From: an uncultured Alphaproteobacteria bacterium | Lineage (GTDB): Bacteria; Pseudomonadota; Alphaproteobacteria; HIMB59; GCA-002718135 | Reading direction: 5' to 3' | Assembly: GCA_902623545.1 (NCBI GenBank) | Contig: CACNUI010000008.1 | Coordinates: forward strand, 1-60,221 | Length of the DNA stretch: 60,221 nucleotides | Part shown: piece after piece, positions 1-60,221 of the stretch | How the letters are laid out: every line of letters starts with the position of its first letter | How positions within the stretch are numbered: the stretch's first letter is position 1 | The notes under the pieces: generated by a model | Told to the model about the DNA's origin: nothing | The model's database searches: none | Seen by the model: the letters and a program-made list of their open reading frames with translations, nothing else | Translations under genes and position numbers: made by a program

Positions 1-105
1 AAAATGACTTTTGATCATAAAAGAAAAGTTATGAGGTGCGGACAAGCTGTTATAAAACAGTCATCAAAAAAATATAAAAAGGGAATGGATTTAGCAAAAA
101 TTTAA
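1..105 (+). CDS. C-terminal fragment of an unidentified protein (5' end outside window)
   Basis: An open frame enters from the left edge and runs 34 codons to a TAA at 103-105, directly abutting the convergent stop codon of the next gene. The fragment is basic (many Lys/Arg) and contains one Cys. I do not recognise the family. It could also be a chance open frame, but the immediate end-to-end packing with the neighbour matches the rest of this compact genome. Confidence 0.45.
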   Translation, partial: KMTFDHKRKVMRCGQAVIKQSSKKYKKGMDLAKI

Positions 106-1068
106 TTATTCATAAATTTTACTTAAATAATCAATTATATAACTATTTTTTTTTTCCCATTTAGTAAAACAACTATCCTTTTCAGGATAAACAGGAAATA
201 TGTGAGCCTTATATTTACCACCAAGAGGAAGCTCACATCCAAAATTAGTATAATTTATTGTTTGGACTTTATTCATTTTAATTAAAAAAGACAAGGTAGT
301 ACTATCTTCCCATCCATCGTCATCATGAATAAATAACAAAGAATTAATCGCAGAAAATTTAGACATTTCTTTTTCCCAATAATCTCTCAAAACTTGGCGT
401 GGCGCAGAATTTTTTCCTAGTTTTCCTCCATAAGCAGCGGGGTTGAAAATAATACTACCATCAATTTTGTCAGGAAAGTGCGCTGTTAAATAAAATGATA
501 AAAAACCACCAGCAGATAAACCAGAGAGAAGAATATTATCGTAACCTTTTTCTGCCAATTCATCAATTGTATCTATTACAATTTGTCTTCTTAAATGTTG
601 TTGAATTTTGTCATATATTTTTATTCCATCGTAATCGATAAGATCGATGAATCCATTTGGGTCACCTTCATTCTCAAAAAGTTTATGTACTCTGTCAAAA
701 TGATGATCGGAGAGACCTCTCACACCTGAACACATACGATATATTCTTATTATCATATTTCCTATTTTTTTATCGTGGAGACTAGATATAGCTTCAGGAA
801 TTCTTCCAGCACCTTTAATACATTCTTCTCTTCTTTTTTCAGGCTTATATGAACCATGATTATAGATAATAATAATGGTATTTTTTTTATCTAAAATTGT
901 TTCCTCATCATATAATTGTGATTTATTATCTACAAAACCACTTATTCTAGATAGTTTTTTAATATCTTTTTGAAGCCTTTTTTCAAATTTAGTTTCTTTA
1001 GAAAATAATTGATTAGAGATGCTAAAGATAAATAATATAAGGATTAATTTAATTACTGTTTTATGCAC
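106..1068 (-). CDS. Secreted alpha/beta hydrolase, paralogue A
   Basis: A 320-residue protein with an N-terminal hydrophobic signal segment (residues about 4-22) and an alpha/beta-hydrolase core. The nucleophile elbow is GLSAGG with Ser185. A likely acid lies in the HDDDGWED stretch (about 249-254), and a candidate catalytic His is at 289 (KAHIFP). Four cysteines (about 83, 113, 278, 300) are matched in the neighbouring paralogue, suggesting disulfides in an exported enzyme. The start is GTG, overlapping the upstream TAG stop by one base (TAGTG), so translation is probably coupled. It is the last gene of the TCA-cycle block. Substrate unknown; esterase, lipase or peptidase are all possible. 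Confidence 0.75.
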   Translation of the reverse strand: MHKTVIKLILILFIFSISNQLFSKETKFEKRLQKDIKKLSRISGFVDNKSQLYDEETILDKKNTIIIIYNHGSYKPEKRREECIKGAGRIPEAISSLHDKKIGNMIIRIYRMCSGVRGLSDHHFDRVHKLFENEGDPNGFIDLIDYDGIKIYDKIQQHLRRQIVIDTIDELAEKGYDNILLSGLSAGGFLSFYLTAHFPDKIDGSIIFNPAAYGGKLGKNSAPRQVLRDYWEKEMSKFSAINSLLFIHDDDGWEDSTTLSFLIKMNKVQTINYTNFGCELPLGGKYKAHIFPVYPEKDSCFTKWEKKNSYIIDYLSKIYE

Positions 1069-2015
1069 TAAAAAATACTCTCTAAATAATTTAAAATAAA
1101 TTCATTTTGATTTTCATATTCAGTGAAACAATTAGATTGAGGAATATCATGTCCAGCTTCTTTGGGCATGGTTTTATTTACGTTAGCCCAAGTACACTCA
1201 GTTGCTTTTAATTCACTATAATCAATCATATTAATTTCATTGAAATTGTATAAAAAAGAGAGAGTTTCCGGTGTTTCAAATTCATCATTTTTATGGACAA
1301 ATACTAAAGCATTTAAAGTATCAGTTTTTTTAAGCTGATTAATTTGTTCTTCTCTAAAATACCCCCAGTTTGGAAGTTCTTTATTCCACTCTTGTTTAGG
1401 ACCAGCAAATGCAGGATTGAATGCTATAGCACCTTTAAACTTGTCAGGAAATCGAGATATTAAATTTAGAGAGGCCCAGCCTCCTGCAGAATAACCACCT
1501 ATAACAATATTATTAAAACCTTCCTCAATAAATTTTTCTACCTCATTGAAAATTATGCTTTGACGCTTTTGTTGTTTTAATTCAGAATAATTTTCAATTT
1601 TTTTGCCTTTTTTTATTAAATTTAATATCTCGTCCTGTTCTTTAACACTCATACCTTTAACCCCTGAACAAAGTCTAAAAATTTTAATTTTAAGATTTTT
1701 AATTTGTTTATTATGAAATTGTAATATAACTGGGGATACAGCCCCATCCCACGCATAACCAAATTTTGGTTTTTTTTTACATTTATCTGTTTTAGTATCT
1801 TGTACACTTCCATGATTCCATATCAATAATATTGTATTTTTTTTATCAGTAATCAAATCAGAAGAATAAGGAATACCTTTTTCATTCATGAAAGAATTAT
1901 TTTTAGAAATTTTTTTTAGACCTTTGTAATCTGCAAATGTATTATTTGAAAAAAAGGATATTAATAAAAATAGTGTTATTCTTAGAAAGAAACTATATAT
2001 GGATTGCTCTGCCAT
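1068..2015 (-). CDS. Secreted alpha/beta hydrolase, paralogue B
   Basis: A 315-residue exported protein: hydrophobic segment at about residues 7-28 followed by a mature alpha/beta-hydrolase domain. The nucleophile motif is GGYSAGGW with Ser176, the candidate acid is in VHKNDEF (about 240-246) and the candidate His is 289 (AGHDIP). It shares the NHGS strand, a CSGVKG motif and four equivalent cysteines (79, 116, 274, 296) with the adjacent 320-residue protein, so the two are a tandem duplication. Its ATG lies 23 bases inside the end of lpd, implying co-transcription with the TCA genes. Function beyond hydrolase is not evident. Confidence 0.75.
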   Translation of the reverse strand: MAEQSIYSFFLRITLFLLISFFSNNTFADYKGLKKISKNNSFMNEKGIPYSSDLITDKKNTILLIWNHGSVQDTKTDKCKKKPKFGYAWDGAVSPVILQFHNKQIKNLKIKIFRLCSGVKGMSVKEQDEILNLIKKGKKIENYSELKQQKRQSIIFNEVEKFIEEGFNNIVIGGYSAGGWASLNLISRFPDKFKGAIAFNPAFAGPKQEWNKELPNWGYFREEQINQLKKTDTLNALVFVHKNDEFETPETLSFLYNFNEINMIDYSELKATECTWANVNKTMPKEAGHDIPQSNCFTEYENQNEFILNYLESIF

Positions 2016-3390
2016 CTACACTTAAAGCTGCTTCTTTTACCGCTTCACTAGTTGTTGGATGAGCATGACATACTCTAGCAATATCTTCTGCACTGCCACC
2101 AAATTCGATTGTAGTAACAATTTCTGCAATCAGTTGTCCAGCATCATGACCGATTATATGTGCGCCTAAAATTTCATCTGTTTTTTTATCAACCAAAATT
2201 TTAACAAATCCCTCTGATGCAGAAGTGGTTAAGGCACGACCATTTGCCATAAAAGGAAATTTTCCAACTTTGAAGTCTTTATTTTCTTGCTTGAGTTGTT
2301 CTTCTGTTTTACCTACAGATGCAATCTCTGGATTAGTATAAACAATCGCTGGTATAGCGTCATAGTTTATATGAGGTTTTTGACCATTTATAAATTCAAC
2401 ACAAGCAACTCCTTCTTCTTCAGCTTTGTGTGCTAGCATTGGTCCCGGTGCTACATCGCCAATAGCGTAGATTCCTTCAACAGAAGTTTGAAAGTTATCT
2501 TTAATTTCAATGGATTTTTTTTCAGTTAATTTAATCCCAATTTTTTCGAGACCCAGTCCCTCTGTGTTTGGTTTTCTTCCTACTGACATTAAAACTATTT
2601 CGAAGTTTTCTTTTATTTTCTTTTTATCTGATGTTTCCATTTCAACATCTACACCAGATTTACTAGATTTTGCAGAACTCACTCTATGCGATAATTTAAA
2701 TTCTAATCCTTGTTTAGTTAACATTTTCATAAACTCTTTAGCAATTTCACCATCCATAGTTGGAACAATTCTGTCAAGAGCTTCAACAACTGTTACCTTT
2801 GAACCTAATCTACTCCATACTGAACCCATCTCTAATCCAATATATCCACCACCAATAACTAGTAGTGATTTTGGTATTTTAGATAGAGAAAGAGCACCAG
2901 TAGAAGATACTATTTGTTTTTCGTCGACAGGAATATTTGGAATCTCAATCGAAGATGATCCTGTTGCGATAATAAAATTTTTAGCACTAGCAGTAATTTC
3001 ATTTTTTCCATTTGTAATAGAAATAGTATTTTTATCTATAAATGAAGCCATACCAGGAATATGCGTTATTTTATTTTTCTTAAATAAAAAACCAATCCCT
3101 GTTGTAAGTTTATTTACAATCTTTATTTTTCGATCCATCAAAACATTTAAATCTAAATCTATCTTTGATGTTTTGATACCATGCTCTGCAGCATGATTTG
3201 AAATTTCAACAAATTTTTCAGATGAGTTTAATAATGCTTTAGAAGGTATGCATCCTATGTTCAAACAAGTTCCACCGAGTGATGGCTCTTTTTCTATACA
3301 AGCAACCTTCATTCCAAGTTGAGCTGCTCTGATTGCAGCTACATATCCACCAGGCCCAGCGCCAATTACTATTAAATCAAAATCTTCCAT
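1993..3390 (-). CDS. lpd: Dihydrolipoyl dehydrogenase (E3)
   Basis: The E3 flavoprotein that reoxidises dihydrolipoamide on the 2-oxoglutarate (and possibly pyruvate) dehydrogenase complex, using NAD+. At 465 residues it has the family's usual length. It shows an N-terminal FAD dinucleotide fold (GAGPGG), the redox disulfide in GGTCLNIGC (Cys42/Cys47), a second dinucleotide fold for NAD (GGGYIGLE), the AIGD FAD motif and the C-terminal HPT..SE catalytic dyad (His444/Glu449). It sits one base downstream of sucB, so it is the dedicated E3 of this operon. Confidence 0.97.
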   Translation of the reverse strand: MEDFDLIVIGAGPGGYVAAIRAAQLGMKVACIEKEPSLGGTCLNIGCIPSKALLNSSEKFVEISNHAAEHGIKTSKIDLDLNVLMDRKIKIVNKLTTGIGFLFKKNKITHIPGMASFIDKNTISITNGKNEITASAKNFIIATGSSSIEIPNIPVDEKQIVSSTGALSLSKIPKSLLVIGGGYIGLEMGSVWSRLGSKVTVVEALDRIVPTMDGEIAKEFMKMLTKQGLEFKLSHRVSSAKSSKSGVDVEMETSDKKKIKENFEIVLMSVGRKPNTEGLGLEKIGIKLTEKKSIEIKDNFQTSVEGIYAIGDVAPGPMLAHKAEEEGVACVEFINGQKPHINYDAIPAIVYTNPEIASVGKTEEQLKQENKDFKVGKFPFMANGRALTTSASEGFVKILVDKKTDEILGAHIIGHDAGQLIAEIVTTIEFGGSAEDIARVCHAHPTTSEAVKEAALSVDGRAIHI

Positions 3391-3391
3391 T

Positions 3392-4573
3392 TTATATTCC
3401 TAACACTAATTCGGATGGATCTTCTAGAAGTTCTTTAACCTTTACTAAAAATCCAACACTTTCTTTTCCATCAATAATTCTGTGATCATAACTTAATGCA
3501 ACATACATCATTGGCCTAACTACTATTTCATCATTTACAACTACTGCTCTTTTTTGAATATTATGCATCCCTAAAATTCCAGATTGAGGTCTATTGATTA
3601 TTGGTGTGCTAAGCATAGAGCCGTAAACACCACCATTTGAAATTGTAAAAGTTCCACCAATCAAATCATCCATAGTCAACGTTCCATCTTTGGCTCTTGT
3701 ACTAAGATCAATAATTTTATTTTCTATTTCTCCAAAACTCAATTGATCGGCGTCTTTAAGTATTGGTACGACTAATCCTTTTTCAGTTCCAACAGCTATA
3801 CCTATATCAAAATGGTTTTTATAAATGATATTTTCATCTTTAATTTCAGCATTCACAGCTGGATACTCTTGTAAACTTTTTACTACAGCTTTTACAAAAA
3901 ATGACATGAAGCCTAATTTGACTTCATACCGACTTTGAAATTCTTGGTTTTTTGATTTTCTAATTTCCATAACTTTGGACATATCAATTTCATTGAAAGT
4001 TGTAAGTATGGCTGCTGTATTTTGAGCCTCCTTTAAGCGTTTAGATATTGTCTGTCTAATTTTAGACATTTTAATTACTTCTTCTCTTTCACCTTTGTTA
4101 GTGGTTGTGTTATTTGAAGAAGAAAGATGAGAAACTACATCTTCTTTATTAATTCTTCCATCAGAACGTGATGAGGTGACATCTTCTAGTTTAACATTAT
4201 TTTCCTCAGCAATTTTTCTTGCAGATGGTGAAGATTTGGTAGGTGAAGATTTTGTTTCAACCTTAACTTCTTTTATCTCTTCTTTTACTTTTTCTTCTTT
4301 AGTTGCAGTTTTTTTAGGAGTTGGTTTTTTACCTTTTGATTCATCTAAGATTCCTAAAATACCACCAATTTCAACATCAGTTCCTTCAGAAACTTTTATT
4401 TCTTTTAGAGATCCTGCATGAGGTGCTGGTACTTCAACTGTAATTTTGTCTGTTTCAATTTCAACTAAAGGTTCATCTGCTTCAAAATTATCGCCTATAT
4501 TCTTAAGCCATTTTGAAACAGTTGCTTCAGTAATTGACTCACCAAGTGTTGGAACTATTAATTCAGTACTCAT
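3392..4573 (-). CDS. sucB: 2-oxoglutarate dehydrogenase E2, dihydrolipoyl succinyltransferase
   Basis: Transfers the succinyl group from lipoamide to CoA in the TCA cycle. Domains in order: one lipoyl domain (residues 1-75, lipoyl-Lys43 in ETDKIT), a Lys/Glu/Pro-rich linker, a peripheral subunit-binding domain (about 113-150), a second short linker, and the catalytic acyltransferase domain with YDHRIIDG (His364, Asp368) near the C terminus. At 393 residues it matches single-lipoyl SucB proteins. It lies between sucA (31 bp upstream) and lpd, giving all three complex components together. Confidence 0.96.
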
Positions 4574-4604
4574 TAATTAAATGCTTAATAACATTTACTC
4601 CGAT

Positions 4605-7508
4605 TTATTCAATTGGCAGATTAGTCTTTAATTTTGTTGAAATACCTGCCCAAGATTTAATAATTTTACTAATTGAATCTTCAGTTGCCATTTTTAGTAT
4701 AGTTTCTTGATTGCTTAAGTGTCTTTCTAAAGAACCAGCGGCAGGAGAAGCAGCTGGACTTCTTCCAACATAGTATATCTTTTCTTGTTTGACTTTGGCT
4801 TCCTGCATAACACTTTCCAACCTACCTTTCACAAAACCCCAGGCACCCATATTTTTTGGCTCTTCTTGTGCCCAGATAATTTCAGCATCCATATAATGTT
4901 TTAATTCATCTCTAAAGTTTTCATAAGGAAATGGATAAATCTGCTCCAATCTTATTATGGAGAGATTTTTAATTTTATTTTTTGATATGTGATCTGCAAG
5001 TTCAAAATATATTTTACCAGAGCAAATGATTAATCTTTCATTTTTCCTTTTTTCTTTAACAGATAGTTTATCAGTAAGAATTCTATGGAAAGTTGATCCA
5101 TTAATATAATCCTCAATATTAGAAACATTAGATTTATGTCTAAGTGTAGATTTTGGTGTAAATATAATTAGAGGTTTCCTAAAATTTCTATGTAGTTGCC
5201 TTCTTAAAACGTGAAAATAATTAGCAGGACTTGTACAATTAACAATTTGCATATTATCTTCCGCACACATCTGTAAAAATCTTTCTAATCTTCCACTTGT
5301 ATGCTCAGGACCTTGGCCCTCATGTCCGTGGGGAAGAAGCATCGTTAAACCAGACATTCTCAACCATTTTCTTTCTCCAGAACTAATGAATTGGTCAATC
5401 ATAATTTGTGCACCATTTGCAAAATCACCAAACTGCGCTTCCCATATTACAAGTGTCTTAGGATCAACTTGTGAATATCCATATTCAAAACCAAGAACAC
5501 CAAACTCAGATAAAAAACTATCTATAATTTCAAAGTAACCTTGCTTGTTTTGAAAGTGTCTTAATGGAACAAAGCGATTTTCGTTTTCTTGATCGTATAG
5601 CACACCATGTCTATGACTAAATGTTCCTCTTCCAACATCTTGTCCAGATATTCGAACACCGTATCCCTCATCAAGAAGTGTTGCTAAAGCTAAACTTTCA
5701 GAAGTAGCCCAATCAATATCCTTGCCGTTCATGACACTTGCTAATCTGTCTCCATAAATTTTTTTTATTCTTTTATGTGCATTGAAATCTGCAGGTATTT
5801 CATGAATTTTTTTAGCAACGTTAATTAGTGTTTTTTCCTTTACAGATGTTTTTCCTCTTCTTGCATCAAATGTTGCAGTAGATAAACCTGTCCAGGTTCC
5901 CTCTAACCAATCTACTTTATTTGGTTTATAATTTTTAGTTGACTCAAATTCTTTATCTAAAAAATTTTTAAAAGAATCTACAATGTCTCTAGATTCTTCT
6001 TCTGAAAGAGTGTTATTCTCAATTAATTTTTTTTCATATTTTTTTCTAGTAGTAATTTGTTTTTTGATAGCCTTATACATTAGTGGCTGAGTAAAAGAAG
6101 GTTCATCAGCTTCGTTATGTCCTGATCTTCTGTAACAAAACATATCTACAACAACATCAACTTTAAATTTATTTCTAAATTCCGTTGCAAGTCTACAAAC
6201 ATGAACTACTGCTTCTGGGTCATCGCCATTAACATGAAATATTGGTGCCTGAACCATTTTTGCAATTTCAGTACAATAAGGTGCTGATCGTCCATATTGT
6301 GGCATAGTTGTAAAACCTATCTGATTGTTAATTACAAAGTGAATAGTGCCACCTGTTTTAAACCCTCTTAATTGTGACATAGCAAATGTTTCGGCCACAA
6401 CTCCTTGTCCAGCTATTGCTGCATCTCCATGAATTAATAAACCTATAACTTTATCTGTTGTTTTATCTTTAGCTAAAGTTTGTTTAGCTCTTACTTTACC
6501 TGCCACAACTGGATTAACTGCTTCTAAATGGGAAGGGTTAGGAGTGAGCGATAAATGAATTTTCTTTTTTTCAAATTCACGATCAGCAGAAACTCCTAAA
6601 TGATATTTTACATCACCCGAACCTAGTACCTCATTTGGATCGTTTAAAGATCCTTGGAATTTTGATAATATTTTTTTGTAAGGCATTTCCAAAACACTTG
6701 ATAGAAGTGTTAGTCTACCTCGATGAGCTGTTCCAATAATAATATCTTCAATACCAGACAAACATGCCTGTTTAACAATTTGCTCTATCCCAGGTATCAT
6801 CGCTTCACCACCTTCGATACCGTATCTCTTTGTACCTAAAAACTTTTTATCTAAAAACTGCTCAAATAGTTCTGATTCAACTAATCTTTTATAGATTGCT
6901 TTTTTTCCTTCATTTGTAAAATTTGTTTTATTTCTTACTTCTTCAATTCTTTCTTGGACCCATTGTTTTTGATCAGCTTGTTGTATATGTAAAAATTCAA
7001 CACCAATTGAAGCAGAATAAGTTTCTTTTAATATTTTAATAATATTTTTTAATTTACCTTTTTCTAAACCCAAACTTCCATCAATGAATATTTCTTTTTC
7101 TAAATCTGATTCAATGAAACCATAGCTTTTATAATCTAATTCTTGAGGATACTCTCTTTCAGATATTCCTAAGGGATCAAGATCTGCAATTAAATGTCCA
7201 TTAATCCTAAAAGCTCTGATTAATCTTAATGCCCTAATTGAATCTAAGGTTGATATTCTAAATTCCTCAGAATTGTAATTCACATTTGATTTTATAACCT
7301 TAGTTATGTAATTTTTATCTATTATACTTGATGGGCGTTCTTTCCATTCTGGTCCTCCAAAATCTTTAAGAACAGAGTAGTCATCTTCATTTAAATTATT
7401 AAAAAAATCTTTCCAAGTTGTATCCACACTTTCAGGATCATTTCTATATTTAGAATACAGTTCAGCTACATATGGTGCATTAGCACTATTTAAGAAAGTA
7501 TCATTCAT
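4605..7508 (-). CDS. sucA: 2-oxoglutarate dehydrogenase E1
   Basis: Thiamine-diphosphate-dependent decarboxylating subunit of the 2-oxoglutarate dehydrogenase complex (967 residues, within the normal 930-1000 range). The N terminus has the characteristic short E2-binding segment (start through YRNDPESV). The body has the GTAHRGRL and GDAAIAGQG regions of the ThDP site and a transketolase-like pyrimidine-binding half with HRHGVLYDQ and LPHGHEGQGPEHTS. The ATG is followed by typical E1 sequence, so the start is secure. It is in operon with sucD (51 bp upstream) and sucB. Confidence 0.97.
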   Translation of the reverse strand: MNDTFLNSANAPYVAELYSKYRNDPESVDTTWKDFFNNLNEDDYSVLKDFGGPEWKERPSSIIDKNYITKVIKSNVNYNSEEFRISTLDSIRALRLIRAFRINGHLIADLDPLGISEREYPQELDYKSYGFIESDLEKEIFIDGSLGLEKGKLKNIIKILKETYSASIGVEFLHIQQADQKQWVQERIEEVRNKTNFTNEGKKAIYKRLVESELFEQFLDKKFLGTKRYGIEGGEAMIPGIEQIVKQACLSGIEDIIIGTAHRGRLTLLSSVLEMPYKKILSKFQGSLNDPNEVLGSGDVKYHLGVSADREFEKKKIHLSLTPNPSHLEAVNPVVAGKVRAKQTLAKDKTTDKVIGLLIHGDAAIAGQGVVAETFAMSQLRGFKTGGTIHFVINNQIGFTTMPQYGRSAPYCTEIAKMVQAPIFHVNGDDPEAVVHVCRLATEFRNKFKVDVVVDMFCYRRSGHNEADEPSFTQPLMYKAIKKQITTRKKYEKKLIENNTLSEEESRDIVDSFKNFLDKEFESTKNYKPNKVDWLEGTWTGLSTATFDARRGKTSVKEKTLINVAKKIHEIPADFNAHKRIKKIYGDRLASVMNGKDIDWATSESLALATLLDEGYGVRISGQDVGRGTFSHRHGVLYDQENENRFVPLRHFQNKQGYFEIIDSFLSEFGVLGFEYGYSQVDPKTLVIWEAQFGDFANGAQIMIDQFISSGERKWLRMSGLTMLLPHGHEGQGPEHTSGRLERFLQMCAEDNMQIVNCTSPANYFHVLRRQLHRNFRKPLIIFTPKSTLRHKSNVSNIEDYINGSTFHRILTDKLSVKEKRKNERLIICSGKIYFELADHISKNKIKNLSIIRLEQIYPFPYENFRDELKHYMDAEIIWAQEEPKNMGAWGFVKGRLESVMQEAKVKQEKIYYVGRSPAASPAAGSLERHLSNQETILKMATEDSISKIIKSWAGISTKLKTNLPIE

Positions 7509-7559
7509 AGGTTGCTATTAAACTAAAACCATTTTGCATAACAATCATACTAATGGAAA

Positions 7560-8444
7560 CTAATTATTCCCATTTTGCATTGCTAATTTCATTGTTTTTC
7601 CCAATGATGCTGGGGATTTTGATACCAAAACTCCAGCCTTTTCTAAAGATTTAATTTTGGAATGTGCTGTACCTTTTGATCCTGAAACGATAGCACCTGC
7701 ATGACCCATACGCTTTCCTTTAGGTGCAGACTGACCAGCTATAAATGCTGAAACTGGTTTTTTTCTTTTTGAATTTGAAATAAATTCTGCCGCATTTTCT
7801 TCTTCCTCACCACCAATTTCACCTATCATTAAAATTCCCTCGGTCTCATCATCTTCTAAAAATAACTTTATACAATCTACAAAATCCATCCCATGTATTG
7901 GATCTCCACCAATGCCAACACATGTTGATTGACCTAATCCTACCTCTGTTGTCTGTGCAACAGCTTCATAAGTTAATGTTCCTGATCTGCTTACTATACC
8001 TATTTTACCTTTTTTATGAATGAAGCCAGGCATGATTCCGATCTTGCATTCGGAAGGTGTTATTAACCCTGGACAGTTTGGTCCAATCAAATATGTTTTA
8101 TTTTTTATAATTCTTTTTTTTATATCAATCATATCTAAGACTGGAATACCTTCTGTAATACAAACAATTAATTCAATATTTGCATCTAAAGCTTCATGAA
8201 TTGCTTTAGCAGCAAACTTAGCAGGAACAAAAATAACTGTTGCGTTTGCTTCAGTTTGTTTCACTGCATCGGCAACAGTATTAAATACCGGTAAATTTAA
8301 ATGGGTCTGACCTCCTTTTCCAGGCGTGACACCACCAACAAGGTTTGTACCATATGCTATAGCTTGTTCAGAATGATATGTTCCTTGTGAACCGGTAAAG
8401 CCTTGGCAAATGAGTCTTGTATTTTTATTAACTAAAATTGACAC
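7560..8444 (-). CDS. sucD: Succinyl-CoA synthetase alpha subunit
   Basis: Forms succinyl-phosphate and phosphohistidine intermediates in the only substrate-level phosphorylation step of the TCA cycle. It is 294 residues, with an N-terminal CoA-binding Rossmann domain ([10 protein letters not shown]) and the phosphohistidine loop GHAGAI with His248. The start codon is GTG, overlapping the sucC TAG by one base (TAGTG), a coupling also used by the first hydrolase in this window. The SucCD complex needs equimolar subunits, which fits the overlap. Confidence 0.97.
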
Positions 8445-9628
8445 TATTCTGATAACTCCACAGCTTTCTGAGCTGCATTTGAAAAATCATCAATTGAAAT
8501 TAATCCTAATGATGAATTGTTTATAATATCTCTTCCTTCTTTAGAATTTGTTCCTTGAAAACGTACAACAACGGGAAGTTTAAATTCTAATTCTTTAATT
8601 GCATCAATGATGCCATTAGCAATCATATCACAATGGATAATTCCTCCAAAAATATTTATAAATACTGATTTCACGTTTTTATCTGACTGAATGATCTTGA
8701 AAGCTTTAATGGCTCTTTCTTTATTTGCTGTACCACCTAAATCTAAAAAATTAGCTGGCTCCATTCCAAATTGTTTAATAATATCCATAGTTGCCATAGC
8801 TAGCCCAGCTCCATTAACCATACAGCCTATTTTTCCATCGAGCTTAATGTAAACCATATCGTTTTCAGAAGCTTCAAGTTCCAAATCATTTTCTTCTGAA
8901 GTATCTTTTAATTTTTCAATGTCAGCCTGTCTATACAGAGCATTATCATCAATATTAATTTTAGCATCTAAAAGAATTAGTTTTTCATCTTTTGTCACAA
9001 CAAGAGGATTAATTTCAATTAAAGAAGCATCTATTTCGACGTAGGCCTTACATAAATTTGAAATAATTTCTTTAAATTGGTTAAACTCATTAATAGAAAA
9101 ATTTAATTTATTTTGAAGATTATCACTAATTGTAAAATCTTCTAAGTTATCAAAATAAACATATTGAATTCTTTCTGGTGTTTTCTCAGCTACATCTTCT
9201 ATGTCTACACCACCAGCATCAGATACCATCATCATTAATTTTGATTGATTCCTATCAAGAAGAATACTTAAATAATATTCCCTATCAATTTCACATCCAG
9301 CTTCTAAGTAAATTCTATTTACTAACTTTCCTTCATTACCTGTTTGTTTAGTAATCAATACGTTACCCATCATTCCTTTTGCAATTGTTTGTGCATCATT
9401 AATTGATTCTGTTATTTGTACTCCACCTTTTGTATTAAATGGTTTTAAAAATTTACCTGCTCCTCTTCCTCCAGCATGTATCTGTGATTTGATAACCCAA
9501 GGTGGTCCTTTTATATTTTGTAAATCTTTTTCTAAATCATCAACATTTGCAATGTAACTTTTGCCTTCAAGTATAGGTAGATTGTACTTTCTTAGTAAAT
9601 CTTTAGCTTGATATTCATGCAAATTCAT
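8444..9628 (-). CDS. sucC: Succinyl-CoA synthetase beta subunit (ADP-forming type)
   Basis: Beta subunit with an N-terminal ATP-grasp domain ([12 protein letters not shown] start, [14 protein letters not shown] nucleotide loop) and a C-terminal CoA-ligase domain with GGTANKERA and NIFGGI. The 394 residues match the family. It partners SucD, which begins at the last base of this gene. Its start is 41 bp downstream of the mdh stop, continuing the single-strand run of TCA genes. Nucleotide preference (ADP versus GDP) cannot be settled by eye. Confidence 0.97.
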
Positions 9629-9669
9629 TTTGATAAAAAGGTAATAGTTAGATTAGATACAAAATACAA

Positions 9670-10632
<963 letters not shown>

Positions 10633-10650
10633 TTAAGTTTTATACTTTAA

Positions 10651-11442
10651 TTACAATTCTGTAACAATAGCCTTTTTAAGTCCAGCAATTTCTTTAGCTG
10701 GATTTAAACCTTTAGGACAAGACCTAGTGCAATTCATTATTGAATGACATCTATAAAGTTTTAATGAATCATTTATTGCTTTTAATCTCTCTTTTCTTTC
10801 TGAGTCTCTAGAATCACTTACCCACCTTGCTGCCTGTAAAAGGACTGCTGGTCCTAAATATTCATCTCCATTCCACCAATAACTTGGACAAGAAGTGGTA
10901 CAGCAAAAACATAATACGCACTCCCATTTACCATCTAGTTTTTCTCTATCTTTTGGTGATTGTTTTTTTTCGTCTCCCAAGTTTTTTTCCTCATCATTTG
11001 TTTTTTTACGCTGCAACCAAGGTTTAATGGAGGCTAGTTGTTCGTAAGCTTTACTAAGATCTGGAACTAAATCTTTTACTACACGCATATGTGGAAGAGG
11101 ATAGATTTTGATTTCATTCTTAACATCGGACATATTTTTCAAACATGCTAGTGTGTTAACCCCATCGATATTCATAGCACAGGAGCCACAAACTCCTTCT
11201 CTGCAAGATCTTCTAAATGTTAAAGTTGGATCAATTTCGTTTTTTATTTTCATAAGAGCGTCTAATACCATTGGGCCACACTTTTCTTGATCTATCTCAT
11301 AATTATCTATCCTAGGATTTTTATTATCTTCGGGATCCCATCTGTAAATTGCAAGTTTCTTTGGATCTTTTGCGGGTTCTTTTGGTTGGTGCGTTTTTCC
11401 TTTGGTTATTTTTGAATTAGCAGGAAGTGTAAACTGAGCCAT
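10651..11442 (-). CDS. sdhB: Succinate dehydrogenase iron-sulfur subunit
   Basis: Electron-transfer subunit of respiratory complex II (263 residues). The N-terminal [2Fe-2S] plant-ferredoxin domain shows CREGVCGSC plus a later Cys. The C-terminal domain has [12 protein letters not shown] and [14 protein letters not shown] for the [4Fe-4S] and [3Fe-4S] clusters. A charged insert of about 20 residues ([18 protein letters not shown]) sits between the two halves. It begins at the last base of sdhA, so the catalytic dimer is translationally coupled. Confidence 0.97.
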
Positions 11443-13235
11443 TAGTACACTCTTCTTTTAGGTGGTATTGGCTGAACATGATTGGTTAGGGTATTCATGT
11501 GAACACCTCTAGATCCCATGCTCACATCTCCCTTATTGTTTAACCAGGCTAAAGAGTGAACTAACCAATTATTATCATCTCTTTCTTTGTAATCTTCTCT
11601 TGCATGTGCACCTCTACTTTCAGTTCGATTTAATGCTGAATGAAGAGTAACTTTTGATTGTGCCATTAAATTGTGCAACTCTAAAGCTTCGACCAAGTCT
11701 GTATTAAAGATTAATGATTTGTCTTTAATATCTATGTCATCCATTGAGCTTTCAACTTCTGAATATTCTTCAATACCTTTTGATATGAGATCATGCGTTC
11801 TAAATACTGCACATTTTTGTTGCATTATATGTTGCATGGAAGTACGAAGTTCTCCTGTTGTTGAATTTCCTTTGCTGTTTCTAATCTTGTCAAATCGATC
11901 AATAATATTATCTGTTTTTGATTTACTAATTTCAATTTTTTTAGAATTTGGTTTTATTTTTTCTTTACATGTGAGACTGGCTGCTTTGCCAAAAACAACA
12001 AGGTCAATTAATGAATTTGTTCCTAATCTATTTGCACCATGTACTGAAACACATGCAGCCTCACCAACAGCCATTAAACCTTCACACACATTATCTGGAT
12101 TTTCATTTGTTGGTCTTAGAACTTCTGTTCTATAATTTGTTGGTATACCACCCATATTGTAATGAACCGTTGGAAGAACTGGTATTGGATCTTTAGTCAA
12201 ATCAACTCCTGCAAATATTTTTGCAGTTTCTGAAATACCAGGCAATCTTTTTTGCAATGTATCAGCATCAATGTGTTCAAGATGAAGAAGCACATGATCG
12301 GCATTGTCTCCACAACCTCGATTTTCATTAATTTCAATTGTCATTGCTCGACTAACTACATCCCTTGATGCTAGATCTTTTGCGTTTGGAGCATATCTTT
12401 CCATAAATCTTTCACCATCACTATTAGTTAAATATCCACCTTCACCTCTTGCTCCCTCAGTGATCAGTACTCCTGCACCGTAAACTCCAGTTGGGTGAAA
12501 CTGAATAAATTCCATATCAGAAAGAGGTAGGTTTTGCCTTAAAGCCATTGCACTACCATCACCAGTACATATGTGAGCACTCGTAGATGAGAAGTAAGCT
12601 CTTCCATATCCACCAGTAGCTAGAATTGTTTGATGAGATAAAAATCGATGAATTGATCCATCTTCTAAACACCATGTTACCACTCCAATACAATTACCTT
12701 GATCATCGGAAATTAAATCTAAAACAAAATATTCAATATAAAATTCTACATTATTTTTAAGTGATTGCTGATAGAGTGTGTGGAGTAAAGCGTGTCCCGT
12801 TCTATCAGCTGCTGCACAAGCTCTCATAGCAGGAGCTCCCTCGCCATTATTAGTTAAGTGACCACCAAAAGGTCTTTGATAGATCTTTCCATCATCTGTT
12901 CTACTAAAAGGCATTCCATATTCTTCAAGTTCAATTACTGCTTCAGGCGCTTTAGAACATAAATATTCTATTGCATCTTGATCTCCGAGCCAGTCTGAGC
13001 CCTTAACTGTATCATACATGTGCCACTTCCAATTATCTTCTCCCATATTACCTAGGGCTGCACCGATTCCACCTTGTGCTGCAACAGTATGACTTCTTGT
13101 TGGAAACACTTTTGATATACAGGCTGTTTTTAATCCAGCTTCTGCACACCCAAGCGTTGCTCTGAGTCCCGATCCTCCAGCTCCGACAACAACAACGTCA
13201 TAATGGTGATCAATAATATTGTATGAATTAGTCAT
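11442..13235 (-). CDS. sdhA: Succinate dehydrogenase flavoprotein subunit
   Basis: Oxidises succinate to fumarate; covalent FAD is expected on His49 in the [10 protein letters not shown] motif. The 597 residues match the family. Other signatures are the N-terminal [12 protein letters not shown] fold, the HPTGVYGAG substrate region and [13 protein letters not shown] near the flavin. It follows sdhD with no gap (stop and start adjacent) and overlaps sdhB by one base. It is membrane-associated through SdhC/SdhD on the cytoplasmic face. Confidence 0.97.
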
Positions 13236-13565
13236 CTAAAAAAGCATTCTCACTAAATTTACAGTAATTAAAATCATGATTAAATAAATAAGACAATTAA
13301 TCGATACTTTAATAAATTTGGCTGTTTTTTTCGATGTGACATAATCTTCAATAATTGTTTGCAGTCCTAATTTTGAGTGCAGAAGCATAGATTGCATCAT
13401 AATAAAAAATAAGAATGCATTAAAATAAGATTGAAAAAAAATTTCTATTTCAGAATAAGTCATCTTTGATAAAGATATAGCAGAGTATATGAACCAAAAC
13501 GTCAAGGGTATTAAAATTGAAGCGGTGATTCTTTGGGTTAACCATTTAAGGGCATAATTTTTCAT
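13236..13565 (-). CDS. sdhD: Succinate dehydrogenase membrane anchor subunit D
   Basis: A 109-residue protein with three hydrophobic segments (about 15-33, 47-67, 84-106), the expected architecture of SdhD. It contains LHSKLGLQTIIEDYV, the heme/quinone-side motif of this family. Its ATG overlaps the end of sdhC by four bases (ATGA) and its stop abuts sdhA. Together with SdhC it anchors complex II and forms the ubiquinone site. Confidence 0.92.
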   Translation of the reverse strand: MKNYALKWLTQRITASILIPLTFWFIYSAISLSKMTYSEIEIFFQSYFNAFLFFIMMQSMLLHSKLGLQTIIEDYVTSKKTAKFIKVSINCLIYLIMILITVNLVRMLF

Positions 13566-13957
13566 GCAAAATACCAGACAACTAAACTAGAAATTAAGGT
13601 TAAACATATAACAGCATAACCAGATTTATATACTTGTGATAATTCCATACCAATACCAAATGACCAATATAATTTTCTAAATCCATTGAATAAATGATAA
13701 AAAAGACCAACAGTCCAAATCATTAGAACTAGTTTGAACAAGATACTCTTAGAAAGAGTTTCAAAATAAATATAGAATTCAGGGCCAAAACTAATCAAAA
13801 AAAACCAGATTGAAATTAATAGTGCACCCACACTTAATCCTATTCCAGATATCCTATGAAAAATTGAAAATACTGCTGTAAGGACTCTTTTGTGAATAGA
13901 TAAGTGAGGTGATAATGGTCTATTATCAGTCATTTTTTTCATATTTTTATACTTCAT
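13562..13957 (-). CDS. sdhC: Succinate dehydrogenase cytochrome b556 subunit
   Basis: First gene of the sdh-mdh-suc-lpd run. It has the SdhC N-terminal signature RPLSPHLSIHKR, the quinone-site region SIFHRISGIG and the heme-ligand segment YHLFNGFRKLYW, with three membrane helices. The start is uncertain: an in-frame TTG at 13984 and ATGs at 13957, 13942 and 13933 all precede the conserved part. I give 13957 (131 residues); 13933 would put RPLSPH six residues closer to typical SdhC starts. No convincing Shine-Dalgarno distinguishes them. Confidence 0.9.
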   Translation of the reverse strand: MKYKNMKKMTDNRPLSPHLSIHKRVLTAVFSIFHRISGIGLSVGALLISIWFFLISFGPEFYIYFETLSKSILFKLVLMIWTVGLFYHLFNGFRKLYWSFGIGMELSQVYKSGYAVICLTLISSLVVWYFA

Positions 13958-13984
13958 AAGTAAGTATTTTTCTTTAAATTTCAA

Positions 13985-14135
13985 AATATTAATGGTTTAG
14001 TTTTTTTTTCTTACTATCATGGAAGTTTGTAAAATGTTGATAAAAAGTAGCAAAATTTGTTAAAATCAGACAAAATTACCACCAAATTCTTCTAAAAATC
14101 TTGAATTTTAAATAGATAGATATTACTCTAAATAA
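13985..14135. other. AT-rich intergenic stretch upstream of sdhC
   Basis: No credible coding frame. The TTG-initiated extension of sdhC reaches its right-hand edge. On the plus strand a weak promoter-like pair (TTGAAT at 14101-14106 and TACTCT near 14124-14129) would place a transcription start close to 14136, where the structured element begins. On the minus strand this must hold the sdhC ribosome binding region and possibly the promoter of the whole TCA operon; no consensus boxes stand out. Confidence 0.35.
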
Positions 14136-14271
14136 GCCGGATAATACTCGTTTCTTAGCTTCGGAGGAACGCCAAGATTTTTTAATTATCTTACCCGCCG
14201 TTTGATAATTAATTGAGTTTCTTATTCTAGAGAAGTGTCTGCCAAGGTGCAAACTAGTTTTAGAGTCCGGC
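14136..14271. ncRNA. Candidate structured RNA (rod-like), strand undetermined
   Basis: This GC-richer 136-bp element in an otherwise AT-rich gap folds into a continuous rod of nested complementary segments: 14136-14141 with 14266-14271 (GCCGGA/TCCGGC), 14147-14149 with 14263-14265, 14150-14153 with 14251-14254, 14159-14162 with 14232-14235, 14174-14177 with 14220-14223, and an apical 9-bp perfect stem 14182-14190/14204-14212 around a 13-base loop containing CCCGCCG. It ends exactly at the stop codon of the flanking hydrolase. A rod with internal bubbles would suit a 6S-like RNA, or on the minus strand part of the sdhC leader. I cannot assign a known family by sight. Confidence 0.4.
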
Positions 14272-15261
14272 CTAATCTAAATTTTTATTAAAAAAATCTT
14301 CCATCTTTTTAGAGTATTCCTCTGGATATTTAAACATAGCATCGATATGAAAAGAATTTTCAACCAACCAAAACTCAGCGTTAATTTTATTTTGATTTGT
14401 ATATTCTTTAAAATAATTAAAATGTCTCGTTAAGATTCTTGTATCAGAGTCACCGTGAGTAAAAAAATAAAATTGTTTATCAGATAATTTTTCAGCTGGA
14501 GATAATTTGCTTGGATCTATGCCAGTTAAGATTCTTCCAGCTAAGCTTACAGCTGGTCCAAATTCAATAGCTAAACCATATCTTGCTATTTCATCTTTTA
14601 AAATCATATTAAATTCAGCAAGTGAACTATCAGCCCATACCGCTAGTATTTCTGGTTCAGCATATGCTGCAAAGATAGAGGTGCTTGCACCAAGAGATAT
14701 TCCATGTAATCCAATGCTATTAGACTTGAAACCAATTTTTTTTAAAAAATCGAATGCACCAAGGATATCATTATACGACTTTAAACCTAAATCATCATAA
14801 CTACTTACAGTGTCACTTTGGCCGTAGTTTCTTAAATCTATTGTAAGAACATTAAATTTTTTGTTGACTAAAAAACTTGCAATAAGATTAGGTTCAGACT
14901 TACATTTTCCATTTGGACTTATACCATGTGTTACAATTATAATTGGTCTATTTGGAAAATAATTAAACAGCCATCCATTAATCTTGATATCAGTTTCACG
15001 AGATTTAAAATATACATCTTGCCATTCATCTAAATAATAGTCTTTGAAATTAAAATTTTCTCTTACTTTTTTTCGTGCAAGAATTAAATATTCATGTGAA
15101 TCTACTGTTGTACTCCATGAATTAGGAAGAGATCCCTCGTGTAAACCACAAGTTGGATCTATTTTTAAAATTTGATAAGCAACATAAAAACCTGCAGTAA
15201 AATAAACTACTATTAATAAAACTATTGTACTTACTAAAAATCTGACTACGTATTTCATCAA
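14272..15261 (-). CDS. Membrane-anchored alpha/beta hydrolase
   Basis: A 329-residue protein with an N-terminal transmembrane or signal-anchor helix (residues 5-30) followed by an alpha/beta-hydrolase fold: VTHGI oxyanion strand, nucleophile elbow GLHGISLGAS, acid candidate HGDSDTR and a C-terminal ENSFHID with the probable catalytic His. It resembles the BEM46/serine aminopeptidase-like hydrolases. Its ATG overlaps zapE by four bases, so it is the last gene of the udg-MFS-smORF-zapE string. Substrate unknown. Confidence 0.8.
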   Translation of the reverse strand: MMKYVVRFLVSTIVLLIVVYFTAGFYVAYQILKIDPTCGLHEGSLPNSWSTTVDSHEYLILARKKVRENFNFKDYYLDEWQDVYFKSRETDIKINGWLFNYFPNRPIIIVTHGISPNGKCKSEPNLIASFLVNKKFNVLTIDLRNYGQSDTVSSYDDLGLKSYNDILGAFDFLKKIGFKSNSIGLHGISLGASTSIFAAYAEPEILAVWADSSLAEFNMILKDEIARYGLAIEFGPAVSLAGRILTGIDPSKLSPAEKLSDKQFYFFTHGDSDTRILTRHFNYFKEYTNQNKINAEFWLVENSFHIDAMFKYPEEYSKKMEDFFNKNLD

Positions 15262-16295
15262 TCTGGTTTTACTATAGTCATCTCATATAATCTGCTAGCA
15301 GTTCTTTTAAATTCTTCTGCTAGAGTATTTATATTATTTAATGAATTAATAGGCTTAGATGCCAGTATCACTATTGAACAATTATTCTCGTAAAGCATAT
15401 CAATTAAGCTTATGAACCTGCGGCAGGAGTCTTTTTTTTCTTGATTAAACTCTGGAACATTATTTAAAAAAATTAATTTAAATTTTTTTGCTATATTATT
15501 ATAATCTAAGTGACTTAAATTATCTTCACAAATTTTATCAAAGTCTGTCATTAATATATTTGATGAACATTTATTGAATATAATTTCTCTACTATTAGAT
15601 TTTATACTTATAGTTGTAATGTGTGAATTATCTACAAACCGATTAAAAAGCTTGTTAAACTCATCATTTGTTTCCTGATTAATAGGAGAAAAATATGTTT
15701 TTGATTGATTAAGTGTCTCCCTTCTATAGTCTGTATTAATATTGATATTGATAATTTCATAATTTTTTTTTATTAAGTCAATGAAGGGCAAAAAGTCATT
15801 TCTTTGAAGTCCATTTTTGTATAAATCATCAGGATGGAAATTTGATGAAATAATCAAAAATATTCTATATTTTGACATAAAGAAAAAAATTTTTTTAATA
15901 ATTAATGCATCTACGATGTTAAAAATGTGCATTTCATCAACAAAAAGTATTTTAAATTTTTTCCCTAAATTTTTAATATAATTTTCAATTGCTTCATCTT
16001 TACTTGAAGAATTTTTAATAACATTATGAATCTTAATCATTAAATTATTAAAATGGATTTTGGTACCCACTTTTGAATTTTGATAGAAAAGATTTAATAG
16101 AAATGTTTTTCCTGTACCAACTTTTCCAAACAAGTAGATACCGTATTTTTTATTAGTATTTGAAAAAAAATTGGTCTTTTGGTTTTTATTCCAAATAGTA
16201 TCGATTTTTTTTAATACTTCTAATTGTGATCGATTTGATTTAATAAAATTATTTTCAACAAAGCTCTTGTATTGATCAATAACAGTGAAAGACAT
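15258..16295 (-). CDS. zapE: ZapE/AFG1-family ATPase
   Basis: An AAA-type ATPase related to E. coli ZapE (a cell-division protein that acts on the Z-ring) and mitochondrial AFG1. The 345-residue protein has Walker A LFGKVGTGKT (residues about 55-64), Walker B ILFVDEMHI (Asp120/Glu121), the family's downstream SNFHPDDLYKNGLQR sensor region and the C-terminal FKRTASRLYEM segment. The start ATG overlaps the stop of a 50-residue ORF (TAATG). In alphaproteobacteria zapE often lies near sdh/mdh genes, as here. Confidence 0.9.
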   Translation of the reverse strand: MSFTVIDQYKSFVENNFIKSNRSQLEVLKKIDTIWNKNQKTNFFSNTNKKYGIYLFGKVGTGKTFLLNLFYQNSKVGTKIHFNNLMIKIHNVIKNSSSKDEAIENYIKNLGKKFKILFVDEMHIFNIVDALIIKKIFFFMSKYRIFLIISSNFHPDDLYKNGLQRNDFLPFIDLIKKNYEIINININTDYRRETLNQSKTYFSPINQETNDEFNKLFNRFVDNSHITTISIKSNSREIIFNKCSSNILMTDFDKICEDNLSHLDYNNIAKKFKLIFLNNVPEFNQEKKDSCRRFISLIDMLYENNCSIVILASKPINSLNNINTLAEEFKRTASRLYEMTIVKPD

Positions 16296-16447
16296 TATTT
16301 TTTACCCAAAAATGAAGAGAGTTTTTTTAATGTTTCATTTTCTGAATTTGAAATTTTATTCATTTCTTTCTTTTTTTTTAGTCTTTTATATTCTTTTAAA
16401 AGAAAAGTTAAACTTTCTGATATATCTTTGGTTATATCCTTAATCAT
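16295..16447 (-). CDS. Small charged protein (50 aa), coupled to zapE
   Basis: ATG at 16447, 50 codons, TAA at 16297-16295. The stop overlaps the zapE ATG (TAATG), and the start lies eight bases inside the end of the upstream MFS gene. The product is lysine/glutamate-rich with a helical, possibly coiled-coil pattern (ESLTFLLKEYKRLKKKKEM) and a C-terminal LKKLSSFLGKK. Without it there would be an unusual gap of about 145 bases between two tightly packed genes. Family unknown; the coupling supports translation. Confidence 0.6.
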   Translation of the reverse strand: MIKDITKDISESLTFLLKEYKRLKKKKEMNKISNSENETLKKLSSFLGKK

Positions 16448-17630
16448 TTATATTTAGAGCAATGGGTAAAATAGTTGCAATTATAATTATTAATAAAGAA
16501 ACAAATGAAATCAATCCAATACCAAAACCCAAATCAATTATATAACCAAAAATAACTGGCGATAAAGCACTAGCTAGTACACCAATTGCATGAAAAAGGG
16601 CTTTTACTGTACCTAAACTTTCTAATCCAAATAGCTCAGCCCATAATGAGCCAATGAAAGGTGCTGTTATTCCAAGATTAAAACCAAAAAAAGACATATA
16701 TAATAATAGAAAAAAATAACTATTTAGCCAAATTAAAATTAGTAATCCAAAAAAAATTGGACACAAAACGAATAGTATTGCTTTTTTTGGATTTAATAAG
16801 TCTATAAGTGGGCCTCCTAAAAGAAGGCCAAAAATTGAAAAACCACCAAAAAAAATAAATCCTGTACCTAACATTTCTATAGTCCATCCTTTTTGAGAAA
16901 AAATAAAAATTTGATGAAACATTAAACCTGTGCCTATAAAAGAAAATGCAGTTGTAAGTGGAAGATAAATTAAGAATTTTTTATTCTTAATTACATCAAT
17001 AGTTGTCCATTTTTGACTATCTTCATTAATTGATTCTTTGAATTTTTCTTGTCTTGAACTTTGATTGTTTAGCGTAAAATATAATATTGGTAAAAAGACT
17101 AACAAACTTAAAGAGCATAGTAACCAGATTTGCTTAAAGTTAAAATAATGGTTTAAATAAACTACTAAAAAAGGAAGAAACATCACTCCTAACATTCCTC
17201 CAAGATTACCAACTGATATTGCCTTGCCTCTATCTTTTCCAAAATATCTAGTCATTGTTGTTATTCCAGCATGGTTCATTGCTCCTTGACCAAAAAACCT
17301 CAATGCAAAGATTATTAAAAAGAGATAAATTATATTTGGTGGTAAAAAATAAAATGCTAAACAAGAAATAAATAATCCTAGAGTCACTAAAAAAGAATAA
17401 ATTCTTAAATCAATGAAATCGATAAGTTTGGCAAAATTTATAAGCAATAATGAACTTAATGTAGTGGACAATGCGTATACTAAACCAAATTGACCATCTG
17501 TAAGAGAGTAAAGATTTTTTATATCATCATTAAAGAGAGCGATAAAAAATGTTTGACCATAACTAGCAAAAAAAATTATTAAAAATCCGTAAATTAATAG
17601 TTTTGGATCATGAAAGAAAAATTTTCTCAT
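16440..17630 (-). CDS. Major facilitator superfamily transporter
   Basis: A 396-residue membrane protein with twelve predicted helices and MFS landmarks: the FGLVYALST helix 2 region, the loop 2-3 acidic/basic motif reduced to KLIDFIDLR, the GGMLGVMFLP helix 5 motif and a central cytoplasmic loop at about 190-215. Its start overlaps the udg gene by four bases. The substrate cannot be inferred; the neighbours are a DNA repair enzyme and ZapE, which do not suggest one. Confidence 0.85.
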   Translation of the reverse strand: MRKFFFHDPKLLIYGFLIIFFASYGQTFFIALFNDDIKNLYSLTDGQFGLVYALSTTLSSLLLINFAKLIDFIDLRIYSFLVTLGLFISCLAFYFLPPNIIYLFLIIFALRFFGQGAMNHAGITTMTRYFGKDRGKAISVGNLGGMLGVMFLPFLVVYLNHYFNFKQIWLLCSLSLLVFLPILYFTLNNQSSRQEKFKESINEDSQKWTTIDVIKNKKFLIYLPLTTAFSFIGTGLMFHQIFIFSQKGWTIEMLGTGFIFFGGFSIFGLLLGGPLIDLLNPKKAILFVLCPIFFGLLILIWLNSYFFLLLYMSFFGFNLGITAPFIGSLWAELFGLESLGTVKALFHAIGVLASALSPVIFGYIIDLGFGIGLISFVSLLIIIIATILPIALNIND

Positions 17631-18307
17631 TTTTTATCCAATTTTTTTTTAACTTTAATTAGTAAATTAACCATTTTAATTTTATTTATTCTTCCTGTAT
17701 TTACGTTTCTAGGACTAGGGTGATAACTACCAATCAATACTTTATTATCTGGAAGTTTATGCTCACTTCCATGACCAAAAATATAGTCTTTATTTTTTAT
17801 ATCATGATTTTGTTTGTAGAAATTTATACAAGCATCATGTGCGATTTTACCTAAAGCTATTATAGTTGATATATTTGTTAAGAGATTTATTTCTTTGTTA
17901 AAAAATCTAAAACAAGTTTTTAGCTCTAATGAAGTTGGTTTATCTCCTGGAGGAACACATTTAAGAGCAGTAGTTAGATATAAATTTTTAAGTACAAGAC
18001 CATCATTTTTATTTATTGAAATTGGTTGATTACAAAAACCAGCTTTGAATAAGCACTTAAATAAAAAGTCTGCAGACCTATCCCCAGTAAAAACTCTTCC
18101 TGTTCTATTTCCACCATGAGCTGCTGGAGCTAAGCCAACCATTAAAAGTTTAGCCTTTTGATCTCCATAACCTGTTATGGGCCTGCCCCAATATGTTTCA
18201 TTTTTGTATTGTTTTCTTTTTTCATCAGCGATTTTTTCTCTAAAATTAACAAGACGTGTACATTGTTGGCAATCTACAATTGATTTATTTAATTTACTTA
18301 ATGTCAT
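17627..18307 (-). CDS. Uracil-DNA glycosylase, family 5 (UDGb)
   Basis: Excises uracil and other deaminated bases from DNA. The 226-residue protein has the family-5 motif GLAPAAHGGNRTGRVFTGDR (residues 58-77), the second motif HPSPRN, and four cysteines positioned for a [4Fe-4S] cluster (Cys13, Cys16, Cys117, Cys132). The catalytic Asp of other UDG families is absent from motif 1, as is normal for UDGb. It begins 30 bases from the divergent DUF924 gene, so both promoters share that short interval. Confidence 0.93.
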   Translation of the reverse strand: MTLSKLNKSIVDCQQCTRLVNFREKIADEKRKQYKNETYWGRPITGYGDQKAKLLMVGLAPAAHGGNRTGRVFTGDRSADFLFKCLFKAGFCNQPISINKNDGLVLKNLYLTTALKCVPPGDKPTSLELKTCFRFFNKEINLLTNISTIIALGKIAHDACINFYKQNHDIKNKDYIFGHGSEHKLPDNKVLIGSYHPSPRNVNTGRINKIKMVNLLIKVKKKLDKK

Positions 18308-18337
18308 AAGGAAAATATTTATTTATATTACAGCTAT

Positions 18338-18901
18338 ATGATTAATGAAAGAGCTAAAGCAATATTAGATTTTTGTTTTATTGATACAAAGCAAGAGCAA
18401 TGGTTCAAAAAAGATGAAAATTTTGATTTAAAATTAAAAGAATTGTTTTTTTCAGATTACAATAAAGCAATTATCAATGAATACGATGAGTGGCAAGATA
18501 ATCCAGAAGAATGTGTGGCCTTAGTTTTAATTCTTGATCAATTATCCAGAAATTTTTTTAGGGGTAGTTCTAAAGCATATGACCAAGATTATAAATGTAG
18601 ATTGATTGTAAATGAAGCTGTTGATAGGGGGTATTTGGAAGAAATTGATATGGAAAAAACACATTTTTTATTATTACCTCTTATTCATAGTGAAGACTTA
18701 AGTGATCATATATTTGGCCACAAATTAGTAGATACATATTTAATAAATCATAAAGAATATAAAAAAATTAAAAATGCATGGAATGATCATACTATAGCGA
18801 TTAAAAAATTTGGAAGATACCCCCATCGAAATAAATCTCTAAATAGAATTTCTACTAAAGAGGAAGAATTATTTTTGAAACAACCTAATAGTTCGTGGTA
18901 A
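18338..18901 (+). CDS. DUF924 family protein
   Basis: A 187-residue, probably cytosolic, all-helical protein. Family hallmarks: an N-terminal ILDFCF...WF segment, the conserved LILDQLSRNFFRGSSKAY core (about residues 69-86), the HFLLLPLIHSEDL helix and the C-terminal FGRYPHRN followed by a short FL..P tail. The fold is TPR-like. The biochemical role of DUF924 proteins is not established. It is followed by a tRNA gene on the same strand. Confidence 0.9.
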   Translation: MINERAKAILDFCFIDTKQEQWFKKDENFDLKLKELFFSDYNKAIINEYDEWQDNPEECVALVLILDQLSRNFFRGSSKAYDQDYKCRLIVNEAVDRGYLEEIDMEKTHFLLLPLIHSEDLSDHIFGHKLVDTYLINHKEYKKIKNAWNDHTIAIKKFGRYPHRNKSLNRISTKEEELFLKQPNSSW

Positions 18902-18917
18902 TAATTATTAATTATTA

Positions 18918-18992
18918 GGTCTCGTGGTGAAATGGATATCACACGTGTCTTCGGAACATGGATTTGGGGTTCGAGTCCCTACGAGACCGCCA
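18918..18992 (+). tRNA. tRNA-Arg (anticodon TCG)
   Basis: A 75-base cloverleaf including an encoded CCA. Acceptor GGTCTCG pairs with CGAGACC; D arm GTGA/TCAC; anticodon stem CGTGT/ACATG (one G-T pair) around loop CTTCGGA, giving anticodon TCG; four-base variable loop; T arm TGGGG/CCCTA closing TTCGAGT; discriminator G. It reads CGN arginine codons. It lies between the DUF924 gene and ypeA. Confidence 0.96.
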
Positions 18993-19002
18993 AGTAATTG
19001 TG

Positions 19003-19425
19003 ATGGAAATAAATTATAGATTATTTACAAAAGAAGATAGTGAAGCTGTAATTGATTTATGGAGAAGATGTAAACTAATTGTGCCTTGGAATGATCCTGA
19101 GAAAGATATTTTGAGAAAATTATCTGTTGACGATGATCTTTTTATTTTAGCTGAAGAAAAAGGAGGGATAATTGCCTCTGCAATGGGAGGTTACGATGGT
19201 CACAGAGGTTATATTTACTATTTAGCTGTACTTCCTGAGTTTCAAAAAAAAGGAGTTGGTTCAGAAATATTAAAAAAAATTGAAACAAAACTTTTAAATA
19301 AAGGTTGCCCTAAAATAAATTTATTTGTTAGAGATACAAATTTAAGAGTTCAAGCTTTTTACAAAAAAAATAAATATCAAATCCAAGAATCACAAATTTA
19401 TGGAAAAAGATTAATAGAAGATTAA
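19003..19425 (+). CDS. ypeA: GNAT-family N-acetyltransferase, YpeA type
   Basis: A 140-residue acetyltransferase closely resembling E. coli YpeA: R(L/V)F..ED...VI.LW.RC near the N terminus, PWNDPEKDI, MGGYDGHRG and YYLAVLPEFQKKGVGSE carrying the acetyl-CoA loop (Q/R-x-x-G-x-G/A). The ATG at 19003 is chosen because the longer in-frame start at 18958 lies inside the tRNA gene. The 3' end overlaps the convergent asd gene by four bases. The acetyl acceptor is unknown. Confidence 0.9.
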   Translation: MEINYRLFTKEDSEAVIDLWRRCKLIVPWNDPEKDILRKLSVDDDLFILAEEKGGIIASAMGGYDGHRGYIYYLAVLPEFQKKGVGSEILKKIETKLLNKGCPKINLFVRDTNLRVQAFYKKNKYQIQESQIYGKRLIED

Positions 19426-20465
19426 ATATTTATGGAATTTGAATATTTTGAAATAATTAATTCTGCAATTTGAACAGCATTAAGTGCTGCGCCTTTACGT
19501 AAATTATCTGAGACTACCCATAAATTCAAACCATTATCTATTGATTGATCATTTCTAATTCTACTAATATAAACTTTATCCTCTCCTGCAATTTCAACAG
19601 GGGTCACATAACCTTCATCTTTTCGGTGATCAATTACAGAGATACCTTCAGAGTTAGATAATATTTCGTTAGCTTCTTTTTCATCTAATGGTGAATCAAA
19701 CTCTATATTTACTGCTTCTGAATGGCCAATGAAAACAGCTGTTCTAACACAAGTTGCTGAAACATTAATTCCCTCGTCTAAAATTTTTTTAGTTTCATCA
19801 ATCATTTTTTGCTCTTCTTCTGTATTACCATTTTCTAAAAAAGCTCCAATGTGAGGAATGGCATTAAAAGCAATTTGTTTTGTAAATTTTTCTTTTTTTA
19901 ATTCTTGGTTCGCATAAACATTTTGAGTCTGATTAAATAATTCATCCATACCTGTTTTACCTGCTCCAGAAACAGCTTGGTATGTTGATACAACAACTCT
20001 ATTTATAATTGCTTTCTCATGAAGTGGTTTTAATGCAACAACCATTTGTATTGTTGAACAATTAGGATTTGAGATAATATTTGTTCTGTTTTCATCATCA
20101 AAAAATTCATCAAGTGCATTAGCATTTACTTCAGGCACGATTAAAGGAATATTTTGTTGCATTCGAAAATGAGATGTATTGTCTATAACAAGACATCCAG
20201 CTTTAGCTGCTTTTGGTGCATATTCTGCAGAAATTTTACCTCCTGGTGAGAATAAACCAATGTGAGCTTTGGAAAAATCAAATTCTGATAATTCTTCTAC
20301 AACAATTTCTTTATCTTTAAATTCTACTTTTTTACCTTTTGATTTTGACGATGCGAGTAAATATAAATTGTCTATTGGAAAATCTCTTTGCTCTAATATT
20401 TGAACTATTTCCGTTCCTACCGCACCTGTTGCACCTGCTATTGCTATATTGTATTTTTGAGTCAT
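19422..20465 (-). CDS. asd: Aspartate-semialdehyde dehydrogenase
   Basis: Reduces aspartyl phosphate to aspartate semialdehyde, the branch point to lysine/DAP, threonine and methionine. The 347-residue protein has GATGAVG for NADP binding, catalytic Cys136 in SNPNCSTIQM, and the later substrate/catalytic Arg-His region (CVRTAVFIGHSEAV). It follows leuB with stop and start adjacent, ending the run that begins at ffh. dapF, also for DAP, lies in the divergent operon. Confidence 0.96.
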   Translation of the reverse strand: MTQKYNIAIAGATGAVGTEIVQILEQRDFPIDNLYLLASSKSKGKKVEFKDKEIVVEELSEFDFSKAHIGLFSPGGKISAEYAPKAAKAGCLVIDNTSHFRMQQNIPLIVPEVNANALDEFFDDENRTNIISNPNCSTIQMVVALKPLHEKAIINRVVVSTYQAVSGAGKTGMDELFNQTQNVYANQELKKEKFTKQIAFNAIPHIGAFLENGNTEEEQKMIDETKKILDEGINVSATCVRTAVFIGHSEAVNIEFDSPLDEKEANEILSNSEGISVIDHRKDEGYVTPVEIAGEDKVYISRIRNDQSIDNGLNLWVVSDNLRKGAALNAVQIAELIISKYSNSINI

Positions 20466-21578
20466 TTAATTGCCAGATAGAATTTTTAATTCTTCAATAA
20501 CAGCATTTCCCATTTCTTGAGTAGAGATAATTTTTTCTGCTCCATCTTTTATATCAGCTGTTCTTAAACCTTTTAATAATACATTCTGTACAGCTTTCTC
20601 AACCATTTGACTATCTTCTTGCATATCAAAACTATATTTCAACATCATAGCAAAACTCATGATCATTGCTAAAGGATTTGCTTTAGATTGACCAGCTATG
20701 TCTGGTGCACTACCATGAACGGGCTCATACATTGCTGCTCTAGTTCCATTTTCTTTAACTGGTCCAAGAGCTGCTGAAGGGAGCATTCCTAAAGATCCTG
20801 TTAGCATAGCTGCAGTATCACTTAAAAGATCACCAAATAAGTTATCTGTAAGAATAACATCAAATTGTTTTGGATAACGAACTAATTGCATTGCACAATT
20901 ATCTGCAAGCATGTGTTCTAAATTAACATCAGAATATTCCTTTTTATGTAAATCTGTTACAGTTTGTTTCCAAAATAAACCTGTTTCCATTACATTTGAT
21001 TTTTCTACTGATGTAACTTTATTATTACGCAACTTTGCTAAATCAAATGCAACTCGTGAAACTCTATTAACTTCTGATGTGGTATACAGTTGAGTATCAA
21101 CTGCTTTACTTTCAGTCTCACTAATTTTTGATATACCTCTTGGTTGTCCAAAATATACACCGCTTGTTAACTCTCTTATTATTAAAATATCTAATCCTTT
21201 AACAAGATCAGATTTTAAAGATGATGAATCTGAAAGAGCATCTAAAACAACAGCTGGTCTTAGATTAGCAAAGAGATCTAGATCTTTTCTTAATCTTAAT
21301 AAGGCTGCTTCAGGTCTTTTATCTCTTTCTACATTATCCCATTTAGCACCTCCAACGGCACCAAATAGTACTGCATCGCAATCCATGGCTACTCGCATCG
21401 TTTCATCACTTATAGAATTACCTTCTTTATCGTATGCTGTACCTCCAACTAGTCTTTCAGAAATATCAAAAGACAAAGATTTAGTTTTTTCCATCCAATC
21501 AATTATTTTTAATACTTCTGCCATAACTTCATTGCCAATTCCATCACCAGGTAAAATTAAAATTTTTTTATTACTCAT
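20466..21578 (-). CDS. leuB: 3-isopropylmalate dehydrogenase
   Basis: Oxidative decarboxylation of 3-isopropylmalate in leucine synthesis, NAD-dependent. The 370 residues show the [10 protein letters not shown] start, [17 protein letters not shown] with the substrate arginines, the [13 protein letters not shown] loop, the [10 protein letters not shown] metal site, and [12 protein letters not shown] for NAD. It lies between leuD (6 bp upstream) and asd. Confidence 0.97.
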
Positions 21579-21584
21579 TTTTGA

Positions 21585-22187
21585 CTACACTATCCAAGGT
21601 TGGATATTGTGTATTTTTTCTTCGTGAACATCAATTTTTTTATTTTTTTGGAGTGTCAAACCAATATCATCCAAACCTTCTAGCAAACATTTTTTTCGAA
21701 ATGCATCAATTTCAAATTTTATTGTTTTATCATTTTGATAAGTGATTTTTTGATTTTCTAAATCAACTGAAACATCATTCTTATTTTCTGCTTCATTCAT
21801 TAATATATCTACATTTTGTTGATCTAACTTAATTGGCAGAATTCCATTTTTAAAGCAATTATTATAGAAAATATCTGCGAAGCTTGGTGCAATTATTGAC
21901 TTAAAACCAAAATCTAAAAGTGACCATGGTGCATGCTCTCTACTTGATCCACAACCAAAATTTGCCCCAGCAATTAAAATTTTTGAAGTTTTATAAGGAT
22001 CCCAGTTAAGAACAAAATCATTCTTTATGTTACCTTGAATATCGTATCTTAATTCATGAAATAAATTTTTACCTAAACCAGATCTCTTTATTGTTTTCAA
22101 AAATTGTTTTGGAATAATCATATCGGTATCGACATTAATCATTGGTAGTGGCGCAGGGATACAAATTATTGTTTTAAATGACTCCAT
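21585..22187 (-). CDS. leuD: 3-isopropylmalate dehydratase small subunit
   Basis: Swivel-domain subunit of isopropylmalate isomerase, 200 residues. Signatures: [32 protein letters not shown] and the [18 protein letters not shown] loop. It pairs with LeuC, whose stop abuts this start. No anomalies. Confidence 0.97.
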
Positions 22188-23591
22188 TTATAAGTCCTCT
22201 ACTGTTGCAAAAGAACCTTTGATTGCAGATGCAGCAGCTATTGCAGGGCTAACAAGATGTGTTCTACCTTCTCTACCTTGTCTACCTTCAAAATTTCTAT
22301 TTGATGTTGATGCACATCTTTCTTGTGGTTTTAGTTGGTCAGGATTCATAGCTAAACACATGGAGCAACCTGGCTCTCTCCAATCAAATCCTGCTTCAAT
22401 AAAAATTTTATCTAAACCCTCTTCTTCAGCTTGTTTTTTAACTAAACCTGAACCAGGAACGATCATTGAGTCTACAGAAACTTTTTTGCCTTCTACAACT
22501 TTAGCAACTTCTCTTAAATCCTCAATTCTTCCATTAGTGCAAGAGCCAATAAACACTTTGTCAATTTTAATTTTTTGTATTTCTTGTTTGGGTTCTAAGC
22601 CCATATATTCAAGAGAACGTTCCATAGCCCTCTTTCTATTTGGATTACTCTCTTCTTGAGGATTTGGTACTATACCATTTATAGCAACAACGTCTTGTGG
22701 GCTTGTGCCCCAGGTAATTTGTGGTGAAATATCTCCGGCATTAATTAAAATTTCTTCATCATATTTTGCCCCTTCATCAGATGGAAGAGATTTCCAAAAT
22801 TCTACCGCTTTATCCCAATTATCTCCTGATGGAGCGTACGGTCTACCTTTTATGTATTCAAAAGTTTTTTCGTCAGGAGCGATTAAACCAGCTCTAGCAC
22901 CTGCTTCAATACTCATATTACAGATTGTCATTCTTCCTTCCATAGAAAGAGAGGAAATTGCATTACCAGCATATTCAATAACATAACCAGTTCCACCAGC
23001 TGTTCCTATTTTTCCTATTATATGAAGAATAATATCTTTTGCTGTAACACCTAAGTTTAACTTTCCTTCAACAGAAATTCGCATATTCTTTGCAGGTTTT
23101 TGAATTAAGGTCTGAGTAGCTAATACATGCTCAACTTCACTTGTGCCGATACCAAAAGCTAATGCACCAAATGCTCCGTGTGTTGCTGTATGACTATCAC
23201 CACAAACTATTGTCATACCTGGCTGAGTAATGCCTTGTTCTGGTCCAACTATATGAACTATACCTTGTCTACTATCTAATAATGGAAAAAGTGTAACATC
23301 AAAATCTTTGCAATTTTTTTCTAGTGTTTCAACCTGAATTCTACTTTCTTTATTTTCTATGCCTTTAGATCTATCTGAGGTTGGAACATTGTGATCAGCT
23401 ACAGCAAAAGTACTTTCAGGTCTTCTAACTTTACGATTATTGTTTCTTAAACCTTCAAATGCTTGAGGGCTCGTAACTTCATGAACAAGGTGTCTATCGA
23501 TATATATAAGACAAGTTCCATCTTCTTGTCTATCAACAAGATGATGTTCCCAAATTTTATCAAAAAGAGTTTTAGGATTATTTATTGTCAT
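22188..23591 (-). CDS. leuC: 3-isopropylmalate dehydratase large subunit
   Basis: The [4Fe-4S] subunit of isopropylmalate isomerase (467 residues from this start). Cluster cysteines are in [10 protein letters not shown] and in the later [24 protein letters not shown] is the aconitase-family substrate motif. I choose ATG at 23591 ([15 protein letters not shown]), which matches known LeuC starts. A longer in-frame start at 23687 would only add a basic artefact read through the rplS tail. The chosen start still overlaps rplS by 14 bases, implying coupling of ribosomal and leucine genes. Confidence 0.95.
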
Positions 23592-24183
23592 CCGATTTAT
23601 TTTCGGCTGCTTTTTCCTCTTCTTTACTAGATTCCTCTGCAGCTTCTGCTTTAGTTTCTTCAGCTGGTTTGGCTTCTTCTTCTTCAACTTTTGTCTCTGC
23701 TTGTTTTGCTTCTACCTCTGCAGCTTTTGGTTCCTCTGCAGCATTTGTATCTGTATCTGCAGTTTTTGTTTCTTCTACAGGTGGAGCCTCCTCTATATAT
23801 TCATATTGATCGGCTTCATCACCCCTATCTTTATCTGCAATCCTTGCTTTCTTTCCAGATAATTCTCTTAAATAATATAGCTTAGCTCTTCTTACATCAC
23901 CTTTTCTAACAACTTCAATTTTTTCTACTAATGGACTGAATAAAGGGAATACTCTTTCAACACCCTCTCCATGAGATATTTTTCTAACAGTAAAGTTAGA
24001 GTTTACTGAATTATTTTTTCTTGCAATACAAATACCTTCAAATGCTTGAAGTCTCGACTTACTTCCCTCTGTAATTCTTACAGTAACTTTTAGAGTATCC
24101 CCTGGACGAAAAGCTGGAACTCTTTTTTTTGAAGTTAACTTTTCAATTTGTTGTTTTTCAAATGTCTCTAATAAATTACTCAT
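23578..24183 (-). CDS. rplS: Ribosomal protein L19 with acidic C-terminal extension
   Basis: Residues 1 to about 118 are a normal bL19 ([51 protein letters not shown]-type segment). The protein then continues for some 80 residues of Glu/Ala/Lys/Thr/Pro low-complexity sequence rich in EE and AEE motifs, making 201 residues against about 115-130 in most bacteria. L19 sits at the 30S/50S interface bridge. The tail is predicted to be disordered and acidic. trmD lies one base upstream and leuC overlaps its end. Confidence 0.94.
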
Positions 24184-24184
24184 T

Positions 24185-24883
24185 TTATATTTCCTTTTTA
24201 AAAAGATCTGGTCTTAATTCTTTAGTTTTTTCAACCGATTTTTCTTTTCTCCATTTATCAATTTTTTCATGATGACCTGATGTTAAAACATCTGGAACTT
24301 CATGTTTATTGCCCTGAATATCTTCCCAGATTTGTGGTCTGGTATAATGAGGATATTCAAGAAGATTATTAGAAAAAGATTCTTCTAATAAACTTTGTGG
24401 CTGCCCTAATACTCCAGGAATGAGACGAATACAACCTTCAACTAACACCTGAGCAGCAATCTCACCCCCAGAAAGGACATAATCACCGATACTTATTTCC
24501 TGAAAACCAAGAATTTCTATAGCTCTTTGGTCAACCCCCTCAAATCTACCACATAAAATAAGCATTTCATCATATTTTGATAGATTATTAAGTTTGGCTT
24601 GAGATAATTTCTGACCTGATGGTGTTAGAAAAATTTTGCAGTAATTATCGGTTTTGAACGTGATTGAGTTTAATGCTTTTTCTATCACATCTGGACGAAT
24701 AACCATTCCAGGACCTCCCCCAAAAGGTTCATCATCTACACTTCCTCTTTTATCAATTCCAAAATTATGTAGATTGACTATCTCTAGAGAAAATTTTTTA
24801 TTGTTTAATGCATTACCAATTACAGAATATCCTAGTGAGCCTGGAAACATCTCAGGATAACAGGTTAAAATTACTACTCTCAT
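24185..24883 (-). CDS. trmD: tRNA (guanine-N1)-methyltransferase
   Basis: Makes m1G37 in tRNAs, which prevents frameshifting. The 232-residue protein has [27 protein letters not shown], the trefoil-knot SAM site [13 protein letters not shown] and [13 protein letters not shown] at 24883 is preferred over an upstream in-frame TTG at 24892, because family members begin with this strand and the ATG lies one base past the rimM stop. Confidence 0.96.
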
Positions 24884-24884
24884 A

Positions 24885-25391
24885 CTAATCAAGAATACCA
24901 GGTATTGGATTAGCTATAATTTCTTTTTTGCTGATATTAACTGATAAAATATTTGTTTTATCAAAAGGTATAAGGGTAAGTTTGGTATTATATTTGACTT
25001 CTAATAAATCACCTGCTCCAAAATTTTGAACACTTATAACTTTTCCAATTCTAGTATTGTCTTTCAAGAAAATCATGCATTCAATAAGATCGTTTATGAA
25101 AAATTCATTATCTTTTGTTTTTGGAAAAAATTTCTTATTTGAAAAAATTTTTTGACCTTTAAGCTCTAAAACATCTTCTCTAGAAAAGTATTTTTCAACT
25201 TGAACAACACACTTATTATTTTTAAATAAAATATTTTTAAAATTCCAAACAACTGAACCATCAAAATTATAATAATTTTTTAGATTTTTAAAAACTTCAA
25301 ACGAGGTAGTCATCATATTAACTTTTATTTCACCTTTTAATCCTACAGGAGATCCAAACTGACCAACAAGCATAATATCTTTTTTACTCAA
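24885..25391 (-). CDS. rimM: Ribosome maturation factor RimM
   Basis: Assists 30S head assembly by binding S19. The 168-residue protein has an N-terminal beta-barrel domain starting VGQFGSPVGLKGEIKV and a C-terminal PRC-barrel with LIECMIFLKDNTRIGKV and a typical final segment. It lies in the rpsP-rimM-trmD-rplS order common to most bacteria, 14 bp downstream of rpsP. Confidence 0.94.
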   Translation of the reverse strand: MSKKDIMLVGQFGSPVGLKGEIKVNMMTTSFEVFKNLKNYYNFDGSVVWNFKNILFKNNKCVVQVEKYFSREDVLELKGQKIFSNKKFFPKTKDNEFFINDLIECMIFLKDNTRIGKVISVQNFGAGDLLEVKYNTKLTLIPFDKTNILSVNISKKEIIANPIPGILD

Positions 25392-25405
25392 AGCTAAAAT
25401 TAATT

Positions 25406-25918
25406 TTATTCTTTTTTAGCTTCTGCTTCTTCTGCTTTTGGTTCTTCAGCAGGTTGTACATCTTCAGCTGGTTTAGCTTCTGCTTCTTCTGCTTTTGGTT
25501 CTTCAGCAGGTTGTACATCTTCAGCTGGTTTAGCTTCTGCTTCTTCTACTTTTGGTTCTTCTGATGCAGCTTTCGCAGCTTCTTCTTTTTCTTTAGCCGC
25601 AGCTAAACGTTCCTGTGTTTTTTTCTTAGGTAGGTGTTTTTTTGTTTTTTCAGTAATAACTGGTTTTTCCATCACACCAAGATTGCTAAGAAAGATAGAA
25701 ATTCTATCTGATGGTTTTGCTCCTTTTGCAATCCATTCCTTTGCTTTGTCTAAATCCATTTTAACTCTATCAGCGCTATCCTTTGGAAGCATTGGGTTAT
25801 AGGTTCCAATTTGATCTATAAATTTTCCATCTCTCGCTCTTCTTGAATCAGCAACTACTATTCTATAAAATGGTCTTTTCTTTGCACCACCCCTTGATAA
25901 TCTTATTCTTACTGGCAT
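25406..25918 (-). CDS. rpsP: Ribosomal protein S16 with acidic repeat tail
   Basis: Residues 1-80 are a normal bS16 ([50 protein letters not shown]). A Lys-rich linker leads into a C-terminal low-complexity region in which a 19-residue unit ([19 protein letters not shown]) recurs, giving 170 residues in total against about 80-100 typically. The repeats are nearly identical at DNA level, so the array is recent or kept homogeneous. The L19 gene in the same operon has a similar acidic tail. Confidence 0.95.
25418..25558 (-). repeat. 57-bp tandem repeat in rpsP (about 2.5 copies)
   Basis: The sequence at 25418-25474 is repeated at 25475-25531, followed by a partial, slightly diverged third copy to about 25558. 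The 57-bp period equals 19 codons and keeps the reading frame, encoding alternating Glu/Ala/Lys/Pro residues. Copy number could vary between strains by slippage without a frameshift. Confidence 0.9.
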
Positions 25919-25930
25919 TTTATTTCCTTT

Positions 25931-27295
25931 CTAACTTATGTTTGGAGGAAGATTTCCTTGTAATTTTTGCATTAAATCACTGGGAATTCCTCCTTTGCCC
26001 ATTGATTTCATTCTCTTCATCATTTTTTGTGATTGGAGAAACTGTTTTAATAACCTATTAACGTCTTGAACTTTTGTTCCAGATCCTTTTGAAATTCTAA
26101 TTTTACGTGAAGCCTTTATAATATCTGGATCAGCCCTTTCTTTTTTTGTCATTGAACTGATTATAGCTATTTGTTTATCAATCATTGAATTAGAAATTTT
26201 ATTTTCTGCCATTAACTTCTGTGCCTTTGAAACACCTGGCATCATAGAAAGTAAACCGGAGACTCCACCCATTTTACCCATTTGCTTTAATTGATTGGCA
26301 AAATCTTCAAGATCAAATTTTCCTTTAGCGATCTTTTTTGCCATATCCTCCATTTCTTCTTTATCAATATTTTCAGCAGCCTTTTCGACAAGAGATACAA
26401 TATCTCCCATACCTAAGATTCTTTGTGCAATTCTCTCAGGATGGAAAGGTTCAAAATTTTCTACTTTTTCACCTATTCCTATAAATTTTATAGGAGAGTT
26501 TGTTATCGATTTAATTGATAGAGCTGCACCGCCTCTGCTATCACCATCTATTCTAGTTAAAATTGATCCAGTAATATTTATTGCATCACTAAAACTTTTA
26601 GCTACATTTGCAGCATCTTGTCCTGTTAAAGCATCTGCTACTAATAATGTTTCGTCAGGTTTAAACTTATTTTCAATTTCTATTAATTCAGTCATTAACT
26701 TTTCATCTACAACTTGTCGTCCAGCAGTGTCTAAAATAAGAATATCAAATAAATTTTTTTGAGCAAAGTCTATAGAATCATCAACAATCCTAGTGGCTGA
26801 TGATAGATTGTGATTAAAGAAATCTGAGCCAGTTTCTTCAGCTAATACTTTTAATTGTTCTTGTGCTGCTGGTCGATAAATGTCAGCTGATGCTAATAAA
26901 ATTTTTTTCTTTGAAGACTTCTTTAACAAATAAGAAAGTTTAGCAATTGATGTTGTTTTGCCTGAGCCCTGTAATCCACAAAATAATATTTTAGTTAATT
27001 GCGAAGAGGATAAATTTAGGGATTTATTTTCTGACCCAAGAATTTTTACAAGCTCATCTTGCACAAGCTTAATGATCATTTGATCTGGTTTAACAGATTT
27101 AAGAATTTCTTTTCCTAAAATGTTTGACTTGATAGAATTTATAAATTCTTTTACTACAACTAAGGAAACATCTGCCTCTAAGAGAGCAATTCTAATTTCA
27201 CGTAATGTAACTTCAAGATCTGTTTCTGATATAACAGCCTTACCCCGAATACTTTGAACAATTTTTTCAAATTTTGTGTTCAGTGTGTCAAACAT
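25931..27295 (-). CDS. ffh: Signal recognition particle protein Ffh
   Basis: SRP GTPase that delivers signal-sequence proteins to FtsY. From ATG at 27295 (MFDTLNTKFEKIVQSIRGK) it is 454 residues: N domain; G domain with GLQGSGKTTS, the DTAGRQ motif and TRIDGD; then the methionine-rich M domain (MGKMGGVSGLLSMMPG, MKRMKSMGKGG). An in-frame GTG at 27355 would add 20 residues but runs through the structured leader. The ATG has a good GGAG at 27300-27303 with a 4-base spacer. Confidence 0.96.
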   Translation of the reverse strand: MFDTLNTKFEKIVQSIRGKAVISETDLEVTLREIRIALLEADVSLVVVKEFINSIKSNILGKEILKSVKPDQMIIKLVQDELVKILGSENKSLNLSSSQLTKILFCGLQGSGKTTSIAKLSYLLKKSSKKKILLASADIYRPAAQEQLKVLAEETGSDFFNHNLSSATRIVDDSIDFAQKNLFDILILDTAGRQVVDEKLMTELIEIENKFKPDETLLVADALTGQDAANVAKSFSDAINITGSILTRIDGDSRGGAALSIKSITNSPIKFIGIGEKVENFEPFHPERIAQRILGMGDIVSLVEKAAENIDKEEMEDMAKKIAKGKFDLEDFANQLKQMGKMGGVSGLLSMMPGVSKAQKLMAENKISNSMIDKQIAIISSMTKKERADPDIIKASRKIRISKGSGTKVQDVNRLLKQFLQSQKMMKRMKSMGKGGIPSDLMQKLQGNLPPNIS

Positions 27296-27299
27296 AGTT

Positions 27300-27346
27300 C
27301 TCCAATAGCCTTTTGACTCCAGGGCACGAAACTCGTGGGCTAGAGT
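27300..27346 (-). promoter_or_regulatory. Pseudoknot-like leader element before ffh
   Basis: Read on the minus strand, 41 bases immediately upstream of the ffh Shine-Dalgarno contain three perfect Watson-Crick helices: ACTC (27346-27343) with GAGT (27319-27316); TAGCC (27342-27338) with GGCTA (27310-27306); and CACGA (27337-27333) with TCGTG (27329-27325) closing a GTT loop. The first two cross each other, an H-type pseudoknot topology. The last helix ends two bases before GGAG. Such placement could gate translation. No known riboswitch class matches by eye. Confidence 0.45.
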
Positions 27347-27492
27347 ACCTATCACAATTGTAACAAGCTCAATTCGTTTACAAATATAGGATTTGTTAAA
27401 GACCCTCTATTAGCTGAATAATTGAAAGTCAAGTATTCTTAAATATCCCATATTTACTGAGATTTATCGATAAATTAGGTTATAAAACAAAT

Positions 27493-28311
27493 ATGCAAAA
27501 AGTGGACTTTATAAAAATGCATGGACTTGGGAACGATTTTGTTATCATAGATAAAAGGTCTAACAATATCGCCATTACTGAAGATATTATTAAAAAACTC
27601 AGTGACAGAAGAACTGGAGCAGGATGTGATCAATTAATCACAATTAATAATACAAGTAATCAAAGTGTTGATGCTGAAATTGAAATTTTTAATCCTGGTG
27701 GTGATAGAGCGGAAGCTTGTGGAAATGGAACACGCTGCGTAGCAAAAATACTATTTGATGAAGATTCAAATAAAGAAATTTTAAAAATTCAATCTGATGC
27801 AGGCATATTAGAATCAAAAAAAATAGATAACAATATAAGTGTCAACATGGGTTTAATAAAAAATACTTGGGATAAAATTCCTTTAAGTAAAGAGGTCGAT
27901 ACAATGAATTTACCAATTTCAATTGATGGATATAGTAATGGAGTTGCTGTAAATGTAGGTAATCCACATGTAGTTTTTTTTGGGAAATCGATCAAAGATA
28001 CAGATCTTGAAAGTATAGGTCCTAGAATAGAGAATCATGAACTCTTTCCAAAAAAAACTAATGTTGAAATAGTTGAAGTTATTAATTCAAATTTAATTGG
28101 AATGAGAGTTTGGGAACGTGGAGTTGGAATTACGTTAGCTTGTGGTAGTGGTGCCTGTGCAGCTGTATATGCGGCGTGGAAAAAAGGATTGATTGAAAAT
28201 AACGCTGAAGTGAAACTTGAAAAAGGATCACTGCACATAAATATAGTTAATAATGAATCTATTATGACAGGACCTGCAGAAATAAGTTATCGGGGTAGTT
28301 TAGAAATATAA
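27493..28311 (+). CDS. dapF: Diaminopimelate epimerase
   Basis: Interconverts LL- and meso-diaminopimelate for peptidoglycan and lysine. The 272-residue protein has MHGLGNDFVIID, the first catalytic Cys in EACGNGTRC and the second in ACGSGACA, and NPHVVFF. It is the first gene of a plus-strand run dapF-mtaB-ftsY-yciB, divergent from ffh. A TATAAA at 27481-27486 lies only six bases before the ATG, so transcription from it would give a nearly leaderless message. Confidence 0.96.
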   Translation: MQKVDFIKMHGLGNDFVIIDKRSNNIAITEDIIKKLSDRRTGAGCDQLITINNTSNQSVDAEIEIFNPGGDRAEACGNGTRCVAKILFDEDSNKEILKIQSDAGILESKKIDNNISVNMGLIKNTWDKIPLSKEVDTMNLPISIDGYSNGVAVNVGNPHVVFFGKSIKDTDLESIGPRIENHELFPKKTNVEIVEVINSNLIGMRVWERGVGITLACGSGACAAVYAAWKKGLIENNAEVKLEKGSLHINIVNNESIMTGPAEISYRGSLEI

Positions 28312-28314
28312 TTT

Positions 28315-29574
28315 ATGAAAAATAAAAACTACGTAGTCAATCTAGGTTGTAGATTAAATATTTATGAAGGTGAAATTATTAAAAATCATCTTAAAATAAA
28401 TAATTTAAATAATGTTACAGTTATTAACTCATGTGCAGTAACTGAAGAAGCTGAAAAAAAAGTTTCTTACGAAATTAGAAAGGCAAAAAAAAATTTTCCT
28501 AATAATAAAATAGTAGTTACAGGATGTGCGGCTCAAATTAATCCATTTAAATATAAAGATTTAAAAGAAGTAGACTCAGTAATTGGGAATACAGAAAAAT
28601 TAGAAACTTCAACATGGAAAAATATCGATCAGTCTCAAAATTATAAAGTAGGGAATATATTAGAAGAAAGTAAAACTGTGCATAATTCAATTGAAAAATT
28701 TGAAGGAAAATCAAGAGCTTATATTGAAATACAACAAGGTTGTAACCATCGCTGTACTTTTTGTATCATACCATTTGGCAGAGGCAATAATAGAAGTGTA
28801 CCTGCTGGAGAGATAGTAAGTAAAATAAAAAAAATTGTTAGCAATGGATATAATGAAGTAGTTTTAACAGGGGTAGATATAACTGATTATGGAAAAGATC
28901 TTCCTGCAAAACCTACTTTTTCTAACTTAATTAAAAGAATTCTAAAATTAGTACCTGAATTAAGACAACTGCGTTTGTCTTCAATTGACTGCGCTGAAAT
29001 AGACAAAGATTTTTGGAATGTTTTAAAGGACAAAAGATTGATGCCTCATTTTCATATAAGTTTACAGGCTGGAAACAATTTAATTTTGAAAAGGATGAAA
29101 AGAAGACATTCAAGGGAAATGGCAATTAATTTTTGTAAGAAAGTTTTATCTATTAGGAAAGATGCAACATTTGGTGCTGATATAATTGCCGGTTTTCCAA
29201 CAGAGACAGAAACAATGTTTCAAGATTCAATAAAACTTGTTGATGAATGTAATTTAACTCATCTTCATATTTTTCCATATTCACCAAGAGAAAACACTCC
29301 TGCATCTAGAATGCCTCAAGTTCAAAAAAATATTATCAAAGATAGAGCAAGAAGACTTAGAGCAAAAGGTATGGAAAAATTAAAACAACATTTAAAAAAA
29401 AATATTGGAAAGAAGGAAAAAATTTTAATTGAAAGTAGAAAAGAAAATTTTTCACTTGGAAAAGATCAGCATTTTTTAAAAGTAAAACTTGAACAAGAAT
29501 TTAAAGAGGGAAATATAATTTCCTGCATTTACACAGGCGTAGAGAATGATACGTTATTAGCAAGAATAGCATGA
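28315..29574 (+). CDS. mtaB: tRNA t6A37 methylthiotransferase MtaB
   Basis: Radical-SAM enzyme that converts t6A to ms2t6A at tRNA position 37. The 419-residue protein has an N-terminal UPF0004 domain with Cys12, Cys40 and Cys71 for the auxiliary [4Fe-4S] cluster, the radical-SAM CNHRCTFC motif (Cys143, 147, 150) and a C-terminal TRAM-like segment. The NLGCRLN start and IPFGRGNNRSV distinguish it from MiaB. It lies three bases after dapF and overlaps ftsY by four. Confidence 0.93.
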   Translation: MKNKNYVVNLGCRLNIYEGEIIKNHLKINNLNNVTVINSCAVTEEAEKKVSYEIRKAKKNFPNNKIVVTGCAAQINPFKYKDLKEVDSVIGNTEKLETSTWKNIDQSQNYKVGNILEESKTVHNSIEKFEGKSRAYIEIQQGCNHRCTFCIIPFGRGNNRSVPAGEIVSKIKKIVSNGYNEVVLTGVDITDYGKDLPAKPTFSNLIKRILKLVPELRQLRLSSIDCAEIDKDFWNVLKDKRLMPHFHISLQAGNNLILKRMKRRHSREMAINFCKKVLSIRKDATFGADIIAGFPTETETMFQDSIKLVDECNLTHLHIFPYSPRENTPASRMPQVQKNIIKDRARRLRAKGMEKLKQHLKKNIGKKEKILIESRKENFSLGKDQHFLKVKLEQEFKEGNIISCIYTGVENDTLLARIA

Positions 29575-30491
29575 GTTTGTTCTCAATATTTAAAGATAAG
29601 TTAAGTAAAACTTCAAATATACTCTCTTTTAATATTTTAGAGATTTTAAAAAACAAAAAAATAGACGATTTAACTTTAGAAGAATTAGAAAATGTTCTTA
29701 TTTCATCAGATATTAGTTTGGATGTTGTAAATCAGCTAATAGATTCTATAAGAAAAATAAAAATTTCAAATGATGATGGAATAAAAAATGTACTAGAAAT
29801 CTTAGCTCAAAATATAGAAAGTATATTACTTCCAAGAGAACATGTTCTGATAAATGAAAAAAATGATGAAAAAAAAATATTAATATTCGTTGGAGTAAAC
29901 GGAAGTGGAAAGACAACTACTATTGGTAAAATTGCAAATAAAATTTTATCAAATAAAAAAATTCTGATTGCGGCTTGTGATACATTTAGGGCAGCAGCTG
30001 TTGAGCAGTTGGAAAATTGGGCAAAAAAAAATAATAATGGTTTTATCTCTGGAAAAAGTAATCAAGATCCAGCAAGTGTAGCTTATCATGCAACTGAAGA
30101 ATTTGGAAAAGAAAATTATGATTTTTTACTTATAGATACTGCTGGAAGATTATCAAATAATACTAACCTCATTAATCAGCTAATTAAATTGAAGAGTGTT
30201 GTCTCAAAAGTTAACTCCTCTTTTAATATTGAAACTGTGTTAGTTTTAGATGGAACGAATGGTTCGAACATGATTAAGCAAGTAGAAATATTTGGAAATG
30301 AACTTAATGTATCAAGTCTTATAATAACCAAATTGGATGGAACAGCAAAAGGTGGAGCATTAATTTCGATTGCAAATAAATTTGAAATCCCTATAAGCTA
30401 TGTTGGTCTTGGAGAAAGTATTGAGGATCTAGTAACCTTTAATTCTCAAAACTTTTCTAGATCTATATTAAATCTAGAAGAACAAAAATGA
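29571..30491 (+). CDS. ftsY: SRP receptor FtsY
   Basis: Membrane-targeting GTPase partner of Ffh. The 306-residue protein is essentially the bare NG core: P-loop GVNGSGKTTTIGK, DTFRAAAVEQL, DTAGRLSNN, TKLDGTAKGG and YVGLGESIEDL. The acidic N-terminal A domain found in many proteobacteria is absent, so membrane binding must rest on a short amphipathic N terminus. Both SRP GTPases lie within about 4 kb here, on opposite strands. Confidence 0.96.
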   Translation: MSLFSIFKDKLSKTSNILSFNILEILKNKKIDDLTLEELENVLISSDISLDVVNQLIDSIRKIKISNDDGIKNVLEILAQNIESILLPREHVLINEKNDEKKILIFVGVNGSGKTTTIGKIANKILSNKKILIAACDTFRAAAVEQLENWAKKNNNGFISGKSNQDPASVAYHATEEFGKENYDFLLIDTAGRLSNNTNLINQLIKLKSVVSKVNSSFNIETVLVLDGTNGSNMIKQVEIFGNELNVSSLIITKLDGTAKGGALISIANKFEIPISYVGLGESIEDLVTFNSQNFSRSILNLEEQK

Positions 30492-31027
30492 AGTCGGTTT
30501 ATAAATTATTAATTGATATAGGGCCACTTGCAGTATTCTTTATTTTTTATACAAGAAGTGGTCTTCAGGAAGCAATACTTCCTCTTATGATTGCAACTGT
30601 AATTTCAGTAATCATTTCATACCTACTTGAGAAAAAAATACCAATCATGCCAACTCTTGGAGCTGCAATTGTACTAATATTTGGAGGTCTAACAATTTAT
30701 TTTGATAATGAAATTTTTATTAAAATGAAACCAACAATAATAAATATGGTCTTTGCATTAATTTTATATGGGGGAGTGATTGTTAAAAAACCTCTTTTAA
30801 AGTATCTTTTAGGTGCCGCACTTAAACTAGAAGAAGATGGGTGGCGAATATTAACTCAAAGGTGGATTGCTTTTTTTGTTGCACTTGCTGTTTTAAATGA
30901 GATTGTGTGGAGAACACAAAGTACTGATGTTTGGGTAAATTTTAAAGTTTTTGGTATATTGCCAATTACTTTTATTTTTACCATGACGCAATTTCCACTA
31001 ATTAAAAAATATCAAATTGAAGATTAA
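30488..31027 (+). CDS. yciB: Inner-membrane septation protein YciB/IspA family
   Basis: A 179-residue protein with five or six hydrophobic helices and the family's conserved elements: DIGPLAVFFIFY at the N terminus, KMKPTIINMVFALILYGG and the WRILTQRWIAFF segment, plus NEIVWRT. YciB links envelope synthesis and septation in enterobacteria; the function is otherwise unclear. It overlaps ftsY by four bases and ends one base before the convergent pgk stop. Confidence 0.92.
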   Translation: MKSVYKLLIDIGPLAVFFIFYTRSGLQEAILPLMIATVISVIISYLLEKKIPIMPTLGAAIVLIFGGLTIYFDNEIFIKMKPTIINMVFALILYGGVIVKKPLLKYLLGAALKLEEDGWRILTQRWIAFFVALAVLNEIVWRTQSTDVWVNFKVFGILPITFIFTMTQFPLIKKYQIED

Positions 31028-31028
31028 A

Positions 31029-32225
31029 TTATAAATTATTTTTACTTAATGCTTTGAATCCAGGAGACTTATTTCCTTCAAGCCACTCTAAAAAAGCACC
31101 GCCAGCAGTAGATAAATATTCAAATGCTTCTCCAGCATTAGCCTTTTTAATTGCTGCAAGCGTATCTCCACCTCCAGCAAGAACATCTATTTGTAAATTA
31201 CTAGAAAATTCTTTTATTGTATCTGCAATTGCAATTGTACTTTTGTCAAAAGGAATATACTCAAATGCACCTAAAGGCCCATTCCATAGCACAGATTTAG
31301 ACTTTAAAATTTCATCTGAAATTAATTTAGTAGTTTGCATTCCAATGTCTAATATCATTTGATCTTTTGGAACAGCTTTAATGTCATAAGTTTTTACATT
31401 ATTTTGATCTTCAAAACTTGTTGAACACACTACATCAATTGGTAGAAGAATTTTACATTTTTTGATCTTTGCTTTTTTTTGGATTTTTCTAGATATATCT
31501 ATACATTCCTTTTCAACTAAAGAGGATCCAACGTTATAGTTATTTGACAACAAAAAAGTATTAGCCATGGCACCACCAATTATCATAGAGTCAAAAATTT
31601 CGACTAAATTTTCTAAAACATTAATTTTAGTTGAAATTTTAGAGCCTCCTATAATTGCCAAATTTGGTTTAATTGAATTTTCTAGGAATTTATCTAATTT
31701 ATTAATTTCTTTTGAAAAACTAAGACCTGCATAAGAAGGAAGATGCTCAGTTATTCCAGTTATCGATGAATGGTTTCTGTGTGATGCAGAGAATGCATCA
31801 TTTATATAAATATCAAAACAAGAGGCGAGGGTTTTTGAAAAATTAAGATCATTTTTTTCTTCACCTAAATTAAAACGTATATTTTCTAAAAGGCATACAT
31901 CACCGAATTTCATTTCTTTAATTTTTATTTTTATATGATCTTCTTTGTAACTTTCTAAGAAATGTAGGTTATCTAAATTTAATACTAACCTCAATTCGTT
32001 TAAAAGAAATTCTAGAGAATATTTTTTATTGTATTCCCCCTCAGGTCTTCCGTAATGTGCTATTAAAAAAACTTTATTTTTATTTTTTTTCAATTTTTCC
32101 AAAGTAGGTAATATTAAATTGATCCTAGAATAGTCTATGATTTTACCCTGAAAAACAGGTACATTTAAATCAACACGTACAATTACATTTCTTTCTTTAA
32201 TTTCATAATTTTGTAATTCCTTCAT
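31029..32225 (-). CDS. pgk: Phosphoglycerate kinase
   Basis: Transfers phosphate between 1,3-bisphosphoglycerate and ADP. The 398-residue protein has the substrate-binding RVDLNVP start, HYGRPEG, NDAFSASHRNHSSI, the GGSKISTKI nucleotide region and the GGGDTLAA phosphate loop. No other glycolytic gene is adjacent (gap and fba are absent from the window). It diverges from gcrA across 138 bp. Confidence 0.96.
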   Translation of the reverse strand: MKELQNYEIKERNVIVRVDLNVPVFQGKIIDYSRINLILPTLEKLKKNKNKVFLIAHYGRPEGEYNKKYSLEFLLNELRLVLNLDNLHFLESYKEDHIKIKIKEMKFGDVCLLENIRFNLGEEKNDLNFSKTLASCFDIYINDAFSASHRNHSSITGITEHLPSYAGLSFSKEINKLDKFLENSIKPNLAIIGGSKISTKINVLENLVEIFDSMIIGGAMANTFLLSNNYNVGSSLVEKECIDISRKIQKKAKIKKCKILLPIDVVCSTSFEDQNNVKTYDIKAVPKDQMILDIGMQTTKLISDEILKSKSVLWNGPLGAFEYIPFDKSTIAIADTIKEFSSNLQIDVLAGGGDTLAAIKKANAGEAFEYLSTAGGAFLEWLEGNKSPGFKALSKNNL

Positions 32226-32306
32226 TTATATTCACATGTATATAAAAAAAACCTAAGAATTCATCGATTTTTTTGAAAAATTTGCAGTTTTACCTTTTTT
32301 AATACG

Positions 32307-32347
32307 TACATTTAGTATAATAGTGCCTGTTTAAACTACTAAATGTA
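32307..32347. promoter_or_regulatory. 11-bp inverted repeat over the gcrA promoter
   Basis: TACATTTAGTA at 32307-32317 is the exact reverse complement of TACTAAATGTA at 32337-32347, with a 19-base spacer. The left arm runs into a perfect TATAAT (32316-32321), and the right arm lies just before the gcrA ribosome binding site (GGAG near 32353). If TATAAT is the -10 box, the arms straddle the transcription start, so an operator is more likely than an RNA hairpin. Confidence 0.5.
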
Positions 32348-32363
32348 GTAATGGAGATTTTAT

Positions 32364-32834
32364 ATGCCTTGGGATGATAACAATGTTACAAAATTGAGAG
32401 AGTTATGGGATCAGGGCCTTCCTACTGCTCAAATCGGAAAACTTTTAGGTTTTACAAAGAATGCTGTTGTTGGGAAAGCGCATAGAATTGGTCTTGAAAG
32501 AAGACCATCACCAATCAGAAGAACAGCTGTAAAACCTGATAGAAAAAAAGCACGTTCACCTGTAATGCCAAAACTAAATTTTGAGACTAAAAAAGAGGAA
32601 GGGGCAACCGTAAATAAGGCAGCAACTTTTCAACCTTCTATAAAAAATTTATTTGTAAAATCAGATAAAAGGTGTTGTGAATGGCCAGTTGGTCATCCCG
32701 ATGAAATAGATTTTCACTTTTGTGGCAAAGATAGATTTGAAGACAAACCATATTGCTTAGATCATTGTGCGGTCGCTTATGTTGTTCCTGAAAAAGAAGA
32801 AAACGAACGAACTCAGATTACTTCAAAAATTTAA
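32364..32834 (+). CDS. gcrA: GcrA cell-cycle regulator
   Basis: Sigma70-associated transcription factor that in Caulobacter activates promoters carrying m6A in GANTC. The 156-residue protein has the typical N-terminal DNA-binding helices (LRELWDQGLPTAQIGKLLG, KNAVVGKAHRIGL) right after the start, a basic linker, and the C-terminal sigma-interacting domain CCEWPVGHP...FHFCG...YCLDHCAVAY, rich in Cys/His. Its presence predicts a CcrM-type GANTC methylase elsewhere in the genome. A good GGAG precedes the ATG. Confidence 0.95.
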   Translation: MPWDDNNVTKLRELWDQGLPTAQIGKLLGFTKNAVVGKAHRIGLERRPSPIRRTAVKPDRKKARSPVMPKLNFETKKEEGATVNKAATFQPSIKNLFVKSDKRCCEWPVGHPDEIDFHFCGKDRFEDKPYCLDHCAVAYVVPEKEENERTQITSKI

Positions 32835-32871
32835 TAGCAATTTACTATGTAACTGATATCAATAAAAATTG

Positions 32872-34119
32872 ATGTCAAATCAAAATATAACCTCTGTTTT
32901 TAATCCTATTTTAATCGCAGGCAGTTTAATACTTTTGATAAGCTTTGCGATTCGATCTACTTTTGGTCTTTTTCAAATTCCTATTGCTGAAGAATTTTTA
33001 TGGGCTCGTTCAGAATTTTCCCTAGCTATAGCAATTCAGAATTTAGCATGGGGTATAGGAACGCCATTGTTTAGTGCATTTGCGGAAAAATATGGTGATA
33101 GAAAAGCAATCACAATTGGATTAATTTTATATGCCATCGGAATTTTTATTAGTAGTAATGCCACTTCTCCAGAGTCACATCAGTTTTTAAATGTTGTAAT
33201 TGGTTTTGGTATTGCTGGTAGTGGCTTTGGACCTGTATTAGCTGTTGTTGGCAGAGCAGCATCAAATGAAAACAGATCTCTTGCACTTGGAATTACTACT
33301 GCTGCAGGGTCAGCAGGACAAGTTGTTGGACCACCATTTGCAGCAATATTATTATCAATAATGCCTTGGTCGTCTGTATTTGAAATATTTGCCATTATAA
33401 GTCTTTTAACAATTATTCTAGTTCCCATTTTAAAAACCAAAATACAATTAAACACACAAAATAATGAAAATAAACTCAGTAAAGCCCTGAAAGAGGCAGT
33501 TAAAGATCCGACTTATTCAATGTTATTTCTAGGTTTTTTTTCCTGTGGATTTCAATTAGCATTTATCACTGCTCATTTTCCTGCTTTTATTGCAGAAACA
33601 AGCAGTCCAGTTGTTCAAGGTAGTTTAATTTCATTAGTTTGTAATTCAGTAGAAGGATTAGGCGCTTTATCCATGGCATTAATTGGGTTATTCAATATTG
33701 TTGGATGTATTATTGCAGGAGCATTAGGAAAGGGGTATCATAAAAAGTATTTTCTATCTCTAATTTATGCTGGAAGAACAATTGCAGCAATTATATTTAT
33801 TTTATTACCAATAACTCCTGTATCTGTTGCAATCTTTTCAATGGTAATGGGCTCTCTATGGCTTGCAACAGTTCCGTTAACATCAGGAATAATTGGACAT
33901 ATCTATGGTCTAAAATTTATGGGTACTCTCTATGGAATTGTTTTTTTATCGCACCAAATTGGCTCTTTTGTTGGTGTGTGGTTAGGTGGGTTATTTTATG
34001 ATATTTATGGAAGCTATGACATTGTTTGGTGGGTTGGCATTGGAGTTGGTGCATTTTCAGCAATTATTCACCTACCTATAAAAGAAATACCATTAATAGA
34101 TAGAAAAGTTGCAGCTTAA
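32872..34119 (+). CDS. Major facilitator superfamily transporter
   Basis: A 415-residue, twelve-helix transporter. After helix 2 it carries the MFS loop motif as FAEKYGDRKA, and helix 5 has TAAGSAGQVVGPP; the second half repeats the motif as GALGKGYHKK. Overall it resembles monocarboxylate/oxalate-formate-type MFS carriers. The ATG at 32872 is preferred over an overlapping in-frame TTG at 32869. The substrate cannot be told from the context. Confidence 0.87.
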   Translation: MSNQNITSVFNPILIAGSLILLISFAIRSTFGLFQIPIAEEFLWARSEFSLAIAIQNLAWGIGTPLFSAFAEKYGDRKAITIGLILYAIGIFISSNATSPESHQFLNVVIGFGIAGSGFGPVLAVVGRAASNENRSLALGITTAAGSAGQVVGPPFAAILLSIMPWSSVFEIFAIISLLTIILVPILKTKIQLNTQNNENKLSKALKEAVKDPTYSMLFLGFFSCGFQLAFITAHFPAFIAETSSPVVQGSLISLVCNSVEGLGALSMALIGLFNIVGCIIAGALGKGYHKKYFLSLIYAGRTIAAIIFILLPITPVSVAIFSMVMGSLWLATVPLTSGIIGHIYGLKFMGTLYGIVFLSHQIGSFVGVWLGGLFYDIYGSYDIVWWVGIGVGAFSAIIHLPIKEIPLIDRKVAA

Positions 34120-34151
34120 GATATATTAAATTATATTTGAAATATTATATA

Positions 34152-34271
34152 ATGAATGAAAAAAATTTAATTAGGAACTTGATGATTGTTATTTTCGTTT
34201 TAGTAATAATTTATTCAATATTAAGAGTTGGCGCAGGTCTTGATCTAAGCTTTGGGCCTTATGTAAAATAA
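34152..34271 (+). CDS. Possible single-helix membrane miniprotein (39 aa)
   Basis: ATG at 34152 opens a 39-codon frame ending TAA at 34271. It has a basic N terminus, one hydrophobic helix (about residues 11-24, LMIVIFVLVIIYSILR) and a short tail GAGLDLSFGPYVK that does not look random. No Shine-Dalgarno is visible and a TATAAT overlaps the ATG, so an internal ATG at 34182 is an alternative. It occupies most of an otherwise empty 231-bp gap. Confidence 0.4.
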   Translation: MNEKNLIRNLMIVIFVLVIIYSILRVGAGLDLSFGPYVK

Positions 34272-34350
34272 TTTACTTTATTTGAGTTAGAAATAAAAAA
34301 AAATAATTATTTTATTAGTATTTAATGATTAAAAACTTTAAAATTAGTAA

Positions 34351-35049
34351 ATGAAAAAAGTTGCCGTTTTAATAGCTGCTGGTACTGGAATGGGAGCGGA
34401 CGCAGCAAAAATATTAGCTAAAAATAAATTTAAAGTTGCTATCTTGTCTTCATCCGGAAAAGGTGAAAGACTAGCTAAAAAACTTAACGGTATTGGATTG
34501 ACTGGCTCCAATCTTAATACAATAGATATTAAAAATTTAGTTGATGTTGTGATAAAAAAATGGGGAAGAATTGATGTTTTAATTAATAGTGCAGGTCATG
34601 GACCTAAAGGTGAAATTTTGAAAATTAGTGATGAACAATGGTTTGAAGGTATGGAGATCTATTTATTGAATGTTATTAGAGCAACTAAAATAGTTACACC
34701 AATAATGAAAAAACAAAAAAATGGATCAATAATAAATATATCTACTTACGCTGTATTTGAGCCTGAAAAAAGTTTTCCAACTTCTGGTGTAATGCGAGCT
34801 GGTTTATCGGCATTTACTAAAATCTATGCTGATGAATATGCAAAATTTAATATTAGGATGAACAATATTTTACCTGGATTTATAGATAGTCTGGTTGCAA
34901 ATGAAAAGATTATCAAAAGAATTCCATTGAAAAGACAGGGAAAGGTTAAAGAAATTTCAGCAGTTATTAATTTATTAGCTTCAAATGAAGGTGCCTATAT
35001 TACTGGACAGAATATTAGGGTGGATGGAGGTTTAACAAGATCAATTTAA
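34351..35049 (+). CDS. SDR-family protein lacking the Tyr-Lys catalytic pair
   Basis: A 232-residue short-chain dehydrogenase/reductase fold: nucleotide loop AAGTGMGAD (residues 9-17), NSAGHG (79-84), the catalytic-Ser strand INISTYA (Ser131) and C-terminal YITGQNIRVDGG. At the usual YxxxK site the sequence reads SGVMR (145-149), so Tyr is replaced by Ser and Lys by Arg, in a context (FPTSGVMRAGLSAFTK) otherwise exactly SDR-like. It may bind NAD(P) without classical catalysis or use a different mechanism. It precedes panB by five bases. Confidence 0.85.
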   Translation: MKKVAVLIAAGTGMGADAAKILAKNKFKVAILSSSGKGERLAKKLNGIGLTGSNLNTIDIKNLVDVVIKKWGRIDVLINSAGHGPKGEILKISDEQWFEGMEIYLLNVIRATKIVTPIMKKQKNGSIINISTYAVFEPEKSFPTSGVMRAGLSAFTKIYADEYAKFNIRMNNILPGFIDSLVANEKIIKRIPLKRQGKVKEISAVINLLASNEGAYITGQNIRVDGGLTRSI

Positions 35050-35054
35050 TTCAT

Positions 35055-35840
35055 ATGAAAAAAAAATTACAAATATTAAACAAAAGTTTTAATGAACCTA
35101 TAAGTTGTTTAACTGCTTATTCAGCTCCAATTGCTAAAATTTTGGATGGTATTGTAGACATAGTTTTAATTGGGGACTCTCTCGGAACTACTTTATATGG
35201 AATGAAAAATTCGCAAAAAGTTACTTTGGATATGATGAAATATCATGGACTTGCAGTAAATCAGAATATTAAAAAAAGCATAACAGTTATAGATATGCCA
35301 TATAAAACATATAATACGAAAGATGAGGCATTTAAAAATGCGAAAGCTTTATTGAAATTTACAAAAGTAAAACTCTTAAAACTTGAAATTACTGAAAAAA
35401 ATTTATCAATAATTAAATTTTTATCATCTAAAAATATAAACGTAATCGCACATATAGGAGTAACTCCTCAGAGCTTTAAAGATTTTAAAAAAATTAAAGT
35501 TGTAGGTAAAACAAATTCTGAGAGTAAGCGATTAATAGAACTTGCATTAAATGCAGAAAGGCTTGGAGCAAAAGCAATTCTTTTAGAATGTGTTACAAAA
35601 GAAACTGCTAAAAAAATTTCAACTGTGTGTAAATTACCAACGATTGGAATAGGCGCGTCCAAATATTGTGATGGACAGGTTTTAGTTTTTGATGACTTAA
35701 TAAAAATGGATTCAACTCAGCATATGCCAAAATTTGTTAAAAATTATTTAAATTTTAATAATTTGGCAAAAAAAGCTGTTAGAAAATTTAGCAAAGATGT
35801 AAAACAAAAAAAATTTCCAAGTAAACAATTTACCTATTAA
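35055..35840 (+). CDS. panB: 3-methyl-2-oxobutanoate hydroxymethyltransferase
   Basis: First step of pantoate synthesis, transferring a hydroxymethyl group from methylene-THF to ketoisovalerate. The 261-residue protein has LTAYSAPIAKIL, IGDSLG with the metal Asp, TVIDMPY, HIGVTPQS and LLECV with the catalytic Glu, then GIGASKYCDGQVLV. The N terminus begins directly at the TIM-barrel domain. panC is not adjacent. The end overlaps the convergent carbonic anhydrase by four bases. Confidence 0.94.
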   Translation: MKKKLQILNKSFNEPISCLTAYSAPIAKILDGIVDIVLIGDSLGTTLYGMKNSQKVTLDMMKYHGLAVNQNIKKSITVIDMPYKTYNTKDEAFKNAKALLKFTKVKLLKLEITEKNLSIIKFLSSKNINVIAHIGVTPQSFKDFKKIKVVGKTNSESKRLIELALNAERLGAKAILLECVTKETAKKISTVCKLPTIGIGASKYCDGQVLVFDDLIKMDSTQHMPKFVKNYLNFNNLAKKAVRKFSKDVKQKKFPSKQFTY

Positions 35841-36469
35841 GTTAAATTTTTAAATTTATTTTGAGATTGATTATAATATTCAAGATTCCCTGTTTTTAAA
35901 TCAAACCATATTCCGTGAATCTTTAGTTTACGATCTGTAACCAACTTATTTATTTCTACAGAAGTTAATAGATTTGATATTGAGTTTATTATGCTTAATT
36001 TTTCAAGTGACTTTATATTTTTCTCGTTGTTTTGATTCTTTTCTAATTTTATAAAACTTGGTTTTATATTTTCTACCCATCGATCTATTTTTTTATTATT
36101 GTTTTTTATTTGACCTGATAACAGTTGGTAAGCATGTTTTATGCCTCCACAATTTGAATGACCTAAAATTATCAAATCTTTAATTTTTAAATTCTCTATT
36201 CCATACTCAATTGCTGGATGAACACCATCATTTAAGTCTTTTAAATTAAAACTAGGTATAAGATTTGCAATATTTCTATAAACAAAAAAATCTCCTATTT
36301 CTCCATTGAATATTTTGGTTATATTTACCCTAGAGTCACAGCAAGTAATTATCATTGCTTTAGGTTTTTGGCCTTCTTTGAAAAGAATATCTAGTAGTTC
36401 TTTTTTTTTAGGATAAATATTTTCTTTCCAGTCTTTGTATCCATTAATTAAAAATTCTGGTAGTGACAT
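35837..36469 (-). CDS. Beta-class carbonic anhydrase
   Basis: Interconverts CO2 and bicarbonate. The 210-residue protein has zinc ligands Cys44, His104 and Cys107 with the Asp45-Arg47 dyad (ITCCDSRVN and LGHSNCGGI), and VYRNIANL and HPAIEYGI as expected. The C terminus (KIHGIWFDLKTGNLEYY) is typical of the beta family. It faces dusA across 46 bp, a shared promoter interval. Bicarbonate supply for carboxylations is the likely role. Confidence 0.93.
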   Translation of the reverse strand: MSLPEFLINGYKDWKENIYPKKKELLDILFKEGQKPKAMIITCCDSRVNITKIFNGEIGDFFVYRNIANLIPSFNLKDLNDGVHPAIEYGIENLKIKDLIILGHSNCGGIKHAYQLLSGQIKNNNKKIDRWVENIKPSFIKLEKNQNNEKNIKSLEKLSIINSISNLLTSVEINKLVTDRKLKIHGIWFDLKTGNLEYYNQSQNKFKNLT

Positions 36470-36515
36470 GATATTTAATTTTATAATATAATATATAATT
36501 ATTTGAACATTTTAA

Positions 36516-37499
36516 ATGCAAGATAACAGTATTAGACTCTTTTGTGTAGCACCTATGATGGGTTATACAACACCTTACGCTAGGAAACTATATAGAATAC
36601 TTACTAAAAAAGCATTTTTATTTACGGAAATGATTGCATCAAAATCATTAATCAATTCAAAAAATAAAGATTTAATTATAGAGAATGATAGACATAATCC
36701 AGTTGCACTTCAAGTAGGAGGTTCAGATTTAAATGATTTAAAAAAATGTTCAAATATAGCATACAGTTATAATTATGATGAAATAAATCTTAATGTTGGT
36801 TGTCCTAGTAAAGCAGTTCAAAAGGGCAGTTTTGGCGCATGTTTGATGAAAGATAAAGTATTGGTTAGACAATGTTTAGAATCTCTTCAAAATAACAAAA
36901 TTGAAGTATCATTGAAATGTAGAATAGGACTAGGTAGAAAAACAAATTATGAATTTTTTGAAGAATTTATTGACGAAGTATCTAAAAGTGGAATTAAAAT
37001 AATTTATGTTCATGCTAGAAATGCAATCCTTACAGGTATAAGTCCAAGTCAAAATAGATCAATCCCACCATTAGATTACACTTTTGTAAGTAGGATTAAG
37101 CTTAAGTATCCAAATATTTCATTTATACTTAATGGTGGTATTAACAGTTTAGATATGGTTTATTCATTATTAAAAGATTATGATGGTGTTATGTTAGGCA
37201 GACTAATTCAACATAACCCATTTTTATTAAAACAGGTAGATAAAAACATTTATTTAGATGATAAAGTTATTGATGTTAATGAGGGATTGATAGAAGATTA
37301 TTTTGAATACATTAAAACTAAAACAGGTTTGGATTCAATGTTTCGTTTACTCAGCCCTTTATTGCAAATATTTTTTGGTATTCCAAACAGTAAGATGTAT
37401 AAATCTCAGATACATGAATATATACAAAAGGGTAATTTAATTTTGATAGAGGAATTATTAAAAAACTTTGTTAAACAAAATAAAATTTTATTAAATTAG
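36516..37499 (+). CDS. dusA: tRNA-dihydrouridine synthase A
   Basis: FMN-dependent reductase that makes dihydrouridine in the tRNA D loop. The 327-residue protein begins CVAPMMGYTTPYARKLYRIL, has LQVGGSDLNDL and the catalytic Cys in NLNVGCPSKAVQKGSFGACLM, then VSLKCRIGL, VHARNA and LNGGINS of the TIM barrel. The DusA-specific R(T)...K pattern and the C-terminal helical domain are present. It overlaps the convergent pagL-like gene by four bases. Confidence 0.94.
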   Translation: MQDNSIRLFCVAPMMGYTTPYARKLYRILTKKAFLFTEMIASKSLINSKNKDLIIENDRHNPVALQVGGSDLNDLKKCSNIAYSYNYDEINLNVGCPSKAVQKGSFGACLMKDKVLVRQCLESLQNNKIEVSLKCRIGLGRKTNYEFFEEFIDEVSKSGIKIIYVHARNAILTGISPSQNRSIPPLDYTFVSRIKLKYPNISFILNGGINSLDMVYSLLKDYDGVMLGRLIQHNPFLLKQVDKNIYLDDKVIDVNEGLIEDYFEYIKTKTGLDSMFRLLSPLLQIFFGIPNSKMYKSQIHEYIQKGNLILIEELLKNFVKQNKILLN

Positions 37500-38026
37500 T
37501 ATGGCACTTGGTAAGACAGTGTAATCACTTCTACTCCAGGATTTTTATTTCCTAAATTTGCATTGGATGTATGACTAAATGATAAGCCTAATCTATTACT
37601 ATTTTTTAATTCATAACTAAATTCTATAGTTGTTCTAAATTGAACATCATGACCAAGTTTTTTTCCAGATCCTCTATCATAGTATCCAAAACCTAAACTA
37701 GGTGTAAATATCCATTTATTTTTTTTTCCTTGAAACAATTGACCTACATTATCTTCAAGATAAATACCTGTTAGAAAATATGATGCATTATCACCAGTAT
37801 ACTCCAAACCAACAAAAGGTTTTAAGAAAAAGAAATTATCATCCTCAGGCCCTATATCAATTATTGTTTTATCAAACCTTCTTTCATATTTAAAATCTAT
37901 AGTTTGGCTTGTATCTGCACCATCAAAGTTTACATCATAAAGTCCCAATCCAAAAATATTAATATTAGAAGAAAAAAGGTTAGTTGAAATTAATAATATA
38001 AAACAAAATGAACAAAATGCTTTCAC
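37496..38026 (-). CDS. PagL-like lipid A 3-O-deacylase (acyloxyacyl hydrolase family)
   Basis: A 176-residue secreted outer-membrane barrel: signal peptide (about 1-20), alternating hydrophobic beta strands and a terminal aromatic residue (PY). The catalytic motif SFSHTSNANLGNKNPGVE carries His152, Ser154, Asn155 and Glu166; the 14-residue spacing from His to Glu equals that in Pseudomonas PagL. It probably trims the 3-O acyl chain of lipid A. rpoH begins the next minus-strand group, 38 bp away. Confidence 0.88.
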   Translation of the reverse strand: MKAFCSFCFILLISTNLFSSNINIFGLGLYDVNFDGADTSQTIDFKYERRFDKTIIDIGPEDDNFFFLKPFVGLEYTGDNASYFLTGIYLEDNVGQLFQGKKNKWIFTPSLGFGYYDRGSGKKLGHDVQFRTTIEFSYELKNSNRLGLSFSHTSNANLGNKNPGVEVITLSYQVPY

Positions 38027-38063
38027 TCTTAGATTTTAATATATTTTTTTATCAGTTTAAAGA

Positions 38064-38927
38064 TTAAATAAAAAATTCTTTATCTTGTTTAGATATATCT
38101 AATAGAGATTTTCTAAGTTTTTCTAGTGCCTTAGTTTCAATTTGTCTAACTCTCTCTTTGCTTATTTTTAGCATTTTTCCAAGCTCATCTAATGTAATAC
38201 TTTTTTCTTTGAACTTTCTTAGATGTATTATTTTTTGCTCCCTTTCATTAAGAGTTGATATTGCTTCTTCAATATAGTTCTTCTTTACGTTTTTATCTTT
38301 AAAATCTTCGTAAACCTCCTCAGGATTTTGTCTCTCATCAGCAAGCATGCTCATTAAATCATTCTCATTTTCATTATCTACTTTTTGATTTAAATGTAAG
38401 TCGCCACCTGTTAGCCTTGACTCCATATTTTGGACTTCAATTGATTTTACATTTAACATACTAGAGACTTGATCAATTTCACTTTGACCCATAAATTCTC
38501 TAGAAACGTCATTAATTTGTTGTTTGATCTTTTTCAGATTAAAAAAAAGTGCTTTTTGTGATGCAGTTGAACCTGTTCTTACTACGGACCAATTTTTTAA
38601 AATGTAATCCTGTATTGATGCTCTTATCCACCAAGAAGCATAGGTAGAGAGTCTAAAATCTTTAGAAGTATCAAATTTATCTAGGGCATGCATGATTCCC
38701 AAAACTCCTTCATGGATTAAGTCATCTATGGATAGTCCGTAACTTGAATATTTTCTTGCATAGGAAATTGCTAATCTCAAATATGAGTTGAGAATTTTTT
38801 GAAGTGCTTTAGGGTTTTTATTGTCTCTCCAATCGTTAATTAATTGAAATTCATGATCTTTTTCTAAAATTGCAGCTTTTTTTGAGAATTCAATAAGACT
38901 ATTAGAGTACTGATATGTTAACTTCAT
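38064..38927 (-). CDS. rpoH: Heat-shock sigma factor RpoH (sigma32)
   Basis: Group 3 sigma70-family factor, 287 residues. Region 2 has DLIHEGVLGIMHALDKFD and LSTYASWWIRASIQDYILKNW, followed by the RpoH-box-like SQKALFFNLKKIK segment (about 122-134). Region 4 ends with TLDELGKMLKISKERVRQIE. It is the last gene of the acnA-to-rpoH string. A second RpoH, common in alphaproteobacteria, is not in this window. Confidence 0.95.
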   Translation of the reverse strand: MKLTYQYSNSLIEFSKKAAILEKDHEFQLINDWRDNKNPKALQKILNSYLRLAISYARKYSSYGLSIDDLIHEGVLGIMHALDKFDTSKDFRLSTYASWWIRASIQDYILKNWSVVRTGSTASQKALFFNLKKIKQQINDVSREFMGQSEIDQVSSMLNVKSIEVQNMESRLTGGDLHLNQKVDNENENDLMSMLADERQNPEEVYEDFKDKNVKKNYIEEAISTLNEREQKIIHLRKFKEKSITLDELGKMLKISKERVRQIETKALEKLRKSLLDISKQDKEFFI

Positions 38928-38959
38928 ACATTATTATACGAAGAAAAAACAATTTTGGA

Positions 38960-39772
38960 TCACTCTGATTCAAATATTTCTAAAATTTCTCCATTATCAC
39001 TAAAAATACCAGCAATTATTACTTTATTTGATAGTGGTTGTTTAAATAATGTACAAATTACCTGCTTTTTTGCATGCTCTAAATTATTCTTATTTTCAGA
39101 TTGATAACCTCTAACTATTCTTTGAAAAGAAGTGTAAGGTTTATTTATTTTTGAAAAATTTTGGAAACCCCACCAAAAACAATCATTTTGTGCCGATAAA
39201 GGCCGTGTGATATCCACACCTCTGTTAACAAAAAGTATTTTTTTATTACTGCTGAATGCGGCATGTTTGAGATTGAGAAAATATTCTTTATGGCCAGGAT
39301 AGCTCATCAGCACTTCATTAAGTTTTGATGTCCATTTTGAAATTGATACAGTTCCAGAAGCAGCAATATTTTTTACTTCTTCCCTTGAGAAACCATATGA
39401 ATTTAATGTTTTGTCAACGCCATGATCAAAAACCCAATTTATAATTTCAGTTGGGTTAGGTGCTATTTGGAGTTGCAGAATTTTACTAAACATTTCTTCC
39501 TGTGCTCCCCTTAAAAAAATAATGTTGTTTGGTTTAAGTTTAAATTTTGACATTAAGTCAAATCGTAACTCTAGGATACTTGTTAAAGTTTCTTTTGATT
39601 GTTCACCAAGTCCGATAACATTACCTAAAAAAATTAATTTATCACCATTTCTAAAATTATTAAGTGTAAAGTTTTTAATGTAATTGAATGATTTCAAATT
39701 GGAGTGAATTGAGCCGACAGCCCAAATTCTAGAAGCATTTTTTAACTCAATGAAATTGCCTTCTATATTCAA
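38960..39772 (-). CDS. Degenerate calcineurin-like phosphoesterase-fold protein
   Basis: The 270-residue protein follows the layout of bacterial serine/threonine phosphoesterases, but the metal-binding motifs are changed: GSIHS (20-24) where GDxHG is expected, GNVIGLG (50-56) for GDxVDRG, RGAQEE (89-94) for GNHE, and VNRGVD where a His is normal. Only His23 of the usual set remains. It is likely a pseudo-phosphatase with a binding or regulatory role. It sits between carD (4 bp) and rpoH (32 bp), suggesting a link to transcriptional stress control. Confidence 0.75.
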   Translation of the reverse strand: MNIEGNFIELKNASRIWAVGSIHSNLKSFNYIKNFTLNNFRNGDKLIFLGNVIGLGEQSKETLTSILELRFDLMSKFKLKPNNIIFLRGAQEEMFSKILQLQIAPNPTEIINWVFDHGVDKTLNSYGFSREEVKNIAASGTVSISKWTSKLNEVLMSYPGHKEYFLNLKHAAFSSNKKILFVNRGVDITRPLSAQNDCFWWGFQNFSKINKPYTSFQRIVRGYQSENKNNLEHAKKQVICTLFKQPLSNKVIIAGIFSDNGEILEIFESE

Positions 39773-39776
39773 GATA

Positions 39777-40277
39777 TTACTTTTTAATTAATATTTGTTC
39801 TATTTTTTCAGTTGATTGAAAGTAGTCTGTCTTTTCAACTGCTGCTACTTCTCGAGCTAATCGTTCTATTGCAACTTGAAACATTTGTCTTTCACTGTAA
39901 GATTGTTCAGCTTGGCTATTTTTTCTAAATAAATCTCTAACTACCTCTGAAATTTTTATTGGATCCCCAGAAAATATTTTTGCTTCATACTCTTGCGCTC
40001 TTCTACTCCACATGATTCTTCTTATTTTTGGCTTAAGCTTCAAAGTATTAAATACCTCTTCAATTATTTTTTTTGATGATATTTTTCTTAAGCCAACCTC
40101 ATCTTGTTTTTCTAAAGGAACTCTAATAATTAATTTAGATTGCTCCATCTTAACAACATAGAATTTAGTTTTAATACTAGATATTTCCATATTCTCAATT
40201 TTTATAATTTCACCAACACCATGTTTTGGATAAACAACTACTTCACCAATATTAAATTCAGAATTTCTTTTTTTCAT
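39777..40277 (-). CDS. carD: CarD-family RNA polymerase-binding regulator
   Basis: A 166-residue CarD: an N-terminal Tudor-like RNAP-interaction domain (FNIGEVVVYPKHGVGEI and IIRVPLEK) followed by a helical DNA-binding domain with MWSRRAQEYEAKI and the Trp that in CarD stabilises open promoters, then LARE near the end. It directly follows fdxA (stop and start adjacent). In Caulobacter and relatives CarD supports growth and stress transcription. Confidence 0.94.
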   Translation of the reverse strand: MKKRNSEFNIGEVVVYPKHGVGEIIKIENMEISSIKTKFYVVKMEQSKLIIRVPLEKQDEVGLRKISSKKIIEEVFNTLKLKPKIRRIMWSRRAQEYEAKIFSGDPIKISEVVRDLFRKNSQAEQSYSERQMFQVAIERLAREVAAVEKTDYFQSTEKIEQILIKK

Positions 40278-40610
40278 TTAACTTCCTGGTTTTTCACTAA
40301 AGAATTTATTGAACTTGTCAGGGATATTCTCCCATTCTTTAGCATCTGAAGGTGCAGGTTTTTTTTCACTAATGTTTGGCCATATTTCTGAATACTTTCT
40401 GTTTATTTCTGCCCATTTTTCCATACCATCTTCAGTATCTGAATATATTGCATCTATTGGGCATTCGGGCTCGCATACACCACAGTCTATACACTCATCA
40501 GGATGAATAACTAGCATGTTTTCACCTTCATAAAAACAGTCTACTGGGCATACCTCTACACAATCCATATGCTTACATTTAATACACTTTTCGTCAACTA
40601 CGTAGGTCAT
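40278..40610 (-). CDS. fdxA: Seven-iron ferredoxin FdxA
   Basis: A 110-residue low-potential electron carrier with nine cysteines near the N terminus: Cys9, 17 and 50 for a [3Fe-4S] cluster, Cys21, 40, 43 and 46 for a [4Fe-4S] cluster, and extras at 12 and 25, matching the Azotobacter FdI/FdxA pattern. The C-terminal extension ([16 protein letters not shown]) is typical. ATGA overlap with the TerB-like gene upstream; carD follows immediately. Confidence 0.96.
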
Positions 40611-41056
40611 GTTTTATTTGAAATATTATTTAGTGCTCTTTTTTTTGCATTTCCAGAATTAACATCAGAAATATACATAAGTCCAGCAAGTCTTCTTATC
40701 AAGCTTGATTCATAATCATGAAGACTTCCATCAGAGAGAACTATTTCCCATAAAGTTTCAATAAGTAGCAATTTTTTTTCGTCAGAATAAAACTTATTTA
40801 TTTTAGAAGTATAATAAAACAAAGATTTTGAATTATTTCTGTTATTAATTGCTTGTTGAAGTTTTATTTTTACATCATCAGCATTTTCTTTAAAAACATT
40901 TATAAGTAATGAACTTATTTTATCAACTTCTTCTGTCTCTATATGACCATCAGAATTTGCTGCCTCAATCATTAGACCACATAATAATTCTAGACTATCA
41001 AAGTCGTTAGTATTGGTATCTTTTTCTTCAAAAAAATTTTTTAATATATTTAGCAC
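40607..41056 (-). CDS. TerB-family (tellurite-resistance-like) helical protein
   Basis: A 149-residue, all-helical, cytosolic protein with the two TerB metal-binding-type motifs: [19 protein letters not shown] (about 28-46) and [19 protein letters not shown] (about 112-130). TerB-like proteins bind divalent metal, and their role outside tellurite operons is unclear. It lies between the SUV3-like helicase (18 bp) and fdxA (overlap), where other alphaproteobacteria often carry a small S4-domain protein. Confidence 0.85.
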
Positions 41057-41074
41057 TTTATCTTAAGCATTCTT

Positions 41075-43624
41075 TTAAAGAAGTTTTTCTAAAACTGCAA
41101 AGGGAGAATTTGGATCTAATTTCTTTTGAGTTTTTTTATCTATTATAGTTTTATTTTTATTATTGTGTTTCATATTTCTATTTATAGTTTTTTTTGTTTT
41201 TTGTTTAAAAAAATATAATTTTTTATCATTTGGTATTTGAATAGTTTCATAATCACACAAATTCAAAACATCTCTAAGCTGAGTACTATTACAGCCCAAT
41301 GGATTCATTAAATCCGAAGATTCAAAAAATGGACCAAATTTGATTTTTTTTCTTGCTATGTAAAAAATTTTTTCAAAAATATCTACTCTAAATGCAAAGT
41401 TTTTAATACATAGATATCCAATGCATTGCCAATAATTATTAGGCATTTTAACTTCTGAAACAAATGAAACTCTGCCATCTTTTGGCAATGGTATAAAATT
41501 ATTATCTTCATACTGATTAAATATTATCCATAATATTGCATTTAGCTCAATTGCTTTTTTTTTCATAAAATTAGGCATATAAAAATATTTAGCACCAATT
41601 CTTATGCCTAATTTCGATAATTGTGATTTACTTTCTTGATCAATAGTTGAAAGAAAATTTTTAAACTTGTCTATTTTCATTGTTCCTAAATTTTCAAAAC
41701 AGTTAAAAGCTATTGCTCTTATGTTGGAGTTTAAATTTTCGTTTAAATTTTTATTTATTGGATTTAAATAAAGATTTATTTGATTATCTATCCAATGTTG
41801 TAATTTTGATGAAACCTGTAATTTTTTTTCAGAAGTCAAAAATTCAGAGTTTATTGCTTCCGCAAAAGGTTTAAATATTTTTTGACCTTTGGTTAGTTTA
41901 CCAATGATTTCTTGACCCCAATATATTGGTATATTTTTACTTAACTTAAGTTTTGATAAATCACCAAAATTTATTGCCTCATCTGGAGCAGATAAAAAAT
42001 TTTCTATTTTTTGCTCAATCATATTTCTTATTGATTTTTTAACATGACTAATAGAAAAAAGAGAGTGAGAAATAACATTATCGTTAAATATAAGATCAAA
42101 ACCCCTTACAAAACCATATTTCTTGCCGTCTAATAAAACATCATTATCTTGATTTATTTCAACATTGTTAATATTTTGACTTTCTGTTGAATTTATAAAA
42201 AATTTTGATGATGAATCTATAAATTTATTTGTTAAGCCAATGTGTAAATTATCAGATAAATCATTTTCAATTTTTAGTGTTTTTTCTTGCCAATATAATG
42301 GGTTTGTTAACCATTCGTGGTGATTTGAAATGTATGTCCAAGTTCTTATTTGTGAAATTTTTATTGATAATTCAGGTATTTCACCACTAAAATTATCTAG
42401 TTTATTTATTTTGTTGCTGATCCAGTCCTCTGGAATTTTATAATTGTTATTAATAATAATAAGAAAAATACTTTTAAGGAATGTTATATAATTGTCATTA
42501 AATATTTTTTCAAAATCTGGAATTCTGCAAACATCCCATAATAATCTGATATTATAATTATTAGATAGTAAAGGCTTAATATCACTATCTTCTATTAAGT
42601 TTCTAAAATTAATTTCATCAATGGCATTTTTTTTATGAATAAAATAGTTTTTAATTGGGAATTCCTTTAATGATTTTAAAAGATTTTCTAGATTATCAAA
42701 ATTTAAATCTGAATTTCTCCAATAAATTTTTTGTATTTGTTCGTAGTTATGATTTTCAATTGCTTGGATATGAAGAGGGTCTAAAGTTCCAGCATCTCTT
42801 GTATAACTAAAAGATCCGTTATTTTTATATCTACCAGCTCTTCCTGCTATTTGACCTATTTCATTAAGACTGAGACTACGATTATACCTACCATCAAATT
42901 TTTCGAGTGACGAAAAACATACATGATCAATATTCAAATTAAGCCCCATTCCTATAGCATCAGTTGCAACAAGATAATCAACTTTCTTATTTTCATACAG
43001 TTCAACTTGTGCATTTCTAGTACGAGGGCTTAAAGAACCTAATACAACAGCGGCACCACCTTTATGGGTTCTTATCATTTCAGCAATTTCATAAACCCTA
43101 TTAATATTAAATGCTATTATAGCACTTCGAGGTTTTAATTTTGATATATTCTGTTTTGAAGTGAATGATAAAGTTGAAAATCGATCTTTATATTGAATAT
43201 TTATATTTGGAAATAATTTTATTAATATAGATTTTATTGTTAAGGAACCTAAAAAAATTGTTTCATGTAAGCCTCGTAAATTTAATAATCTGTCAGTAAA
43301 TACATGTCCTCTCTCATAATCTGCTGCTAATTGTATTTCATCAATAATAACACAATCAACCTTTTTTGTAATAGGCATTGATTCAACAGTACAAAAGAAA
43401 TATTTAGCTTCTTTTGGAACTATTTTTTCTTCTCCTGTAATTAAAGCAGCTTTATGAATGCCTACTTTTTTTATTGCTTTATCATAGTTTTCTCTAGCTA
43501 ATAGGCGAAGTGGAAAACCAAACATTCCTGAAGAATATGAAAACAATTTTTCAAAAGCTAAATATGTTTTTCCAGTGTTAGTTGGCCCTAATATTGCAAG
43601 TACATTATCGCTATCATTAGTCAT
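41075..43624 (-). CDS. SUV3-like DExH RNA helicase
   Basis: An 849-residue superfamily 2 helicase homologous to mitochondrial SUV3: motif I GPTNTGKT (13-20), motif II DEIQ (95-98), motif III-like GSLT, motif V DAIGMGLNLN and motif VI QIAGRAGRY. Long C-terminal region with PFAEAINSEFL and a final Lys-rich stretch. SUV3 unwinds RNA for the mitochondrial degradosome; the alphaproteobacterial protein is presumed to act in RNA turnover. It starts 11 bp after acnA. Confidence 0.92.
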   Translation of the reverse strand: MTNDSDNVLAILGPTNTGKTYLAFEKLFSYSSGMFGFPLRLLARENYDKAIKKVGIHKAALITGEEKIVPKEAKYFFCTVESMPITKKVDCVIIDEIQLAADYERGHVFTDRLLNLRGLHETIFLGSLTIKSILIKLFPNINIQYKDRFSTLSFTSKQNISKLKPRSAIIAFNINRVYEIAEMIRTHKGGAAVVLGSLSPRTRNAQVELYENKKVDYLVATDAIGMGLNLNIDHVCFSSLEKFDGRYNRSLSLNEIGQIAGRAGRYKNNGSFSYTRDAGTLDPLHIQAIENHNYEQIQKIYWRNSDLNFDNLENLLKSLKEFPIKNYFIHKKNAIDEINFRNLIEDSDIKPLLSNNYNIRLLWDVCRIPDFEKIFNDNYITFLKSIFLIIINNNYKIPEDWISNKINKLDNFSGEIPELSIKISQIRTWTYISNHHEWLTNPLYWQEKTLKIENDLSDNLHIGLTNKFIDSSSKFFINSTESQNINNVEINQDNDVLLDGKKYGFVRGFDLIFNDNVISHSLFSISHVKKSIRNMIEQKIENFLSAPDEAINFGDLSKLKLSKNIPIYWGQEIIGKLTKGQKIFKPFAEAINSEFLTSEKKLQVSSKLQHWIDNQINLYLNPINKNLNENLNSNIRAIAFNCFENLGTMKIDKFKNFLSTIDQESKSQLSKLGIRIGAKYFYMPNFMKKKAIELNAILWIIFNQYEDNNFIPLPKDGRVSFVSEVKMPNNYWQCIGYLCIKNFAFRVDIFEKIFYIARKKIKFGPFFESSDLMNPLGCNSTQLRDVLNLCDYETIQIPNDKKLYFFKQKTKKTINRNMKHNNKNKTIIDKKTQKKLDPNSPFAVLEKLL

Positions 43625-43635
43625 ATATTCTTATT

Positions 43636-46278
43636 CTAAGCAGCTTTTGAGATAATTTCGTTCAGAACAAAATTTAAAATTCCTCCTGCTTTATAATAAT
43701 CAAGCTCTTTACTTGTGTCTATTCTACATTTAAGATTAATATTATTTGTTCCATCTCCAATTATTTTACATTTAAGAATTTTATTTGGTGTTAAATTTTT
43801 TATTCCTAAAATTGAGATTTTTTCATTACCGTTTATATTAAGTTTTTTTCTATTATAACCTTCTAGAAATTCTAAAGGTAATACACCCATACCAATTAGA
43901 TTTGATCTATGAATTCTTTCAAAGCTCTCAGCTATCACAGCTTTAACACCTAAAAGCTTTGTTCCTTTTGCAGCCCAGTCTCTTGAAGATCCAGTGCCAT
44001 ATTCTTTTCCGGCTATAATAACTGTATCAAAATTGTTACTTAAGTATTCTTGAGATGCATCATAAATTGGCATTGATTTTTCAGATAAAAAAGATTTTGT
44101 TATTCCTCCCTCTATTTCTGGCACAATCTCATTTCTTAATCTTATATTTGCAAAAGTTCCTCTCATCATTATCTCATGATTACCTCTCCTAGAACCATAT
44201 GAGTTAAAATCTTTTGAATTAATCTGTCTATTACTTAAATATAAACCTGCAGGACTATCATCTTTAATAGATCCAGCTGGGGATATATGATCGGTTGTAA
44301 CACTATCACCTAGAAGAGCAAGGATATGAGCTTCTTCTATATCGTTTAATTGATCCTCAGATGTGTTTTCAAAAAATGGAGGGTGTTTAATGTATGTGCT
44401 AGTATCATTCCAATCATAGGTCATATTTGTAGAGCTTTGAATTGACTTCCAGTTTTTATCTCCTTCATAAATTTCCTTATATCTTTTCTTAAACATTTCT
44501 GGATTTAGACAAGAGTTTAATAAATCATTTATTTCATTATTAGAGGGCCAAATATCTTTTAAAAAAATATTCTTACCATCTTTAGTTTTTGATATGGGTT
44601 CAGTTGCTAAATTTACATTTATATTTCCTGCCAAAGCATATGCGACTACTAAAGGAGGAGATGCAAGGAAATTTGCCTTTACGTGTTGATGTACTCTTCC
44701 TTCAAAATTTCTATTTCCAGAAAGGACAGAACATACTGTTAAATTTTTATTTGTAATTTCATCTGATAAATTTTTGTCAAGAGGACCAGAATTTCCTATG
44801 CACGTTGTACAGCCATAACCTACAGTATTAAAACCAATTTTGTCTAAAAATATTGTAAGACCTGCTTTGTCTAAATAATCACTAACCACTTTACTACCTG
44901 GAGCTAAACTGGTCTTAACCCATGGTTTGACTTCAAGTCCCATTTCAACGGCTTTTTTAGCAACAAGACCTGCTGCGATCATGACGCTTGGATTTGATGT
45001 ATTTGTGCAACTTGTTATAGCGGCAATAACTATATCACCAGTAGTAATAATATTTTTTTTTGAAGTAATATTATTATCCATTTTTTTAAATTCTGCTGAA
45101 ACATTTTTTAATAATATTTTATCTTGAGGTCTTTTTGGACCTGCTACAGTAGGCTCAATAGTGCTTAAATCAAGAAAAAGTTTTTTATCAAATTCTGGTT
45201 CATAAGTTTCATCAACCCATAAATTCTGTATTTTTGAATATTCAGTTACAATTTTTAGATGATGTTCATCTTTACCAGTTAGTCTCAAATAATTAATCGT
45301 TTCTTTGTCTGTTGGAAAAAAGCCACATGTTGCACCGTATTCTGGTGCCATATTTGAAATAGTAGCTCTGTCAGCAAGTGAAAGTGTGGACAATCCATCC
45401 CCATAAAATTCTACAAATTTACCTACCACCCCATTTTGTCTTAAAATATTGGTTATAGTTAGAACCAAGTCCGTTGCTGTAATACCCTCTTTTAACGAAC
45501 CAGTTAGGTTTAAACCCACTACTTCAGGAATATTCATTGAAATTGGCTGACCTAACATAGCCGCCTCTGCCTCAATTCCTCCAACACCCCATCCTAATAC
45601 TGATAATGAATTAACCATTGTTGTATGACTGTCCGTTCCAACTACAGAATCTGGAAAGAGACAATCTTCACTATTATTGCCTTTTTTAACCCAAATAGTT
45701 TTTGATATATTTTCAAGATTTACTTGATGACAAATGCCGGCGCCAGGAGGAACTAGATAAAAATTATCAAATGAATTTTGACCCCATTTTAGGAATTCAT
45801 ATCTTTCTTTGTTTCTCTCAAATTCTTTTTTTACATTTTGCTCTAAAGCATTCTTATTTTTGTAATCATCAACTGTTACTGAATGATCAATGACTAAATC
45901 AACTCTTGAAAGTGGATTAATTATTTTTGGCTCTAACCCTCTTTTTTTTAGAGCATTTCTCATTGCAGCTAAATCTGCTACTGCTGGTACACCAGTAAAA
46001 TCTTGCATCAATACTCTGGTGGGGAAAAAAGCAATTTCTAAGTTTTTGTTTTTTTGTTTTTTTTCTAAAGAATTAAAAACTGATGAGATCATATTTTTGT
46101 TAATAATATCTCCATCTTCATTACGGATTAAGTTTTCTAATAAAATTTTAATAGAAATAGGGACATTTGATAAATCTACGTTAAATATTTCTGATACTTT
46201 ATTAATATTGAAGTAGCTGTAAACCTGTTCGTCAATCTTTAATATCTGTTTAGATTTATATGAATTTAGATGTTTCAT
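43636..46278 (-). CDS. acnA: Aconitate hydratase A
   Basis: Isomerises citrate to isocitrate; 880 residues, the AcnA/IRP type. [4Fe-4S] cysteines lie in AAITSCTNTSNP and VGYGCTTCIGNSG. Substrate residues occur in VGTDSHTTMVNSLSVLGWGVGGIEAE and the swivel domain has YGTGSSRDWAAKGT. It is the upstream-most gene of the acnA-helicase-terB-fdxA-carD-rpoH group. Other TCA genes are at the other end of the window. Confidence 0.97.
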   Translation of the reverse strand: MKHLNSYKSKQILKIDEQVYSYFNINKVSEIFNVDLSNVPISIKILLENLIRNEDGDIINKNMISSVFNSLEKKQKNKNLEIAFFPTRVLMQDFTGVPAVADLAAMRNALKKRGLEPKIINPLSRVDLVIDHSVTVDDYKNKNALEQNVKKEFERNKERYEFLKWGQNSFDNFYLVPPGAGICHQVNLENISKTIWVKKGNNSEDCLFPDSVVGTDSHTTMVNSLSVLGWGVGGIEAEAAMLGQPISMNIPEVVGLNLTGSLKEGITATDLVLTITNILRQNGVVGKFVEFYGDGLSTLSLADRATISNMAPEYGATCGFFPTDKETINYLRLTGKDEHHLKIVTEYSKIQNLWVDETYEPEFDKKLFLDLSTIEPTVAGPKRPQDKILLKNVSAEFKKMDNNITSKKNIITTGDIVIAAITSCTNTSNPSVMIAAGLVAKKAVEMGLEVKPWVKTSLAPGSKVVSDYLDKAGLTIFLDKIGFNTVGYGCTTCIGNSGPLDKNLSDEITNKNLTVCSVLSGNRNFEGRVHQHVKANFLASPPLVVAYALAGNINVNLATEPISKTKDGKNIFLKDIWPSNNEINDLLNSCLNPEMFKKRYKEIYEGDKNWKSIQSSTNMTYDWNDTSTYIKHPPFFENTSEDQLNDIEEAHILALLGDSVTTDHISPAGSIKDDSPAGLYLSNRQINSKDFNSYGSRRGNHEIMMRGTFANIRLRNEIVPEIEGGITKSFLSEKSMPIYDASQEYLSNNFDTVIIAGKEYGTGSSRDWAAKGTKLLGVKAVIAESFERIHRSNLIGMGVLPLEFLEGYNRKKLNINGNEKISILGIKNLTPNKILKCKIIGDGTNNINLKCRIDTSKELDYYKAGGILNFVLNEIISKAA

Positions 46279-46500
46279 TGTTTAATTATATTTTACAAAT
46301 AGTATGAAGAAATTTTTTTGTATAGGAAAATGTTAATTTATTATTAGATTTCCGGGAAAAATCAATTTTTGAATTAAAATTCTTTTGTTATTAAATTTTA
46401 TTTTGATAATTATTTAAAACTTATAAATTTAACAAATTTCAAAAACATAGGTATATTGTTGACTTTAGTCGTAAGTTTTGGGAATAAAAGTCTAGCCTTT
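46279..46500. other. Divergent promoter region between acnA and the Lys-rich gene
   Basis: No credible coding frame (the in-frame extension from 46456 has no supporting features). On the plus strand TTGACT at 46459-46464 with AATAAA at 46483-46488 (18-base spacer) is a plausible promoter for the Lys-rich gene, giving a leader of about 75 bases. The acnA promoter must lie on the minus strand here but I see no consensus. Confidence 0.4.
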
Positions 46501-46569
46501 TATTATTATCACTTTATTGTGATTTTGGAGGGAGGTTCCTCCGGGGTAACAAAATACAAGGAGTATTTT
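46501..46569 (+). promoter_or_regulatory. Structured 5' leader and strong RBS of the Lys-rich gene
   Basis: Two hairpins can form in the leader: ATCAC (46508-46512) with GTGAT (46519-46523), and GGAGG (46527-46531) with CCTCC (46538-46542). The CCTCC arm could alternatively pair with the true ribosome binding site AAGGAG (46558-46563, spacer six bases), so a translational switch is possible. The G-rich run GGAGGGAGG followed by CCTCCGGGG is strikingly GC-rich for this genome. Confidence 0.45.
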
Positions 46570-46746
46570 ATGGCTAAGAAGAAAAAGAAAGCTGCTCCAA
46601 AGAAAAAGAAAAAAGCAGCTCCTAAGAAAAAGAAAAAAGCAGCTCCAAAAAAGAAGAAGAAGAAAGCTGCTCCAAAGAAAAAGAAAAAAGCAGCTCCAAA
46701 AAAGAAGAAGAAGAAAGCTGCTAAGAAAAAGAAAAAGAGAAGATAG
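46570..46746 (+). CDS. Lysine-rich basic repeat protein (58 aa), histone H1 tail-like
   Basis: ATG at 46570 follows AAGGAG. The protein is 58 residues, 37 of them Lys and two Arg, built from units of five or six Lys alternating with AAP (last linker AA), ending KKRR. It resembles the C-terminal tails of histone H1 and of bacterial H1-like nucleoid proteins. Binding to nucleic acid by charge is the obvious inference. A strong terminator follows 70 bp downstream, so it is an independent transcription unit, probably well expressed. Confidence 0.85.
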   Translation: MAKKKKKAAPKKKKKAAPKKKKKAAPKKKKKKAAPKKKKKAAPKKKKKKAAKKKKKRR

Positions 46747-46814
46747 TAAATCTTTTCTCTTTCCAGAAAGCTTTTTAAAAGTTTTCTTTTTCTTATCTTT
46801 TTATGATAAAGAAA

Positions 46815-46840
46815 AAAAACGGGGTGTAGCCCCGTTTTTT
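46815..46840 (+). terminator. Rho-independent terminator after the Lys-rich gene
   Basis: AAAAAACGGGG-TGTAG-CCCCGTTTTTT: a GC core of five pairs extended by six A-T pairs, ending in a T run. The symmetrical A/T flanks allow function on the minus strand too. It separates the small basic gene from ccmA. Confidence 0.93.
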
Positions 46841-46878
46841 ATTGTTTTAAATGAAAATTTGAGTAGATCAGAAATAAG

Positions 46879-47484
46879 ATGCTACTTACACAAAACATAT
46901 CTCTATTTAGGTCAAATAAAAAAATATTTGAGAATATAAACTTATCAATTAATTCAAGTAAAATTATTATGTTGAAAGGCAGAAACGGTTCTGGAAAAAC
47001 GTCCTTTTTAAAAACACTGTTAAATATTATTGAGCCAACTTCTGGGACAATTTATTGGAAAGGAAAGCTATTAAAAAATAATTTAAGTGATTATTTTAAA
47101 AATGTTACATATATTTCTGATAAAACTTCCAGTGTAAGAGAATTAACTCTTTATGAGAATATAAAAGTATGGAGAAAAATTTCTTTATCTAATATTAAAG
47201 ATGATCAAATAGAAAAAACTTTAAAGATGTTAAATTTATATAATTTATCAAACTCTAAAGTTAATACTTTATCATTGGGAGAATTAAAAAAACTTGAATT
47301 ATTGAGATTGATAATTGATAATAAAAAATTATGGATACTAGATGAGCCGTTAACAAACTTAGATACAGACACAATAAATATTATTGGTAAAACATTTGAA
47401 GATCACTGTAATAATAAAGGTAGTATTATTCTTACCTCACATCAAAAACCTGAAATTAGAGTATCAGAAGAAATTAATTTTTGA
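46879..47484 (+). CDS. ccmA: Cytochrome c maturation ATPase CcmA
   Basis: ABC ATPase of the heme-handling CcmABCD complex. The 201-residue protein has Walker A KGRNGSGKT (about 33-41), the signature LSLGELKKLELL, Walker B LWILDEPLTNLD and the switch HQ motif (TSHQKPE). It begins the ccm cluster 38 bp after the terminator. ATP hydrolysis releases holo-CcmE from CcmC. Confidence 0.94.
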   Translation: MLLTQNISLFRSNKKIFENINLSINSSKIIMLKGRNGSGKTSFLKTLLNIIEPTSGTIYWKGKLLKNNLSDYFKNVTYISDKTSSVRELTLYENIKVWRKISLSNIKDDQIEKTLKMLNLYNLSNSKVNTLSLGELKKLELLRLIIDNKKLWILDEPLTNLDTDTINIIGKTFEDHCNNKGSIILTSHQKPEIRVSEEINF

Positions 47485-47489
47485 ACATA

Positions 47490-48164
47490 ATGAGTTTATT
47501 AAAAAAAATAATTAATTTTTATTATAGGGAATACAAACTTTATCTTAGTGGTTTCCATGATATTTTAACCAATATATCATTTTTTTTTATATCAATTTTT
47601 ATTTTTATTTTTTCTGTTGGTCCATCTAATGAGCAATTATCACTTTTAGGAATAGGAATCATATGGACTTTACTTTTATTAAGCTCAACTTTATCCTTAA
47701 GAAAATTTTATCAAGATGACTTTGAAAGTGGTAATATAGTATTGTTATATATAAATGGATTTAGTTTAGAATTGATATCTTTATTAAAAACATTTTCCCA
47801 CTTCTTTTTTGTACAATTGCCTTTTTTATTATCTATACCTTTGGCTTCAATATTATTGAATATTCCTTTTGAAAAAATTTATACTTTGATTTTAAGTTTT
47901 TTAATTGGTTCTGCAATTTTATCTTCACTTGGATCAATTTCTTCTTCTATGAATCTCTTAAACCGTAAAAATTACTTACTTGGAAGTGTAATCGTTATTT
48001 TATTGAGTATTCCTGTTATAATATTTTCAGTTGGAATAATTGATCAAAATGAAAACTTTAATTCTCTTGTAAGTATACTAGTTGGTATACTTATGATAAC
48101 TTTTGCTATTAATCCCTGGGCCAGTGGAGCTTGCTTGAAGATAGCTATAGAAAATAATCAATGA
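47490..48164 (+). CDS. ccmB: Cytochrome c maturation permease CcmB
   Basis: Six-helix membrane subunit paired with CcmA, 224 residues from ATG at 47490 (a TTG at 47481 is in frame but overlaps ccmA and lacks support). It begins with the family's YYREYKLYLSG cytosolic segment, then FQ-like DDFESGNIVLLYINGFSLE and LPLAS-type helix sequence. The end overlaps ccmC by four bases. Confidence 0.92.
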   Translation: MSLLKKIINFYYREYKLYLSGFHDILTNISFFFISIFIFIFSVGPSNEQLSLLGIGIIWTLLLLSSTLSLRKFYQDDFESGNIVLLYINGFSLELISLLKTFSHFFFVQLPFLLSIPLASILLNIPFEKIYTLILSFLIGSAILSSLGSISSSMNLLNRKNYLLGSVIVILLSIPVIIFSVGIIDQNENFNSLVSILVGILMITFAINPWASGACLKIAIENNQ

Positions 48165-48859
48165 TTAGATACATTATTAATGCGAATAAATTTAATGTCT
48201 TAGGCAGCTTATTACTTAAGCCATTTATTCTGATTTCTTTTTTATTTTTAATTATGGGTCTGATATTTACATTCTATATTTCACCAAGTGATTATCAGCA
48301 AGGATCAGCAGTAAAAATAATGTATATCCACGTTCCAAGTGCATGGTTATCTTTAATGACATATTTTATAATGACAATTTACAGTATTATTGCTCTATTC
48401 TTTAAAATGCCATTTGGTTTTATTGTTAATAAAGCTGTTGCCCCTATAGGCGCAGTTTTTACATTGATATGTATAGTAACGGGTTCATTATGGGGAAAAC
48501 CAATGTGGGGGACATGGTGGGTCTGGGATGCTAGACTAACTTCAGTTGCTATTCTATTTTTATTTTATTTGGTAATAATGTTCATAAATATATCTTTTGA
48601 AAATGAAAGAGTAAGAGAAAAAATGGCAGCAATTTTTGTACTTGTGGGTTCAGTAAACCTACCTATAGTTAAATTTTCAGTAGACTGGTGGAATACACTT
48701 CATCAGCCAGCTTCTATCAGCAAATTATCTAAGCCAAGTATAGACCCTTCAATGCTAACGCCTTTAATATTAATGACACTTTCCTTTATGTTTATTGGGA
48801 TAACTATTGCAATATTAAGGATAAAAACAGAAATAATTTCTAAAGAGAGGGTATTATAG
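48161..48859 (+). CDS. ccmC: Heme-handling protein CcmC
   Basis: Loads heme onto CcmE. The 232-residue, six-helix protein carries the tryptophan-rich periplasmic motif WGTWWVWDARLTS and flanking heme-ligand histidines (MYIHVPSAW near residue 60 and WWNTLHQPASI near 180). It is the classic HemeD/CcmC family and is followed by a small gap with ccmD. Confidence 0.95.
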   Translation: MIRYIINANKFNVLGSLLLKPFILISFLFLIMGLIFTFYISPSDYQQGSAVKIMYIHVPSAWLSLMTYFIMTIYSIIALFFKMPFGFIVNKAVAPIGAVFTLICIVTGSLWGKPMWGTWWVWDARLTSVAILFLFYLVIMFINISFENERVREKMAAIFVLVGSVNLPIVKFSVDWWNTLHQPASISKLSKPSIDPSMLTPLILMTLSFMFIGITIAILRIKTEIISKERVL

Positions 48860-48923
48860 TTGTTTGTGACTTTTGGTCTCTGGGATTAGATTTCTTTATT
48901 ATATTTATTTGATAATAGAAGCT

Positions 48924-49025
48924 ATGTATTTTTGGTTTATATTTTTTTCTTATATTTCAGCGTTTATTTTGATTTTTGGATTATTAATCCAAAGCTATTT
49001 GAGATTTAAAAAAATGAAAAAATAA
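48924..49025 (+). CDS. ccmD: CcmD small membrane subunit
   Basis: A 33-codon ORF whose TAA overlaps the ccmE ATG (TAATG). The product has an N-terminal MYFWFIFFSYISAF helix continuing to about residue 24 and a basic tail (YLRFKKMKK), exactly the CcmD pattern (single helix, positively charged cytoplasmic end) in the expected position between ccmC and ccmE. CcmD is needed to release holo-CcmE. Confidence 0.85.
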   Translation: MYFWFIFFSYISAFILIFGLLIQSYLRFKKMKK

Positions 49026-49465
49026 TGAGTATTCGTTATCAAAGGTTATTGCTAATCTTAATTTCAGTTATATTAATTCTTAGTTCTATTTTGCTTATTT
49101 TGTATAATGTGAGAGAAAATATTTCATATTTTTACACTCCTTCAGAGATAACTGACGCAGATATAGAGCTAAATAAAAGAATAAGAATTGGTGGATTTGT
49201 TGAAAAGGGTAGCTTTATAAAATTGTCATCAAATAATTTTAAATTCAAAATAACAGATAATATAAATTCCATAAATGTTAAATATACTGGAATACTTCCT
49301 GATTTGTTCAGAGAAGAACAAGGTGCAGTAATTGAGGGATCATTTGAAACAAATAAGATTTTTAATGCAGGTATTGTATTTGCCAAACATGATGAAAATT
49401 ATATGCCCTCCTCAATAAAATCAGATTTAGAAAAAAAAGGTTATTGGAATAAAAAATATAAATGA
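49025..49465 (+). CDS. ccmE: Periplasmic heme chaperone CcmE
   Basis: A 146-residue protein: N-terminal signal-anchor helix (7-28), then an OB-fold. The covalent heme His122 lies in AKHDENYMP with Tyr126 four residues later, the HxxxY form of bacterial CcmE. Other signatures: GGFVEKGS and VKYTGILPDLFREEQG. It overlaps ccmD by one base and ccmF by four. Confidence 0.95.
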   Translation: MSIRYQRLLLILISVILILSSILLILYNVRENISYFYTPSEITDADIELNKRIRIGGFVEKGSFIKLSSNNFKFKITDNINSINVKYTGILPDLFREEQGAVIEGSFETNKIFNAGIVFAKHDENYMPSSIKSDLEKKGYWNKKYK

Positions 49466-51324
49466 GTTCATTAATTGGTTTTTTAAGCTTAGTTTTTGCA
49501 ATAGGTATTAATTTTTACTTAATATTATCAAGGTATATATTTAAATTTAAAAAGCAGAGATTTAATTTTTCTATCCGCCTTTCATCCTTATTAACCTTAT
49601 TATCTTTTTTTTCATTAATGTATGCTTATGTTACGTCAGATTTTTCGAATTATAATGTTTTTCAAAACTCTCATTCAGATAAACCATTAATTTATAAAAT
49701 TTCAGGCACTTGGGGCAATCATGAAGGCTCAATGCTTTTGTGGCTTTGCATGTTATCGATCTTCAGCTTCTTATTTTCATTTTCTAAAAATATAGAAAAT
49801 AATTTTCAAAAATTAACTTTGATTATTCAAGCTTTTCTACATATTTTGTTTGGTCTCTTTATAGTATTTACATCTAATCCTTTTCTCGTTAATTCCATAT
49901 TTGTTGATGAAGGTTTAGGTTTAAATCCTATTTTACAAGATCCTGGATTAGCTGTTCATCCTCCAATTTTATATGCTGGTTATGTTGGTTATTCCATAGT
50001 TTTCAGTATTGCAATTGCTGGTTTATTTCAAAATACAGATGATGAATGGCTATATGTTGCAAAAAAATGGTCATTAATTAGCTGGACTTTTTTAACTGGT
50101 GGAATTGCTCTAGGTTCATATTGGGCATATTATGAATTAGGTTGGGGAGGTTGGTGGTTTTGGGATCCAGTCGAAAATATTTCACTTATGCCTTGGATTG
50201 CTGGACTCGCATTAGTTCATTCTCTTATAATGGTGAGAGGTGAACAAGCTATTAAAAAATGGATAGTTTTTTTATCAATTTTATGTTTTTCATTAAGCGT
50301 ATTTGGAACATTTTTAGTAAGATCAGGAATTCTCACAAGTGTACATTCTTTTGCAGCTGACGCCTCTAGAGGCATCTTTATATTGCTAATTTTTTTTATT
50401 ATAACTGGATTTGGTTTTTTAGTTTTCTTATTAAAAGAACCTAAGAAATCTAATAATTTAAATCTATTTTTTATCAATAAAGTTTCAGCACTTTTAATAA
50501 ATAATATTTTGATGATTATTGCAACCTTAACTATTCTTTTAGGAACAATATATCCAATTATAATTGAAGTTTTGTATAATAAAAGAATATCAGTTGGAGG
50601 ACCTTATTTTAATTCAACAGTTATTCCTATAATGATCCCTGGTTTTTTATTAATGAGTATTGCGCCAATTTTATCTTGGCAAACAAACAAAATTAATAAT
50701 TCAAAAAAATATGTTCTAGGTTTTATTATATTAAGTATTTTAGTTTTAATTCAATCGTATTTTTTAGATTTTAATACATGGGGTTTTATCGGATTACTTT
50801 TAGGGTTTTGGATAATATTAGCCTCGATTATTGCAATATTTACTTCTTATAAAATTAAACTTAATATTAAGTTTTTCAAAATCATTAATCCTCATATAGC
50901 ACATATTGGTGTTGGTATTGCTATAGTTGGTATCACTTGCTCCAGCGTTTTTCAAAATGAGTTAGATTTTAATCTTATTGAGGGAGATGAATTTACAGTA
51001 AATGGAAAAACGGTATTATTTGAAAAAATAGAAACTACTAATCAAATCAATTTCCAAGCTTTAAGAGGAAAATTTTTATATGATATTGAGAAAAATCTAT
51101 CAAAAAAAATAGAAGCTGGAAAAAATTATTATCCTGTGTCTAAAATGATTACATCTGAAGCTGGTATTTTACATCAATGGAATAAGGATATATATTTTAT
51201 CCTTGGTGACCAGAAAAATAATGAGTGGTTTGTAAAAGTTTTAATTAATCCATTTGTTAGTTTTATATGGCTTGGAGTGATAGTAATGATGTATTCAGGT
51301 TTAATAGCAGTTACAAGAAGATGA
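49462..51324 (+). CDS. ccmF: Cytochrome c heme lyase subunit CcmF
   Basis: A 620-residue multi-helix membrane protein that receives heme from CcmE and helps ligate it to apocytochromes with CcmH. It has the Trp-rich motif GWGGWWFWDPVENISLMPW, the GTWGNHEGSMLLW stretch and the conserved histidines of the family (for example AVHPPILYAGY and LTSVHSFA). It overlaps ccmG by four bases. Confidence 0.96.
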   Translation: MSSLIGFLSLVFAIGINFYLILSRYIFKFKKQRFNFSIRLSSLLTLLSFFSLMYAYVTSDFSNYNVFQNSHSDKPLIYKISGTWGNHEGSMLLWLCMLSIFSFLFSFSKNIENNFQKLTLIIQAFLHILFGLFIVFTSNPFLVNSIFVDEGLGLNPILQDPGLAVHPPILYAGYVGYSIVFSIAIAGLFQNTDDEWLYVAKKWSLISWTFLTGGIALGSYWAYYELGWGGWWFWDPVENISLMPWIAGLALVHSLIMVRGEQAIKKWIVFLSILCFSLSVFGTFLVRSGILTSVHSFAADASRGIFILLIFFIITGFGFLVFLLKEPKKSNNLNLFFINKVSALLINNILMIIATLTILLGTIYPIIIEVLYNKRISVGGPYFNSTVIPIMIPGFLLMSIAPILSWQTNKINNSKKYVLGFIILSILVLIQSYFLDFNTWGFIGLLLGFWIILASIIAIFTSYKIKLNIKFFKIINPHIAHIGVGIAIVGITCSSVFQNELDFNLIEGDEFTVNGKTVLFEKIETTNQINFQALRGKFLYDIEKNLSKKIEAGKNYYPVSKMITSEAGILHQWNKDIYFILGDQKNNEWFVKVLINPFVSFIWLGVIVMMYSGLIAVTRR

Positions 51325-51845
51325 ATAGAATAATAATTTTAACACCTTTAGTTATACTTTTAATAATATGTATTTTTTCACTAACTTATTTATTAAGTGG
51401 CAAAGATCCTAATAAACCACCTAGTGCACTCTTGAATAAAGATGTGCCTAGTTTTGATAGCATCTCTTTGTATAATGCAAAGGAAACAATCAAAACAATA
51501 GACATAAAAAATAAAAAAACCTTGATCAATTTTTTTGCTTCTTGGTGTAGTCCTTGTAAAATAGAGCATCCACTTTTTTTTGAAATACGAAAAAAATACC
51601 CAAAATTGTATTTGTTGGGGTTTAATCACAAAGATCAAACTGCAGATGCCAAAAAATATTTGGAGGATGATGGAAATCCATATGATTTTGTTGGTGTGGA
51701 TTCCGATGGATTAATTGCTTTAGAATTTGGTGTTTTTGGTCTGCCAGAAACATATTTAATTAATGAAGATGGTAAGATTATCTACAAATATATGGGACCA
51801 ATAACAAAGGATATTTTAAAAAATGAAATTGAGCCACTTCTCTAG
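51321..51845 (+). CDS. ccmG: Thiol:disulfide reductase CcmG/DsbE
   Basis: Membrane-anchored thioredoxin-like protein that keeps apocytochrome CxxCH thiols reduced. From ATG at 51321 (overlapping the ccmF stop) it is 174 residues: anchor helix 4-25, then the thioredoxin fold with active site FFASWCSPCK (Cys76/Cys79), the CcmG acidic insert (GFNHKDQTADAKKYL) and the cis-Pro in FGLPETYL. A longer frame from 51267 would intrude into ccmF and lacks support. Confidence 0.94.
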   Translation: MNRIIILTPLVILLIICIFSLTYLLSGKDPNKPPSALLNKDVPSFDSISLYNAKETIKTIDIKNKKTLINFFASWCSPCKIEHPLFFEIRKKYPKLYLLGFNHKDQTADAKKYLEDDGNPYDFVGVDSDGLIALEFGVFGLPETYLINEDGKIIYKYMGPITKDILKNEIEPLL

Positions 51846-52209
51846 AATTTTACATATAGTAATTTTAAGTTTTATGTTTTTTACTATCAAATTATTTGCG
51901 GTTGAAAATATCGATGAAAGAGTAAAAAACTTAACCTTAGAGTTACGATGCATGACTTGTCAAAACCAAAGTATTTATGACTCAGATGCTGAATTCTCAA
52001 ATAATATAAAAAAAATAGTTAAGAATAAATTGCAAAAAGGAGAAAGTGAACGAGATATTAAGAAATTTTTAGTTGAAAGGTATGGTGAATATATTCTTTT
52101 TAGACCATTAATGAATTTTAGTAATATCTTTCTTTGGAGTTTTCCTTTTATATTACTTATATTTGGCTCGTTTTTTGTGTTAATTAAGACCAAAAGAAAA
52201 AAGGTCTGA
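51823..52209 (+). CDS. ccmH: Cytochrome c maturation protein CcmH (CcmL)
   Basis: Redox subunit of the heme lyase. The 128-residue protein has a signal peptide (about 8-26), the motif LRCMTCQNQSI with Cys43/Cys46, the three-helix bundle ending RYGEYILFRPL, and a C-terminal membrane helix. The start is 23 bases inside ccmG. It is the last ccm gene: no TPR-type CcmI follows. Confidence 0.94.
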   Translation: MKLSHFSRILHIVILSFMFFTIKLFAVENIDERVKNLTLELRCMTCQNQSIYDSDAEFSNNIKKIVKNKLQKGESERDIKKFLVERYGEYILFRPLMNFSNIFLWSFPFILLIFGSFFVLIKTKRKKV

Positions 52210-52252
52210 ACAATTTATTTTGTTTTTTTTTATTTAGCTTGTATGGTTATCC

Positions 52253-52258
52253 TATAAT
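52253..52258 (+). promoter_or_regulatory. -10 box (TATAAT) of the amino-acid binding protein gene
   Basis: A perfect TATAAT lies 28 bases before the GTG start, after the end of the ccm cluster, with a strong AAGGAGG at 52275-52281 as ribosome binding site. No good TTGACA is seen at the expected distance. The binding-protein gene is thus likely its own highly expressed unit. Confidence 0.5.
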
Positions 52259-52285
52259 TTAGAAATACTTCTTCAAGGAGGAAAC

Positions 52286-53119
52286 GTGAAAAAAATTTTA
52301 ATATACTTACTATCAATTGGTATTTTTGGTGTCGCTTCAATTGCACATTCACAAACAATCAGAATTGGTACTGAAGGTGCTTACCCACCATGGAACAATA
52401 TTAATTCTGCTGGTGATTTAGAAGGAGCCGAGATCGATTTTGGAAATGAAGCATGTAAAAGAATGGGTGTTACATGCGAATGGGTAACACAAGATTGGGA
52501 CGGAATTATTCCAGCTTTATTGCAAGGAAAATATGATATTATTATTGCAGGAATGTCTATAACTGAAGAAAGAAAAGAAAAAGTAAATTTCACAACAGGA
52601 TATATGACTGATGGAGCAAGATTTGCTGTTTTAAAAAATAGTGGTTTATCTGATTTAAATATTGCAGGAATGGCAAAGGTAAATTTAAACAATGCAGGAG
52701 GAAAAGAACAAGCTGCTATAGGTCAACTTATTGCGGCAATGGATGGAAAAACTGTTTGTGTTCAATCGTCAACAATTCATCAAAATTTCCTTGAAAAGCA
52801 TATGTCCGGAGCTGTTGATGTAAAACTTTACCAAGCTGTAGACAATCATAATCTTGATCTTGCAGCAGGAAGATGTGATGCAGTATTAGCTGATGTAGGT
52901 TCAATTATTGATTTTATGGAATCTGATGGAGGTGTTGACGTTGCATTTACAGGACCTACTTTTTCAGGTGGTGTTTTTGGTGATGGTGTAGGTGGTGCCG
53001 TAAGAAAAGAAGATGGCGATATTTTAGAGATGTGGAATTCAGTAATTTCTGAAATGTCAAAAGATGGTACTACTGCTGAGATTACCAAAAAGTGGTTTGG
53101 TAGAGATATTTCAATGTAA
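52286..53119 (+). CDS. Periplasmic amino-acid ABC transporter substrate-binding protein
   Basis: SBP family 3 protein of 277 residues, starting at GTG behind a strong RBS. It has a signal peptide with cleavage likely after AHS (about residue 22), RIGTEGAYPPWN at the first strand, EIDFGNEACKRMGV, DWDGIIPALLQGKYDIIIAGMSIT and the C-terminal GRDISM. It resembles binding proteins for basic amino acids or opines. No permease or ATPase gene is adjacent, so it is an orphan here. A terminator follows. Confidence 0.9.
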   Translation: MKKILIYLLSIGIFGVASIAHSQTIRIGTEGAYPPWNNINSAGDLEGAEIDFGNEACKRMGVTCEWVTQDWDGIIPALLQGKYDIIIAGMSITEERKEKVNFTTGYMTDGARFAVLKNSGLSDLNIAGMAKVNLNNAGGKEQAAIGQLIAAMDGKTVCVQSSTIHQNFLEKHMSGAVDVKLYQAVDNHNLDLAAGRCDAVLADVGSIIDFMESDGGVDVAFTGPTFSGGVFGDGVGGAVRKEDGDILEMWNSVISEMSKDGTTAEITKKWFGRDISM

Positions 53120-53139
53120 AATCTTTTCAAGAAATGTAT

Positions 53140-53171
53140 AAAAGCGGTCAATAATATGACCGCTTTTTTTT
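53140..53171 (+). terminator. Rho-independent terminator after the binding-protein gene
   Basis: AAAAGCGGTCA (53140-53150), loop ATAATA, TGACCGCTTTT (53157-53167) and further T residues: an 11-bp perfect stem with a T run. The run ends directly at the ATG of the next gene (53172). Confidence 0.95.
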
Positions 53172-53831
53172 ATGACTAAAAACAAACCATCAAACGAATA
53201 CATAGAAAACTTAAGATATTACAAAAAAATGCATATTGATGGTTACAATTTAATAGATGGAAGAAAAAGAGAGCCAAATAATGCATATGATGGGAAGAGC
53301 ACTATTATCTTTGCTCCTCTTGTAAAAAATATTATCAAACAAAACAATATCAAATCTATGTTAGATTATGGTTGTGGCAAAGGTTTCTATTATGAGAATG
53401 CAGTGAATATTTCTGGCATAAATAATAAAAATCTGCGTGAATTTTGGGGTATCAATATTGATATTTACGATCCTTGTTATGAAAAACACGATTATTTAGA
53501 TGAAAAAAAATCTTATGATCTCGTAATATGTATTGATGTTCTAGAACATATCCCTGCAATCGATATTGATTGGGTATTAGAAAATATATTTAATAAAAGT
53601 AAGAAATATGTTTTTATCAATGTAGCTTGTTATCCAGCAATTGCCTTATTACCAAATGGTAAAAATGCACATATAAATATTAATTCACCAAAATGGTGGC
53701 ATAAAAAAATATTTAGCTTAAAACAAAAATATCAATCATTAAAGATTATTTGTGTGTGCTCATTGAAAGAAAAGGGTGAGTTAAAATATTTACCTTTGCA
53801 ATATAATGATAGATTAACTAATTATACATAA
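53172..53831 (+). CDS. Class I SAM-dependent methyltransferase
   Basis: A 219-residue protein with motif I MLDYGCGKGFYYE (about 64-76), a post-I acidic residue region (INIDIYDP), motif II-like YDLVICIDVLEHI (about 115-127) and the AHININSPKWW loop. Substrate unknown; gmd and a GT9-like gene about 2-4 kb downstream may hint at surface glycan. ATG 53172 directly follows the T run of a terminator, so there is no room for a ribosome binding site. M20 at 53229 (MHIDGYNLIDGR) is a possible alternative start. Confidence 0.82.
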   Translation: MTKNKPSNEYIENLRYYKKMHIDGYNLIDGRKREPNNAYDGKSTIIFAPLVKNIIKQNNIKSMLDYGCGKGFYYENAVNISGINNKNLREFWGINIDIYDPCYEKHDYLDEKKSYDLVICIDVLEHIPAIDIDWVLENIFNKSKKYVFINVACYPAIALLPNGKNAHININSPKWWHKKIFSLKQKYQSLKIICVCSLKEKGELKYLPLQYNDRLTNYT

Positions 53832-53834
53832 TAT

Positions 53835-54116
53835 ATGAACTCACTTTTAGGATTATTTATTCAAATAATAAGTTTGTATCAATTTATATTAATAGTTTAC
53901 ATTATACTTATGTGGTTACTAAATTTTAATATAATTAATGCCTCAAACAGACTGGTTTTTACAATAATGGAGGCAATGCACAGATTATGTGAGCCTGCTC
54001 TAAATCTTGTAAGAAGATATATACCAAACTTGGGATCTATAGACTTGTCACCATTAGTTGTATACTTTGCTCTTTGGTTTATAAAGAGCCTACTAATTGA
54101 ATATTGGCCTACATAA
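53835..54116 (+). CDS. yggT: YggT-family membrane protein
   Basis: A 93-residue protein with two hydrophobic regions (about 5-30 and 70-88) around the family's amphipathic segment EPALNLVRRYIPNLGSIDLSPLV. YggT proteins are implicated in osmotic shock tolerance and, in chloroplasts and cyanobacteria, in membrane organisation. Its TAA overlaps the folD ATG (TAATG). Confidence 0.92.
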   Translation: MNSLLGLFIQIISLYQFILIVYIILMWLLNFNIINASNRLVFTIMEAMHRLCEPALNLVRRYIPNLGSIDLSPLVVYFALWFIKSLLIEYWPT

Positions 54117-55000
54117 TGAACAATATAATAGATGGTAAAAAAATAGCTCAAAAATTAAAAGACAATTTAAAGTTAGAAATTAACACTCTTAAACAAAAAT
54201 ATAAGAAGGTTCCAGGATTAGCAGTTGTTCAAGTAGGGAGCGTAGCAGCAAGTAGTGTATACGTAAAAGCAAAAACAAAGAGTGCATTAGAGGTAGGTAT
54301 AGAAGTATTTGATTATCATCTTGATGAAAATATAACAGAAGAGAAATTAATAAAACTAATACAAAAATTAAATGTTCAAGATAGTGTTAATGGTATATTG
54401 GTTCAATTACCACTTCCAAGTCACATAAATGAAAAACTTATACTTGATTGCATTCAACCAAATAAAGATGCAGACGGTTTTCATCCACTTAATGTTGGAA
54501 AGCTTTCGATTAGTGAAACTAATGATGAAAATATACTAGTTCCTTGTACGCCATATGGTTGCCTTCTACTGCTTAGAGAATTAGATGTAAATCTCCAAGG
54601 AAAACATGCTGTTGTTATAGGAAGATCAAACATTGTAGGAAAGCCAATGGCACAACTTTTATTAAAAGAGTCCTGCACAGTAACAATTGCCCATTCTAAA
54701 ACAACCAACATTGAAGATCTTTGTGCTAGCGCTGATATTCTCATTGCTGCAGTTGGTAAACCAGAAATAGTCAAAATGGATTGGATAAAAAAAAATGCTA
54801 TAGTGATTGATGTAGGAATTAATCGAATACAAAAGAATGTAGAGGGAGAGATTAAAAATAAAATTGTTGGTGATGTAAATTTTGATGAAGCAAAGGAAAG
54901 AGCTTTTGCTTTAACACCTGTTCCTGGTGGAGTAGGTCCTATGACTATTGCATGTTTACTAAGGAATACAAAAATATCTTTTGAAAATAGTTTAGGTTAA
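54116..55000 (+). CDS. folD: Methylene-THF dehydrogenase/cyclohydrolase FolD
   Basis: Bifunctional folate enzyme interconverting 5,10-methylene- and 10-formyl-THF, 294 residues from ATG at 54116 (an upstream in-frame TTG overlaps yggT). Signatures: YVKAKTKSALEVGI with the catalytic Lys, VQLPLPSHINE, PNKDADGFHPLNVG, GRSNIVGKPMAQLL and TPVPGGVGPMT. Coupled to yggT; gmd follows after one base. Confidence 0.97.
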   Translation: MNNIIDGKKIAQKLKDNLKLEINTLKQKYKKVPGLAVVQVGSVAASSVYVKAKTKSALEVGIEVFDYHLDENITEEKLIKLIQKLNVQDSVNGILVQLPLPSHINEKLILDCIQPNKDADGFHPLNVGKLSISETNDENILVPCTPYGCLLLLRELDVNLQGKHAVVIGRSNIVGKPMAQLLLKESCTVTIAHSKTTNIEDLCASADILIAAVGKPEIVKMDWIKKNAIVIDVGINRIQKNVEGEIKNKIVGDVNFDEAKERAFALTPVPGGVGPMTIACLLRNTKISFENSLG

Positions 55001-55001
55001 A

Positions 55002-55985
55002 ATGAAAAAAAAAGCTCTTATTACAGGGATAACAGGGCAAGATGGTTCTTATCTGGCAGAATTACTTATAAAAAAAGGATATGAAGTTCATGGAATAGTG
55101 AGAAGAGTAGCTATTGAAAATTCATCTTTTCGTTTCTGGAGATTAAAAAATATATTGAAAAAAATAAAAATACATTCTGCAACAATGGAAAGTTATGCAA
55201 GTATTTTTAATATAATAAATAAAACTAGACCACAGGAATTTTATCATTTAGCTGCCCAAAGCTACGTTGATTATTCTTTTAAAGATGAATTTTCTACACT
55301 TTCATCTAATATAAATTCAACACATTACTGCCTTTCATCTTTAAGAGAATTAAAATTAAATACAAAATTTTATTTTGCTGGTTCATCCGAAATGTTTGGT
55401 AAAGTACAAGAAACACCTCAGAATGAAAAAACTGTTTTTCACCCAAGATCAACATATGGGATATCAAAAGTTGCTGGATTTGAATTGACTAGAAATTACA
55501 GAGAAGCTTTTGATATTCATGCCTCTACAGGAATATTATTTAATCATGAATCAGAAAGAAGAGGTTATGAGTTCGTTACAAGAAAAATTTCTCATATGGT
55601 CGCAAAAATTAAATTAAAATTAGAAAAAAAACTTGAATTAGGGAATTTAGAAGCAAAAAGAGATTGGGGTTACGCACCTGAATATGTTGAAGCCATGTGG
55701 CTAATGTTACAAGCAAACAAACCTGATGATTATGTAGTTGGTACAGGTAAAGTATATAGTGTTAAAGATTTTACAAAGACTGCTTTTGAGGTCCTGGATC
55801 TTAATTATGAAAATTATACTAAAGTAAATAAGAAATTCTTTAGACCTAGTGAAGTAGAGTTATTAAAAAGTAATCCTAAAAAAATTTATAAAAGACTTGG
55901 CTGGAAATCAAAAGTTTCATTCAATCAATTAGTTCAAAAAATGGTTATAAACGACTACAATCTTTTAAAAAAAGAAATTAATTAA
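55002..55985 (+). CDS. gmd: GDP-mannose 4,6-dehydratase
   Basis: Extended SDR that produces GDP-4-keto-6-deoxy-mannose, precursor of fucose, rhamnose or perosamine. The 327-residue protein has ITGITGQDGSYLAELL, AAQSYVDYSF, AGSSEMFGK with the catalytic Ser/Glu and YGISK with Tyr/Lys, then LFNHESERRG, KRDWGYAPEYVEAMW and FRPSEVELL. The fucose or perosamine genes that normally follow are absent; the 3' end overlaps a convergent glycosyltransferase by eight bases. Confidence 0.93.
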   Translation: MKKKALITGITGQDGSYLAELLIKKGYEVHGIVRRVAIENSSFRFWRLKNILKKIKIHSATMESYASIFNIINKTRPQEFYHLAAQSYVDYSFKDEFSTLSSNINSTHYCLSSLRELKLNTKFYFAGSSEMFGKVQETPQNEKTVFHPRSTYGISKVAGFELTRNYREAFDIHASTGILFNHESERRGYEFVTRKISHMVAKIKLKLEKKLELGNLEAKRDWGYAPEYVEAMWLMLQANKPDDYVVGTGKVYSVKDFTKTAFEVLDLNYENYTKVNKKFFRPSEVELLKSNPKKIYKRLGWKSKVSFNQLVQKMVINDYNLLKKEIN

Positions 55986-56826
55986 GAATAGTATCTATTT
56001 CTTTTTCTAGAAAATTTGGTTTAATATTATTGCGTGACTCTTCACAATGCTTACACTCTTCACCATACATACCGCATGGAGATCTTACATGATCAAAATA
56101 AATATTTCTATGATTACCATAACCTAAAACACTTGGATCAGCCCATCCTCCAAAATATACAATTGCCTTTTTATTTAAGGCTGCTGCAACGTGTGCAAAT
56201 CCTCCATGAGCGCCCAAAAATAAATCACATTTTTTCATTACTGCACAGGCGATTCTAAAACTCATTTCTTTAGGCATAAAGACTCCATCTATTTTATCTA
56301 CTTTTTCGTGATTTGAATGAATAATTAAATATTTATCTTTTATTTTATTTATTAGACTCTTCCAATTTTTGTGTCCCCAACTTAAATTTTTTTGCTTAAT
56401 ACCAAACTGTTTGCTATCTATTTTTGTTGAAGATGTTTCAATAAATATAATTTTTCTTTTTTTTAAATATTTTTTTTTATACCAATGTATTAATTCTTTA
56501 TATATTTCTTCAGCAGTATTTAATTCTTTTTTAGAAAAATATAATTCACCAGGAGTTGGTTTAAATTTATAATTCCAAACATATTTTGAAGATGTGCTTT
56601 TTTTATAATCTATATATGGTCTATTATAGGGATGGTAATCGATTACAAATATTGGTTTTTTAGGATCTAGCTTTCTACAATCTGAAATATTAGGATTATT
56701 ATCATACACTATGGAGTGCATAGCTTCTTTTTTTGATAAGTTTCCAATAACAATTTGATGATCTGGAAGTTTCTTTTTTAAATGAGATGCATATGATGTT
56801 ATGAGTAAATCATCACCATATCCCAT
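55978..56826 (-). CDS. Glycosyltransferase family 9-like protein, apparently short at the N terminus
   Basis: A 282-residue protein related to heptosyltransferases/ADP-heptose GTs: GYGDDLL at the extreme N terminus, a middle Lys-rich stretch, and the C-terminal domain FLGAHGGFAHVAAALNKKAIVYFGGWADP with the donor-binding GG..H.A motif, plus a terminal CGMYGEECKHCEE cysteine cluster. The first beta strand that normally precedes GxGD is missing from the ATG form, but upstream codons in the same frame would read KIILKM. It lies one base after argG. Confidence 0.75.
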   Translation of the reverse strand: MGYGDDLLITSYASHLKKKLPDHQIVIGNLSKKEAMHSIVYDNNPNISDCRKLDPKKPIFVIDYHPYNRPYIDYKKSTSSKYVWNYKFKPTPGELYFSKKELNTAEEIYKELIHWYKKKYLKKRKIIFIETSSTKIDSKQFGIKQKNLSWGHKNWKSLINKIKDKYLIIHSNHEKVDKIDGVFMPKEMSFRIACAVMKKCDLFLGAHGGFAHVAAALNKKAIVYFGGWADPSVLGYGNHRNIYFDHVRSPCGMYGEECKHCEESRNNIKPNFLEKEIDTILN

Positions 56827-56827
56827 C

Positions 56828-58015
56828 TTAAGTATTATTTTTTCTCAAACGAATTGAGTTTATTTTTATGAATCCCTCAGCATCTTTTTGATCATAATTA
56901 CCTTTCTCATCAAAAGAAACCAAAGAATTATCATACAAACTATTATCAGATTTTCTTCCTAACACAATTACATTGCCTTTAAAAATTTTTAATCTTACAA
57001 GTCCGTTTACATTTTTTTGCGTTGAGTCTATCAAGTGCTGTAATGCAATTCTTTCTGATGAAAACCAAAGTCCATTGTATATCAACTCTGCATATTTTGG
57101 CATAATTTCATCTTTTAAATGTGCCTCACCCTTATCTAGAGTTATACTTTCAATAGCTCGATGCGCATCCAAAAGAATAGTGCCTCCTGGAGTTTCATAA
57201 ACTCCTCTAGATTTCATACCAACAAATCTGTTTTCTACAATATCAATTCTACCCACCCCATGTTTACCAGCTATATTATTGAGAGTTGTTAATATTTGAT
57301 TAGATTGCATTTCTTTTTCATTTATTTTTATAGGATCTCCTTTTTTAAATTCTATATTTATAATTTCAGGTTCATTTGGGGTATTTTCCAAATCATTGGT
57401 TCGAGTATAAACATACTCGGGTGCTTCAATCCATGGGTCTTCTAAAATTTTTCCTTCTGAAGATGTATGTAGTATGTTAGCATCAGTACTAAATGGTGGT
57501 TCACCAATTTTATCTTTTGCAACAGGTATTTGATGCTTTTCAGCAAAATTGATTAAGTCAGTTCTTGAGTTGAAATCCCAATCTCTCCATGGGGCAATAA
57601 CTTTTATATCTGAATTGTTTGAATAATAACCTAATTCAAATCTTACTTGGTCATTACCCTTGCCTGTAGCCCCGTGAGCAACGGCATCTGCACCAACTTC
57701 CCTTGCTATCTCTATTTGTCTTTTAGCAATCAAAGGTCTTGCTATTGCAGTGCCTAATAAGTATTTTCCCTCATAAATTGTATTAGCTCTAAACATCGGA
57801 AATACATAATTATCTACAAATTCTTTTTGAAGGTTTTCAATAAAAATTTCCTTTACTCCAAGACTTTTTGCTTTTTTTTCAACCTCTTGAAGTTCTTCTC
57901 CTTGACCTATATCTGCTGTGAATGTAACAACAGGACAAGAATATTTTATTTGAAGCCATTTAAGAATTACACTTGTATCTAGACCACCTGAATAGGCTAA
58001 AACTATTTTTTTCAT
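56828..58015 (-). CDS. argG: Argininosuccinate synthase
   Basis: Condenses citrulline and aspartate with ATP in arginine synthesis. The 395-residue protein has the PP-loop [10 protein letters not shown] (residues 7-16), [10 protein letters not shown], the [12 protein letters not shown] substrate loop and [18 protein letters not shown] 58015 is chosen; two upstream TTG codons are also in frame. The TGA of the IalB-like gene overlaps its ATG by one base. argH is not adjacent. Confidence 0.97.
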
Positions 58016-58485
58016 CAACAATCTTCAGTAAGTTTATTATATGACGCAGTAAAACCCTTCAATGTATATTTATCTTTAGTGATTGTTCCTCTTGATGACT
58101 CGCCAGTAACTAAAAGTTCTAATCCTTTTTTCATAGCAAAAATAACTTTGCTATCTTCATTCGTCCAAGCTGCGCTTGGTAAGTCCTTAGTGGTATAAAA
58201 TACATAACTGCCTTTATCTATATTTACAACGATATCTGGACCAATTTTGTAATCATAACCTGCTTCAATCTGTACAACAGTGTTCGTGTCACCAATATTT
58301 TTATAAACTAAGATATAAAATTCACCTCTATTTTTCTCTGGGGACAAGTCAGTTTCAATGGCTAAGCTTCCAATATAACAATACTCATCTGTTTTTACAA
58401 AACTCCATTTACCCTTTTCCAATGAAATCACAGATTGGCTAAAAATAATACAAAGTGAGAAAAAAAGTCCTAAAAATATTTTCAT
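58015..58485 (-). CDS. Invasion-associated locus B (IalB) family periplasmic protein
   Basis: A 156-residue exported protein: signal peptide 1-21, then the IalB pattern with W27, Cys36, [58 protein letters not shown] and a C-terminal Cys156. Despite the name, the family is widespread in free-living alphaproteobacteria and its function is unknown; the paired cysteines suggest a disulfide. It is coupled to argG by a one-base overlap. Confidence 0.88.
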
Positions 58486-58557
58486 CTAAAACTCCTTTTA
58501 GTATATCTTACACAAATAGTTAAGCCTGATAAAGGGTATAAAGAATTATATTGAAAT

Positions 58558-59091
58558 ATGGAAAAATCAGAAATTTATGAGTTAATAATTAAAATTCGAG
58601 ATAACCGCGACGAAATAGCATTTTCTAAATTATTCGACTTTTTAGCACCTAAATTAAAGGCCTATTTTCTTCAAAATAAAGTAACGTCTGAAAATGCAGA
58701 GGAGTTAACCCAAGAAGTGCTAAGTACAATTTGGCTTAAATCATATCAATATAATAGTACTAAATCAGCGGTTTCAACTTGGATTTATGCTATAGCAAGA
58801 AATAAAAAGGTTGATTTTTACCGTAAAATTTCGGGAATTAGCCATAATGAAGAGGATATAAGAGAGTTTTTGTATGAAAATAATAAAAATGATCAAATTC
58901 GTGAAAATGAGATAAAGGAACAGGTAAAAAAAATAAGTAACGATTTAGATAGTAACCAAAAAAAAATTATAGAAATGAATTTTTTTGAAAATAAAAGCCA
59001 TAAAAAAATAGCTCAAGAGCTTGAAATTCCTCTAGGCACAGTTAAATCAAGAATACGGAATATATTATTAAAAATGCAAAAATCGCTATGA
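58558..59091 (+). CDS. ECF sigma factor, RpoE/ChrR-type
   Basis: A 177-residue extracytoplasmic-function sigma: region 2 with ENAEELTQEVLSTIWLKSYQY and STWIYAIARNKKVDFYRK, a short linker, and region 4 with MNFFENKSHKKIAQELEIPLGTVKSRIRNILLKM. Its paired downstream gene, overlapping by four bases, is a ChrR-type anti-sigma, so the pair corresponds to the singlet-oxygen RpoE system of Rhodobacter (ECF11-like). The regulon cannot be derived here. Confidence 0.93.
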   Translation: MEKSEIYELIIKIRDNRDEIAFSKLFDFLAPKLKAYFLQNKVTSENAEELTQEVLSTIWLKSYQYNSTKSAVSTWIYAIARNKKVDFYRKISGISHNEEDIREFLYENNKNDQIRENEIKEQVKKISNDLDSNQKKIIEMNFFENKSHKKIAQELEIPLGTVKSRIRNILLKMQKSL

Positions 59092-59717
59092 ATGGAACGG
59101 TTGTAAAAAATAAGCTAATATTTGATTTTGCCACGGGTTCACTCGGGCCATCCAAGTCAATATTTACCTCAACATACCTATTTTTGAACTCTAAAGCCTC
59201 ATCAATTAATAACACCTTTGAACAATTATTGGGAGATGACCTATTTTCTAACGATGATGCAAAGATCTCAAATCTCAAATATAACGACTGTCTTTCTAAG
59301 CCAGATGAACAGAAAGAGGAAGACTCCAATACTTTAAGTCCTATAAGTAAACTAGTTGGTCCACTCAATGATATTAACTGGAAACAGGTTTATAAAGGGT
59401 TTAGTGAATTTATACTTAATATTAAAGACGATGATGAATTAAAACTAATCAAAATGGAGCCAGGAGCTTCAGTTCCACTGCATTCACATGGTGGTAAAGA
59501 ATATATATTAGTTTTGAGTGGTAGCTTTAGTGATGAATATGGAAACTACTCAAAAGGCGATATCCAAATAAATGATCAAAAAATTAAACATACTCCTATA
59601 GCATCTGATGTTGAGGGCTGTATCTGTCTTACAATTACAGAAAGAGATGTTATTTTCTTTGGTAAATTTGGTTCATTTTTTAACCTCTTTACATTTATAA
59701 AATCTTTTTTTAAGTAA
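59088..59717 (+). CDS. ChrR-like cupin anti-sigma factor lacking the N-terminal zinc site
   Basis: A 209-residue partner of the ECF sigma. The C-terminal cupin (about 118-209) keeps all ChrR metal ligands, His132, His134, Glu138 and His168, and the Cys178/Cys180 pair, each at a constant offset of nine from Rhodobacter ChrR as I recall it. The N-terminal anti-sigma domain should have His6, His31, Cys35 and Cys38, but here the region reads STYLFLNSKAS and the first 130 residues contain no His and only one Cys (68). Coupled start (ATGA). Confidence 0.88.
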   Translation: MNGTVVKNKLIFDFATGSLGPSKSIFTSTYLFLNSKASSINNTFEQLLGDDLFSNDDAKISNLKYNDCLSKPDEQKEEDSNTLSPISKLVGPLNDINWKQVYKGFSEFILNIKDDDELKLIKMEPGASVPLHSHGGKEYILVLSGSFSDEYGNYSKGDIQINDQKIKHTPIASDVEGCICLTITERDVIFFGKFGSFFNLFTFIKSFFK

Positions 59718-59745
59718 TTTCATTAAACTTGTTCTATAATGAATT

Positions 59746-60221
59746 ATGGGACAAGCAATAACAAGACTCAAAAGATCAGAAATAACTGAAAGTTCTCACG
59801 TAGTAAAGGTTCTAATTTCAGATATAAATAATAAAGTTCTCTTTAGTACCGGTAATGATAATGACTATATATTTCCAAGATCATCTATAAAAATTTTTCA
59901 AGCTATTCCATTTATAAAGACTAATGCAGTAAATCATTTCAAGCTTAGTAAAAAACAAATTGCTTTAGCATGCTCTTCGCATAGAGGCGAAAATTATCAT
60001 ATGAATGAATTAAATGATTGGATAAAAAAAATAGGTATTGATAAAAAAAAACTGCAATGTGGAATACACAATCCTCTGAATTCAAAAGCTTCAGAAAGTT
60101 TATTAAGATCAAATAAGCAAGCTAATCAATTACATAATAATTGTGCAGGAAAACATTTGGCGATGATTACAAGTTGCTTAGTAAAAAATTACAAACAAAA
60201 AAATTATTTAGAATTTTATCA
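59746..60221 (+). CDS. L-asparaginase II family protein (3' end outside window)
   Basis: ATG at 59746, open to the window edge (158 codons). It matches the plant/rhizobial-type asparaginase II family (PF06089): FPRSSIKIFQAIPFI, IALACSSHRGENYH, LQCGIHNP and LHNNCAGKHLAMI, the latter with the conserved N-N-C-(S/A)-G-K-H. It hydrolyses asparagine to aspartate and ammonia if active. It follows the ChrR-like gene by 28 bp and could be part of that unit. Confidence 0.88.
   Translation, partial: MGQAITRLKRSEITESSHVVKVLISDINNKVLFSTGNDNDYIFPRSSIKIFQAIPFIKTNAVNHFKLSKKQIALACSSHRGENYHMNELNDWIKKIGIDKKKLQCGIHNPLNSKASESLLRSNKQANQLHNNCAGKHLAMITSCLVKNYKQKNYLEFY

Follow-up and report, generated by a model that had tools for sequence, protein, structure and literature searches.

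The DNA directly upstream of ffh in an uncultured alphaproteobacterium raises two questions: what kind of RNA structure precedes this gene, and which gene of the cluster that follows does it serve? We have analyzed a stretch of 60,221 nt, referred to below as the window, from contig CACNUI010000008.1 of an uncultured Alphaproteobacteria bacterium (GCA_902623545.1; HIMB59). The ffh leader element lies on the minus strand, in the region of 27,300-27,346 to which the original prediction had pointed.

Gene order and features of the ffh locus

In the window ffh is the first gene of a cluster that continues with rpsP, rimM, trmD and rplS, and these five genes presumably form one operon. The ribosomal-protein genes downstream of the leader are rpsP, recognized by profile, and rplS, recognized by sequence. 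The features of the locus are as follows.

23578..24183, minus strand: rplS (L19), named from sequence and gene order
24185..24892, minus strand: trmD, named from sequence and gene order
24885..25391, minus strand: rimM, named from sequence and gene order
25406..25918, minus strand: rpsP (S16), with a TIGR00002 match at 25670-25912
25931..27295, minus strand: ffh, identified by homology, with its ATG at 27295
27302..27305, minus strand: TTGG box, overlapping the ffh Shine-Dalgarno sequence GGAG (27303-27300)
27316..27346, minus strand: hairpin H3, the ffh motif proper, ACTCTAG-CC-CACGA-GTT-TCGTG-CC-CTGGAGT
27347..27368, minus strand: hairpin H2, GCTTGTTAC AATT GTGATAGGT, 9 bp, from minimum-energy folding and RNAalifold, abutting H3 on its 5' side
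27404..27432, minus strand: promoter-like element TTGACT - 17 nt - TAGAGG, recognized by sequence, 57 nt upstream of H3

The promoter-like element stands 35-57 nt upstream of H2-H3. Judged by eye, its spacing is equal in the relatives L033, L083, L098 and L099, and the Pelagibacteraceae locus L111 carries a promoter-like TTGACA-17-TATAGT.

A conserved hairpin before the ffh start codon

H3 consists of a 7-bp outer stem, in which ACTCTAG (27346-27340) pairs with CTGGAGT (27322-27316) and includes one G-U pair, a CC/CC internal loop and a 5-bp inner stem, CACGA/TCGTG. Its 3' end is 20 nt upstream of the ffh ATG. H3 and the adjoining H2 are predicted both by single-sequence minimum-energy folding and by RNAalifold, and the Shine-Dalgarno sequence is unpaired in the predicted fold. 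The folding energy of the leader is slightly more favourable than expected by chance (z -1.6 to -1.9); since this alone is unremarkable, the case for the leader rests on conservation.

Relatives were collected by an Ffh protein search of named genomes, which gave 80 loci. Of these, 77 (L032-L108) belong to the window's group or lie near it; they are labelled mostly as uncultured Alphaproteobacteria, with a few Pelagibacterales or Pelagibacteraceae. Among 31 distinct relatives that were aligned, H3 is paired in 99.2% of cells, and 12 of them carry a UA to AU swap. Of 38 distinct versions, counting that of the window, 34 have all seven outer pairs and none has fewer than six. The outer stem differs between two clades, being ACTCTAG/CTGGAGT in one and ACATCAG or ACACCAG with CTGGTGT in the other (U-A for A-U), and C-G to U-A changes occur in single members of the window's group. 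The CC on the 3' side of the internal loop is invariant in the 31 aligned sequences. The conservation of H3 is far beyond chance, and H3 is a conserved RNA structure with compensatory changes. The original prediction of a structured, conserved RNA element right before ffh and outside the Ffh protein is borne out by these data.

The shape proposed for that element was a pseudoknot of three helices. All three can be read on the minus strand as proposed: ACTC (27346-27343) with GAGT (27319-27316), CACGA (27337-27333) with TCGTG (27329-27325), and TAGCC (27342-27338) with GGCTA (27310-27306). The first is just the outer portion of the 7-bp stem of H3. Covariation, which had been proposed as a check on all three, is found for ACTC/GAGT and CACGA/TCGTG, both parts of H3 with its compensatory changes, but not for the crossing helix TAGCC/GGCTA, where 78% of cells are paired and none of the pairs has changed on both sides. 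An H-type pseudoknot riboswitch that responds to a small ligand and covers the ffh ribosome binding site is therefore most improbable. The three helices do exist in the window, and 12 of the 38 distinct versions have an intact crossing helix; in the other 26 it is incomplete, no compensatory change accompanies it, and the Shine-Dalgarno sequence that it was held to cover is left unpaired in the predicted fold. SAM-II, SAM-V and preQ1-II riboswitches, with which the element had been compared, resemble the leader in being short RNAs beside a ribosome binding site, but the pseudoknot is not conserved here and an Rfam search of the window matched none of these or any other riboswitch family. No evidence was found to support a response to a small-molecule ligand. 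One tRNA, at 18918-18989, is all that exceeded an Rfam threshold in the window.

An N-terminal extension of Ffh, beginning at 27355, was also considered as the source of the conservation. It is excluded by frameshifts and stops in relatives: 1-nt deletions fall between the hairpin and the ATG in L039 and L058, and in-frame stops occur 5-6 codons before the ATG in L086, L090, L091, L094, L095 and L098. The conservation is thus not that of an Ffh extension.

Relationship to the ffh motif

The original prediction had assigned the element to no known class. Its position and anatomy are those of the "ffh motif" (Meyer et al., 2009; PMC2704228). That motif is a lone bulged hairpin whose bulge holds two almost invariant cytosines; it was described upstream of ffh in Pelagibacter and in many further Alphaproteobacteria, and a role in regulating ffh has been suggested for it. 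The Rfam family that bears the name and the anatomy of this motif is RF01793. In a literature search that had most subscription journals outside its scope, the phrase "ffh motif" was found only in PMC2704228, and RF01793 was named only in one rhizobial sRNA survey.

Like RF01793, the element of the window lies directly upstream of ffh and has a 7-bp outer stem, an internal loop of two bases whose 3' side is CC, and a short inner stem; the architecture of H3 is the same as in RF01793 and in alignment A1. In L111, RF01793 scores 58.7 bits (gathering threshold 35 bits) at the site that corresponds to H3, and L083, a member of the window's group, shares with L111, in order, CACCAG, CGAG, TCG and CTGGTG. 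The window sequence itself is too divergent for the library model: RF01793 gave no match in the window or in its own genome even at E 10. A second model, R1, was built from 21 other alphaproteobacterial ffh-motif sequences. Its best five matches among 17 sources were five relatives of the window, each located where the motif is expected (11.1-13.3 bits, E 0.15-0.77), with L083 scoring best (13.3 bits, E 0.15); the window's own copy was not matched. In the 21 sequences from which R1 was built H3 is 100% paired, and 9 of its 11 pairs are doubly changed.

On position and anatomy, rather than on score, we identify the leader of the window as a divergent form of the ffh motif. That it is an unrelated, clade-specific structure which merely resembles the motif is very unlikely. 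Such a reading would account for the lack of a significant covariance-model score for the window and for an internal loop of CC/CC in place of CA/CC, but it leaves as coincidences the same gene and place, the same plan of 7 bp, 2/2 loop and 4-5 bp, and the presence of H2 abutting on the 5' side and of a TTGG box on the 3' side. Assignment to the ffh motif explains the pattern noted earlier, and it brings into a poorly understood RNA class a lineage whose copies escape the library model.

A second hairpin and a TTGG box

H2 (27347-27368) was overlooked in the original prediction. It is 100% paired in the 31 distinct relatives, where its changes are one-sided only; in the outlier L099 the stem is different yet still paired. 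In the window's group 21 of 21 distinct flanks did better than dinucleotide shuffles at p<0.05 by a strict ungapped test. Elsewhere in the Alphaproteobacteria, the stretch 5' of H3, which the RF01793 model treats as 15 unpaired columns, usually folds into an H2, commonly CGGUCC...GGAUCG, one base before H3, and the H2 of the window is its counterpart. Variants that keep the pairing include CAGUCC/GGAUUG, CAAUCC/GGAUUG and CGGUUCA/UGAAUCG. H2 is a conserved RNA structure.

At the TTGG box, which in the window's group overlaps the Shine-Dalgarno sequence, all 31 aligned sequences of the group have TATTGGAG unchanged. In 34 sequences from other Alphaproteobacteria, several of them closely related, so that these counts do not represent independent events, H2 beat shuffles at p<0.05 in 12 by the same strict ungapped test, and in 22 a TTGG followed H3 at a distance of 8-17 nt (background rate 0.01). 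The published ffh motif is a single hairpin, whereas H2 and the TTGG box recur across Alphaproteobacteria and are new here. The description of this RNA class thereby gains a second hairpin and a sequence box.

Many genomes (L112-L140) have a third hairpin, H1, before H2 and approximately 25-48 nt upstream of H3, often like CCGGAAG...CTTCCGG. Two further pairings were considered and set aside. A longer helix that closes H1-H3 in a 119-nt fold of the window has a 5' strand that differs, by eye, in relatives. An alternative pairing between the 5' strand of H3 and the Shine-Dalgarno sequence is possible in the window, and by inspection weaker in the ACATCAG/ACACCAG clade.

Distribution in Alphaproteobacteria

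At E 0.01, R1 matched 185 of the 387 alphaproteobacterial genomes that were sampled. Among the matches listed for which an ffh was also listed, 61 of 63 share the strand of ffh and are no more than 400 nt upstream of it. In one of the two exceptions, G203, the motif is at a contig start and ffh near a contig end, which probably reflects a contig break. By inspection, ffh and rpsP are linked in nearly every genome for which both positions were listed; a test based on their linkage has no power, because the two genes are linked nearly everywhere.

Several individual genomes deserve mention. Two full-length ffh matches occur in G227 (C82:387-1670 and C114:45757-47058), with an R1 match, among those listed, upstream of the C114 copy only. 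Fourteen genomes gave no Ffh match at E 1e-100 (G097, G102, G116, G119, G127, G140, G143, G153, G170, G208, G216, G243, G252 and G254); this threshold is strict, and divergence or assembly gaps are possible causes. In family f2, of the same order, the ffh motif was not found; just before the ffh ATG, L030 (1459-1491) and also L031 have a terminator-like hairpin TCGGC...GCCGA with eight T after it, which is possibly an attenuator.

The motif in a family without detectable SRP

The family of G098 comprises 18 alphaproteobacterial genomes, six of which reach 90% completeness or more with contamination of 5% or less. In none of the 18 did Ffh (TIGR00959) exceed the cut-off, the one match being of 17 bits, nor did FtsY (TIGR00064), with matches of 25.7 bits or less, and SRP RNA (RF00169) was not found in them. 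Control genomes were positive in all or nearly all cases in these searches. An order-level search covering ten genomes, all of this family, gave the same result for Ffh. In L143 and L144, which represent two genera, the place taken by ftsY in the window, after an mtaB-like gene beside dapF, is occupied by a thioredoxin-like gene. The family has thus undergone an apparent loss of the whole SRP pathway; we found no paper that reports it in literature searches with most subscription journals outside their scope.

RF01793 nevertheless scores over its gathering threshold in 14 of the 18 genomes. In the 11 loci examined downstream (L133, L153 and L157-L165) the start of rpsP closely follows the motif, and the same rpsP-like start is seen after it in L154-L156; in G098, G204 and G284 the motif and the S16 match are 35-40 nt apart. 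H3 is 100% paired in this family, with two pairs doubly changed (GC to AU and CG to UA), and in some members AC or GC replaces the CC on its 3' side. The full pairing and the double changes suggest that selection continues to act on the hairpin where Ffh is missing. The G098 family is a natural experiment that parts the RNA from Ffh and makes the question of its partner directly testable, and it points to a bacterial lineage apparently living without the signal recognition particle.

Possible function of the leader

Since bacteria without detectable ffh and SRP still keep the motif before rpsP, the leader probably controls ribosomal-protein genes, and it most likely serves rpsP-rimM-trmD-rplS. 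The likely partner thus differs from that suggested by the published ffh motif, being the rpsP part of the cluster and not Ffh. The interpretation that we favour somewhat is that the element constitutes the 5' leader RNA of ffh-rpsP-rimM-trmD-rplS and most likely acts as a ribosomal-protein leader, with S16 as the first guess for its ligand and L19 as the second. S16 (or L19) in excess over free rRNA would bind H2-H3 and the TTGG box, and the bound protein would block translation of the first gene; in the window this block would arise from the overlap of TTGG with the ffh Shine-Dalgarno sequence. Regulation by the leader, the identity of the bound protein and the block of initiation are all steps that we infer. 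There is about an even chance that the ffh motif as a whole has been tied to the wrong gene and is an alphaproteobacterial S16/L19 leader, present in about half of the sampled genomes and kept by one lineage that lost SRP, and that this leader comprises a TTGG box together with two or three hairpins in tandem.

Comparable leaders are known in other groups. A candidate S16 leader lies upstream of rpsP-rimM in Flavobacteria, and an L19 leader of Firmicutes and Flavobacteria is mentioned in the same work (PMC7247131). The former is like the leader of the window in its place before rpsP-rimM and in having S16 as predicted ligand; it belongs to another phylum, however, and the comparison is one of position and predicted ligand. 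The latter is comparable in that rplS is part of the cluster here, but no Rfam match to such a family was obtained in the window. No paper tying the motif to S16 was found, most subscription journals being outside the scope of the search. Mimicry of rRNA was also considered: in the E. coli rRNA operon, the rRNA searched, no look-alike was found, the best R1 match scoring 5.7 bits (E 2.3).

Several points weigh against a ribosomal-protein leader. The copy in the window is matched by neither RF01793 nor R1, the argument for rpsP comes from one family only, and after a gene deletion a leader may simply pass to the next gene. A feedback loop, with the leader as sensor of Ffh or SRP RNA and ffh translation as its output, would agree with the placement of nearly all copies with a known ffh position directly before ffh. 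Such a loop, which is close to the SRP-responsive element originally envisaged, is nonetheless unlikely, because the motif is kept before rpsP, and covaries, in a family without detectable Ffh, FtsY or SRP RNA.

Less easily set aside, though still doubtful, is a passive or transcriptional leader with no protein ligand, its tandem hairpins either protecting the 5' end of the long mRNA of an essential operon or acting on RNA polymerase as a processive element. The position of H2-H3, 35-57 nt after a promoter-like sequence, is consistent with this, and retention before rpsP without Ffh fits it equally well. What such a leader does not account for are the conserved unpaired letters of the CA/CC internal loop and the TTGG box, which suggest that something reads the sequence and not the stem alone. 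With regard to S16 itself, a scan of viral contigs with this protein gave one locus.
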